46,776 bases of DNA, from positions 1 through 46,776 of the forward strand of contig NZ_JAUOSB010000020.1 of NCBI RefSeq assembly GCF_030548295.1, read 5' to 3'. Positions 1-46,776 of this stretch are shown in pieces (positions within the stretch are counted from its first letter, which is position 1; each line of letters begins with the position of its first letter). The stretch comes from Wenyingzhuangia sp. 2_MG-2023 (GTDB lineage Bacteria > Bacteroidota > Bacteroidia > Flavobacteriales > Flavobacteriaceae). Position numbers and translations under genes: made by a program. Below the pieces are notes generated by a model that saw only the letters and a program-made list of their open reading frames with translations, was not told the origin of the DNA and did not search any database.

Positions 1-2
1 TG

Positions 3-75
3 TGACCGGGCTGGGGCTCGAACCCAGGACCCTCTCCTTAAAAGGGAGATGCTCTACCAACTGAGCTACCAGGTC
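3..75 (-). tRNA. tRNA-Lys (anticodon TTT), copy 1
   Basis: The reverse complement folds as a 73-nt class I tRNA. The acceptor arm GACCTGG pairs with CCCGGTC, the D-loop has the AGCTCAGTTGGTAGAGC core, the anticodon loop is CTTTTAA (anticodon TTT, Lys) and the T-loop is GGTTCGAGCC. The discriminator is A and the 3' CCA is not encoded. It is identical in sequence to the copy at 194..266. Confidence 0.96.
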
Positions 76-80
76 GTCCG

Positions 81-162
81 TGGTGAGAGAAGGATTCGAA
101 CCTTCGAAGACGTAGTCAGCGGATTTACAGTCCGCCCTCGTTGGCCACTTGAGTATCTCACC
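81..162 (-). tRNA. tRNA-Tyr (anticodon GTA)
   Basis: An 82-nt class II tRNA on the minus strand. The acceptor arm GGTGAGA pairs with TCTCACC, the anticodon loop is CTGTAAA (anticodon GTA), there is a long variable arm typical of tRNA-Tyr, and the T-loop is GGTTCGAATCC. The discriminator is A and CCA is not encoded. It lies between two identical tRNA-Lys genes, probably in one transcript. Confidence 0.96.
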
Positions 163-193
163 ATGCAATAACTACTGTTATACTGTAACTTTG

Positions 194-266
194 TGACCGG
201 GCTGGGGCTCGAACCCAGGACCCTCTCCTTAAAAGGGAGATGCTCTACCAACTGAGCTACCAGGTC
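194..266 (-). tRNA. tRNA-Lys (anticodon TTT), copy 2
   Basis: Identical over all 73 nt to the tRNA-Lys at 3..75, with the same TTT anticodon and no encoded CCA. It would be the promoter-proximal gene of the Lys-Tyr-Lys cluster on the minus strand. Confidence 0.96.
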
Positions 267-337
267 AATAATACCATTAGTTATTGCGGGTGCAAATATA
301 GTACTTTTATACAGTTACACAAAACATTTTTTAGATT

Positions 338-1099
338 TTATTCTTCTAAATATACTTTTCTAACTTTCTTAAATAAATTAGAACTGTACACAAAATCTAC
401 AACTGCTTCATTGTCAGTTTTAAATATATCATCACTGGTCCCTTGCCACTCTTTCAAACCATCTTTTAAAAAAATAATTTTTTCTCCAATTTCCATCACA
501 GAATTCATATCGTGAGTATTTATTACTGTAGTAATCTCATATTCATCCGTAATTTCTTTGATCAAATTATCGATGACAATCGCTGTTTTTGGATCCAATC
601 CTGAATTTGGTTCGTCACAAAACAAATATTTAGGCTTGGTCACTATCGCTCTTGCAATTGCAACTCGCTTTTGCATTCCCCCAGACAATTCCGCGGGAAA
701 TTTATGATTGCTATTGACCAAATTGACACGCTTCAATACAAAATTTACGCGATCTAACATTTCCTCTTTACTTTGCTTGGTGAACATTTTTAACGGAAAC
801 ATAACGTTTTCTTCAACTGTTAATGAATCAAACAGTGCAGCACCTTGAAAAACCATCCCTATGTCTTGCTTCAATTGTCTTTTTTCATGCTCTGTCATGC
901 TCTCTGTGGTCTTCCCTCCAAAAGAAATAGTTCCTTCATCAGGTTGGTGCAATCCTAACATCGTTTTTAGAAAAACCGTTTTTCCTGACCCACTTTGCCC
1001 AATAATCAAACTGGTAATACTCGGTTCAAAAACAGCATCAATTCCTTTCAAGACTGGAGTATCTCCAAATCCTTTTTGTATTCCTTTAACTTCTATCAT
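338..1099 (-). CDS. mlaF: ABC transporter ATPase of the Mla/MCE lipid-transport type
   Basis: A 253-residue ATP-binding subunit. The Walker A motif GQSGSGKT lies near residues 34-41, the ABC signature is LSGGMQKRVAIARA, Walker B is YLFCDEPNSGLDP, and a switch His follows in NTHDMNS. The PNSGLDP form after Walker B is characteristic of the MlaF/Ttg2A branch, which powers phospholipid or other lipid movement between inner and outer membranes with an MlaE permease and an MCE-domain protein. It lies 9 bp after the mlaE-like gene on the same strand, so the pair is cotranscribed. No MCE-domain (MlaD) gene is visible in the window; it may be encoded downstream of the tRNAs or elsewhere. The family assignment is secure; the transported lipid is unknown. 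Confidence 0.9.
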   Translation of the reverse strand: MIEVKGIQKGFGDTPVLKGIDAVFEPSITSLIIGQSGSGKTVFLKTMLGLHQPDEGTISFGGKTTESMTEHEKRQLKQDIGMVFQGAALFDSLTVEENVMFPLKMFTKQSKEEMLDRVNFVLKRVNLVNSNHKFPAELSGGMQKRVAIARAIVTKPKYLFCDEPNSGLDPKTAIVIDNLIKEITDEYEITTVINTHDMNSVMEIGEKIIFLKDGLKEWQGTSDDIFKTDNEAVVDFVYSSNLFKKVRKVYLEE

Positions 1100-1108
1100 A
1101 ATTCTTTT

Positions 1109-1849
1109 CTAGCTTAACAACAATTGGGTTAAAAAATAATTCGTAATAATGATCATTACAATTGTCCAAACCACGGCCTTTGTACTGGCTCTACCAACTT
1201 CTAAAGACCCTCCTTTTACATAATATCCAAAATACGAAGGTACTGTGGCAATTAAAAAAGCAAAAACGGTAGATTTTATCAAACTGTAATTTATCAACGA
1301 GGGCTTGAAATCAATCCTAATTCCAGAAATATAATCTTGTTGTTCAAACAATCCTGTAGCAACACCTGCTACCCATCCTCCAAAAATCCCTAAAGTCATG
1401 GCTAGCAACACTAAAAAAGGATAAAAAAATACAGTTGCCATAATCTTTGGCAAAACCAAATAGTTTAATGAATTGATTCCCATTACTTCCAAAGCATCTA
1501 TTTGTTCTGAAACCCGCATAGCACCAATGCTTGAAGTGATGTATGACCCCACTTTACCCGCTAAAATAACCATGACAAATGTAGATGAAAACTCTAAAAT
1601 CATAGACCTTTTGGTTGCAAAACCAATCAAATCTTTAGGAATAATTGGATCCTCTAAGTTCAAAGCAGTTTGTATCGCAACTACTCCACCAATAAAAAAA
1701 GAAATAAACGCAACAATCCCTACTGATTTCACCCCCAAATCATCAATCTCTCTAAACACAGCTTCTCTAAATATTTTTCCTTTTTGAGGTTTGGTAAAAA
1801 CACTCCTTAGCATGATTGCGTAAGCTCCAATACTTTTTATATACGACAT
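1109..1849 (-). CDS. mlaE: MlaE-family lipid ABC transporter permease
   Basis: A 246-residue polytopic membrane protein with five or so hydrophobic segments. It carries features of the MlaE family: an N-terminal amphipathic stretch, a first membrane segment near GIVAFISFFIGGVVAIQTA, the central EQIDALEVMGINSLNYLVLP motif, and a last segment ending TNYFLTQLLL. EQIDALEVM(G/A) is the hallmark contact loop for the ATPase. It is the first gene of a two-gene unit with mlaF and is divergent from pafA, with about 97 bp between the two start codons. The function inferred from the family is lipid translocation for outer-membrane maintenance. Confidence 0.9.
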   Translation of the reverse strand: MSYIKSIGAYAIMLRSVFTKPQKGKIFREAVFREIDDLGVKSVGIVAFISFFIGGVVAIQTALNLEDPIIPKDLIGFATKRSMILEFSSTFVMVILAGKVGSYITSSIGAMRVSEQIDALEVMGINSLNYLVLPKIMATVFFYPFLVLLAMTLGIFGGWVAGVATGLFEQQDYISGIRIDFKPSLINYSLIKSTVFAFLIATVPSYFGYYVKGGSLEVGRASTKAVVWTIVMIIITNYFLTQLLLS

Positions 1850-1945
1850 TGAATAGATTTTTAGCTAAAATATCAAATCCTTAACAATTAAGTTGCCTAT
1901 TCTAATTACTTTTAGGGCATCAAAATTATTTCAATAAATAGTCAA

Positions 1946-3592
1946 ATGAAAAAACTAGTCACTATTATAATGCTAGCTAGCATTTTTGTAGGAAATGCTC
2001 AGAAAAAACCCAAATTAGTTGTTGGTATTGTCGTAGATCAAATGAGATACGATTATCTTTTAAGGTTCAAAGATAAATTTGGTTCTAAAGGTTTTAACAA
2101 ACTTATTTCAGAAGGAACAAATTTTGAAAACGGTCATTTCAATTACATTCCTACTTACACAGCAGTTGGGCACTCTTCTGTTTACACAGGAACCACTCCT
2201 AAAAACCATGGAATTATTGGAAACAATTGGTATGATAAGGATTTGAAAAAATCTATTTATGTGGTAGACGATGCCAATTACAACACCATTGGAAGTACTT
2301 CTAAAGAAGGGCAAAAATCTCCAAAAAGATTGGTCGCTTCTACAGTTTCTGATCAATTAAAAATAGCACAAAACTTTAAAGGTAAAGTGGTTGGTGTAGC
2401 TATCAAAGACAGATCTGCTATTTTACCTGTAGGGCATGCTGCTGACATTGCCTATTGGTTTGATGGAGGTAACCAAGGAAAATGGGTAAGTAGTACTTTT
2501 TACGCTAAGCAATTACCAAACTGGGTAAGTGCATACAATCAGGAAAACAAAGCCACCTTAGATGCTTATTTGAACGCTCCATGGGTTACAGAAAAAGATA
2601 TTTTGGATTACCACGAAAGTACTCTGGACAACAAACATTTTGAAGGAACTTTCAAAAATGAAAAGGCTCCTGTTTTTCCTCATGACCTACCAAGTCTAAA
2701 AGAAAAAAACGGGAACTACAGTTTGCTAAAAACTACTCCTTTTGGAAATACAATGACGTTAGATTTCGCCAAAGAAATCATTAAAAAAGAGGAATTGGGA
2801 AAAAACAAAATGTATTCAGATTTTTTAGCTGTCAGCTTGTCTAGTACCGATTATATTGGGCACAAATACGGACCTGCTTCTAAAGAAATTGAAGATACTT
2901 ATTTACGTTTGAACAACGATTTGGATGATTTTATCAAATATTTGGATAGAAAAGTAGGTGATGACAATTATGTTTTGTTTCTAACAGCAGATCATGCTGT
3001 AGTACAAGTTCCTCACTTTTTAACCGATAACAAATTGCCTGGAGGGTATGTAAACGGTAAAGATTTGTCTGGAAAATTGTTAGAATTCACTTTTAAAAAA
3101 TACAATTCAAAACACCTTATAGAAAACTTTTCTAACGATCAGATTTTCTTAAACCATGATGAAATTGCTAAATTAGACCTATCTTTAGAAGATGTTGAAA
3201 ATAGCATCATCAAAGAAATCATCAATTCTCCTTTGGTTTACAAAGCTGTTTCTGCACATACTTTGCAAAAAACTGAATTCAACAACACTCCTTTAAGCTT
3301 GTTACAAGAGGGATACAATCAAAAGTATTCTGGAGATATTCTGGTAACATTTACACCTTCCATCCTGAAAGGAAGTAATGCTAGTACAGGTACGAGTCAC
3401 GGAACAGGTTACAATTACGATACCCACGTTCCAATCATTTTTTACGGAGCAAATATTGCGAAAGGAAAAGCCGTAAAAAAACCTGTTGTGATTACGCAAA
3501 TAGCTCCTACGCTTTCTAATTTATTGCAGATTCAAGAACCGAACATGAGTTCTTTAGACATTTTAACAGAAGTGTTTTCTAAAGAAAAATAA
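1946..3592 (+). CDS. pafA: PafA-type alkaline phosphatase (periplasmic)
   Basis: A 548-residue alkaline-phosphatase-superfamily enzyme with a Sec signal peptide (cleavage likely after FVGNAQ). Visible active-site features match the flavobacterial PafA family: the metal-ligand Asp in VVGIVVDQMRYDY (residue 31), the nucleophile Thr in IPTYTAVGHSSVYTG (about residue 72), the phosphate-binding Asn in IIGNNWYD, and the Lys/Arg pair in IKDRSAILPVGHAAD. Further metal ligands are in SSTDYIGHKYGP and LTADHAV, and the last His is in TGTSHGTGYNYD. PafA releases phosphate from phosphomonoesters in the periplasm, including under phosphate sufficiency in related species. It is transcribed alone and is followed by a clear terminator. 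Length and motifs are complete. Confidence 0.93.
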   Translation: MKKLVTIIMLASIFVGNAQKKPKLVVGIVVDQMRYDYLLRFKDKFGSKGFNKLISEGTNFENGHFNYIPTYTAVGHSSVYTGTTPKNHGIIGNNWYDKDLKKSIYVVDDANYNTIGSTSKEGQKSPKRLVASTVSDQLKIAQNFKGKVVGVAIKDRSAILPVGHAADIAYWFDGGNQGKWVSSTFYAKQLPNWVSAYNQENKATLDAYLNAPWVTEKDILDYHESTLDNKHFEGTFKNEKAPVFPHDLPSLKEKNGNYSLLKTTPFGNTMTLDFAKEIIKKEELGKNKMYSDFLAVSLSSTDYIGHKYGPASKEIEDTYLRLNNDLDDFIKYLDRKVGDDNYVLFLTADHAVVQVPHFLTDNKLPGGYVNGKDLSGKLLEFTFKKYNSKHLIENFSNDQIFLNHDEIAKLDLSLEDVENSIIKEIINSPLVYKAVSAHTLQKTEFNNTPLSLLQEGYNQKYSGDILVTFTPSILKGSNASTGTSHGTGYNYDTHVPIIFYGANIAKGKAVKKPVVITQIAPTLSNLLQIQEPNMSSLDILTEVFSKEK

Positions 3593-3611
3593 GTTTTAAA
3601 ACCACTTTATA

Positions 3612-3648
3612 AAAAAAGATCACAATTTTAAATTGTGATCCTTTTTTA
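3612..3648 (+). terminator. Intrinsic terminator after pafA
   Basis: A perfect 10-bp inverted repeat GATCACAATT / AATTGTGATC (3619-3628 and 3631-3640), flanked by an A-run on the left and T6 on the right. It sits 20-50 bp after the pafA stop codon. Confidence 0.88.
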
Positions 3649-3683
3649 TCTTAAACAATCTAACAACATAACTCAAAATCAAA

Positions 3684-3797
3684 CTTCTCGATACTAATTT
3701 TATCCACTGCGTTTCTAAAATTCACTCGAAGTGACAACAATCTCAGTTCGAGTGCGATTTATGGAAGAGAAACGAAAATAAAACGTGTATCGAGAAC
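3684..3797. repeat. Isolated inverted-repeat unit of the TTCGAGTG/TATCGAGAA family (B-A order)
   Basis: A single copy of the repeat that forms the large array at 37839..40497, but in the order B arm then A arm. It starts at CTTCTCGATACTA, has the junction CACTCGAAGTGACA...CTCAGTTCGAGTG (hairpin-forming) and ends at GTGTATCGAGAAC. The cores are the same as in the array: TTTTAGAA-type in B, AACGAAAATAAAACG in A. It lies between the pafA terminator and the LysM gene, outside any gene. Confidence 0.9.
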
Positions 3798-3865
3798 AAT
3801 GTTAGTTCAATTTCTATGATAAAAAATCATTATCTTCCCATAGTTAATCTAAAAATCAACAAACT

Positions 3866-4243
3866 ATGGTCAAAGAAAAATACGACTCTGTATTAAAATT
3901 AGGAGAAACATTACAAATTAAAAATGGGGATGTAAAAGTAGAAGGAGAAACGCTTCATGTTAGTGGGCAAGCAGCTACTCCTTACATCAAAAACATTTTA
4001 TGGGACGAAATTAAAAAAATAGGTGGGCAAACTCCTTCAGACATTATTGCCGACATCACCATTCTAGACAATTCTATTTACCACAAACACACTGTAGTAA
4101 GTGGAGATACTCTTGGAAAAATATCCAAAAAATATTATGGTAAATCTAGCGCTTACAATACCATTTTTGAAGCGAATAAAGACATTTTAGACAATCCTGA
4201 TTTGATTAAAGTTGGACAGGTATTAACCATTCCAAACCGATAA
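3866..4243 (+). CDS. BON-like/LysM protein, Kbp (YgaU)-like
   Basis: A 125-residue protein without a signal peptide. Residues about 10-70 resemble a BON-type fold ([18 protein letters not shown]...IADITI). Residues about 74-123 are a LysM domain ([18 protein letters not shown]...IFEANKDIL...[10 protein letters not shown]). This two-domain layout and size match E. coli Kbp/YgaU, a cytoplasmic potassium-binding protein; in Bacteroidota the role is not established. The ATG at 3866 gives the full N-terminal domain. A TATCTTCC sequence at about 3831-3838 could be a -7 element. The gene stands alone and ends at a bidirectional terminator. Confidence 0.75.
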
Positions 4244-4251
4244 ATTGCAAA

Positions 4252-4284
4252 CAAAAAAGAGGAATTTGAAACTCCTCTTTTTTG
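4252..4284. terminator. Bidirectional terminator between convergent genes
   Basis: The inverted repeat AAAAAAGAGGA ... TCCTCTTTTTT (stem core 4259-4263 / 4273-4277, extended by the A/T runs) sits between the ends of the LysM gene (+) and the effector-binding gene (-). It can serve both. Confidence 0.75.
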
Positions 4285-4297
4285 TACTTCTAAACTT

Positions 4298-4753
4298 TTA
4301 CTTTACAGCAATCAAAATAGTAGCTTCACCATCAGTAGGATTGACTGCCTTGTCTCCATAGATTTCTAAATCTGTGGTATAAGCTCTAGGCAAATCAGAA
4401 TTCCAAATTTCCATCCAAACATCAATCACAGCATTCTGTGTCAAATCTCCTTTAGCGACAAATTGCTCATAGTTGGATTCTGGAACAATTTTCACCGTAA
4501 AATCCTCAGGAATATTATCCAAACTGTTCACATGACATCCTAAAATAGCAGTATAAGGTCTTGTATGATCACTTTCATAATCTGTGTACAAGGCATAAAT
4601 AGTAGCATCTGTTTTGTTAGGAATTCTATCTGCAATTTCCTCTTGCATGAATCTGTTCCACAATGCAGGAATGTCTTTTGCTGCTTGACCATTCTCATTG
4701 GTGGTACGTACTTCAATACCCACAATATACAATTCTTGTTTGGTGGTTTTCAT
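4298..4753 (-). CDS. GyrI-like / effector-binding domain protein
   Basis: A 151-residue stand-alone effector-binding domain of the GyrI/AraC C-terminal type (Cass2-like). Recognisable family positions are VGIEVRTTNENGQAAKDIPALW at the start, the ATIYALYTDYESD and YTAILGCHV strands in the middle, and the terminal DVWMEIWNSDLPRAYTTDLEIYG segment. Such domains bind small, often cationic, hydrophobic molecules and act alone or with a transcription factor. No DNA-binding domain is present. It is a monocistronic gene, convergent with the LysM gene. Confidence 0.8.
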   Translation of the reverse strand: MKTTKQELYIVGIEVRTTNENGQAAKDIPALWNRFMQEEIADRIPNKTDATIYALYTDYESDHTRPYTAILGCHVNSLDNIPEDFTVKIVPESNYEQFVAKGDLTQNAVIDVWMEIWNSDLPRAYTTDLEIYGDKAVNPTDGEATILIAVK

Positions 4754-4781
4754 AAGTGTTTTTCTTTGTTTTAATTTGATA

Positions 4782-4789
4782 CAAAACTA
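4782..4789 (-). promoter_or_regulatory. Candidate -7 box for the effector-binding gene
   Basis: CAAAACTA on the plus strand reads TAGTTTTG on the minus strand. This fits the Bacteroidota -7 consensus TAnnTTTG 29 bp upstream of the start codon. No clear TTG -33 box at the expected distance, so support is moderate. Confidence 0.35.
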
Positions 4790-4940
4790 AAACACACTTA
4801 AGACAGTTGTTGTCAGGGGTGTCTGCTTTTATTTAAAATTGTTGAAACTCTTACAAACACAACTCAAAGCGTATGTATACACACAATCAATAAACAATGG
4901 TTCTTAACAAATAGTTCATTTCATTCCTTATCTTCGTTCT

Positions 4941-5417
4941 ATGGATACAGCCAACCTAAAACAACTTAAAACAGAACTCAATTCAATGGACAGAACTGAG
5001 TTGGAAGCTATTGTATTACGATTAGCAAAATTCAAAAAAGAGAACAAAGAACTCCTTACCTATTTGCTTTTTGAAAGTGACAATGAGCAGAACTACGTGC
5101 AAGAAATAAAACAGGAAGTAGATTTGGAGTTTACCAAAATCAATACCTCATCGTACTTCTTTATCAAAAAAAGTGTAAGACGAATTTTAAAATCAATCAA
5201 AACATACATTCGCTATTCCAATGCAAAAGAAACGGAAATAGAACTCCTACTCTATTTTTGCAAAAAACTTAAAGTTATGTCTCCCTCAATCACCAAAAAC
5301 CAACAATTGCTCAACCTGTTTTTAAGAGAGCTGAAATTGATAGAAAGAAAAATAACAACACTTCACGAAGATTTACAATACGATTACAAACATTTGGTAG
5401 AGAATTTAAAGCATTAA
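4941..5417 (+). CDS. Hypothetical small helical protein
   Basis: 158 residues, not recognised. It is predicted mostly alpha-helical, rich in Lys, Glu and Leu, with no signal peptide or membrane segment. The N-terminus (LKQLKTELNSMDRTELEAIVLRLAKFKKENKELLTYLL) has the look of a short helical pairing or docking segment. The rest resembles helical bundles found in uncharacterised flavobacterial proteins. The ATG at 4941 is preceded by TATCTTCG at about 4928, a one-mismatch version of the -7 consensus. It is monocistronic; nothing nearby suggests its role. Confidence 0.7.
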   Translation: MDTANLKQLKTELNSMDRTELEAIVLRLAKFKKENKELLTYLLFESDNEQNYVQEIKQEVDLEFTKINTSSYFFIKKSVRRILKSIKTYIRYSNAKETEIELLLYFCKKLKVMSPSITKNQQLLNLFLRELKLIERKITTLHEDLQYDYKHLVENLKH

Positions 5418-5520
5418 AATTTATTTTATTTCTGGCAAACACACCACCTATCCAACACGACTCTTTCACTACAAAACATAAACTACTAGATACCAGCCAC
5501 TTGACACCAACTTCCAAACC

Positions 5521-6516
5521 CTAATTTTTCTGCCAAACTCTAAGATATTCTATTTCGTAATCCGCAGGCAAATCAGAAATATCTGGCTCTCCCCACCATG
5601 GAAAAATCTCTGAATCTATCCAAACAAATTGTCCGCCGTCCAAAGGCCATTTTTTAGAATCCAAACCATTTTCTTCAACCCAAGCTTGCGTAACAGATTT
5701 GATCAGTTGACCATCTGCATAAATTTTCACAATATCGTCTTCCCATTCTGCACCATAAATATGAAATCCATCAGAAAAGCTAAACGGTAAGGTGTTGGTT
5801 TCTGTCCAAGACACATTTGGATTGGGAATAGACCAATCATGAATGCTAGACCACATTTTGTTTTCACGAGGCCCTTTTCCAATGGCTTCGTAAACATCCA
5901 ATTCAGAAGACACCTCATCTCCAGTAGTCCATAAAGAACCTACTACTTTTGCCACTGGCAATTTGCTTTTAATTTCTATATAACCAAATTTAAAAGACTT
6001 TTTAGAATTGATACCTGCTGTTGTGTATTTGTATTCTGCCCGATCTGAAGCTGCCACATCTACCCAATCAAAATCAGGTTCGTATTTTATCTGAATTTTT
6101 AACATCCCATTTTCCAAACGCACGTTTTCCGTAGAAAATTGCCAAGGAGAACGACCTTTAAATCGAGAACGGTACACTCCATCTCTACCTTGAATCAACC
6201 ATTTTTCTTCATCAAGTACTGTTCCTTCAAACTCATCACTTATTTGTTCGTTTAATACCCAACCTTCTGTATTTTCTGGATCGGTAAAAGGTACAATACC
6301 CACAGGAACGATGTCTTCTTCACATTTGCAATTTTCTGTATTCAAACGAAAACCTGAATCACAAGTTTTTTCACAAAGTTCTTCTTTAGATTGATCATTG
6401 ATGAGATCTAAAATACCATCTTCTTCACCATCCGAAGAACAAGAACTTATGGGAACCCATAACGTAACTAAGACGATTTTAACAACAAAAGACGATAAGG
6501 AAGTTCTATTCAGCAT
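5521..6516 (-). CDS. GH16-family glycoside hydrolase lipoprotein
   Basis: 331 residues. The N-terminus has a lipoprotein signal with lipobox ISSC (Cys26). Residues about 40-70 form a Cys-rich EGF-like linker (C-x3-C-x8-C-x-C). Residues about 88-330 are a GH16 jelly-roll. The catalytic motif is SELDVYE, with Glu205 as nucleophile, Asp207 and Glu210 as acid/base. This is the E-x-D-x-x-E form with beta-bulge used by laminarinases, agarases, porphyranases and carrageenases. Other family traits are the AGINSKKSFKFGYIEIKSKLP strand and the late EYLRVWQ strand. It probably sits on the outer membrane and cuts a beta-linked galactan or glucan; the substrate cannot be read from sequence. It is monocistronic, with no SusC/D pair beside it. 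Confidence 0.88.
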   Translation of the reverse strand: MLNRTSLSSFVVKIVLVTLWVPISSCSSDGEEDGILDLINDQSKEELCEKTCDSGFRLNTENCKCEEDIVPVGIVPFTDPENTEGWVLNEQISDEFEGTVLDEEKWLIQGRDGVYRSRFKGRSPWQFSTENVRLENGMLKIQIKYEPDFDWVDVAASDRAEYKYTTAGINSKKSFKFGYIEIKSKLPVAKVVGSLWTTGDEVSSELDVYEAIGKGPRENKMWSSIHDWSIPNPNVSWTETNTLPFSFSDGFHIYGAEWEDDIVKIYADGQLIKSVTQAWVEENGLDSKKWPLDGGQFVWIDSEIFPWWGEPDISDLPADYEIEYLRVWQKN

Positions 6517-6538
6517 GACAATTGATTTTACATTTCAG

Positions 6539-6565
6539 CAAAATTACTAGAGAATAGCCCAACAA
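6539..6565 (-). promoter_or_regulatory. Candidate promoter of the GH16 gene
   Basis: On the minus strand, TAATTTTG (6546-6539) matches TAnnTTTG and TTG occurs about 16 bp upstream (6565-6563). The -7 box is about 23 bp before the start codon, so the leader would be very short. Confidence 0.42.
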
Positions 6566-6673
6566 GGGAGTACTATTTTAACACATGCTTTATCAAAAAT
6601 GATATTACAAACAAAATAAGCAACAAAAAACAGGTTTAATTAAAAATAAAACAAATAAAGAGCAACAAAATCA

Positions 6674-7663
6674 TCATAAATTTAATTTCTTAAAAAAGCG
6701 TTCTACTCCTTTAAAAGCATCGAATCGATATCCCAAATGTACCGAAGCAAAAATTCGAGTATCCACCAAATCCACATTGGGGTATTCTGAATAAGCTAGT
6801 GAATTAACCAAAATACTGACACCGTAATAAAAGGTTTTTGAACTGTATCCAAAACCAAATCTTGATTTCAAGCCAATGTTAGGAACAAAATAATCTTCTT
6901 TGACAGAATCACCATCACTATCATCGTGAGTAGCTTTGATGTATCTTACGCCCACACTCGGCGTTACCTGTGCAAATAAATATTTATTCTGATTGACTAC
7001 CAGATTGTATACATAACCACCACTTAGATTAAAATTGTAACTTCTATCATTCAAAATAAAGTAATCGGTTGTTGGTTTGTTTATTTTAGAATAATAATAT
7101 TTTACCGTAGCCAACCAAGTTCCTTTTGATTTTATTTGACGTTCTGTGTTGGAAAAAATTGCTCTATATCCAAACTTATTGCTAAAGTAATACCTTGTTT
7201 CACCACCTATTTCTCGTGTGTTCAAGTTGGTCAATTGCAAATAAGGATCTTCGCCTTCCTTCCAATTGTCTACGTAATCATCTGTATTTTTGATGTAAAA
7301 TCCTTTGGTACGATAGTAATAAAATTGATGGTACAGCTTTGGAAAAAATAACTGTACCCTATAATGTCTATATTCTGTAGCTCCTTTCAAGCTTGCATCA
7401 TTTTCTAGAAATTTGGGAGAAAACCCTAGTTTTAGACCTATGATTTTATAATTTAAAGACAATGCTAGTTTTCCAACTTCATTTTGCATCAAAGAATAAT
7501 TGTCTAGCGTATTTTGATTGATCAAATCCAGAGATTGACCTTCTGTTTCCAAAGAGGTTTTGATGTTGATTTTATGCGAAAAAGATTCCACATACAAGGT
7601 GTCTTTCTTCTGAGCAAACAGAGAAAAAGAGATTAGGCAGATGAATAGCATCAGACCACGCAT
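6674..7663 (-). CDS. DUF4421-type outer-membrane protein
   Basis: 329 residues with a signal peptide (cleavage near FSLFAQ), then many alternating beta-strand segments ending in a terminal HLGYRFDAF-type strand. The DTLYVESFSHKINIKTSLETE beginning and the Tyr-rich strands (KLYHQFYYYRTKGFYIKNTDDY) fit the DUF4421 family, predicted outer-membrane beta-barrels of unknown role in Bacteroidota. Its ATG directly abuts the hemF stop (TAG|ATG), so it is very likely translated from the haem operon message. Function unknown; the context might hint at envelope or porphyrin-related duty, but simple operon read-through is equally possible. Confidence 0.7.
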   Translation of the reverse strand: MRGLMLFICLISFSLFAQKKDTLYVESFSHKINIKTSLETEGQSLDLINQNTLDNYSLMQNEVGKLALSLNYKIIGLKLGFSPKFLENDASLKGATEYRHYRVQLFFPKLYHQFYYYRTKGFYIKNTDDYVDNWKEGEDPYLQLTNLNTREIGGETRYYFSNKFGYRAIFSNTERQIKSKGTWLATVKYYYSKINKPTTDYFILNDRSYNFNLSGGYVYNLVVNQNKYLFAQVTPSVGVRYIKATHDDSDGDSVKEDYFVPNIGLKSRFGFGYSSKTFYYGVSILVNSLAYSEYPNVDLVDTRIFASVHLGYRFDAFKGVERFFKKLNL

Positions 7664-8566
7664 CTAAACCCAATTTTTTGGATTCATTAGTGTGTTCACT
7701 AATTTTTCTTCCCAACTACCTTTCTCTGGTTCGTGACAATAATGCCATTGCACGTGTGGTGGCAAACTCATCAAGATAGATTCAATTCTTCCATTGGTTT
7801 TCAATCCAAATAAAGTACCTCTATCGTGTACCAAGTTGAACTCTACATAACGTCCTCTACGAACCTCTTGCCAATCACGCTGTTCTTTGGTATACGTTAA
7901 TTCTTTGCGTTTTTCTACAATAGGCACATAACTTTCTAAAAAACTGTTTCCAACTTCTGTCACAAAATTATACCATTGTTCTAATGACATTTCATCAGTA
8001 GGTTTTAGGTAATCAAAAAATAAACCACCTATTCCACGTGCTTCATGTCTATGAGCATTCCAAAAATATTCGTCGCACTTCTTTTTAAACGTTTGATAAA
8101 AAGTGGCACTATGTGCCTCACAAGCATTTTTACATACGGTATGGAAATGAATTGCATCCTCATCAAACAAATAGTAAGGAGTCAAATCTTGCCCACCTCC
8201 AAACCATTGTGTAACTACATCCCCTTGCTCATCATACATTTCAAAATAACGCCAATTTGCGTGTACGGTTGGCACCATTGGATTGGTAGGATGAATCACC
8301 AAACTCAATCCACAAGCATAAAAATTTCCTGCTTCTACTCCAAACTGTTTGCGTAAAGCCAAAGGCAATTCTCCATGTACAGAAGAAATATTCACTCCAC
8401 CTTTTTCAAACACCTTACCTTCTGAAATGACACGAGTTCTTCCTCCACCTCCTTCAGGCCTATCCCACAAGTCTTCTACAAAGGTTGCTTCACCATCCAC
8501 AGCTTCTAAGCCTGCACAAATAGTATCTTGTAATTGTTGTATGTATTGATAAAATTGTTCTTTCAT
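7664..8566 (-). CDS. hemF: Oxygen-dependent coproporphyrinogen-III oxidase
   Basis: 300 residues from the ATG at 8566. HemF converts coproporphyrinogen III to protoporphyrinogen IX using O2. Family motifs are visible: RPEGGGGRTRVISEGKVFEKGG-type N-terminal block, FYACGLSLVIHPTNPMVPTVH, WFGGGQDLTPYY, the GIGGLFFDYL segment, and RGRYVEFNLVHDRGTLFGL. A TTG five codons upstream extends the frame (MILKK-), but that codon lies in the intergenic repeat, so I chose the ATG. It is the last pathway gene of the minus-strand haem operon, directly followed by the DUF4421 gene. The aerobic enzyme implies an oxygen-using lifestyle; no hemN is in the window. Confidence 0.96.
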   Translation of the reverse strand: MKEQFYQYIQQLQDTICAGLEAVDGEATFVEDLWDRPEGGGGRTRVISEGKVFEKGGVNISSVHGELPLALRKQFGVEAGNFYACGLSLVIHPTNPMVPTVHANWRYFEMYDEQGDVVTQWFGGGQDLTPYYLFDEDAIHFHTVCKNACEAHSATFYQTFKKKCDEYFWNAHRHEARGIGGLFFDYLKPTDEMSLEQWYNFVTEVGNSFLESYVPIVEKRKELTYTKEQRDWQEVRRGRYVEFNLVHDRGTLFGLKTNGRIESILMSLPPHVQWHYCHEPEKGSWEEKLVNTLMNPKNWV

Positions 8567-8573
8567 TTTCTTT

Positions 8574-8652
8574 AGTATCAAGTAGCAGGTATCTAGTAAC
8601 TAGACCGTAACCCACAATTTTCTAGATACCTGATACTATGTACCAGATACTA
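8574..8652. repeat. Quasi-palindromic spacer between hemE and hemF
   Basis: Built of AGTATC/GATACT and TAGTA words. AGGTATCTAG (8587-8596) is perfectly complementary to CTAGATACCT (8622-8631), and the outer AGTATC/GATACT pair extends the stem past a 6-nt bulge. The hemE stop codon (TAG) lies within the repeat. The message would carry a stable hairpin here. Confidence 0.75.
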
Positions 8653-9675
8653 AATACTGTATTCTTTAACCGCATCAATAAACGCACCAGCATTGTCTAA
8701 ACCAATATTTGGTAAAATACCGTGTCCTAAATTCACAATGTATTTGTCTTTTCCAAAAGCATCAATCATGGTTTTTACTTGCTTTTTAATTTCTGCTGGA
8801 GGCGAGAACAAACGTGTTGGATCAAAATTACCTTGTAACGTAATATTTCCCCCTGTTAACTTTCGTGCCCACTCTGGTGTAATGGTCCAATCTACTCCTA
8901 AAGCAGAGGCGTTAGATTTAGACATGTCTTCTAAGGCAAACCAACATCCTTTTCCAAAAGCAATTACGGGAGCATCGTCTTTCAACGCTTCAATAATTTG
9001 GTTGATGTATTGCCAAGAAAATTCTTGATAATCTACAGGTGATAACATTCCTCCCCAAGAATCAAAAACTTGAACGGCATTTACTCCTGCCTCAACTTTC
9101 TTCTTTAAATAAGCAATGGTTGTATCTGTAATTTTTTGTAACAAAGCATGAGCTGCTAAAGGTTGTGTAAAACAAAACTCTTTGGCTTTGTCAAAATTCT
9201 TTGACCCTTGTCCTTGTATACAGTAACATAAGATTGTCCATGGAGAACCTGCAAATCCAATCAATGGAATTTCATCGTTCAACATTTCTTTTGTCAACTT
9301 GATAGCATCCATGACATATCCTAACGTTTCATCAATATCTGGAACAATGACGTTCTCTACATCTTGCATGGTACGAATAGGATTTGGCAACCAAGGTCCA
9401 ATTCCATTTTTCATTTCCACCTCAATATTCATCGCTTGTGGAATCACTAAAATGTCCGAAAACAAAATAGCTGCATCCATTCCGTATCTACGAATAGGTT
9501 GTACTGTAATTTCTGCAGCCAACTCTGGAGTTTGACAACGGGTAAAAAAATCGTACTTCTTTTTTATTTCTTGAAACTCTGGCAAGTATCTCCCTGCTTG
9601 TCTCATCATCCAAACTGGAGGTCTCTCAACAGTTTCGCCTTTTAAGGCTCTTAGGTATAGGTCGTTTTTTATCAT
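8650..9675 (-). CDS. hemE: Uroporphyrinogen decarboxylase
   Basis: 341 residues, complete. HemE removes four carboxyl groups from uroporphyrinogen III to give coproporphyrinogen III. The diagnostic N-terminal motif [17 protein letters not shown] is present near residue 20, followed by [14 protein letters not shown] (Asp of the active site), [29 protein letters not shown] and the C-terminal FNLGHGILP-type motif (here [15 protein letters not shown]). It sits between the four-helix-bundle gene and hemF, in the same orientation. The last codons and the stop are part of the spacer repeat. Confidence 0.97.
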
Positions 9676-9721
9676 ATTAGTAGCTGGTAGCTGGTAGCTA
9701 GTATCTAGTACTTCTCTACGT
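9676..9721. repeat. Short-word repeat spacer between the four-helix-bundle gene and hemE
   Basis: Tandem AGTAGCTGGTAGCTGGTAGC followed by TAGTATCTAGTACTT: a run of 7-8 nt words of the type (T/G)GTAGC and AGTATC. Same style as the other haem-operon spacers. Confidence 0.65.
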
Positions 9722-10081
9722 TTATCCCTTCGATTTTATATACTTATTAAAACTATGTAACATTTTCTGAATTTGATTTAATTTGTCTATCAATATGTCA
9801 AAATCAGATTTATTTATAAACTCCAATTCAAAGGCTATAATCAATTGTGTTTCCACTTCAAAAGAAGATCCTAACGCAATATTTATAAACCTTGAAAAAT
9901 CTTTATTTGTTTCTCTTCCCGAACCTTCAGCAATATTAGAAGGAATCGATACTGTTGCTCTATTTAATTGACTCGTCAAGCCATATAGTTCAGAACTTGG
10001 AAATATTTTAGTAATCTTATACACTTTAACACTAAAGTTCTTAGATTCTTTCCAAACATTTAGCTCTTTAAAATTATGCAT
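9722..10081 (-). CDS. Four-helix-bundle protein (S23/IVS type)
   Basis: 119 residues of the four-helix-bundle family first described from intervening sequences of 23S rRNA genes (S23-type, avd-like). Visible hallmarks are [20 protein letters not shown] at the start, [30 protein letters not shown] in the centre and [19 protein letters not shown] in the third helix. Members are small, often basic, RNA- or nucleoprotein-associated bundles and occur as stray insertions throughout Bacteroidota genomes. Here the gene is inserted between hemL and hemE in an otherwise pure haem operon, with repeat-word spacers on both sides, which suggests it arrived as cargo. No link to haem chemistry is known. Confidence 0.88.
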
Positions 10082-10131
10082 AATTCTTAATTTTAAAACA
10101 TCTGATACCTGATACTAGATACTTGATACCA
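10082..10131. repeat. Repeat-word spacer overlapping the hemL 3' end
   Basis: Contains CTGATACCTGATACTAGATA and a following CTTGATACC. Read on the minus strand, the hemL C-terminal residues Val-Ser-Ser-Ile and its TAG stop are encoded by GTATCAAGTATCTAG, i.e. by the repeat itself. Confidence 0.7.
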
Positions 10132-11404
10132 TTTCCATCGACTTCTCAATCGCCACTGCCAACTTCTCCAATTCTCTTTCTTTAATTTCTGTGGATAAAA
10201 ACCAAGCTTCGAACTGAGATGGTGGTAAAAACACTCCATTTTTGATCATTGCCCAAAAGAATTGTGCAAATTTTTCTGTATCAGACGTTTGTGCATCGGC
10301 AAAATTGGTCACCTCTTTGTTCGTAAAGAAAGGATTGATCATAGAACCAAAACGATTTACTTTCAAAGCAACACCATGTTTTTTAGCAGAAGACAATAAC
10401 ATTTCTTCTATCTGTTCAGCAACTTTTTCAAATTGTTTGTATGGATTTTTATTTTTCAACGCTGTCAATGTAGAAATTCCAGCCGCCATAGCAATTGGGT
10501 TTCCTGACAATGTTCCTGCTTGATACATTCCACCCAACGGAGCAACATTGTTCATAATCTCATCAGAAGCACCATAAGCTCCTACAGGAAAACCTCCTCC
10601 TATTACTTTTCCCAAACAAGTAATATCTGCTTCAATTCCAATCAATTCTTGCGCTCCTCCGAATTGAGAACGGAAACCTGTCATCACTTCATCACAAATT
10701 AACAAAGCATTTTTTTCTTTGGTCAAAGCTCGTAAACCTTTGATAAACGCATCACTTGGCTGAACCACTCCCATATTTCCTGTTACAGGCTCTAAAATAA
10801 CTGCAGCAATATCATCGTGTTTTTCAAAATGAGCTTTTACACTTTCTAAATTATTATATTCAGAAATCAACGTATTTTCTACCGCTTGAGAAGGCACTCC
10901 TTTAGATCCAGGCAAACTTAAAGTTGCCAATCCAGAACCTGCTGCCACCAACATGGCATCCATATGTCCGTGGTAACAACCCGAAAATTTTATGATTTTA
11001 TCTTTTCCAGTATGTGCTCTAGCCAAACGGATAGCACTCAACACTGCTTCTGTACCAGAGTTTACAAAACGAACTTTGTCCATTCCTGGAAATGCATCAC
11101 AAACAATTTTTGCCAATTTGATTTCAGCATTGGTAGAAGCTCCAAAAGAAGTTCCTTTTTTCAACGCTTGACTTACCGATTTCTCTACTTTATTGTTTCT
11201 ATGCCCTAGAATCATCGGTCCATAAGACAAGACCAAATCGATGTATTTGTTTCCATCCACATCTTTGATATAAGCTCCTTTAGCCTTATCAATAAACAAT
11301 GGATTTCCTCCCACAGATGCAAAAGCTCTAACAGGAGAATTTACTGCTCCTACTAAGTGTACACATCCTTTTTTGTATAGTTTTTCTGAATTCTTTGTGT
11401 TCAT
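10115..11404 (-). CDS. hemL: Glutamate-1-semialdehyde 2,1-aminomutase
   Basis: 429 residues, full length. HemL is a PLP enzyme of class III aminotransferase fold that turns glutamate-1-semialdehyde into 5-aminolevulinate (C5 route). The Schiff-base Lys is K266 in TCLGKVIGGGFPVGAYG. Other motifs are GAVNSPVRAF at the start, VNSGTEAVLSAIRLARAHTG, KFSGCYHGHMD and LLICDEVMTGFR. It works directly after HemA, the first gene of the same operon. The four C-terminal residues come from the intergenic repeat, so the last codons are probably not functionally constrained. Confidence 0.97.
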   Translation of the reverse strand: MNTKNSEKLYKKGCVHLVGAVNSPVRAFASVGGNPLFIDKAKGAYIKDVDGNKYIDLVLSYGPMILGHRNNKVEKSVSQALKKGTSFGASTNAEIKLAKIVCDAFPGMDKVRFVNSGTEAVLSAIRLARAHTGKDKIIKFSGCYHGHMDAMLVAAGSGLATLSLPGSKGVPSQAVENTLISEYNNLESVKAHFEKHDDIAAVILEPVTGNMGVVQPSDAFIKGLRALTKEKNALLICDEVMTGFRSQFGGAQELIGIEADITCLGKVIGGGFPVGAYGASDEIMNNVAPLGGMYQAGTLSGNPIAMAAGISTLTALKNKNPYKQFEKVAEQIEEMLLSSAKKHGVALKVNRFGSMINPFFTNKEVTNFADAQTSDTEKFAQFFWAMIKNGVFLPPSQFEAWFLSTEIKERELEKLAVAIEKSMEMVSSI

Positions 11405-11501
11405 GTTTTTTAGCTCTTAGCTATTGGCTTTTGGCCTTTAGCATATTTTTATATAGTTTATGTTAGCTAATAGCCAATGACTAAAAGCTAACTGCAAAAT
11501 T
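11405..11501. repeat. Quasi-palindromic spacer between hemB and hemL
   Basis: Words of the TTAGCT/TTGGCT type in both orientations: TTAGCTCTTAGCTATTGGCT...GGCCTTTAGCATA on one side and TTAGCTAATAGCCAATGACT...AAAAGCTAACTG on the other. TTAGCTATTGGCT and AGCCAATGACT/GCTAATAGCCAA can pair. The word differs from that of the other spacers but the architecture is the same. Confidence 0.7.
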
Positions 11502-12464
11502 TTACTTACGTAAAATCTTAGCTACTTCCTTTGCAAAATAGGTAATGATAATATCTGCTCCTGCTCTTTTCATTGATAGTAAAGACTCCATCATTACTTT
11601 TTCTCCATCAATCCAACCTTTTTCTGCAGCTGCTTTAACCATGGCATATTCTCCACTGACATTGTAACAAGCAATAGGTCTATCAAAATCCTCTTTCAAA
11701 TCTCTAATAATATCCAAATAAGACAAAGCTGGTTTTACCATTAAAATATCTGCTCCTTCTTCATCGTCAAAAGAAGCTTCTCGGTGTCCTTCTAACCTGT
11801 TGGATGGATCCATTTGATAGGTTCTTCTGTCTCCAAACGTCGGGGCAGAATCTGCAGCATCTCTAAAAGGTCCATAAAAAGAAGAACAATATTTTACAGA
11901 ATATCCCATAATTGGTAAATTTGGAAAACCATTGTTATCCAACGCTTCTCTCATGGTTGCAATGGTTCCATCCATCATTCCAGAAGGTGCTACCATATCC
12001 ACTCCAGCTTTGGCATGAGAAATAGTTTGCTTCGCTAAGTTGACCAAAGTAGCATCGTTATCTACATCGTCATTGCAAAGAACCCCACAATGTCCGTGAC
12101 TGGTGTATTCGCAAAAACAAACATCGGTAATGACATACAAACTAGGATAGTTCTTTTTGATAAAACGAACCGCTCGTTGCATAATTCCATCATCGTTCCA
12201 CGTTTCCTTCCCTATTTCATCTTTTTCAGTTGGAATTCCAAACAACAAAACAGCAGGAATGTTTAGAGCTACCACCTCATCTAATTCCTTAGAAATTTTA
12301 TCTAATGAAAAACGGAAAATTCCAGGCATAGAAACAATTTCTTTTTCTATGTTTTCTCCTTCTTCTATAAATAAGGGATAAATCAAATCATCCACCGTAA
12401 GATTGTTTTCTTTGACCAATCTTCTAATTCCTTCGGATTTTCTTAATCGTCTTGTTCTGTTCAT
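11502..12464 (-). CDS. hemB: Delta-aminolevulinic acid dehydratase (porphobilinogen synthase)
   Basis: 320 residues. HemB condenses two 5-aminolevulinates to porphobilinogen. The zinc site is of the three-Cys type, seen in [15 protein letters not shown]. The two active-site Lys are in [19 protein letters not shown] and [13 protein letters not shown]. The substrate-carboxyl region [10 protein letters not shown] is also present. Cys ligands point to a Zn-dependent enzyme rather than the Mg-only type. It lies between hemD and hemL in the operon, each spacer being a repeat-word segment. Confidence 0.97.
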
Positions 12465-12541
12465 AACTTAGTAGTTAGTACATAGTACACAGTACAAAGA
12501 CTATCGTAGCTACGTAATTTATTACTTCTTAGTACTTTGTA
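12465..12541. repeat. Repeat-word spacer between hemD and hemB
   Basis: Made of AGTAC/TAGTA words: TTAGTAGTTAGTACATAGTA, then CACAGTACAAAG on one side and TTAGTACTTTGTACTATTTT on the other. TTTGTACT and AGTACAAA arms can form a hairpin in the message. Confidence 0.68.
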
Positions 12542-13186
12542 CTATTTTATCTCTTTTAATTTTTCTATCACTGACGCTACCGTAGTTTCATCTGCAATAT
12601 ATACTTCTTCAAAAGCATCTAAAGCTTCTGTAGCTGTAGTAACACCAATACAAATAGCTTTGGCATTACAATTGTTTTTTCCGTTTACATAACTTGTTAC
12701 ACCACTTGGACTAAAAAACAAAATAGCATCAAAACTTTCGTTAAAAGTATGTACACATAATTCTGTTTTGTACACAATATATTCTGTAACCAACACTCCA
12801 TTTTCGGCCATTACATTTGGCAAATCATTGTTACGGAGATTACCACAATAAAAATGAATGTCTTGTATTTGTTTAGCTACTAAAATAGCTGCCAACTCTA
12901 AAGCATTGTTTGCTACTTCTTGTACATCTACTCCAAAACTTTCTAACAAAGATTTGGTTTTTAACCCGACACAATAAACTTTTTGAAAGCTTTCTGCTTT
13001 ATTTTTATTCTTTTCAAATACAGATCTTACAGCATTTGCACTCGTAAAAACAGCATGAGAAATACGTTCATCTACCTTAAACCCTTCTCCAAAAGAAATA
13101 GAAATCATTGCTTTTTCTACCACAGAAAAACCTGATAACAATTCTTTTTGAATTGGAGTTACTATTTTAGTAGATAGAATTTTCAT
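12542..13186 (-). CDS. hemD: Uroporphyrinogen-III synthase
   Basis: 214 residues from the ATG at 13186. HemD closes and inverts ring D of hydroxymethylbilane to give uroporphyrinogen III. Family sequence is weakly conserved, but the layout is right: N-terminal KILSTKIVTPIQ, HAVFTSANAVRSVFE, the YCVGLKTKSLLESFG hinge, IHFYCGNLRNNDLP, and the C-terminal DAILFFSPSGVTSYV plus AICIGVTTATEAL. The position directly after hemC supports it. A TTG five codons upstream gives the same MILKK extension as in front of hemF. Both come from the spacer repeat (TTGATACTNAARAAAATG), so the inner ATG is preferred. Confidence 0.93.
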   Translation of the reverse strand: MKILSTKIVTPIQKELLSGFSVVEKAMISISFGEGFKVDERISHAVFTSANAVRSVFEKNKNKAESFQKVYCVGLKTKSLLESFGVDVQEVANNALELAAILVAKQIQDIHFYCGNLRNNDLPNVMAENGVLVTEYIVYKTELCVHTFNESFDAILFFSPSGVTSYVNGKNNCNAKAICIGVTTATEALDAFEEVYIADETTVASVIEKLKEIK

Positions 13187-13225
13187 TTTTTTCAGTATCA
13201 AGTATCTGGTAGCGAGTATCAGGTA
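13187..13225. repeat. Repeat-word spacer between hemC and hemD
   Basis: Minus strand: AGTACCTGATACTCGCTACC followed by AGATACTTGATACTG. It repeats the GATACT/TACC word of the hemE-hemF spacer. Confidence 0.65.
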
Positions 13226-14146
13226 CTATTTCTTAATCACTTTTTTTATCTCCTTCATCAACACATCTCCTCCATTGGCTAGAATTTCTTCTCCACAAAT
13301 ATTTCCAAGGTTTTTAGCATCTTCCAAAGTAGCTATTCTAAAGACTCCTTTTTGTTCTTTTCCATCCAAAGCACTTAACAGTCCTTTAAAAACCACTTTA
13401 TCTTCTATAATTTCAGCATGTCCACCAATAGGAGCCGTACAACCGCCTTCTAAGGTTTTCATAAAATCACGTTCAATCCCCACACACAAGGCTGTTTCTT
13501 TGTGATGCAATTGAGCACAAGCTTCCAAAACATATGCATCCGACTCCAAAGCTGTTATCATGATAGCTCCTTGTGCAGGTGCTGGAATCATCCAATCCAA
13601 AACCAAATGATTTTCTGGTAGTAAATTGATACGTTCCAATCCTGCTTTTGCAAAAATAGCTCCGTTCCAATCATTGTCATCTAATTTCTGCAAACGTGTA
13701 TTCACATTTCCTCTTAGATCTGTTAAGTTGTGTGTTGGGTATTTGTGCAACCACTGTGCTGTTCTTCGCAAACTTCCTGTAGCAATGGTAGCACCATCTG
13801 CCAACAAATCTGCTTCTGTTCCTTTGTACACCACAACATCGTTCACATCGGCTCGTTCCAAAACCGCTGCTTGTACAATGGTTTCTGGCAATTGAGTAGG
13901 TACATCTTTTAGAGAGTTTACCGCAATGTCTATCTGCCCACGCAACATCGCTACATCTAATGTTTTGGTAAAAACTCCCATGCTTCCAATCTGATGCAAG
14001 GGAATGTCTAAAATTTCATCTCCTATAGATGACAATTCTATAATTTCTGTGGTGTGTCCTAATTCTTGTAATTGTTTTTGTACCAAATGTGCTTGCCATA
14101 AAGCCAATTCACTATTTCTAGTACCTATTCTGATGGGTTTATCCAT
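13226..14146 (-). CDS. hemC: Hydroxymethylbilane synthase (porphobilinogen deaminase)
   Basis: 306 residues. HemC polymerises four porphobilinogens on a dipyrromethane cofactor. The cofactor Cys is in EGGCTAPIGGHA near residue 235. Other motifs are IRIGTRNSELALWQA at the start, VNSLKDVPTQLP (substrate-binding Asp), GSLRRTAQW and the DLRGNVNTRLQKLD segment. Its start overlaps the hemA end by 8 bp, which implies coupled translation. Confidence 0.97.
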   Translation of the reverse strand: MDKPIRIGTRNSELALWQAHLVQKQLQELGHTTEIIELSSIGDEILDIPLHQIGSMGVFTKTLDVAMLRGQIDIAVNSLKDVPTQLPETIVQAAVLERADVNDVVVYKGTEADLLADGATIATGSLRRTAQWLHKYPTHNLTDLRGNVNTRLQKLDDNDWNGAIFAKAGLERINLLPENHLVLDWMIPAPAQGAIMITALESDAYVLEACAQLHHKETALCVGIERDFMKTLEGGCTAPIGGHAEIIEDKVVFKGLLSALDGKEQKGVFRIATLEDAKNLGNICGEEILANGGDVLMKEIKKVIKK

Positions 14147-15395
14147 TGGTAGGAATCTCTGCGTTAAATATTTTACTCACAATTTCAATACTCTGATCTA
14201 CAGAGGTGCTTTCATCTTTTAGATGTTTCACAAATTGTGTCGTTATTTTCTGAATGATTCTGGAAGTAATTTGTTCTGCATGTGCAGCATTGAATCCTTC
14301 TATCTTTTTTTGATGAAAGTTGAGTTCATCTTCTTGTATGGATTGCAAAGAAAGTTTTAATGCATTGACTGCAGGTGTAAATTTTCTTTGATCCAACCAA
14401 AAAGAAAATTCCTGTTTGTGCTTCTGAATGATGGCTTTTGCCTTGGGAACCTCACTTTCTCTAAGAGCCAAAGTTTTGTCTGTAATTTTAGACAATTGAT
14501 CCACATTGACCAACGTAATATTCTCCAACTCTTTTACGTGTTTGTCTACATTTTCAGGCATAGACAAATCCAATATCAACAATTTTTTATCTTCTTTGAT
14601 ATTTTTAGTAGTGATGGTTGGCAATTCTGCTCCCGTAGAAACAATCAAGACATCCGCATCTTCAATCTCTACATCTAGATTTTCTAATGTATTGACAGCA
14701 ATATTTTCATGAACCTCAGCAAACTCTAATGCCCTGGAATGGGTTCTGTTGATCAAATGTATGTTGTTATTCTCAGTATATTTCACCAAATTTTTACACG
14801 CATTTTTTCCTATCTCACCCAAACCGTACACTAGAACTCTTTGAGAATTGTAATTGGCTACATTTTCTATAATGTATTGCGTAGCAGCATAAGCCACAGA
14901 AGTAGTACCAGAACTCAACTTAGTCGTATTTTTCACCTCCTTACTAGCCTGCAATACGCAATTCATCAATCTTTCTAAATACGTGTTGATGGTTCCATAT
15001 TTTTGTGCTAATTGGTACGATTGTTTGAGTTGTCCAACAATTTCATAATCTCCCAAAATTTGGCTTTCCAATCCTGTTCCTATGTTAAAAAGATGTTGAA
15101 TAGCTTCTGAACCTTTGTAAATGTTTGAAAACCGAACAAACTCTTCAACAGTTCCATTGGAAAATTCACACAACAAACTAATCAACTCAAAGGGATGTTT
15201 CGCAAACCCTGTCAGCTCAGTTCTGTTGCATGTAGAAACAACGATAACTCCCTCAATACCTTTCGCTTTTGCATCTTTTAACAATGCAATTTGCTTCTGT
15301 TTTGACAAACTAAAAGCACTACGCGTTTGCACATCTGCTTTCTTATAACTCACTCCGACATTATAGAGTTTGCCTCCTGATTGTTCTGTATTCAT
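14139..15395 (-). CDS. hemA: Glutamyl-tRNA reductase
   Basis: 418 residues from the ATG at 15395; an upstream TTG/GTG extension (MVYRH-) has no support. HemA reduces glutamyl-tRNA(Glu) with NADPH to glutamate-1-semialdehyde, the committed step of the C5 route. The catalytic Cys56 is in VVSTCNRTELTGF. Further motifs are GLESQILGDYEIVGQLKQSY, the NADPH-binding VLVYGLGEIGKNAC, INRTHSRALEFA and the helical dimerisation tail. It is the first gene of the minus-strand haem operon and is divergent from an AraC-type regulator across a 270-bp gap. Confidence 0.97.
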   Translation of the reverse strand: MNTEQSGGKLYNVGVSYKKADVQTRSAFSLSKQKQIALLKDAKAKGIEGVIVVSTCNRTELTGFAKHPFELISLLCEFSNGTVEEFVRFSNIYKGSEAIQHLFNIGTGLESQILGDYEIVGQLKQSYQLAQKYGTINTYLERLMNCVLQASKEVKNTTKLSSGTTSVAYAATQYIIENVANYNSQRVLVYGLGEIGKNACKNLVKYTENNNIHLINRTHSRALEFAEVHENIAVNTLENLDVEIEDADVLIVSTGAELPTITTKNIKEDKKLLILDLSMPENVDKHVKELENITLVNVDQLSKITDKTLALRESEVPKAKAIIQKHKQEFSFWLDQRKFTPAVNALKLSLQSIQEDELNFHQKKIEGFNAAHAEQITSRIIQKITTQFVKHLKDESTSVDQSIEIVSKIFNAEIPTNG

Positions 15396-15420
15396 ATGTC
15401 TGTACACCAATAAGTATCGA

Positions 15421-15428
15421 CAAAAGTA
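15421..15428 (-). promoter_or_regulatory. Candidate -7 box of the haem operon
   Basis: CAAAAGTA on the plus strand is TACTTTTG on the minus strand, fitting TAnnTTTG 26 bp upstream of the hemA ATG. A matching -33 TTG is not obvious. The 270-bp divergent region also holds several TACTT/AAGTA words but no long palindrome that I would call an operator. Confidence 0.35.
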
Positions 15429-15626
15429 CTATCAATACTTCTTTAATAACATCGCTATAAGAACTATAAATACCCCTCTAAGGTTTTTGGCTTAATTTAA
15501 AACCGATACAAATAACCACACACACTCGTAAAGTCTAGTGAAATATGACAACAATCATAGAATATCGTCTCAATTACACTCTTTTAAAAAACGTCTTTTT
15601 AAATCCTTATTTTGCTATTTTTAACT

Positions 15627-15634
15627 TAAATTTG
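15627..15634 (+). promoter_or_regulatory. Candidate -7 box of the AraC-family gene
   Basis: TAAATTTG matches TAnnTTTG and lies 32 bp before the ATG at 15666. The -33 element is poor (TTTG 12 bp upstream is too close). Confidence 0.35.
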
Positions 15635-15665
15635 TACTTATCTACACTAAAAATAACGATGAAAA

Positions 15666-16571
15666 ATGATGCATTTCAACCCTAAAAAATATCAAAACAT
15701 CGATAAAAGTACTCAAGTACTTGTAGATGAAAAAAACTTATTTTCGCTCTTGACAATTGAAAATAACACTACTGAAAATCAATATTTTATACATAAAACC
15801 AAGCTCAATTACATTCAGCTTTTTTTCAGCCTAAAGACTCCTACCAAAGTTGCTTTCAACATGGAGCATTGTGCCATTCAATTGCAAAAAAATGAGTCTG
15901 GAATGGTCTATTTTAACGAAGACGAGACCAACATCCTTTTTGACATGCCTGAGAACTCGCAAGTAATTGTGATGTTGATTCCCGTACAGTATTTTCATTC
16001 TTTATTTACTTCCGAAGAAAATTACTTGCTCAATTTTGACAATTTTGTAATTGGTAAACCCATCATAGAAACTAGATCTACCACACCGGCACAACAAGTT
16101 GTTCTACATCAAATCACCAACAACCCTGACAATTCCCCTCTAGACAATTTGTTTTTAAAAGCAAAAGCATACGAATTGTTCAGCTTGTATTTTAGCAATT
16201 TAGAAGATAGCAATAATGAAAATTGTCCTTTTATTTCTAATGAAGATACCGTTTCTCAATTGAAAAAAGCCAAAGACTTTATGATTGAAAACATGGCAGA
16301 TCCTCCATCGTTAGAAGAATTGGCCAAAATAGTGGGATTGAATATCAAAAAACTAAAACAAGGATTCAAAGAAGTCTACGGAACTCCCGTTTTTACGTTT
16401 CTACTGAATTACAAACTAGAATATTCCAAAAAATTGCTTTTGGAGAACAAGTTGAACGTGAATGAAATTGGAAACAAAGTAGGCTACAGTACGTCTAGTC
16501 ACTTTATTGCAGCTTTCAAAAGAAAATTTGGCATCACCCCCAAACAATTCACCAAACAAAACAATGCCTGA
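15666..16571 (+). CDS. AraC-family transcriptional regulator, divergent from hemA
   Basis: 301 residues. The C-terminal ~100 residues carry the double helix-turn-helix of the AraC family: AKDFMIENMADPPSLEELAK, LNIKKLKQGFKEVYGTPVF, then the second HTH NVNEIGNKVGYSTSSHFIAA and the family signature FKRKFGITPKQF. The N-terminal ~190 residues are an unassigned beta-rich sensing domain. It is divergent from hemA and is the first gene of a coupled unit with the methyltransferase and hemH: the stop and the next ATG overlap as TGATG. The position makes it a candidate regulator of haem synthesis; the ligand is unknown. ATGATG at 15666 leaves either Met as the start. Confidence 0.88.
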   Translation: MMHFNPKKYQNIDKSTQVLVDEKNLFSLLTIENNTTENQYFIHKTKLNYIQLFFSLKTPTKVAFNMEHCAIQLQKNESGMVYFNEDETNILFDMPENSQVIVMLIPVQYFHSLFTSEENYLLNFDNFVIGKPIIETRSTTPAQQVVLHQITNNPDNSPLDNLFLKAKAYELFSLYFSNLEDSNNENCPFISNEDTVSQLKKAKDFMIENMADPPSLEELAKIVGLNIKKLKQGFKEVYGTPVFTFLLNYKLEYSKKLLLENKLNVNEIGNKVGYSTSSHFIAAFKRKFGITPKQFTKQNNA

Positions 16572-17098
16572 TGGAACAATTAGCACATGAATCCATAAAA
16601 AAAAGACCACAAACCTTCCCCATTGTGGTGATTGCAGATGAATTGAGAACTCCTCAAAACGTAGGTATGTGCCTTAGAGTTTGTGAGGCTTTTGGAGTTT
16701 CTAAGTTTTACAGAAACGACCAATCTCCAGATTTGGACAACCGCATGGTACAACGAACAGCTAGAAACACAGACAAATTCCTAGAAGTTCAGGCTTATGA
16801 AAATACAGTCAACACCATCGTAAAATTAAAGACCGAAGGGTACACGGTATTGGCTTTGGAAATAACCAACAGCAGTAAAAACATTCATCAATACAGTTTT
16901 ACAAAACATTCAAAAATAGCGTTATTGATAGGTTCTGAACGATTCGGAATTGACCCAGATGCTTTATTGCAATGTGATGGAAGTATCGATATTGCAATGT
17001 TTGGCCTAAATTCTTCTATGAATGTAGTCAACAGCCTTAGCGTCTGTCTTTACGAAATAACAAAACAATTAAACACAACTGAAAATACCCTCTCATGA
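16571..17098 (+). CDS. SpoU (TrmH)-family RNA 2'-O-methyltransferase
   Basis: 175 residues of the SPOUT class. The three family motifs are visible: motif 1 ELRTPQNVGMCLRVCEAFG, motif 2 IALLIGSERFGIDP and motif 3 MFGLNSSMNVVNSLSVCLY, which form the knotted SAM site. It lacks an extra N-terminal substrate-binding domain, so it is close to the minimal TrmL/TrmH size. The target (tRNA or rRNA ribose) cannot be told from sequence. It overlaps the AraC gene by 1 bp and hemH by 4 bp (ATGA), so all three are translationally coupled. Confidence 0.9.
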   Translation: MEQLAHESIKKRPQTFPIVVIADELRTPQNVGMCLRVCEAFGVSKFYRNDQSPDLDNRMVQRTARNTDKFLEVQAYENTVNTIVKLKTEGYTVLALEITNSSKNIHQYSFTKHSKIALLIGSERFGIDPDALLQCDGSIDIAMFGLNSSMNVVNSLSVCLYEITKQLNTTENTLS

Positions 17099-18114
17099 AA
17101 GGAATATTGTTAGTAAACTTAGGATCTCCCAATAGCACATCGGTAAAAGATGTCCGCAATTATTTAGACGAATTTTTAATGGACAGTAGGGTCATCGATC
17201 TTCCTTATGTCACTAGATGTCTATTGGTCAAAGGAATCATTTTAAACACTCGTCCCAAACAATCGGCAGAAGCTTACAGTAAAGTTTGGACAAACGAGGG
17301 TTCTCCATTGATTGTGATTTCTGAGAAATTCACCTCAAAAATAAAACAACAAATTAAAGTTCCTGTAGAATTGGCTATGCGTTACGGAAATCCTTCTATG
17401 GAAAGTGGTATTTCCAAATTGGCTGCACAAGGCGTGACAGAAATGTTGTTGGTTCCTCTATACCCACAATTTGCCATGGCAACTACGGAAACCATTGTGG
17501 TCTTGGCAGAAAAAATCATTCGAGAACAGTTTCCAAACATCAAAATGACTAGTTTGCCAGCATTTTACAACCAACAAACCTACATTGATGTATTGTCTAA
17601 AAGCATTCAAGAAACCCTAGAAAAAGAAGACTACGATCACCTCTTGTTTTCCTACCATGGAGTTCCCGAAAGACACATCAAAAATTCAGATGTCACCGAG
17701 AATCACTGTCAATTGAACGGTGCATGTTGCCACACTAAATCAGAAGCACATGCTTACTGTTACCGCCATCAATGTTACGCGACTACAGAAGGGGTTGCAA
17801 AAAAACTGGGTTTAAAAGCTGGATTTTACAGCACTTCTTTTCAATCTAGATTGGGAAAAGATCCTTGGTTGCAACCTTACACAGACCTGACCATCAATGA
17901 CAGGGCTCAGAATGGAATTAAAAAATTGGCCGTTGCTACTCCTGCATTTGTAGCAGATTGTTTGGAAACCATTGAAGAAATTGGCATGGAAGCAAAACAC
18001 GAGTTTGAAGAAAATACAGGAGAATTATTCACCACGATTCCTTGTTTGAACGACCGAGACGATTGGGTAGCAGTCGTTACTAATTGGCTAAATGAGTGGA
18101 TCGACAAAAATTAA
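17095..18114 (+). CDS. hemH: Ferrochelatase
   Basis: 339 residues. HemH inserts Fe2+ into protoporphyrin IX, the last step of protohaem synthesis. Motifs are GILLVNLGSPNS at the start, NEGSPLIVISEKF, LVPLYPQFAMATTET, the active-site His in LLFSYHGVPERHIKN, the FYSTSFQSRLGKDPWLQPYT block and the C-terminal TPAFVADCLETIEEIG with its metal-site Glu residues. A Cys-rich stretch (NGACCHTKSEAHAYCYRHQC) follows the His loop, as in other bacterial ferrochelatases of this group. Third gene of the AraC-methyltransferase-hemH unit. Confidence 0.97.
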   Translation: MKGILLVNLGSPNSTSVKDVRNYLDEFLMDSRVIDLPYVTRCLLVKGIILNTRPKQSAEAYSKVWTNEGSPLIVISEKFTSKIKQQIKVPVELAMRYGNPSMESGISKLAAQGVTEMLLVPLYPQFAMATTETIVVLAEKIIREQFPNIKMTSLPAFYNQQTYIDVLSKSIQETLEKEDYDHLLFSYHGVPERHIKNSDVTENHCQLNGACCHTKSEAHAYCYRHQCYATTEGVAKKLGLKAGFYSTSFQSRLGKDPWLQPYTDLTINDRAQNGIKKLAVATPAFVADCLETIEEIGMEAKHEFEENTGELFTTIPCLNDRDDWVAVVTNWLNEWIDKN

Positions 18115-18185
18115 CAATTGACGAAATGCAATTGGCAATTAAAATGAACAATTAGTAATTCGTTGTGCGTTTCAGAAAATATAAA

Positions 18186-18304
18186 TGTCAGTTCGAGTGA
18201 TTTTGAGGTACGAAAAATCGTATCGAGAACTATTTTTAGTAATACAATTCTTATTTCTCGATACAATTTTCTCAATTTCATCCTAAACCCCACTCGAATT
18301 GACA
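18186..18304. repeat. Isolated inverted-repeat unit of the TTCGAGTG/TATCGAGAA family
   Basis: Begins TGTCAGTTCGAGTG, carries a core with TTTTGAGGTACGAAAAATC, then GTATCGAGAAC; after a ~30-nt loop comes TTCTCGATACAA and the end CCACTCGAATTGACA. The ends match the large array but the cores differ (TTTTGAGG type). Flanking AATT/TAATT short words (18112-18160 and 18332-18365) give the same look as the haem spacers. It lies between hemH and hemJ. Confidence 0.85.
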
Positions 18305-18372
18305 GGATTTCATCTCAAATACACAAAGGATATTCGTAATTTGTAATTCTTAAAAATCGTAATTAAATACAT

Positions 18373-18942
18373 ATGGAATATTTATACATCAAAGCACTAC
18401 ACATCATTTTTGTGGTTACTTGGTTTGCAGGACTTTTTTACATGGTTCGTTTGTTCATCTACCACAAAGAAGCAGAACAAAAATCTGATGAAGCTCGAAT
18501 CATCTTACAGCAGCAATACAAACTCATGGAAAAACGATTGTGGTACATCATTACCTGGCCATCGGCAATTATTACGGCACTTACTGCGATTTATTTGTTG
18601 TACTTGTCTCCTGGATTCTTAACCCAAAGCTGGATGTGGGTCAAACTATCTTTTGTTGCTGCTTTGTTTTTTTACCAATTTGCCTGTCATCGTATTTTCA
18701 AACAATTACAAAACAACGTTTGCAAATATAGCACCTTTCAATTGCGCTTGTGGAACGAAGTAGCCACCATCATCTTATTTGCTGTTGTGTTTTTAGTCGT
18801 GTTAAAAAGTGCTGTCAATTGGATTTGGGGAGTCGTAGGAATTGTATTGATTTCTGTCATCTTAATGATGATGGTCAAAGTGTACAAAAAAATGCGTGCC
18901 AAAAAAAGTTGGGACAAAGAAGAAGAAACTATAAAAAAATAA
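18373..18942 (+). CDS. hemJ: Protoporphyrinogen IX oxidase, HemJ type
   Basis: 189 residues with four predicted membrane helices. The sequence fits HemJ (UPF0093): YIKALHIIFVVTWFAGLFYM with the conserved His at position 10, RLFIYH, the Trp-rich RLWYIITWP, and WMWVKLSFVA with Lys91 matching the conserved Lys of the family. HemJ oxidises protoporphyrinogen IX to protoporphyrin IX and is thought to bind a b-type haem. It fills the only step missing between hemF and hemH, as no hemG or hemY is in the window. It is separated from hemH by a repeat unit, so it may have its own promoter. Confidence 0.92.
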   Translation: MEYLYIKALHIIFVVTWFAGLFYMVRLFIYHKEAEQKSDEARIILQQQYKLMEKRLWYIITWPSAIITALTAIYLLYLSPGFLTQSWMWVKLSFVAALFFYQFACHRIFKQLQNNVCKYSTFQLRLWNEVATIILFAVVFLVVLKSAVNWIWGVVGIVLISVILMMMVKVYKKMRAKKSWDKEEETIKK

Positions 18943-19014
18943 TATTGTCATTTATTATTCTTTAGTTTTTTTTTGATAAAAGCACTTATCTGAACAATCT
19001 TCATCACATTAAAA

Positions 19015-19296
19015 CGTCAATTCGAGTGGTTTTGAGGCACGAAAAATTGTATCGAAAATCATCTATACACATAACAATATTTACAACAACAAATGTCAAT
19101 TCGAGTGGTTTTGAGGTATGAAAAATTGTATCGAGAATCAGCTACACACAACAATATTTATAACTCCAAATGTCAATTCGAGTGGTTTTGAGGTACGAAA
19201 AACTGTATCGAGAATCAGCTACACATAACAATATTTATAACTCCAAATGTCAATTCGAGTGGTTTTGAGGTACGAAAAATTGTATCGAGAATCATT
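19015..19296. repeat. Four-copy 77-bp direct tandem repeat, same end motifs
   Basis: Four head-to-tail copies start at about 19015, 19094, 19171 and 19248 (spacing 79, 77, 77). Each has TGTCAATTCGAGTGGTTTTG, AGGTACGAAAAATTG, TATCGAGAATCA and a ~28-nt linker AGCTACACATAACAATATTT plus ATAACTCCAA. The end motifs are those of the inverted array, but all copies point the same way. The rest of 18943-19360 contains no gene. Confidence 0.92.
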
Positions 19297-19360
19297 AGGA
19301 TCCATCAAAAACAAACTATTCAAGTTTTAAATCAAACACTTACATAATTTGAAAAACCAA

Positions 19361-20494
19361 TTATTTCAAGAAAATAACCTCACCTCTACCATCGGCAGAA
19401 TTGCTACCTATCAAAAAATTGGTAGAATTGGGTAAAATTTTAAATAAGACTTTGTGAAATCTATGCGTTCCAATGTGATTGATGATCTCTTGGTATGACA
19501 TAGATTTTTCTTCAAACCAAACTTCCTCTATCTTCTTTTCTCGAATGAACTCTTCCAATTTAATGGTATCGTTTGGGCTGACTTTCACAATCTCTTTGTT
19601 CAGTTGCAGGTCGTTAAAAATATCTCGATCTCCCACAAATAGAATTTTCTGTGTATCTTCAATCAAAATAGGAGCGTTGGAGAGTTGGAAATACTTGATC
19701 AAAAACCACAGCTTCACTCCCAATTTCATCAACAAAACATCGATTCCTGAAAACTTAAAATGTTTACGATAGAAAATATTCATAGCCCCGTAAAAGTGTC
19801 TCAAATACTTTACATCTTTCCGAGTACTCTCTCCTTTGTAATGGATGACTACTGATTTTCCAAAGTAGTAATTTGTGTAACCTGCTTTGTTCAATTTGTA
19901 ACTCAAATCAATGTCTTCTCCGTACATAAAATAATCTTCATCAAACCCTCCTACTTCTAAGTAGCGCTCTTTTTTTAGCAGCATAAAAGCTCCGACCAAA
20001 ACATCAATTTTACCGATTCCGTCTTTGGTCAAATAATTGGCATAATAGCCTCCGTTGTGCATCCCCAACATTCTTCCTAAAGATCTTTTAGGAGTAGGCA
20101 AGCCTCTTTTGCTTTCTGGCAAAAAAACCCCCGTACCATCAATCAATCGAACCCCCAAAGCTCCCAAATCTTGTTGAGCATCGGCAAAAGGTAATATTTC
20201 ATTAAACAAACTTTCTCCTACTACAGTGTCTGGATTCAAAATCAGCACATAATCTCCCTTTGCCAATTGCGCTCCTTGATTGTTTGCTTTGGAAAAACCA
20301 ACATTTGTTTTGTTTTCTACCAAGGTAACATTCGGGAAACGTTTTTTCATCATTTGACAACTGGTATCGATAGAAACATTGTCTACTACAATAATTTCTC
20401 CAGAAATACCTTGCAAAGCTTTTTCAACACTCAACAAACACTGCTCTAAAAAATAGCGGACATTGTAATTTACGATGACAACAGAAACTTTCAT
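19361..20494 (-). CDS. Glycosyltransferase family 2 protein
   Basis: 377 residues. GT-A fold GT2 enzyme: KVSVVIVNYNVRYFLEQCL start, DNVSIDTS, the nucleotide-binding NVGFSKANNQG, and the DXD-like YVLILNPDTVV. The acceptor region has DEDYFMYGEDIDLSYKLNKAG (the ED of GEDIDL acts as base). Rhamnosyltransferase-like. A hydrophobic helix pair lies near residues 250-270. The C-terminal ~100 residues (ILFVGDRDIFNDLQ...) look like an extra small domain not usual in this family. It is transcribed separately from the polysaccharide locus, downstream of the wzc terminator. Confidence 0.88.
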   Translation of the reverse strand: MKVSVVIVNYNVRYFLEQCLLSVEKALQGISGEIIVVDNVSIDTSCQMMKKRFPNVTLVENKTNVGFSKANNQGAQLAKGDYVLILNPDTVVGESLFNEILPFADAQQDLGALGVRLIDGTGVFLPESKRGLPTPKRSLGRMLGMHNGGYYANYLTKDGIGKIDVLVGAFMLLKKERYLEVGGFDEDYFMYGEDIDLSYKLNKAGYTNYYFGKSVVIHYKGESTRKDVKYLRHFYGAMNIFYRKHFKFSGIDVLLMKLGVKLWFLIKYFQLSNAPILIEDTQKILFVGDRDIFNDLQLNKEIVKVSPNDTIKLEEFIREKKIEEVWFEEKSMSYQEIINHIGTHRFHKVLFKILPNSTNFLIGSNSADGRGEVIFLK

Positions 20495-20543
20495 CTGACT
20501 CTTGTTTTTTCTAATTCGAAGATAGGAAATATATCATTCTTTC

Positions 20544-20566
20544 GTGATTTCTATAGATGAAATCAC
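20544..20566. other. Inverted repeat upstream of the GT2 gene
   Basis: GTGATTTC (20544-20551) and GAAATCAC (20559-20566) with a 7-nt spacer. It lies between the wzc terminator and the GT2 start; just below it TATCTTCG (minus strand, about 20524-20517) is a near -7 box. It could be an operator or a transcript hairpin. Confidence 0.4.
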
Positions 20567-20576
20567 ACTAAAAAAC

Positions 20577-20608
20577 AAAAAAATGGAGGGACAGCCCTCC
20601 ATTTTTTT
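20577..20608 (-). terminator. Strong terminator at the end of the polysaccharide locus
   Basis: AAATGGAGGG (20581-20590), a 4-nt loop and CCCTCCATTT (20595-20604), extended by flanking A and T runs. On the minus strand it follows the wzc stop by about 30 bp. It marks the 3' end of the polysaccharide operon. Confidence 0.9.
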
Positions 20609-20635
20609 GTATCATGATTATTTGTTTTTAAATCT

Positions 20636-23020
20636 TTATCGTTTGAAAATATGATACCATTTCTTTTTCTTGGTATCGTCATCCTCATAAGAATACCCAT
20701 AACTGTAGGCATAATTGTAATTGTAGCCATAACCATAACCTTTGCTCGCATCCACACCATTGACAACATACCCAACGTTGTTCAATTTCTTTTCGTCTAT
20801 CAAACGTTTGGAATACTCCACAATATTTTTTTCTGTGTAATTAGATCTTGTCACATAAACCGTGGTGTCCACTAATTTTCCAAAAATCAACGTATCACTT
20901 ACCAACAACGTAGGTGCGGAATCAATCACAATATAATCGTATTTCGCTTTCAATACGCCTAACAACTCTTCAAAACGAGGTGTTGACAACAAACTAGTCG
21001 GGTTTGGAGGAATGGAACCTGCAAACAAAATATCCAAGTTGGGGGTTTCTTTGGGATGGTGGAATTCCAAATCTGACAACTCAATATTGTCGTCATTCAA
21101 ATAACTGGACAATCCTGTATTCACATTGTCTATTTCCAAATACTTGTGCAACTGTGGATTTCTCAAATCGGCTCCTATCAAAATTACTTTATTCCGATGG
21201 TTGGAAATCTCAGAAGCCAAATTGTACGAAATCAAGGTTTTCCCTTCTCCTTTGACCGAAGAAGTCACCAATAAGGTTTTTCCCACACCATCTTTTGTTT
21301 TGGGGATGATAAACTTGATGTTTGTGATCAAAGTTCTAAAAGACTCCTTCAACACACTACGATCCTGCTCCCCACCTTCAGTCAATATTTGTTTCACATC
21401 TTTCAACAAAGGAATACTACTCAAGACAGGCAGCCCTTTGGCAATACTTTCTACGTCTTTCGTCGTTCCAATTCTAGTATTTAACAAAAATTTTATATAC
21501 AAGGAAACTAATGGAATTAAAATTCCTGCAAAAACAGCTAAAACTAAAATCTTCATTTTGCTAGGTGCAATTGGTGGACTGACAATGGCATTGTCTATGA
21601 TTTTTATTTTAGACACTGCTACCGCATAATTGATAGCCGATTCTTCTCGTTTCTGCAACAAGAGTAAATACAAACTCTCTTTCAAATTTTGTTGGCGTTC
21701 TATGTTTCTTAAAATCTTTTCCTTTTCAGGTAAATTTTTAAAATAGGTCCTGGCCAATCCTTGAGAGTTTTGGGCTCTCTGTAAACGCAATTGCAACTGC
21801 CCCACATAAGAGTTGATAGATTTATTGATGTTGCTTCTTAAATCTGATAAGTTTTTTGCCAATACATTTAAATAAGGGTTGTTTTCCCCAGCACTTATTT
21901 TTAGTTTCTCGTATTCCAACAGACTAGAATTGTATTCGCTGGAAAGTTGATTGATGGTTTCACTATCTAACCCTATGTTGGAAGGTAATAACTCAAAGTT
22001 CTTTTGTTTTTGTAAAGAGGTTTGTAACATTTCCCCTAATTCTAATTGAGTTTCTATCAGGAACAATTCTTCTTCTTTGGCTGCATTTTTTTCTATTGCC
22101 ACCCCAGCATCTACCTCAAACTTACTAACACGGTTTTCTTGTTTGTAGTCTTTTTTCTCTTTTTCAATTTCTTCTAACTCTGAAACTAAGTATTTAAAGC
22201 GATCATCTACAAACTCAATGGTACGCTTGAATACTTTCTGACGGTCTATAATTCCGTCTTTTTCGTATACCCCTATCAAAGCATTGATGATGTTTTGAGA
22301 ATGTCTCGCATTTTGTGTTTGAATGCTTAAATTTAGTAAGTCACTATCATCACTAGTGGAGGCAACATTTAGTGATTTTACAATTCCTTGCGTGGCAGCC
22401 TTTAAACTTTGAACAACCACAGTATAGGTTATACCTTGTTGAGATTCGGGGTCCTGAATTCCAATATTTCTAATTTCTACTAGGAAATCTGGATGGTTTG
22501 CCTGATAATTGTAACCATGAGTTTGATAGGTTTGCTCCGTTTTTAAGTTGGTTAGCAAATATCCTTTGTCATTTACCTCTAGGGTAAAACTAATCCCTAC
22601 TTGTATGCTATCTATGGGGAGTTGGTGGCTCACCTTAAAAGGGGGGCTAAATACCTGACGTGTAACCAATCTACCTTTGGCAAAGTAGCTGACATTCAAC
22701 TCTAATTCTTTTACCACTTCTCCCACTATTTTATGAGATTTGATGACTGCAATTTCGTTGTCTAGATTGACTTTTGATTTTCCCAACAAACCTTTTAAAT
22801 CCAAACTAAAATTCGCATTGTCTTCATTGTCCAATACTTGTATTTTAGCTGTTGCTTCGTACATATCGTTTTGAAACTTTAGATATACAAAAGCCAAGAT
22901 ACAAGTACATACTACCCCCAATACAAACAAAGGCCAGTACCTTAGATATTTTAAGAGTATCTCTTTAATGTCTATTTTTTCCTCTTGGAAATCCATTTCA
23001 AAAAAATCCTTTTCTGTCAT
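20636..23020 (-). CDS. wzc: Polysaccharide co-polymerase / tyrosine autokinase (Wzc-like)
   Basis: About 794 residues from the ATG at 23020 (a GTG two codons earlier is possible). Order: cytoplasmic tip, TM1 (LFVLGVVCTCILAFVYL), a long periplasmic Wzz region with coiled coil (about 270-450), TM2 (KILVLAVFAGILIPLVSLY), then a BY-kinase domain. Kinase motifs are Walker A SSVKGEGKT near residue 590, Walker A' VILIGADLRNPQLH and Walker B YIVIDSAPTL. The tail has alternating Tyr (GYGYGYNYNYAYSYGYSY), the autophosphorylation cluster. It controls chain length and export of the surface polysaccharide with Wza, whose gene lies directly upstream. Last gene before the terminator. Confidence 0.94.
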   Translation of the reverse strand: MTEKDFFEMDFQEEKIDIKEILLKYLRYWPLFVLGVVCTCILAFVYLKFQNDMYEATAKIQVLDNEDNANFSLDLKGLLGKSKVNLDNEIAVIKSHKIVGEVVKELELNVSYFAKGRLVTRQVFSPPFKVSHQLPIDSIQVGISFTLEVNDKGYLLTNLKTEQTYQTHGYNYQANHPDFLVEIRNIGIQDPESQQGITYTVVVQSLKAATQGIVKSLNVASTSDDSDLLNLSIQTQNARHSQNIINALIGVYEKDGIIDRQKVFKRTIEFVDDRFKYLVSELEEIEKEKKDYKQENRVSKFEVDAGVAIEKNAAKEEELFLIETQLELGEMLQTSLQKQKNFELLPSNIGLDSETINQLSSEYNSSLLEYEKLKISAGENNPYLNVLAKNLSDLRSNINKSINSYVGQLQLRLQRAQNSQGLARTYFKNLPEKEKILRNIERQQNLKESLYLLLLQKREESAINYAVAVSKIKIIDNAIVSPPIAPSKMKILVLAVFAGILIPLVSLYIKFLLNTRIGTTKDVESIAKGLPVLSSIPLLKDVKQILTEGGEQDRSVLKESFRTLITNIKFIIPKTKDGVGKTLLVTSSVKGEGKTLISYNLASEISNHRNKVILIGADLRNPQLHKYLEIDNVNTGLSSYLNDDNIELSDLEFHHPKETPNLDILFAGSIPPNPTSLLSTPRFEELLGVLKAKYDYIVIDSAPTLLVSDTLIFGKLVDTTVYVTRSNYTEKNIVEYSKRLIDEKKLNNVGYVVNGVDASKGYGYGYNYNYAYSYGYSYEDDDTKKKKWYHIFKR

Positions 23021-23030
23021 TTTCACTTTT

Positions 23031-23822
23031 TTAATTGGTTAGTAAAACCGTCGTTGTAATTACTAAAGAAATTACTCCTATTAGGCTAGACACATTCCCC
23101 AAATAGCCAGCAGATTTTACTTGGGCTTGGTTTGGATTGATGATCAAAACATCGTTGGGTTGTATATAATAAGTTTCTTGGTTGATCCAATCGGTTTGGG
23201 TTAAATCGATAGGGAATACTTTTCTTTTTCCCTGTACTTCACGAATCAGTACAATGTCTTTTCGTTTCCCTTTTACAGTTAAATCTCCTGCATAACCCAA
23301 CGCTTGGGGAATGGATAAGGTTTGTTCGGTAAAATTGTAGGTTCCGGGTCTTTTTACTTCTCCCAAGACCGTTACTTTGGCATTTAGCAAACGAATGTCC
23401 ACCGAAGGTTGTACCAAATGTTTTCCTTCTTCCAACATCTTTGTAATTTCTTGCCTCAGATCGTTAATGGTTTTGTTTTCGGTTTGGACAGTTCCTAAAA
23501 CAGGGAGTTGAATGCTTCCGTCATTGGCTACCAAGTATCCCTGTAATTTTAAAATTTCTAAATTATTTACAGGTTGTGCACTGCTCCCTTCCGATGCCCA
23601 TTTTTTGTTATAGACTACTGCTGTTTCGGAGACCAGGGCAGAAATTGCAATAGATAAGATATCGTTGGGTTGAATGTATAATTGAGGGCGTTCTACTTTT
23701 TGTTGGTTGAGTTCACTTGCATCTTGAAAGTATAAAATGTCTTTTTTATAAACACAGCTTTGTAAGCTTAACATCACCAACAGTATTCCCACCTCTAGTT
23801 GTTTTCTTTTAAATATTTTCAT
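23031..23822 (-). CDS. wza: Polysaccharide export outer-membrane lipoprotein (Wza-like)
   Basis: 263 residues. Lipoprotein signal with lipobox LQSC near residue 23, then the poly-export (Wza) domain (LYIQPNDILSIAISAL) and one SLBB-type domain (VTVLGEVKRPGTYNF). The C-terminus has a hydrophobic helix (SSLIGVISLVITTTVLLTN), as in short Bacteroidota Wza proteins that insert it in the outer membrane. It forms the export channel that works with the Wzc-like kinase 11-17 bp downstream. Confidence 0.92.
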   Translation of the reverse strand: MKIFKRKQLEVGILLVMLSLQSCVYKKDILYFQDASELNQQKVERPQLYIQPNDILSIAISALVSETAVVYNKKWASEGSSAQPVNNLEILKLQGYLVANDGSIQLPVLGTVQTENKTINDLRQEITKMLEEGKHLVQPSVDIRLLNAKVTVLGEVKRPGTYNFTEQTLSIPQALGYAGDLTVKGKRKDIVLIREVQGKRKVFPIDLTQTDWINQETYYIQPNDVLIINPNQAQVKSAGYLGNVSSLIGVISLVITTTVLLTN

Positions 23823-23885
23823 AGATTTTGTTTTTGTTTGCCTCCATCATTACTTATTTGCAAAACTAAGATTTTCTATTGACTT

Positions 23886-24668
23886 TTAGTGGGTCGTATT
23901 TTGCTGTTTTTCTTTATATATTGTCCTTCTTTGTTTACGGATGCGCAATCCCATTTTTAAGAGAACGTATCCAAAAAAAGGACCGTAATAGACATAGCGT
24001 CTCCACATACGTTTGGGTTCTTTTAGCAAGCGTATAAACCATTCTAAGCCTAGATTGACCCAAAATGGCGAAGGTCTTTCTACGGTTCCTGCATAAAAAT
24101 CGAACACTGCCCCAATGGCACAAATCGTTCCTACATCCAACTGGTCTTTATGTGCCTTTGCCCATTTTTCTTGCTTGGGTGCCGTCATTCCTACAAACAA
24201 TACGTAGGGTTTAAAACCATTGACCGCCGCAATCATGGCTTGGTTGTCTTCTTTGGAAAATTCAGGTTTGTAAGGAGGAGAATAGGTAGCCACTCTTATA
24301 TTGGGATATTCTTGAGACAGTCGTTCTTTAATTTTTAACAAAGTGCTTTCCGAAGCCCCCATGTACATACAAGTTCCATGATCTTTGTTTACTTGCTCTA
24401 ACAAGTACTGATGGATTTCGGCACCTGCAATTTTTTGTATTTTTTGTTTTCTCAGCAATTTTGCTGCCACTACAATTCCAATCCCATCAGGTAACAAAAT
24501 GTCCGATTTTTGCAAGGCTTTTTTAAATTGCAAATCATTATCTGCAATGCAATAGGAATACTGATTGATAGTAGTTATCAACTGTTTTTTACGGTAGTCT
24601 ATATCTGTTAGTTTCCCTGTAAATATTTTGTACTCTAATAAAGAAAGGGTTTTGTGTTTTTGTTTCAT
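23886..24668 (-). CDS. WecG/TagA/CpsF-family (GT26) glycosyltransferase
   Basis: 260 residues. GT26 motifs: LLPDGIGIVVAAKLL (catalytic Asp region), AGAEIHQYLLE, MYMGASE, YSPPYKPEFS, the strongly conserved LFVGMTAPKQEKW and AIGAVFDFYAGTVERPSPFW, then LEWFIRLLKEPKRMWRRYV. GT26 enzymes add the second sugar (often ManNAc or a uronate derivative) to an undecaprenyl-linked first sugar on the inner side of the membrane. That supports a Wzx/Wzy type repeat-unit pathway here. It lies just before wza. Confidence 0.93.
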   Translation of the reverse strand: MKQKHKTLSLLEYKIFTGKLTDIDYRKKQLITTINQYSYCIADNDLQFKKALQKSDILLPDGIGIVVAAKLLRKQKIQKIAGAEIHQYLLEQVNKDHGTCMYMGASESTLLKIKERLSQEYPNIRVATYSPPYKPEFSKEDNQAMIAAVNGFKPYVLFVGMTAPKQEKWAKAHKDQLDVGTICAIGAVFDFYAGTVERPSPFWVNLGLEWFIRLLKEPKRMWRRYVYYGPFFGYVLLKMGLRIRKQRRTIYKEKQQNTTH

Positions 24669-24739
24669 ACTGGCTCTATTTCTATCAAATCAGACTATAA
24701 AAATCTATAAATAATTACTAAATATTATAATTTTTAAAA

Positions 24740-25846
24740 TTAATTAGCTGCTATTATTTTTAAAATGGAGGTGAAATTGGATTCAAATCTTTCAAGCGTA
24801 AATTTTTCTTGAAACCTTACTCTTCCATCTCTCCCCATTTGGTAACACATTTCTGGATTAGATGACAATTCTATGATTTTTTCAGCCAATTGAGTTATGT
24901 TCTGCTGTTCAATCAAAAAACCTGTTTTTCCATCCACCACAACATCAGGAATACCTCCTTCAAAAGTTGAAATTACTGGTAAACTGTACTGCATAGCTTC
25001 TAAGTTGACCAAACCAAAGGTTTCGTTATGATAAAATGTTGGAAATACAAAAACATCTGCTTTAGAAAAGTACTCATGTTTGTCTTCTCCATATTTTTTA
25101 CCCAAATATTGTACATGTTCTTGAAGATTTAAACTTCTTAGCTTTGCATTGAACTGGTTTTTGTTGATATCACCTTCCCCTCCTATAAAATTACAAGTGA
25201 ATGGTATTTCTTTTTCTTTTAGGATAGCTAAAGCTTTTAATAAAATAAATACTCCTTTGCTTTCTATCAAATTAGATAAATAGAGTAAACTAACAGAAGT
25301 ATTATTTTGTTTTCTCCTATCTATTAATGGAAGCTTTAAGTCTGGAATTCCATTGGGACAATAAAAAACATCTTCTTTTATCACGTATTTTGAGATGTCT
25401 TGATACAAATGTTGAGACAACAAAACTACTTTGGCATTCTTAAATATTTTTTGATATAAAAAATTATCTAGTTTTTTATGTTGGTTTACCGATACCCCTT
25501 TGTTGTGAAAGTGAATGACCAATTGAGCACCAAACAACTTTAATAGGAAACCAATCACTACATCTTTGTAAAAAGCACCACCTTTGGCCGTCATTGCTAA
25601 ATAGCATACCTCAGGCCTGAACACAAGTAACTGATACCAGATCTTAAAAATAATGCGAATGTATTTTAATAGTTTTCTAATGTCCCCTTTCCCAATTTCG
25701 TCTACATTATCAGATGTTCCTAGATTGACATACTTAGTCAAAAAAGTATTATTAATAACAACACTTTCGTTAATATATTTTCCCACCATTGAAGAACCAT
25801 GTACAGGAGGAGGTATATGTAAACAGAACAATATTTTATTCTTCAT
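24740..25846 (-). CDS. Glycosyltransferase family 4 protein
   Basis: 368 residues, GT-B fold. N-terminal FCLHIPPPVHGSSMVGKYIN glycine-rich loop, the central CPNGIPDLK, LLYLSNLIESKGVFILLKAL opening the C-terminal domain, and the E-x7-E catalytic motif ETFGLVNLEAM. The GT4 fold and motifs are clear; the donor sugar is not determinable. Fourth-last gene of the minus-strand polysaccharide locus. Confidence 0.92.
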   Translation of the reverse strand: MKNKILFCLHIPPPVHGSSMVGKYINESVVINNTFLTKYVNLGTSDNVDEIGKGDIRKLLKYIRIIFKIWYQLLVFRPEVCYLAMTAKGGAFYKDVVIGFLLKLFGAQLVIHFHNKGVSVNQHKKLDNFLYQKIFKNAKVVLLSQHLYQDISKYVIKEDVFYCPNGIPDLKLPLIDRRKQNNTSVSLLYLSNLIESKGVFILLKALAILKEKEIPFTCNFIGGEGDINKNQFNAKLRSLNLQEHVQYLGKKYGEDKHEYFSKADVFVFPTFYHNETFGLVNLEAMQYSLPVISTFEGGIPDVVVDGKTGFLIEQQNITQLAEKIIELSSNPEMCYQMGRDGRVRFQEKFTLERFESNFTSILKIIAAN

Positions 25847-25868
25847 AAAAATTAATTTTAAATACTCT

Positions 25869-26969
25869 TTAATTCATTTTTTTTATAAAATTTATAAAAG
25901 TTTCTTCGTAATTCTCCAACATATTACTATTGCTAATAATTAAATTAGGGTATTGAGTATTTTCAATAATTAACTTGGCCATTGTCTCAATATCAAAGGG
26001 GTCAAAAACATCCCCATTCACCCCTTTTTTTATTAAACTTTTTGCCCCAGCTTTATTAGAACATAACACATAACTACCAGAGATAAGAGCTTCATTAACA
26101 ACTGCTCCAAAAGGTTCATAATAACTCGGCAATATAAAAGTGTTAGAAACATTATAATAAGCCAATAACTCGTTACCTTCTTTTCTACCTATAAAAATAA
26201 TTTCATTTGTTAATCTCAAGGACTTAGACAATTCCTTCAATCTTACTTCATCCTCTCCACTTCCAACCATTAGCAATCTAAAGTCAGATATTTCATTACT
26301 TACTAAATCTACAGCTTTAATTAAGCTCTCTAAGTTTTTAACTTCAACCAATCTTCCTACATACAATAAACACTTTTTATCTTTTAACTGATGTTTATCA
26401 ATTATTTCTCGACTAATTTCTAGACTTTTTGTTAACTTTTCTTTGAATATCAATTCATCTCTTATTATAGGGAAGATTAATGATTTTGCATTCATGTTTA
26501 AATTAGAACTATACCAATCGCTAACCTCTTTATTAGTGAAAACAATTCCATCTAACCTTGAAACAAAATAATTCCTTAACAACCTCCTTAAACCTTTGCA
26601 GTCTTTAGCTATATCAACACTATCGTCACATATTGTGTAAATTTTTATTTTATTGAAAAATAAAAATTTATGTAAATATGTAGATATGGTTACAGGCCCA
26701 AATTCACTCACCAAAACAATATCTGGTTTATCATTCTTTAGAATATTTAAAATACCAAACCTAAAGACTCTTCTTTTAATAGTAAAACCTTTGTTTAAAA
26801 AATTGATTTTAAAATTTGCTTGAGATTTAAGACTATCTTGATTAAATTTTTGAGTTGGAACATTAGATTCAGAAAAATAAAATTTAGCATTAAAACTTTT
26901 ATGAATTGAATTAAAAAAGTCTAAACGATAAGGAGCTAATGCTGGATGAAATACTACTATTTTTTTCAT
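25869..26969 (-). CDS. Glycosyltransferase family 4 protein
   Basis: 366 residues, GT-B fold. KIVVFHPALAPYRLDFFNSI start, CLLYVGRLVEVKNLESLIKA at the domain border, and the E-x7-E motif EPFGAVVNEAL. Codon use is very AT-rich like its upstream neighbours, in contrast to wza/wzc. It lies 22 bp after the next gene's end and 6 bp from the acetyltransferase gene, so it is part of one transcript. Confidence 0.92.
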   Translation of the reverse strand: MKKIVVFHPALAPYRLDFFNSIHKSFNAKFYFSESNVPTQKFNQDSLKSQANFKINFLNKGFTIKRRVFRFGILNILKNDKPDIVLVSEFGPVTISTYLHKFLFFNKIKIYTICDDSVDIAKDCKGLRRLLRNYFVSRLDGIVFTNKEVSDWYSSNLNMNAKSLIFPIIRDELIFKEKLTKSLEISREIIDKHQLKDKKCLLYVGRLVEVKNLESLIKAVDLVSNEISDFRLLMVGSGEDEVRLKELSKSLRLTNEIIFIGRKEGNELLAYYNVSNTFILPSYYEPFGAVVNEALISGSYVLCSNKAGAKSLIKKGVNGDVFDPFDIETMAKLIIENTQYPNLIISNSNMLENYEETFINFIKKMN

Positions 26970-26975
26970 ATACTA

Positions 26976-27656
26976 TTATAATTTTTGTCTGTCCCAATTC
27001 ATATTTTCTTTTACTATCTTACATGGAATTCCAGCATATACAGCATTTTCACAACACAGTTTTTTACTAACAATACTTGAGTTACCAATAATTGAATTAG
27101 AAGGTATTGAAGCTCCTTTTAAAACCTTTACGTTTGCAGTTAACCATACATGATTCCCAATAAACACTGGTTTTGCATGATTTAATCTTTGTTTCGTCAG
27201 ATTATCAACCATAGAATGACTATCTCCATTTCTAATTTCAATTTCACCCGAAAACATGCAATCATTACCAATTCTAATTAACTCACCTTCTGTAGAAGCA
27301 ATATGTCCTCCTTCCATTGTAAAATCGTTTCCAATATTTATAGTAGAATTATCATCTTGACACCATAACACAGTATTTGAAATTATAGTACTCCCAGTAC
27401 CTATTTCTATTTTACAATTATTACCTATAATTACAATTTCACAATTCGTTAATCTCGCCTTCTCTCCTATTATTACTGTATTATTATGCCCTTTAATATT
27501 AAACTTAGTTTTTTTTAAAAAAGAACCTTCTAATTTAATATTATTCTTAATTCTATATTTCCAACTATTATTAAAGTTGATTATATTGTGTATTTTAGAA
27601 ACTAAAAGCAATAAATTTCTTGCTTGTTTCATTCTATTTTTTAATTTCAAAATCAT
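26976..27656 (-). CDS. Hexapeptide-repeat (left-handed beta helix) acetyltransferase
   Basis: 226 residues. Imperfect hexapeptide repeats run from about residue 45 to 215 (for example VIIGEKARLTNCEIVIIGNN, CKIEIGTGSTI, STINIGNDFT). The C-terminal block PVFIGNHVWLTANVKVLKGA and YAGIPCKIVKEN is typical of maltose/galactoside O-acetyltransferase relatives. It probably O- or N-acetylates a sugar of the repeat unit. It overlaps the upstream GT2 gene by 4 bp (ATGA). Confidence 0.88.
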   Translation of the reverse strand: MILKLKNRMKQARNLLLLVSKIHNIINFNNSWKYRIKNNIKLEGSFLKKTKFNIKGHNNTVIIGEKARLTNCEIVIIGNNCKIEIGTGSTIISNTVLWCQDDNSTINIGNDFTMEGGHIASTEGELIRIGNDCMFSGEIEIRNGDSHSMVDNLTKQRLNHAKPVFIGNHVWLTANVKVLKGASIPSNSIIGNSSIVSKKLCCENAVYAGIPCKIVKENMNWDRQKL

Positions 27657-28492
27657 GGTTTAATTTTTTTATCCCATAATGAAGGGAATACGACTCTTAA
27701 GTGGTTTGTAAAATAATGAAAAACCGCTATTATAGTACCATAATGTCTTTTCTCATAAATATAATGTTCCTCAGGATTATTACCTAGTGGGGAACGAAAC
27801 GCTTTTACCCTTTGCTTAAATGTTTTATTAGGGTTACACCATGTTGCCAAACTTTCATGAGCATCACAAGCACCTAAAAAACCAGGTGCAATATACATTG
27901 TCACCCCTTTTTTTCGAGCTCGTAATCCGTAATCAAAATCACCCAATGCGTGATGAAAAATAGGATCATTCATCCCAACTTTTTTATATACAAATTCTGG
28001 AATCAACACAATATTTCCATTAAAATAATCACAGGCTATGATCTCATTTTTCGGTAAAATTAATCCTTGGTTTAAACTCCTCCCTCCATAAGTTAGTTCC
28101 ATATTATTTTGAATAGCATGGGTAGAACCAATTACAATAGATTGATCATCTAGCCCTGCCGATGTTTCTAATAAAATATTAAGAGCATTGTTTTTAAGTT
28201 GGGTATCATCATTCAACCAAAGATAAAAGTTATATTCTTTTTTCTTAGCTGCAATACTCCAAGCTAAATGCATACCTCTATTCCAAAACAAATCCCCTTC
28301 ACTATTAATAATTTTAACATTTGGATATAATTGTTGTACTAAATCTGGAGTACCATCAGTACAACCATCATTTATTAGATACACGTCAATATTATATTCT
28401 TTATTTAGGTGTTGATTGTATATTTGTTGCAAACAGTTTAAGGTCTCTTTTTTACGATTATAAACAGTTAACAATACGGCTATATTTTTCAT
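27653..28492 (-). CDS. Glycosyltransferase family 2 protein
   Basis: 279 residues from the ATG at 28492 (a TTG three codons earlier is less likely). GT-A motifs: KNIAVLLTVYNRKKETLNCL, LINDGCTDGTP, the loop SEGDLFWNRGMHLAW and the DXD-like FYLWLNDDTQLKNNA; the acceptor site holds HALGDFDYGLRARK. Resembles rhamnosyl/galactofuranosyl-type GT2 enzymes. It overlaps the acetyltransferase gene by 4 bp. Confidence 0.9.
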   Translation of the reverse strand: MKNIAVLLTVYNRKKETLNCLQQIYNQHLNKEYNIDVYLINDGCTDGTPDLVQQLYPNVKIINSEGDLFWNRGMHLAWSIAAKKKEYNFYLWLNDDTQLKNNALNILLETSAGLDDQSIVIGSTHAIQNNMELTYGGRSLNQGLILPKNEIIACDYFNGNIVLIPEFVYKKVGMNDPIFHHALGDFDYGLRARKKGVTMYIAPGFLGACDAHESLATWCNPNKTFKQRVKAFRSPLGNNPEEHYIYEKRHYGTIIAVFHYFTNHLRVVFPSLWDKKIKP

Positions 28493-28520
28493 ATATTTCA
28501 AAAATTAATTACTTACATTT

Positions 28521-29717
28521 CTATTTTCGATTGTCTAATACACTTTTGTATAACTCGATGTGTTTTTCAGTAATTTTTTTATCTAAGTATTTTGAATTTA
28601 AAACATCAAAAGCAACTTCAGTAATTTTTTCAACTTTTTCAGGGTTTAAATAAACATACTCAATCGTTTTATATATATTGTTTGGATTGGAAACATCACA
28701 CAAATACCCTAACTCTCCATGTTGTAAAACATAAGGTATAGCTCCTGAAGATATTCCAGCAACAATAGGAATTTTTCTAGCCATACTTTCTAATAGGGTA
28801 TTTCCAAAGGTTTCTTCTAATGATGGGCTTACAAAAACTCTAGCTTTATCAAGATATTTTTGTAATTCACTATGATTTACTAAACCAACTAAACTAACTT
28901 TTTTTAGCATTCCCTCTTTTTCCCATAGCTGCATACTCTCACTTTCTTTAGTGAAAGGTTCTCCTATTAATGATAAATGCGCATGAGGGTATTTTATCAA
29001 AAGTTGTTGGAAAGCAAGCAATAATGTTCTCACATTTTTACGCTTATCATTACTAGAAGAAATACATATGATCTCTAAATTTTCAGGTATAGTTGTCTTA
29101 TCATATCTAAGAAAAGATTGATTTATTGGATTAGGAATTATAGGAACCTTAATCCCATATTTTTTTTCAATCCTTGCTGCTGTATATGGTGAGTTTGCTA
29201 TAAAATTCACTTTTTTATTATTCAACACTAACTCATTTAAAATACACCTAAAACTCCAAGTAATTTTATTTTTTGTTGACTCTATTTTCCAAATATATGT
29301 AGCCCAATCTCTCACTGTACAAAATACAGGTATCTGCGTTGTATAAAATTTAGATGCAAAAGCAAAAGTATAAGTCCAATGGGCATGTATAACATCCAAA
29401 TCAGAAATATTATTTTTAAGTTGTCTTCTAATTCTTTTACTATCAATAAAATCACCCCATAAATATTTAATTGGGTAACCATCATAAAACTCTATTCCAT
29501 ATAGTTCTATACCTTTCCCTTTTAAATAAAAGTTATTTTTAGATAGAGTAAAAACCCTTACAAAATGACCTTCACTTACTAAGGACTTAATTAATGTATG
29601 TACAGCTGTAGCTACTAAATTTCTTGCATTTAATTTTAAAACTTCCTTAGAGTTTTCATCTGGAAACAACTCTGACAATGCATTAATATTCATTAATGAT
29701 ACAATTCCTATTTTCAT
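28521..29717 (-). CDS. Glycosyltransferase family 4 protein
   Basis: 398 residues, GT-B. KIGIVSLMNINALSELF at the start, VIHAHWTYTFAFASKFY acceptor-side loop, IICISSSNDKRKNVRTLLLA at the domain border and the E-x7-E motif ETFGNTLLESM. The start lies 3 bp after the stop of the polymerase-like gene. AT-rich codon use. Confidence 0.92.
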   Translation of the reverse strand: MKIGIVSLMNINALSELFPDENSKEVLKLNARNLVATAVHTLIKSLVSEGHFVRVFTLSKNNFYLKGKGIELYGIEFYDGYPIKYLWGDFIDSKRIRRQLKNNISDLDVIHAHWTYTFAFASKFYTTQIPVFCTVRDWATYIWKIESTKNKITWSFRCILNELVLNNKKVNFIANSPYTAARIEKKYGIKVPIIPNPINQSFLRYDKTTIPENLEIICISSSNDKRKNVRTLLLAFQQLLIKYPHAHLSLIGEPFTKESESMQLWEKEGMLKKVSLVGLVNHSELQKYLDKARVFVSPSLEETFGNTLLESMARKIPIVAGISSGAIPYVLQHGELGYLCDVSNPNNIYKTIEYVYLNPEKVEKITEVAFDVLNSKYLDKKITEKHIELYKSVLDNRK

Positions 29718-29720
29718 AAA

Positions 29721-30965
29721 TTAAAGTGATTTAAATATACTTTTAACCCAAATTTTAAATTCTTCATTAGACATTTTCCTAAACTCAACTGAATACCCCA
29801 TTGCTATAAACATCCAAAGAGCAGCACTTGAAATATCAAAAATATTTACATCCTCAATCCAACCATAAAAAAAACGAAAAGCTATATAAACTCCAATCAT
29901 TTTTAAAATGATGCTATTTGACTTATATAAAGCTAAATAGATACTTTTTAAGTAAATCAAGCAATACATAAACATCCCTACAAAACCTAGCCATGTAAAA
30001 ACATTCGGAAAACATAATTCGTTAAAATGTCTTTCTTCTTTATCCACACCTAAATCTTTGGCTATTCCTCTACCAAACCATCTAGAATCATTACCTCTAG
30101 CAGGAGTACGCCCCCACCAAACGTAATTATGCTTAATGGCAGAAGATATAACCTCTTGATAAATAAAGGTTCGAGTATCCGCAGACAAATCTTCTTCACC
30201 TTCTTTTACCACATTTTCGTGTCCTTCATTTACGCTTAAATTTTTAAAAATATTGAATTGTCCTGTTATTCCAAGAAATAGCAACAAAACTGGTAATACG
30301 ACAAATACAATAGCTCCTGTTTGTAAAAGTTTATTAGTAAGTATCTTATTAAATAGCAAACCTACAGAAAAAGATATAGAAAGAAATGCTTTTATAACTT
30401 GACTTCTAGACCCTAAATCAATAATTAACATTAAAAACAATAAGCCCAAAACAATTAGAAACCATTTTCTAGGTATACCTAGTGGTAAAAAACAACCTAT
30501 TAAAAAAACAGGTCCTAAATAAAACTGATATCCTGTTACTCTTAGAGACCATATAAAGAAAAAAATAAAAATAGGAATTGCATATTTTAACCAAAATTTT
30601 AAAACATTTTTTAACAACCAAGGAATAGAAAAAACATACACCCAAATAGGTAAACTTAAATTTAAACTACCAACGATTAGTTGTTTCCATTCCCAATAAT
30701 TTGAAGCGACAAAGCACCCTCGAACAATAGATATAATTAACCAGATAAAATAGACTAATACAATCAGATAATCCTGTTTATTTGAAGGGTTAAAAAACTT
30801 TCTTTTATAAAATAAAATGGCAATTATAATACTTATACTAATCAACCAAACTACAAAAGTATTCCCTATCGGAAGCCTATTCCATTGATTAGCTGACACC
30901 AAAGTCAAAAACAAGACTAATGATGGCAACAAATACTTTATAATCTCTATCCTTTTAATAAACAT
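29721..30965 (-). CDS. Polysaccharide polymerase-like membrane protein (Wzy candidate)
   Basis: 414 residues with about ten predicted membrane helices and one larger loop (about residues 235-310; DLSADTRTFIYQEVISSAIK, then WWGRTPARGNDSRW). Wzy polymerases have little sequence identity but share this layout, and the loop with R-G residues resembles the periplasmic loop of O-antigen ligase/polymerase proteins. The position between glycosyltransferases and the presence of wzx support a polymerase role. No other polymerase candidate is in the locus. Confidence 0.7.
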   Translation of the reverse strand: MFIKRIEIIKYLLPSLVLFLTLVSANQWNRLPIGNTFVVWLISISIIIAILFYKRKFFNPSNKQDYLIVLVYFIWLIISIVRGCFVASNYWEWKQLIVGSLNLSLPIWVYVFSIPWLLKNVLKFWLKYAIPIFIFFFIWSLRVTGYQFYLGPVFLIGCFLPLGIPRKWFLIVLGLLFLMLIIDLGSRSQVIKAFLSISFSVGLLFNKILTNKLLQTGAIVFVVLPVLLLFLGITGQFNIFKNLSVNEGHENVVKEGEEDLSADTRTFIYQEVISSAIKHNYVWWGRTPARGNDSRWFGRGIAKDLGVDKEERHFNELCFPNVFTWLGFVGMFMYCLIYLKSIYLALYKSNSIILKMIGVYIAFRFFYGWIEDVNIFDISSAALWMFIAMGYSVEFRKMSNEEFKIWVKSIFKSL

Positions 30966-30983
30966 AAATATACACTTACATTA

Positions 30984-31991
30984 TTACCAATAACAAGCAC
31001 CTTCAACACTGTTCGCATTTTCGGGTAGGAATTTATCACCAGGTCTAACCCAATACTCGTTCATCAATGCAGCATAATTATAATCTTTATTATAATTTGG
31101 ATCTTCCCAACGTTTACCTTTAATTCCAAATAATAATTGTAACGAACCTCCCAAGTGTACTGCTTTTTTTCCGTTTCTCTTTACATGTGCAGCCAATGGA
31201 AAACCATAAGCTCCTGCACCTATTAAACATATATCATAATCAGCTTCATCTATTTGTTTTTTCATATTATTCAAAGCCTCAAACCAATCTTTAAAAACCT
31301 GATGTTTCCCTCCTAAAGTTTGTACAGCTTTTATTGTATGTAATTCAAATTCTGGAAGTATATCTTTATTTTTAAACAATAATTCTCTTCTATTACTATA
31401 CTGATGCTCTATTAACTCAGCAAATGGGTGAATGACCAATACTTTTTTTCCATTCAAAGCTTTAGTCCATGGCTTTTTTGTAAAAAAAGGGTTTTGAATT
31501 TCTCTTTGAACTAATATGCAGCTCATTTGTTTTAAGAAATAATTCTCATCTGCTAACCAACTTCCTAATATATCAACCTCTTTTATATCCTGTACCATTA
31601 ATTCACAAAATTGAGTTATTTTATCTTCCGTTGCTGGAAAAAAACCACTCCAATTTTGCATTTGATTCATTCTTTTTGACTCCCACCACCATGGAGTTCC
31701 TTCTCCATTAATATATTTATATATATTTTTATCAGCCTTTATAATCCCGATGTAATTAACTAACATACTTAATTCTGTTGAACCAAATCTAGCAACCATT
31801 GATGGCTTATCATGCATTAATTCCTTATAAATAATTTCAGAAACACTGTCTGGGTTTGTCTCGCATTTTGGCTTTTCACCAATTATTGGAGAAAAAGCTT
31901 TAATATAAAGTTTCCTTAGAGTTTTTAATATAATAATTTTAAGTGCGCTTGTATTATTCATTCCGTAATTTGAATTATTTTTTTTTGTCAT
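30984..31991 (-). CDS. GT-D-fold-like glycosyltransferase candidate
   Basis: 335 residues, no membrane segment. The block SMVARFGSTELSMLVNYIG matches the RxGxxE pattern of GT-D-fold glycosyltransferases (DUF1792-like). The second half has a Rossmann-like ending, DICLIGAGAYGFPLAAHVKR and KAVHLGGSLQLLFGIKG, as in that group. Middle part: GKKVLVIHPFAELIEHQYSN. It ends with a Cys-Tyr-Trp tail. If right it would transfer a hexose to the growing unit. The assignment rests on motif resemblance only. Confidence 0.6.
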   Translation of the reverse strand: MTKKNNSNYGMNNTSALKIIILKTLRKLYIKAFSPIIGEKPKCETNPDSVSEIIYKELMHDKPSMVARFGSTELSMLVNYIGIIKADKNIYKYINGEGTPWWWESKRMNQMQNWSGFFPATEDKITQFCELMVQDIKEVDILGSWLADENYFLKQMSCILVQREIQNPFFTKKPWTKALNGKKVLVIHPFAELIEHQYSNRRELLFKNKDILPEFELHTIKAVQTLGGKHQVFKDWFEALNNMKKQIDEADYDICLIGAGAYGFPLAAHVKRNGKKAVHLGGSLQLLFGIKGKRWEDPNYNKDYNYAALMNEYWVRPGDKFLPENANSVEGACYW

Positions 31992-32024
31992 AATTTTATA
32001 TTTTAAAACTAAGTAAAGTATAAA

Positions 32025-32951
32025 TCACTTTGCTTTATTATTCTTTAAGCTATTTGATAACCAATGTAAAATTATAGACAAAACAATGGTAATTGGTAAA
32101 CTCACATATATTGGTTCTGAAAACACAAACAAATGATGAATTAAATATATTTCCATAGCTAAGGTACCAATATATACAATTACCTTATTCTCAAAACCTA
32201 ATACCTTATACTTTACAAACACTCCAATAGTTAATAATGCCATGATACAAGTATGAAAATGTTTAATATAAATACCCCAATTGTAATTTGTTGCATATTC
32301 GGTATACAATAAACAATAGCCTATAATTAAGAGAAATACAATCAAATATGTATTCATACTTTCTATAAGAAGCTTAAGTTTATTAGCATTAAAATACAAC
32401 CACATATAAAAAAACAAGTAAACTAAAATATTTCCTCGATAAACAAATCCTAATATTAATAGACCTAAAAATAAAAAACTTGTTTTTATTGAAGAACTAA
32501 ACCATGCTTTGACAATACTGTTTTTCCCAAAAAAAGCCAAGACAATATAACACAGCATCAAAACTTGCATAAACCACAAGTGTCCACAACCTGGTAAATA
32601 ATATCCAAAATTTGTAATATAAGCAAGCCCCGCTAAAAATGATACTATATAAGTTTTTATTTGAACGTAATCAGATACTAAATAAAATAAAAACACGAAC
32701 GTTAAAAATAAATAATAGGTATTTGATAATGCCCACCATCTTTTTTTAAGAAAAGACCAACCTAAAGAAACAGTATTTTGTTCTCTTAACCCGTATAAAT
32801 AGGCACTCATCAATAAAAAAGTAGGAACAGCTATGGAGAAAACCCACAAAAAATTTCTCATTCCTAAACCAGCAAAGTAATGTAACAAAAAGACTTGTAA
32901 CAAACTAAGCACTCTTAAATTAACAATTGCATTATTTTTACTATTCTTCAT
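32025..32951 (-). CDS. Acyltransferase-3 family membrane protein
   Basis: 308 residues with nine to ten membrane helices. The start NLRVLSLLQVFLLHYFAGLG holds the family's conserved Arg and His (the H of LLHYF), and TFLLMSAYLYG follows as in acyltransferase-3 proteins (OafA/WecH type). These integral membrane enzymes add acetyl or other acyl groups to surface polysaccharides. It is the third acyl-transfer gene in this locus. Confidence 0.85.
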   Translation of the reverse strand: MKNSKNNAIVNLRVLSLLQVFLLHYFAGLGMRNFLWVFSIAVPTFLLMSAYLYGLREQNTVSLGWSFLKKRWWALSNTYYLFLTFVFLFYLVSDYVQIKTYIVSFLAGLAYITNFGYYLPGCGHLWFMQVLMLCYIVLAFFGKNSIVKAWFSSSIKTSFLFLGLLILGFVYRGNILVYLFFYMWLYFNANKLKLLIESMNTYLIVFLLIIGYCLLYTEYATNYNWGIYIKHFHTCIMALLTIGVFVKYKVLGFENKVIVYIGTLAMEIYLIHHLFVFSEPIYVSLPITIVLSIILHWLSNSLKNNKAK

Positions 32952-33007
32952 AGTACTAAATATTTTTAAATCTATATAAGGTAGTTCATAGTTTGTTAAC
33001 GAACTAC

Positions 33008-33841
33008 TTACTTTTTCTTTCTTAATAAATTTAACTCTCTGTTATTTCTAACTATTTTAGGTAATTTATTTAATCTATACTTCACTCTTTTAAAAAACGG
33101 TTTTTTCTTTGCATCTTTAAGAAAACCACGCTTAGAAAAATCAACCTCTATACCATACTTTTTAAATAAAGGAACTACTTCTTCAAACCATCTTCCTTGA
33201 ACAATTCCTGTAAATACATAAGGAATTATTTCATATGTATTCAGTTTTACATAATTTGTGTCTACAACATAATATTCACTTTCTAGAACCTCTGACCTTA
33301 ACGAACCAAACTCCTCAAACTCCCAAGCATCCTCATATTCTCTTATTAATTTTAGTAATTCAGATTTTCTCCACAATGCTGCCTGACATGAAACTCTATA
33401 TCTTTGCTTGAATTTAACTTTATTTAAATCTTTATATTCAGAGTCTCCATCTGCAACAACAGCTTGATCTGTTAATTGAATACATTGTATATTTTTATGA
33501 CTCTCCATTAAAGAAACATAGTACTCAACCTCCTCATTCTTTACAGTATCTTTTAAAAAATAATCCTCTTGTAAATACAATACAATATCATCTTCTATAG
33601 CCTCTAAAGCCCATTTTAAACACTGACTCCATGTAGCTCTTTGTGTTTTAGGGAAATTATTCCTTTCACAGACTTTTAAAGACTCTATACTTAAACCTTC
33701 ATAAGCATACTCTTTGTATTCTGTATTTAAGTATAAACTGCCTTTACAATCTGGCCAAAACTCTTTCCATAATTTAAAAAAGGGCTCCCAACAATCATCA
33801 AATTTATCACAAGTGTTTACTAATATAGAGTAACTGGTCAT
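33008..33841 (-). CDS. Putative glycosyltransferase (GT-A-like, atypical)
   Basis: 277 residues. The start SYSILVNTCDKFDDCWEPFF and the acidic motif DDIVLYLQEDYFL (QED in place of DXD) suggest a GT-A-type transferase, as does CQAALWRKSELLKLI near residue 155. It does not show the full GT2 pattern. The C-terminal 50 residues are strongly basic (KKKPFFKRVKYRLNKLPKIV), which could bind the inner membrane. The location between two acyltransferases in the locus supports sugar transfer. Confidence 0.65.
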   Translation of the reverse strand: MTSYSILVNTCDKFDDCWEPFFKLWKEFWPDCKGSLYLNTEYKEYAYEGLSIESLKVCERNNFPKTQRATWSQCLKWALEAIEDDIVLYLQEDYFLKDTVKNEEVEYYVSLMESHKNIQCIQLTDQAVVADGDSEYKDLNKVKFKQRYRVSCQAALWRKSELLKLIREYEDAWEFEEFGSLRSEVLESEYYVVDTNYVKLNTYEIIPYVFTGIVQGRWFEEVVPLFKKYGIEVDFSKRGFLKDAKKKPFFKRVKYRLNKLPKIVRNNRELNLLRKKK

Positions 33842-33845
33842 ATTA

Positions 33846-34397
33846 TTATTTTTTAAAATCTATTTCTTTAATTACTTTACAAGGATTTCCTGCAGCAAAT
33901 ACTCCTGATGGTATGTCTGAAGTAACAACAGCCCCTGCTCCTATTACAGTATTATCTCCTATAGTAACACCTGGTAAAATAGTTACATTAGTCGTTATCC
34001 ACACGTTATTCCCAATGGTAATAGGTTTTACAATTACTTTTGAAAAGTCACTAAAATCATGTGTAGAAGTTATTAGAACATTTCTATAAGAAAATGAACA
34101 ATTATCACCTATAGATACAGGTGCATAAGATAAAATCAATGTATCTGCTAATCCTACATTTTTACCAACCCTTAAATTATTAGAAGTGGTTCTAAACTTA
34201 TTATTAAAAGATACAGAGTTATGTAATCCTAATCGCCTTTTTAATATTTTTTGAACAAAAAACCTTCTTACAATCGTGTTCTCATTTAACTTAAAAAGGA
34301 ATCGAGTTTTATAACTACAAGTAGGCAAATGGTCTACTCCCATTTGAAAAAACGATTGACCTTTGGGTATATGTTTTACATCTATTCTACTAGTCAT
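33846..34397 (-). CDS. Hexapeptide-repeat acetyltransferase
   Basis: 183 residues. Left-handed beta-helix repeats from about residue 75 (LRVGKNVGLADTLILSYAPV, VSIGDNCSFSYRNVLITSTH), with the catalytic-region His in STHDFSDFS. The C-terminal ITIGNNVWITTNVTILPGVT, NTVIGAGAVVTSDIPSGVFA and GNPCKVIKEID are typical of maltose O-acetyltransferase-like enzymes. It lies 4 bp downstream of wzx. Confidence 0.9.
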   Translation of the reverse strand: MTSRIDVKHIPKGQSFFQMGVDHLPTCSYKTRFLFKLNENTIVRRFFVQKILKRRLGLHNSVSFNNKFRTTSNNLRVGKNVGLADTLILSYAPVSIGDNCSFSYRNVLITSTHDFSDFSKVIVKPITIGNNVWITTNVTILPGVTIGDNTVIGAGAVVTSDIPSGVFAAGNPCKVIKEIDFKK

Positions 34398-34401
34398 AGT
34401 G

Positions 34402-35925
34402 CTACTTTTTTTTAATTATTTTATCCTTTAAGCCTATAATTACTTCTTTCTCTTTATTATTTAAAACTAAATAGCTTGAAATTGAAAACACTACGAATGA
34501 CACCAAAACTACCAAAACCAAACGCAACAAACCTTCATTAATACCCAAACATAATAAATAACCACTCACTATGGCACTTGTAAAAACAAAAACACAAGGT
34601 AATATTACTATTCTAAACAGGTCTTTTAATTTTAACGAGCATAATTTTATACAGAAATACACCTTAAATCCTGTTCCCAACACAACCATTAAAGCGATAG
34701 TAACTATATACAACCAATAGGGAGGAAAACCATTAACAAACAATAGGTAGAGAACTATAAGCGGTAATAAATTTGAAGCTAGACTTGATATATTCAGCCC
34801 TTTTATATTTCCATGTGCATTTAAAGAGGTTGTAAGCGTAACAGTTAATTGTTCCAATAGTCTTTGAAACAAAGCTAATCTTAAAAATATTATTGTCCAC
34901 TCGGGAATTTGCTTTAACCATAGTTTTAAAATATAAGGAGTTTCTACAATTACAGGTATAGCAAAAAAAGCCAGAATTAAAAAAGACATCTTACTACCTA
35001 ACAAAGAAAAATACATCATTGACTTTTGATCCCCTGCTCCTTGTTTTTTAACAATAACTGGATTTAAAGCTTTTATCATATTATTAGAAAAAGCCATCAA
35101 CTGCCCATTTAACTGATTTGCAACACCCAAAGCTGCATTTACTACAGCACCAAAGAAATGATTTACTACCAAAGCATTCCCATAGTTACCAATCAACCCA
35201 CTACCATTCCCTAACAAATTCCATCCTGCAAAAGAAGCCATTTCTTTCATTAAAAGTTTATTCCAAAAACGTTTAGGAGCAATAACACATTCTCTATATT
35301 TCTTATGACAATAAATCCGCATGATTGTTAACACTACCAAAGGTATGCAAGCCATAAGAATTCCATACAATTCCAACTTATCACCTACATAGTTTACAAT
35401 TACCAAAGCAACAGTAAGCTTTAGTAAAGATTCCAAAACCCCTACTATAGAATAATACAACATGTTTTCATGTGCATTTAAAACTGCTTCATAAGGTACA
35501 GACATTACTGTAAATAACGTACTCACAATTAAAGAAGTATAAACTACTTTAGCAGCATATATTCTAGCTTCGGGTATGTTTAAAACTCCATTGAAAAAGA
35601 AATACCCCGCTATTAATAACACCAATCCTAATATCAAAGCAATAAAAAAATGCAACACCAAACTAACATTAAAAATTTGTTTCTGCTTGTTTAATTCTCC
35701 CTTTCCTTCGTAAAACGACATAAAACGTTGGGTAGCTCCAGCCATAGCTGCATGTAAAAAACCTAGCATAGCAATTGCTCCACCAACTACATTAAAAATA
35801 CCAAAATCAACAGCTCCTAATCCGTTTAACACCAACCTGGTTGTATATAGAGAAATAAACATTGTTATCCCCATTTTGGCATATAAAAAACCTGTATTTT
35901 TAAGAACTTTATTGGCTGTACTCAA
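34402..35925 (-). CDS. wzx: Lipid-linked oligosaccharide flippase (Wzx-like)
   Basis: 507 residues, about 12-14 membrane helices, MOP/MATE-like polysaccharide transporter family. The start NKVLKNTGFLYAKMGITMFI and YTTRLVLNGLGAVDFGIFNV fit the Wzx/PST branch. It would flip the undecaprenyl-linked repeat unit to the periplasm. First gene of the minus-strand polysaccharide operon, preceded by a 1.1-kb non-coding leader. Confidence 0.9.
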   Translation of the reverse strand: MSTANKVLKNTGFLYAKMGITMFISLYTTRLVLNGLGAVDFGIFNVVGGAIAMLGFLHAAMAGATQRFMSFYEGKGELNKQKQIFNVSLVLHFFIALILGLVLLIAGYFFFNGVLNIPEARIYAAKVVYTSLIVSTLFTVMSVPYEAVLNAHENMLYYSIVGVLESLLKLTVALVIVNYVGDKLELYGILMACIPLVVLTIMRIYCHKKYRECVIAPKRFWNKLLMKEMASFAGWNLLGNGSGLIGNYGNALVVNHFFGAVVNAALGVANQLNGQLMAFSNNMIKALNPVIVKKQGAGDQKSMMYFSLLGSKMSFLILAFFAIPVIVETPYILKLWLKQIPEWTIIFLRLALFQRLLEQLTVTLTTSLNAHGNIKGLNISSLASNLLPLIVLYLLFVNGFPPYWLYIVTIALMVVLGTGFKVYFCIKLCSLKLKDLFRIVILPCVFVFTSAIVSGYLLCLGINEGLLRLVLVVLVSFVVFSISSYLVLNNKEKEVIIGLKDKIIKKK

Positions 35926-37061
35926 AATCTTAATTATTATAATAAATTATTTATTCTATCTCTGCTTTGTTGTTTCAGGCTCTATGGAATTAAACTAAAA
36001 CAACATTTCATTTTTTTTAATTCTCCTAAATTTTAGTCGTCCTAAAATATTATTTTTCAGTATTAACATAAGACTAAAACCCTATTTATTTCATCGATTG
36101 GGTATTCAGCATATATAATATCAAATACAGATTTCAATATTACTTGACAGCTTGTTTGATTCCTAATATTATATGTTTTTAATTAAAAATACTTTTTAGA
36201 ATATATTGTCAAATATATTATTTACAAATGTTTAAAGCTACATTTCCATTCTAATTTATTGTTAAAAAAAAAACAGTTAATAAGACTTTTAAAACGAAAG
36301 AGTTACCCTATTTTCTATTGACATTCCTCAACAAAACAAACATATTTATTTGAATAAACAGCTTTTAAATTAACATAAACATATGTAAAAAACACCTAAC
36401 ATTCATAATTTTACTTTTTTCTAAAAAACTGTCTTGAACCATTGCTTTCAAAAACAACTCACCTACACCACACTTGCTTTTGACTGCCAATCTATCTTTT
36501 TTCAAGTTGTAATGATACAAAATATTCCTTTTCAAAAAACCATCATATCGCAGTTGTACATCACTTTTGTGAAATCCGAAACGAGAAGGCCTCTATTCTA
36601 AAATTTTTGTATTGAGAATTCGTTTAAATCAAAAAAAAATAATTTTTAACAAAAGTTAACATCTTTAACAAAGCTCTTAACCTTTAATTTTTCTTTTTTT
36701 CAATCCAAAAAACCGTTCAAAAAAGATCTTTATGAGCAGTTCCCGACTTTTTCAAACAATTTTCTCCTAAAATTTGATTGAATTTGCCCCTAGGGTTAGT
36801 GAAATTTACTAGTGAAAAAAATACAAATTGCTGCAAATAAAATGTTGCTAAAAAAGTTTTTAACAGATATACCCACATATACAAAACCAACAAACATCTG
36901 AAATAGAGTGAGTTATACCATATTTATATGACTTTCCAAAAAGTTATCCACGCTAAACACCAATCAATCAGCCTGTTAACTGAAGGATTAAATCTTATCT
37001 TTAAGTTGCTCTACAAATTGTTAGAGCCTCTCCGTATGAGAGTCACTTAAATACATATAGA
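35926..37061. other. 1.1-kb non-coding leader between wzx and the HU-related gene
   Basis: No credible gene on either strand. Candidate minus-strand -7 boxes (TAnnTTTG) lie at 36210-36217 and 36337-36344, which would give a long leader before wzx; their -33 boxes are poor. Four TTAAC words (36646, 36656, 36665, 36677) are spaced 9-12 bp. On the plus side TATCTTTA (36996-37003) is a near -7 box, and CTCTC-CGTAT-GAGAG (about 37028-37042) is a small hairpin before the HU-related gene. The length and AT-richness fit a regulated intergenic promoter region. Confidence 0.5.
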
Positions 37062-37442
37062 ATGGTACAAATTAAACCCGTTCAAAAGGTAAATCCGCAA
37101 GACCTTACAGCGGAAAAAAAGTTTTATGCCCAAGCAGTAACTACAGGAACAGTAGATTTAGAACGCTTGGCCTATTTGGTTGCCAACCAAAGCACGGTAA
37201 GAGAAGCAGATTGTTATGCAGTTATTTTATCTTTGGTGCACAACATTATGGATGAATTGCAACAAGGTAAAATTGTAAAGTTAGACAAATTGGGTTCTTT
37301 TCAGGTAGGTGTCAAAACTTCAGGTGTAGCTACCCAAGAAGAAGTCTCGGTACACTTGATTAAAAAAGCACATCTTAATTTTAGACCTGATGTGCGTTTG
37401 AGAGAAATGCTAAACAACCTAAAATTCAGATTGGTTGCTTAG
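37062..37442 (+). CDS. HU-related histone-like DNA-binding protein
   Basis: 126 residues of the Bacteroidota HU-related class, about 35 residues longer than HU itself. Residues about 30-75 carry the HU helices (VDLERLAYLVANQSTVREAD, VILSLVHNIMDELQQGKIVK), followed by LDKLGSFQVGVKTSGVATQE, where GSF is the HU signature of the beta-saddle start. The DNA-binding arms are short. The C-terminal HLNFRPDVRLREMLNNLKF is typical of the class. It is divergent from the polysaccharide operon and next to the inverted-repeat array. A role in nucleoid or locus organisation is possible. Confidence 0.88.
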   Translation: MVQIKPVQKVNPQDLTAEKKFYAQAVTTGTVDLERLAYLVANQSTVREADCYAVILSLVHNIMDELQQGKIVKLDKLGSFQVGVKTSGVATQEEVSVHLIKKAHLNFRPDVRLREMLNNLKFRLVA

Positions 37443-37462
37443 CATTGGTATTTGAAGCAAAA

Positions 37463-37531
37463 AACTTGCATTCGTTGACATAAGCAAGTTAGAAAAAAAT
37501 CCTTTACTTTTTTTAAGTAGAGGATTTTTTT
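37463..37531 (+). terminator. Hairpin plus terminator after the HU-related gene
   Basis: A first hairpin AACTTGC (37463-37469) / GCAAGTT (37484-37490), then a second TCCTTTACTT / AAGTAGAGGA (37500-37509 / 37515-37524) with one mismatch, flanked by A7 and T7. The second is a classical intrinsic terminator. Confidence 0.82.
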
Positions 37532-37566
37532 GGGTCCTTTTATCCTCTTTTTTGACAAAATTGCAA

Positions 37567-37684
37567 CGTATCTTTTTTAAATTTGTACGTTACTTTTAGG
37601 TAAAATCACCGTATCTTTTCTGTAAGAACACCGTTTCTTTGCGTCAAAAGATACAGTGCTTTTAAAAAGAGAACCGTTTCCATT
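37567..37684. repeat. 21-22-bp periodic CCGTaTCTTTT block
   Basis: The motif CGT(A/T)(T/A)CTTTT or close recurs at 37567, 37588, 37610, 37632, a weak form at about 37654, and 37675, so the spacing is 21, 22, 22, 22, 21. That equals two turns of DNA. AAAGATACAG (37647-37655) also pairs with CGTATCTTT (37610 on). The stretch 37532-37838 holds no gene. Confidence 0.6.
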
Positions 37685-38314
37685 TTTTCACTCTATTGTT
37701 GGTGACTATTTTCAGATCCAAACGCTCCCAAAAAGTGCAAAATCCTAAACACTCGTTAATTTCTTTCAACGAAGTTACAGATACAGGTACAACCACAGGT
37801 GCATGTTTGTGTTTTTCAACCTTTCCTAATGTAAAAAATGTCAGTTCGAGTGCGATTTGTTGAAGGGAAACGAAAATAAAACGTGTATCGAGAACTTTGT
37901 TGTATTGAACACTCCAATGACATTAAACTTCTCGATACTAATTTCATCCACTACGCTCCTAAAATTCACTCGAAGTGACAATAAAATGTCAGTTCGAGTG
38001 CGGTTTGTTGGAGTGAAACGTAAATGAATCGTGTATCGAGAACTTTGTTGTATTGAATACCCCAACAACATTAGCTAAACAATTAAACTTCTCGATACTA
38101 ATTGTATCCGCTACACTCCTAAAATTCACTCGAAGTAACAACAACCATACTGTCAGTTCGAGTGCGGTTTGTTGAAGTGAAACGAAAACAAAGCATGTAT
38201 CGAGAACCTTGTTGTATTGAACACCCCAACAACATTAGCTAAACAATTAAACTTCTCGATACTAATTTCATCCACTGCGTTCCTAAAATTCACTCGAAGT
38301 GACAACAACCATAC

Positions 38315-38761
38315 TGTCAGTTCGAGTGCGGTTTGTTGGAGAAAAACGAAAATAAAGCGTGTATCGAGAACCATATTTTATATGGGTTAGAATTTGTATC
38401 TTGAAGACTGCTATGATATATTATGTTTACATTTTACTTTGTGCTGATAAAACTTATTATACGGGTATTACCAATAATTTAACAAGAAGATTAAAAGAAC
38501 ATGAAAGCGGAAAATATTTTAATAGTTACACCTCCAATAGACTGCCTATTTCTCTAGCCTACTACGCTACTTTTACAAATGTAGAAGTTGCTATCTCAAC
38601 AGAGAAACAAATAAAAAAATGGTCTAAAGCTAAAAAAGAGGCTCTCATAAATAATGAATTTGAAAAGCTACCTAATTTAGCGAAAAAAATATTTTAACCA
38701 TACAAACACTTCTCGATACTAATTGTATCCGCTACGCTTCTAAAATTCACTCGAAGTGACA
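38315..38761. mobile_element. Arm-GIY-YIG-arm unit: candidate autonomous element
   Basis: The A arm (38315-38372), a 336-nt segment with a complete GIY-YIG gene, then the B arm (38709-38761). In every other full-length unit the segment between the arms is a ~31-46-nt loop; here that loop is replaced, not merely split, as no loop sequence remains. The gene starts 41 nt after the A arm and stops 11 nt before the B arm. The arms are typical of the array. Reading this as an element with a self-encoded nuclease is inference. Confidence 0.55.
38413..38697 (+). CDS. GIY-YIG endonuclease, single domain (UPF0213-like)
   Basis: 94 residues from the ATG at 38413. One GIY-YIG nuclease domain: GIY strand YYVYILLC (Tyr6), YIG strand YYTGITNN (Tyr16, Gly18), the helix LTRRLKEH (Arg26, His30), and the catalytic Glu64 in AISTEKQIKKW. 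A KYFNSYTSNRLP loop is typical of the abundant single-domain Bacteroidota forms. The catalytic set is intact. A GTG at 38359 would add 18 residues read from the repeat (MYREPYF-), so it is rejected as start. It has no additional DNA-binding domain. It lies in the loop of a repeat unit; no other gene is within 900 bp. Confidence 0.93.
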   Translation: MIYYVYILLCADKTYYTGITNNLTRRLKEHESGKYFNSYTSNRLPISLAYYATFTNVEVAISTEKQIKKWSKAKKEALINNEFEKLPNLAKKIF

Positions 38762-40500
38762 ACACTACTGTCAGTTCGAGTACGGTTTGTTGAAGTGGAA
38801 CGAAAATAAAACGTGTATCTAGAACCTTGCTATCTTGATCACCCCTAAAAAATTAAACTTCTCGATACTAATTTCATGCGCTACGCTTCTAAAATTCACT
38901 CGAAGTGACAATAATACTGTCAGTTCGAGTGCGGTTTGTTGAAGTGAAACGTAAATAAAGCGCGTATCGAGAACCTTGCTATCTTAAACACAACAATAAC
39001 ATTAAACTTCTCGATACTAATTGTATCCACTATGTTCCTAAAATTCACTCGAAGTGACAACCATACTGTCAGTTCAAGTGCAGTTTATTGAAGTGGAACG
39101 AAAATAAATCGTGTATCGAGAACCTTGCTATCTTGAACACTCCAAAAACATTAAACTTCTCGATAATAATTTCATCCATTACGTTTCTAAAATTCACTCG
39201 AAGTGACAACCATACTGTCAGTTCGAATGCGGTTTGTTGAAGTGAAACGAAAATAAAAAGTGTATCCGCTACGTTCTCAAAATTCACTCGAAGTGACAAT
39301 ACTACTGTCAGTTCGAGTGCAGTTTATTGAAGTGGAACGAAAATAAAGTGTGTATCGAGAACTTTGCTATCTTGAACACTCCAATAACATTAAACTTCTC
39401 GATACTAATTTTATCCGCTACGTTCTCAAAATTCACTCGAAGTGACAATACTACTGTCAGTTCGAGTGCGGTCTTATTGTAGTGAAACGAAAACAAAGCG
39501 TGTATCGAGAACCTTGCTATCTTGAACACTCCAATAGCATTAAACTTCTCGATACTAATTTCATCCGCTACGCTTCTAAAATTCATTCGAAGTGACAACA
39601 CAACTGTCAGTTCAAGTGCGGTTTGTTAAAGTGAAACGAAAATAAAGCGTGTATCGAGAACCTTGCTATCTTGAACACTCCAATAGCATTAAACTTCTCG
39701 ATACTAATTTTATCCACTACGCTGCTAAAATTCACTCGAAGTGACAACAATACTGTCAGTTCGAGTGCGGTTTATTAAAGTGTAACCAAAATAAAACATG
39801 TATCCACTACGCTTCTAAAATTCACTCGAAGTGACAACAATACTGTCAATTCGAGTGCGATTTATTGAAGTGAAACGAAAATAAAGTGTGTATCGAGAAC
39901 CTTGCTATCTTGAACACTCCAATAACTTTAAACTTCTCGATACTAATTTCATCCGCTAAGCTTCTAAAATTCACTCGAAGTGACAACACTACTGTCAGTT
40001 CGAGTGCGGTTTGCTGAAGTGGAACGAAAATAAAGCGTGTATCGAGAACCTTGCTATCTTGAACACTCCAATAGCATTAAACTTCTCGATACTAATTTCA
40101 TCCGCTACATTCCTGAAATTCACTCGAAGTGACAACCATGTCAGTTCGAGTGCCGTTTGTTGAAGTGAAACGAAAACAAAGTGTGTATCGAGAACTTTGC
40201 TATCTTGAACACCACAAAAAACATTAAACTTCTCGATACTAATTTTATCCGCTACGCTGCTAAAATTCACTCGAAGTGACAATACTACTGACAGTTCGAG
40301 TGCGGTTTGTTGAAGTGGAACGAAAATAAATCGTGTATCGAGAAACTTGCTATCTTGAACACTCCAATAGCATTAAACTTCTCGATACTAATTTTATCCA
40401 CTACATTCCTGAAATTCACTCGAAGTGACAATACTACTGTCAGTTCGAGTGCGATTTGTTGAAGTGGAACGAAAATAAAAAGTGTATCGAGATACCGTAC

Positions 40501-40532
40501 AAAAAAACGCTTCGTATTTACGAAGCGTTTTT
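40501..40532 (-). terminator. Bidirectional terminator at the array edge
   Basis: AACGCTTCG (40506-40514) and CGAAGCGTT (40521-40529), loop TATTTA, with A7 before and T5 after. It follows the stop of the cytochrome gene on the minus strand by about 25 bp and begins 4 bp after the last A arm. Confidence 0.88.
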
Positions 40533-40554
40533 AAAAAGAATGTTAAAAGACAGC

Positions 40555-42795
40555 TTATTCAGCCTCCAATTCTTTTAAGGTCCAATATTCTTTTCTTTTG
40601 TTTGTTTGTCTTACTTTCCCTACATCTCCCCAACTTTTGACAGCACCTTTGTCATTCATTGCTCTAACATAACTCAACACATTTGCAATCCACTCGTTAT
40701 CGTTACTTTTTAAAGACATCATGACTCCATAATCTTTTCCATCTACTTCTCCTATCAAACCGTTCAGCAATATTTTAATCAATTTTTGTTTGTCTCCCAT
40801 CACACGCTTGCTACCAATCAAAGATGGTGCTACCAAAGAACCGTCTTCATTTTGAGCTCCTCTCAAATCATTACCATGACAAGTAATGCACAATCCATTG
40901 TAAATATCATAACCTTTTAAAATACTTGTTTTGTCTCCAGAAGCTCGGTGTTTGATACGTTCTTGCAAAGCCAACAATACTTCGTCATCCTTTTTTAAAC
41001 TTTCTGTGATAGCATGAGAAACCACTTGATTTTCTGAATACTTAGATTGAATTTGTTTTAATAAAGACGTTGCTTTTTGCGTTTCACTATATTTCAAACT
41101 CAAAGCCAATTGATGCACAACCTCTATAGAAGGATCTTCTGCCAATTGCTCGTAATTTTTTAAAAAGTCCTTTTCCCCATTTTTCATGAAACGTTCACTC
41201 AAACGTATAGCAGTAACACGTACTCTAGCATCTGGATCTTGCATTTTCTGTTGTAGCATTTCTGAATCAACAATCCCCAAACCTTCTAAGGTCCACAAAG
41301 CGTGAATTCTTTCCAATCCATAATCTTTGTCATCATTTCCAAACCATTTGTTCCACAAGCTTTCATTGTCCATTGCTAGATCTTTTAACGTAGAAACCAC
41401 AGATTCATCACCTTTTAAAATGATCAACTTTTGAGCAGTATTTCTGTACCATCCGTTTCTGTGTCCTAAGTATGGAATTAATTCTTTCGCTGTTTTAGAT
41501 AACAATTCTGGTTTTTTATCTGGCTGAATATCTTTGTGTACAATTCTGTAAATTCGCCCTCTTCCTATATTTTTATCCAAGCCTTTGCGTTCTATAACCG
41601 GTCTTATTTTACTCCCTTTACGAGTCCAGTTGCTTTCTTGAATAATTCCCCTATACATGTCCACTACGTACAAAGTACCATCAGGTCCTGTAGAAGACCA
41701 TACTGGTCTAAAATTCAAATCTGTAGATCCTAAAAATTCTGTTTGAAAATAAGGGTTTGACAAGACCTTCAATCCATCTATGGTATTTACTTTCGCTCTT
41801 CGGATAAACCTACCTACAGGTTCTGGAATAAACAAATCTCCATACATACTTTTGGGTAATTTGTGTCCCCTATAAATTTCTTGTCCCGCAACTCCTGTAA
41901 AATGATTCAAAGTTCCATCCTTTTTCAGTCGAAATGGTCCTCCTTGCACATCTGGAGTTCCTACAATAGGCCACGTTTCCATAAATCCTTTTTCTAACCT
42001 TTCTTTTGGACTGTAATCTCCGTAAGGTGCTGGGTTTTGAAATCCATATGCTGGATTTTCTCCTCCTGCGGTGGAATAATACATCACACCTAAATCGTCT
42101 TGTGTCAATCCCCACTGCCCTCTTGGCATGTGATCCAAAGAATCTGCAATCACTTCGTCTTTGGTAAATTTGAAACGAATTGGATTGTAAGTAGTATAGA
42201 CCCAGTTGTCTAAATTCCACAACAAACCGCTTTGTTGGTGCTCTAAATTCCCTCCTCTTCGGTTGGGATTGTAATACACACGTTTTTTAGTATCCGCTAC
42301 ACCATCTCCATCGGTATCTTTGTAACTCCACAAATCGTATGAATACGTTTCATTCACAATCAATTCTCCATCTCCCAAAGGAAGGATCATACGAGGCAAT
42401 AACAAACTATCTATAAATACCGTACTCTTGTCCATTTTCCCATCTCCATCTACGTCTATCAATTGTTTTATTTTACTGATAGACCTATTGGTTCCTGTTC
42501 CATCTACATCTTGCATATAGGTATTCATTTCTGCCACATACATTTTTCCATCTCCATCCCAAGCAATAGTAACCGGCTCGTCTATCATCGGTTCGCTAGC
42601 TACCAATTCTATTTGATAACCGTCTGGCAAATAAAAAGACTCCAAACTTTCTTCTGGTGACTGAAAAGCTGCAGAAGCTTCTTTGATAATTTCAGGCTTG
42701 GTGTATTTGTTATCAAAATACGTTTTCTCTTCTTTTTTACAATTGACCAAAAGCGCAAAAGAAGCCAATAGTAAATAGTGTGTTTTATTATTCAT
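40555..42795 (-). CDS. PVC-type cytochrome c lipoprotein with beta-propeller dehydrogenase-like domain
   Basis: 746 residues. Lipoprotein signal with LLVNC (Cys19). Residues about 50-410 are a beta-propeller of the membrane-bound dehydrogenase/DUF7133 type (LPDGYQIELVASEPMIDEPV, VDGDGKMDKST, DTDGDGVADT Ca-type loops). Residues about 430-620 are HEAT-like helical repeats (DPDARVRVTAIRLSERFM), and residues about 640-735 a cytochrome c domain with the haem motif CITCH and a distal Met in GVMMSLK. Such proteins are common in Planctomycetes-Verrucomicrobia and marine Bacteroidota and probably oxidise a sugar or alcohol at the outer envelope. Monocistronic; substrate unknown. Confidence 0.9.
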   Translation of the reverse strand: MNNKTHYLLLASFALLVNCKKEEKTYFDNKYTKPEIIKEASAAFQSPEESLESFYLPDGYQIELVASEPMIDEPVTIAWDGDGKMYVAEMNTYMQDVDGTGTNRSISKIKQLIDVDGDGKMDKSTVFIDSLLLPRMILPLGDGELIVNETYSYDLWSYKDTDGDGVADTKKRVYYNPNRRGGNLEHQQSGLLWNLDNWVYTTYNPIRFKFTKDEVIADSLDHMPRGQWGLTQDDLGVMYYSTAGGENPAYGFQNPAPYGDYSPKERLEKGFMETWPIVGTPDVQGGPFRLKKDGTLNHFTGVAGQEIYRGHKLPKSMYGDLFIPEPVGRFIRRAKVNTIDGLKVLSNPYFQTEFLGSTDLNFRPVWSSTGPDGTLYVVDMYRGIIQESNWTRKGSKIRPVIERKGLDKNIGRGRIYRIVHKDIQPDKKPELLSKTAKELIPYLGHRNGWYRNTAQKLIILKGDESVVSTLKDLAMDNESLWNKWFGNDDKDYGLERIHALWTLEGLGIVDSEMLQQKMQDPDARVRVTAIRLSERFMKNGEKDFLKNYEQLAEDPSIEVVHQLALSLKYSETQKATSLLKQIQSKYSENQVVSHAITESLKKDDEVLLALQERIKHRASGDKTSILKGYDIYNGLCITCHGNDLRGAQNEDGSLVAPSLIGSKRVMGDKQKLIKILLNGLIGEVDGKDYGVMMSLKSNDNEWIANVLSYVRAMNDKGAVKSWGDVGKVRQTNKRKEYWTLKELEAE

Positions 42796-43049
42796 GTTTG
42801 GTTTGTTGTTTTTATGATTGTTTTTTTAACAATCAAAGAGCTTTTTTTAGATGTATTATGCAAAATAACCCTATAAAAAACAAATACTCTTTAATCAAAA
42901 AACGTTTTATAAACGATAAAAATAAAGATTACAACTTAAAATCTGTTTGTTTTTTTTCAATGAAAAATAACAGACAAGTTTAACAAGATTTTATTGACGT
43001 TTCTAGTCCGCTCAAAAGAGCTTTATTTAACGCATAAGATTTGATTTAC

Positions 43050-43430
43050 TCACTCTTTGTTATTGACACTATTTAGATAAACCATGGCTCCAATTCCTAT
43101 CACCAAACCTAAAAATTCTCTTGATCCTTCTAAATAAGGTTTTTCATACACCATTTTCCCAAAAATCTCTTCTTTATGACTGGTTTGCAACCACCCCCAT
43201 ACATACTTAAAATACGTGATAGCATACACCGACAACCCAAGAATAACTAGTTTTAACAAAAGCTTCTGTACCTTTACAAAAGGAACCAACACACAAAAAC
43301 CACTAATCAAAAAATAAATAGAAAACCAAGTCAATGGATCAGGATCATTCAATTGCAACAAAGCAAAAGAGACAAAAATAAAACAAAGAAAAAAGCAAAA
43401 GTACGTGTTGATTTTAGAGGTTTTTATCAT
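43050..43430 (-). CDS. TMEM220-family membrane protein
   Basis: 126 residues from the ATG at 43430, with four membrane helices. The signature LLQLNDPDPLTWFSIYFLIS is that of the transmembrane-220 family, proteins of unknown role in bacteria and animals. A longer version from the ATG at 43472 would add 14 hydrophobic residues that overlap the divergent TonB gene's upstream region, so the shorter start is preferred. It is divergent from the receptor gene. Confidence 0.82.
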   Translation of the reverse strand: MIKTSKINTYFCFFLCFIFVSFALLQLNDPDPLTWFSIYFLISGFCVLVPFVKVQKLLLKLVILGLSVYAITYFKYVWGWLQTSHKEEIFGKMVYEKPYLEGSREFLGLVIGIGAMVYLNSVNNKE

Positions 43431-43524
43431 TTTTTTAGAGTATAATAGGAATATAAGGTGTTGTATAAACATGTTTGTTATTCTTCAATGAACGAAAACA
43501 AACAAAAGAATTCATTTTTTTTGA

Positions 43525-43532
43525 TATTTTTG
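43525..43532 (+). promoter_or_regulatory. Candidate -7 box of the TonB receptor gene
   Basis: TATTTTTG fits TAnnTTTG and lies 76 bp before the preferred start at 43608. No good TTG -33 at the right distance. If used, it excludes the 5'-extended reading frame from 43458. Confidence 0.35.
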
Positions 43533-43607
43533 ACGACTCTTAATTTTACTATCCTTAAAATTACAGTCTTATTTTTAAATTTTATGAATCTTTTTAAGAA
43601 TTTTACA

Positions 43608-46400
43608 ATGATGAAATCTTTTTTTGTTCTTTTTATTTTGTTTATCTCTAATGTCATGTTTTCACAAATACAGTTCACAGGAACGGTACGCAATAGAGAA
43701 CAGGCTCCTATTGAAGCTGCAATCATACATATAGACAACCAACACAAAAACACGTTTACCAACAAAAAAGGTTTTTTTGTTGTTGAAAATCTTTCCAAAG
43801 GCACACACTTAATCACAATTTCTTGCTTGGGTTACCAAAAAAAGAGTCAACATTTTTTTGTTTCTGAGAATAATAGTACTGCTGATTTTGTCTTAGAGAC
43901 TTCTTATGAATCTCTAAATACAGTGGTGGTAACAGGAACTTTTGATCCTAGAAAACAGCTAGAATCCACAACTTCTGTAAGCGTGCTGTCTAATGACAGA
44001 CTACAAAAATTGATTCCTAGAGGTACTGCAGACCTGATCCATAACATTCCAGGAACTTTTACCGATGCTTCTGCGGGAGAAGTCTTTACCAAAGTATATT
44101 CTAGAGGGATTTCCGCTTCTGCAGAAGACGATTTGGGTTGGTATTATACCTCTTTACAAGAAGACGGTTTGCCTGTTAGTTTGATACAACACTCGTATTA
44201 CAGTCCCGATTTGTTTTACCGATCTGACTTGACCACCAAAAGGTTGGAAGCTGTAAAAGGGGGAAGTGCTACCATCACCGCCATGAATGCTCCAGGGGGA
44301 ATCTACAATTTTATTTCTCAAGACAAACGTGAGGCTTTTGGAGGTCAGGTACAATGGACTAGTGGAATTCAAGGAAACGCTAATCCTTATCAAAAAATAG
44401 AATTTTTACTCAATGGGGATTTGGGCAATCATTGGTTTTACAATGTTGGAGGACATTATAGAAAAGACGATGGTGCTAGAGATGTAGATTTTACTTTTAG
44501 CAAAGGTGGACAAGTGAAATTGAATATCATCAAAGACAATGACTATGGATATTTTAAATTTTATGCCAAGGTTTTAGACGATAAAACCAATCGTTGGAAC
44601 GGGGTTACAGCAACCAACTGGAGCAACCCTACTCCTGTTTACGGACAAGATTTTAATCACACATCTCAATTGTTGCCAAGCTTTAGTGCCAACATTCCCA
44701 AAGACGCAACATCAACTACTGCTTTTGATCCCACACAAGGTGTATATGCAAAAGATTTGATGGCAGGTTTTGACTTTACGCAAACTTTAGGTAACGATTG
44801 GTCACTCAAAAACAACCTCAAATTCTCTAACAAAAGTGCCAATTGGCAAACAACCATCAGCAATGCTTTTGTAAGTATCAACAACCCTTTGGCATATTTC
44901 ATTACAGGAGCGGGATTTCCTATTGGAAACGTAGTATTTAGAAATGCCCAAAATAATGAAGAGGTAGCACAAGTAAACAACAGTGCCATTTTGTCTGGAG
45001 GTGCTGCTAGTTATCTCAGTGGTCATTTGCCTAACGATGCTTTGCTAGGAGGTGCTGCTTGGTACAAAGACACTCAGGCTACAGAAATTATGGAGCATTT
45101 GGTATTGAGAAAACAATTTGAACACCATGATCTGAACGCAGGTTTTGATTTTGGGTATTCCAATACAGACCACAACACTTCAAGTAGTTTTGTATTTGCA
45201 ACCTATGAAAACAATCCAAGAAATTTATCCGTTACTTTAGAAAACCCTGGAAGTCCCGTAATACAGTTATCCGATCAAAATGGGGTTAGCAACTACGGAG
45301 GTTTGTTCTTTGAAAAAGCTTCGGCAACATTGCAACAAACAGCTTGGTTTGTAAATGATTTGTGGAACGTTAGCCCAAAATTTCAAGTAGATGCAGGTTT
45401 CAGACTTGAAACAATTAATCACAAAGGAACCAAACACAGAGCGACTCCTTTAGAACAAGATGGTGGATTTGACGAAAACATTACAACCGATTACGACAAT
45501 GGAGTTTTAACTTCTAGCAATGTCAAAGATCGTTTTGATTTTGACTACAAATACCTGTCGTATTCTATAGGGATGAATTACAAAATACAAGAAAACACAG
45601 CAGCTTTTGTTCGTTACTCTAGAGGAAACAAAGCTCCTGAGTTCGATTATTATTTCAATAACTTTAGCAATGTACCGATTCCTAAAAAAGGAGAAATACA
45701 ACAAATCAAACAATTGGAAGTAGGAATCAAACAGAACTCTAACTACGTATCATTTTCAGGGACGTTTTTTTATAGCGAATTGAAAAATATTGGAACTACG
45801 AATTTTGAATTTGATGGAGACAGCAATACTGTTTTTTACACGCCTACCCAATTTAACAGTTCTAAAACCATAGGATTGGAAGTAGAAACCAGTTACAAAC
45901 CTTTTGATTTTTTAACACTACAATTGAACGGTGTTTTCCAAAACGCAAAATCAAAACTATGGACAATTTACGATGCCAATGGAACCGTAGATGCTTCAGA
46001 TGATACTATCTTAAACTACAACAATCATACATTGCCTTTCAACCCAGATCTTATGTTTGATTTTAAAACAACCTTTCAAAAAAATTCTTTTTATGCGTTT
46101 GCTACTTACAAATACATGGGAAAACGATATGGAAATATTTCTAATGGATTTGAACTGCCTAGCTATGCAACAGTTGACCTAGGTACGGGTTATACCTTTG
46201 ATGAAAAATGGAGTTTGAGCCTAAATGTAGTCAACTTATTAAATTCCGATGGTTTGGCTAACTTTTTTGGACCTAATAGTTTTGGAGGAAATGCCAATCA
46301 AGCAACTCCTGAATACATAAAAGCAAATCCAAGTGAAAATTTCATCGTAGTTCCTATACTCCCAAGAGGTATTTTTACCAAACTTAATTATCAATTTTAG
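43608..46400 (+). CDS. TonB-dependent receptor with carboxypeptidase-regulatory-like domain
   Basis: 930 residues from the ATG at 43608 (ATGATG). A signal peptide (KSFFVLFILFISNVMFSQ) comes first, then a carboxypeptidase-regulatory-like beta-sandwich (residues about 20-110), a TonB-box-like region VVVTGTFDP, a plug (LIPRGTADLIHNIPGTF, VKGGSATITAMNAPGGIYNF) and a large 22-strand barrel ending with Phe (RGIFTKLNYQF). Closest in style to FecA/siderophore-type receptors rather than SusC, and there is no SusD partner next to it. The ORF could be read from 43458, but those 50 residues are not a signal peptide. A terminator follows. Confidence 0.93.
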   Translation: MMKSFFVLFILFISNVMFSQIQFTGTVRNREQAPIEAAIIHIDNQHKNTFTNKKGFFVVENLSKGTHLITISCLGYQKKSQHFFVSENNSTADFVLETSYESLNTVVVTGTFDPRKQLESTTSVSVLSNDRLQKLIPRGTADLIHNIPGTFTDASAGEVFTKVYSRGISASAEDDLGWYYTSLQEDGLPVSLIQHSYYSPDLFYRSDLTTKRLEAVKGGSATITAMNAPGGIYNFISQDKREAFGGQVQWTSGIQGNANPYQKIEFLLNGDLGNHWFYNVGGHYRKDDGARDVDFTFSKGGQVKLNIIKDNDYGYFKFYAKVLDDKTNRWNGVTATNWSNPTPVYGQDFNHTSQLLPSFSANIPKDATSTTAFDPTQGVYAKDLMAGFDFTQTLGNDWSLKNNLKFSNKSANWQTTISNAFVSINNPLAYFITGAGFPIGNVVFRNAQNNEEVAQVNNSAILSGGAASYLSGHLPNDALLGGAAWYKDTQATEIMEHLVLRKQFEHHDLNAGFDFGYSNTDHNTSSSFVFATYENNPRNLSVTLENPGSPVIQLSDQNGVSNYGGLFFEKASATLQQTAWFVNDLWNVSPKFQVDAGFRLETINHKGTKHRATPLEQDGGFDENITTDYDNGVLTSSNVKDRFDFDYKYLSYSIGMNYKIQENTAAFVRYSRGNKAPEFDYYFNNFSNVPIPKKGEIQQIKQLEVGIKQNSNYVSFSGTFFYSELKNIGTTNFEFDGDSNTVFYTPTQFNSSKTIGLEVETSYKPFDFLTLQLNGVFQNAKSKLWTIYDANGTVDASDDTILNYNNHTLPFNPDLMFDFKTTFQKNSFYAFATYKYMGKRYGNISNGFELPSYATVDLGTGYTFDEKWSLSLNVVNLLNSDGLANFFGPNSFGGNANQATPEYIKANPSENFIVVPILPRGIFTKLNYQF

Positions 46401-46470
46401 CAGTGAGTAATTAATTTCAATACAAATTCAACACACCATAATATCTTATCTATTTTAGTAAGATTATTGC

Positions 46471-46512
46471 AAACATCAAACAAGAGAAGTTACCTTGTTT
46501 GATGTTTTTGTT
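46471..46512 (+). terminator. Terminator after the TonB receptor gene
   Basis: AAACATCAAACAAG (46471-46484) pairs perfectly with CTTGTTTGATGTTT (46494-46507) over 14 bp, loop AGAAGTTAC, followed by T-rich TTGTTC. About 70 bp after the stop. Confidence 0.9.
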
Positions 46513-46720
46513 CTTAAGAACATCTTCTCATGAATTTATTAAAATTACATTTGTCCCTTTGAATGATTTTTAAAATGAAATGAAAAAATAAATCTCAGTA
46601 GAAATAGTAAGTTTTACAAATATTAAAATTCTCTGAACCTGACATTTTCTACTCTACATACACAACACATATAAGAAACTATATTTAAGTTTTTTAATTA
46701 ATGACAAGTAATTCTTCTTT

Positions 46721-46776
46721 GGGCGTTTCCCCTTTGATTCGGGGTCGTGCTATCACTACTCGCTTTTTGTTTTAGG
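46721..46776. repeat. GGGCGTT...GGGGTCG repeat-like sequence, cut by the window end
   Basis: GGGCGTTTCCCC...GATTCGGGGTCGTGCTAT is much GC-richer than its surroundings and contains a CCCC...GGGG hairpin. It resembles a GGGCGTT(x)CCC...GGTCGGGCT repeat I know from many Bacteroidota genomes, where it often flanks mobile genes. It is truncated here, so the call is tentative. The stretch 46513-46720 holds nothing recognisable. Confidence 0.4.

Follow-up and report, generated by a model that had tools for sequence, protein, structure and literature searches.

Single-domain GIY-YIG nuclease genes bordered by tagged palindromes: candidate enzymes of a REP-like element

Minimal GIY-YIG genes are found between tagged, hairpin-forming repeats in several groups of bacteria; the anatomy of the gene-bearing unit, its enrichment over control genes, the matching of nuclease clade and repeat type, the joint presence of the two across genomes and the presence or absence of the element at one conserved locus are all shown in the following. 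A REP-like element driven by a GIY-YIG nuclease is the explanation of these data that we favour, with moderate confidence, the substrate, the cleavage and the copying route being inferred; indeed, no nuclease activity, excision or insertion has been observed.

The window, i.e. the whole stretch of 46,776 nucleotides of Wenyingzhuangia sp. 2_MG-2023 that was analysed, contains at approximately 37,839-40,500 an array of repeats that is far above chance expectation. The features discussed here are as follows.

37839..40500, + strand: REP-like dimer array of 17 units with alternating A and B arms, period about 149 nt, some units being of 164 and 90 nt
38318..38760, + strand: unit 4, the gene-bearing form (A arm, leader, GIY-YIG gene, B arm)
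38315..38370, + strand: A arm of unit 4, the TGTCA tag followed by TTCGAGTG...GTATCGAGAA
38371..38412, + strand: gene leader in unit 4, resembling the loop of gene-less units
38413..38697, + strand: GIY-YIG nuclease gene, 94 aa, with the ATG start at 38,413 and the stop ending at 38,697
38710..38760, - strand: B arm of unit 4, a reverse-complement arm with the tag pointing outward
3678..3803, + strand: solitary gene-less unit, with B arm, short spacer and A arm in that order

A and B are two distinct arms of opposite orientation that alternate along the array, with 17 A-arm starts and 16 B-arm ends, and such an opposite-orientation pair is known in the literature as a REP dimer or REPIN (PMC3116915, PMC3733652). 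The original prediction, made from the letters of the window, was that an intact GIY-YIG gene fills the loop between the normal A and B arms of the fourth unit, and both the gene and the normal arms are confirmed; the loop, given as 336 nt, is corrected to 339 nt. The 15 other full units that had been counted were not recovered: apart from unit 4, the array consists of 13 full gene-less units (loops of 34-46 nt), two internally deleted ones of 90 nt each (units 8 and 12) and a partial one (unit 17). Three tRNA genes are found at the start of the contig (window positions 3-266, minus strand).

The leader of unit 4 and the first bases of its gene, TTGTATCTTGAAGACTGCTAT, match TTGCTATCTTGAACACTCCAAT, the loop sequence of the units without a gene, which is what a common origin of leader and loop would predict; in the comparison with unit 9 none of 500 mononucleotide shuffles equalled the match, and a repeat test gave p 0.004. 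The same leader-loop test yielded a p-value for 20 loci, four of which were excluded because of another arm in the leader; p<0.01 was obtained in only 2 of the 16 testable loci, the window included, and p 0.02-0.05 in two more. Thus, the idea that gene-less units are generally deletion products is weakly supported, and their descent from a gene-bearing unit, which had also been predicted, remains a possibility inferred from sequence alone, with support in the window and little elsewhere.

The protein encoded in unit 4 is a member of the GIY-YIG superfamily by Pfam score (57.1 bits against PF01541, the curated cut-off being 22.6) and by catalytic residues, nuclease activity being inferred. No other family is matched, the T5orf172 match falling below its own cut-off. 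The GIY-YIG catalytic set consists of Tyr, Tyr, Arg, His and Glu. The predicted Tyr6, Arg26, His30 and Glu64 are present, along with Tyr16, and all five are invariant in a diverse 12-sequence alignment and in one of 28 sequences. With the predicted structure (mean pLDDT 80.9), the best matches among solved structures are two UPF0213 proteins (E<=4.1e-4), followed by nine Slx1 chains with marginal E-values (0.013-0.05) and TM scores of 0.52-0.59; the latter make up nine of the eleven best matches, and their PDB titles name branched-DNA substrates.

The genome from which the window derives (3.98 Mb, the window being contig C111) contains four PF01541 matches, one of which, inside a 600-aa frame, we take to be UvrC, judging by length. 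The remaining three, all single-domain, are repeat-bordered, each with its own inverted repeat. Besides the window gene, they comprise a gene within an array of a different repeat, TTCGAGCGCAGTCGAGAA (contig C177), and a gene interrupted by an internal TAA and flanked by TCCTGAACTTGTTTCAGGA-type palindromes (contig C178), between genes that we take, by eye, to be hisC and hisB.

Whether such bordering exceeds that of other genes was evaluated in two samples, one of 85 unique single-domain GIY-YIG genes from 60 related genomes, 82 of which had long enough flanks, and one of 80 named loci with 85 GIY-YIG matches, 82 of which were used. In a strict test, requiring a spanning-inverted-repeat score >=12 on 100-nt flanks, 25/82 GIY-YIG genes passed in the first sample versus 10/409 neighbouring genes (Fisher 6e-14; mispaired flanks 1.8%), and 25/82 versus 7/502 genes in the second (2e-17). 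The higher rate of passing mispaired flanks in the second sample (9.6%) is probably due to the sharing of one repeat type by many loci. The strict test overlooks true cases, the window gene among them; with a looser test for tagged hairpins on both sides, 42/148 GIY-YIG and 53/765 control genes passed (5e-12). In that scan the contrast between two roughly split subfamilies was small (33/100 versus 9/48 for both sides), owing to likely members that the splitting rule had put in the wrong group, and a tree was used instead. When the search was limited to the signature set of the window clade, allowing one mismatch per box, a TTCGAGT..TATCGAGAA arm was found within 200 nt on both sides of 14 of the 15 genes. 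Elsewhere, palindromes with a [C/T]GTC tag often border the GIY-YIG genes. The check that had been proposed, namely that genes of the subfamily should be bordered by arms far above other genes, is therefore passed in both samples. Other nuclease clades reside at other tagged palindromes.

Repeat type follows nuclease clade. When typed with eight motifs sought within 300 nt of the gene, 101 of 192 genes could be labelled, the other 91 having none of the eight in that distance, and the changes of repeat type on the nuclease tree numbered 12, versus 48-53 in the ten shuffles printed out of 50. Nearly all typed genes belong to two large clusters (127 and 40 genes); the 12 other listed clusters, with 21 genes, include a single typed one. 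A comparison of flanks for 137 unique genes (after removal of duplicates, short proteins and short flanks) points the same way, with near-flank similarity in 46% of the pairs at 60-70% nuclease identity and in <1% of those below 45%. By the Mantel test, nuclease identity correlates with flank similarity with r 0.53 for near flanks and r 0.10 at 1.15-1.4 kb; the far-flank control is weak yet also significant (p 0.001 in both cases). Another set of single-domain GIY-YIG genes, most of which have no typed repeat and some of which occur in tandem copies, lies near tRNA genes in 13 of 16 scanned loci (L052, L066, L068, L078, L095, L096, L098, L099, L110, L116, L119, L120 and L132); in L068, L095 and L096 there is a normal tRNA on one side of the gene and, on the other, an odd one called tRNA-SeC by ARAGORN. 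This group appears to be a tRNA-targeting element.

Repeat and nuclease also occur together across genomes, which are related and, hence, not independent counts. The pattern TTCGAGTN{5,35}TATCGAGAA is present in 45 copies in the genome of the window, 24 of them in the array, with none for the reversed control. In the first set of 60 related genomes, a window-clade gene is listed for 10, all of them with 4-61 repeats, and 8 of the remaining 50 carry at least 4; the gene listing of this set is incomplete, so that absence of the clade from it is no proof. In a second, Chryseobacterium-like genus (60 genomes, with a 100% match to a piece of Chryseobacterium sp. Leaf405 among them), genes from eight genomes fall into the window clade on the tree (support 0.94), and the E-value limit selects the same eight genomes, although without a real gap (1.4e-41 vs 3.4e-41). 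All eight carry 17-61 repeats; among the 52 others, 41 have none, three have one or two and eight have at least 10. Within the 30 loci fetched from this genus, the 8 window-clade genes all lie at most 300 nt from an arm, 6 of them having one on each side; no window-type arm was found within 300 nt in the other 22, and several of the latter adjoin TGTCACCCTGAGCTTGTCGAAGG-type repeats. As for clade B, the genomes with its genes contain B-type repeats in 31 (G000), 13 (G002), 16 (G004) and 43 copies (G006), G006 having two clade-B genes and no A-type repeat; G020 has two copies, G001 and G003 have 12 each with no listed gene, and no other genome exceeds 5. Repeats without a listed nuclease, as in G001 and G003, imply that the repeats can outlive or lack the enzyme.

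Allowing for some variation, the arms of the window read TGTCA-N-TTCGAGT-[variable interior]-TATCGAGAA. In 70% of 270 distinct arm interiors, taken from the fetched loci, all six outer pairs are formed, and the mean number of pairs among those six is 5.57, as compared with 4.14 for shuffles and 4.94 for chimeras of the same length. The interiors thus pair better than either control, so that the hairpin is kept while its letters change; the pattern used for related arms was limited to interiors of 8-35 nt, and these vary widely. A uniform orientation of the arms with the tag outward was tested and does not hold: the nearest arm has its tag outward upstream in 12/15 and downstream in 7/14 cases of the window-clade signature set, and in only 2/7 and 1/7, respectively, in the second genus. 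Fixed terminal inverted repeats are, therefore, too simple a description, and insertion into arrays and recombination within them must contribute. In one locus (L240 of G004, positions 804 and 3726 of the reverse complement) the arms are hybrid: TTCGAGTG...TGTATCGAGAA boxes enclose the CCTGAACTTGTTTCAGG palindrome, or a close variant of it, which is otherwise seen next to a different nuclease clade.

The association reaches plasmids and distant hosts. When one such protein was used as tblastn query against plasmid records, 32 of them matched, and in 11 of the 14 loci examined tagged palindromes were recognized by eye on both sides of the gene; L309 and L316 have the downstream palindrome only, and L308, where the frame runs on, was left unscored downstream. 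Bordered loci include those of Azospirillum lipoferum, Novosphingobium aromaticivorans, Sinorhizobium meliloti, Shinella, Sphingobium, Planktothrix and Spirosoma. In the Planktothrix plasmid (L313) the REP-bordered gene has a type IIL restriction enzyme gene on one side and DISARM drmA on the other.

Presence and absence at a conserved site are seen with A. lipoferum 4B, where sufB and sufC are separated by the GIY-YIG gene with a repeat dimer on either side of it. Just 63-65% of this sufB-sufC query is matched in 11 other listed Azospirillum records, and the six relatives that were fetched have a short sufB-sufC spacer with no GIY-YIG gene and no CGTC-tagged repeat, the matched flanks being 95-97% identical in three of them; the spacer of strain B510 has a different, untagged palindrome. 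The left half of the spacer is not conserved and, therefore, the border of the insertion cannot be placed to the base. A REP-bordered GIY-YIG gene is found at the same sufB-sufC place in Shinella (L318), an alphaproteobacterium distant from Azospirillum (L315); L318 is unannotated, its suf genes being inferred from the blastn match to L315.

The hisC-hisB spacer, read by eye in seven genomes of the genus of the window, contains the interrupted gene in G000, an intact one in G005, one arm in G002 and neither gene nor arm in G001, G003, G004 and G006; since these spacers cannot be aligned, the locus was rejected as a clean empty site. The array locus is flanked differently in G002, G004 and G006, and the LysM-like gene beside the solitary unit has no match in G001-G006. 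At the alaS locus of the Chryseobacterium-like genus (gene read by eye; 59/60 genomes matched), 5 of the 30 fetched loci have at least two exact arms on each strand and one has a single arm, and in several loci decayed arm traces are seen just beyond the terminator. No target-site duplication was found, the hisC-hisB, alaS and sufB-sufC spacers aligning too poorly for base-exact borders; the comparison of orthologous loci that had been suggested for defining insertion borders thus delivers presence and absence (A. lipoferum sufB-sufC) without exact borders. The same nuclease clade also occupies different sites, as in L159 and L160.

In the reading that we prefer, unit 4 would be the enzyme-carrying form of a REP-like element in which a minimal GIY-YIG gene is enclosed by two tagged hairpin repeats, and the gene-less units would be its REPIN-like, non-autonomous partners. 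The nuclease most probably recognizes the folded repeat (a single-stranded DNA hairpin or a cruciform) together with the conserved boxes, and would cut or nick beside it, much as branched DNA is cut by its predicted structural relative Slx1. Repeat units would then be copied to new sites and into tandem arrays by repair, or by replication restart, from another copy, and the GIY-YIG gene may now and then be copied along with them. A stand-alone nuclease domain beside repeats in which the hairpin is kept would fit a mechanism in which REP hairpins or cruciforms are cut structure-selectively and are then copied from another repeat. The original prediction that arm-GIY-YIG-arm is the autonomous form, driven by a GIY-YIG nuclease rather than a Y1 transposase, is accordingly supported as far as association goes: movement catalysed by the nuclease is inferred, and a Y1 transposase elsewhere in the genome is not ruled out. 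Its core idea appears to be right, and the association is wider than proposed, reaching beyond Bacteroidota.

The rival that survives best, and which remains possible, is that of a homing-type parasite, in which the nuclease gene invades existing REPs used as recognition and landing sites, and the repeats are made by another activity (e.g. replication slippage, recombination or an unseen transposase). Classic homing nucleases belong to the GIY-YIG family. In favour of this view, the repeats can exist without the gene, the matching of clade and repeat is equally expected if a nuclease targets its own repeat, and the non-uniform arm orientation is compatible with insertion at varying positions in an array. 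Against it, 41 of the 52 same-genus genomes without the window clade have no such repeat, and in A. lipoferum gene and repeats occupy a spacer that has neither in the relatives examined.

Less likely is host housekeeping, by which a tamed nuclease would trim or resolve REP cruciforms and stabilize repeat-rich DNA without spreading the repeats. The Slx1-like predicted fold speaks for it, as do seven Chryseobacterium-like loci (L293-L297, L300 and L301), in which the GIY-YIG gene has one upstream repeat, TGTCAGGCTGAGC...GAAGCC, and is followed by seemingly the same gene start, suggesting a fixed, possibly tamed copy. However, the gene is patchy in the genus (31/60 genomes at E<=1e-18, several clades together) and found at different sites in related genomes, one copy is interrupted (C178), and tandem copies occur: L128 (G019, contig C15) has two genes for an identical protein about 1 kb apart in one array, and in L113 (G025, contig C20) a full frame stands in tandem with two short frames related to it. 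Passive association, i.e. the chance meeting of REPs that crowd intergenic space with small mobile genes landing there, finds support only in control genes of repeat-rich loci sometimes passing the loose test (53/765) and is very unlikely in the light of the strict-test enrichment over neighbours in the same loci, the clade-specific repeat types and the nearly flat far-flank control.

If the GIY-YIG-driven element is real, a large group of single-domain GIY-YIG genes would acquire a function, and there would be mobile DNA driven by a nuclease alone. A bolder reading, for and against which we see the balance as even, is that small GIY-YIG nucleases are the missing enzymes of non-GTAG REPs and represent a second kind of REP mobilization, in which a structure-selective nuclease unrelated to the RAYTs, with no transposase, would spread hairpin repeats; its scope here is Bacteroidota, Alphaproteobacteria and one cyanobacterium. 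In the literature searched no paper tied GIY-YIG or UPF0213 proteins to REPs, preprints and most subscription journals being outside the scope, so that a prior report is not excluded; passages of a 2025 REP survey lack any word that starts with nuclease, GIY, RAYT or transposase (PMC12306157).

Among known systems, GIY-YIG homing endonucleases share the catalytic domain and the behaviour of mobile genes, which are general traits of that family, but differ in that here no intron or intein is seen, there is no extra DNA-binding domain and the borders are repeats; nor is there one conserved cognate site, as homing would require, the sites being varied within a clade. Slx1 is similar in predicted fold, with marginal E-values, but works with Slx4 (PDB titles), whereas here a stand-alone 94-aa domain is linked to repeats. 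The closest analogues in organization are the RAYT/TnpA-REP systems (REPtrons) with their GTAG REPs and REPINs, in which likewise one enzyme gene is bordered by tagged palindromes, gene-less inverted doublets are found, and enzyme and repeat co-vary (PMC8266576, PMC3116915). Their enzyme is an HUH/Y1 transposase and their tag GTAG, as opposed to a GIY-YIG nuclease and TGTC/CGTC (the array arms beginning with TGTCA). A REP with a dedicated enzyme is, thus, a known arrangement and the class of enzyme is new; a categorically new kind of mobilization is conceivable, and to claim it the activity would have to be shown.

The repeats themselves are best compared with the CGTC-tagged REPs, which consist of a CGTC, TGTC or CCTC tag, a palindrome and a short tail, occur in opposite-orientation pairs and include four families with an 8-9 bp stem and a 4-5 nt loop; in the survey of Di Nocera (2013) they were apparently without a dedicated transposase, and the mobilizer was left to future work (PMC3733652). 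The tag is as required, with TGTCA before TTCGAGTG in the array and CGTC or CCTC in the alphaproteobacterial loci (by eye), and the alternating A and B arms meet the criterion of opposite-orientation dimers. The stem and loop sizes do not agree, the boxes of the window arms being some 30-35 nt apart and the stems imperfect, and because of these long, variable interiors we file them as REP-like, outside the four CGTC families; the A. lipoferum arms look typical by eye. A. lipoferum, S. meliloti and N. aromaticivorans, listed as hosts of CGTC-tagged REPs (PMC3733652), have a REP-bordered GIY-YIG gene here. The best candidate enzymes for CGTC-tagged REPs are, in our view, single-domain GIY-YIG nucleases, their cutting and copying being inferred. 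Tagged palindromes of this kind have been reported from several phyla, and naming a clade-matched 94-aa enzyme makes the question of their mobilizer testable at the bench.
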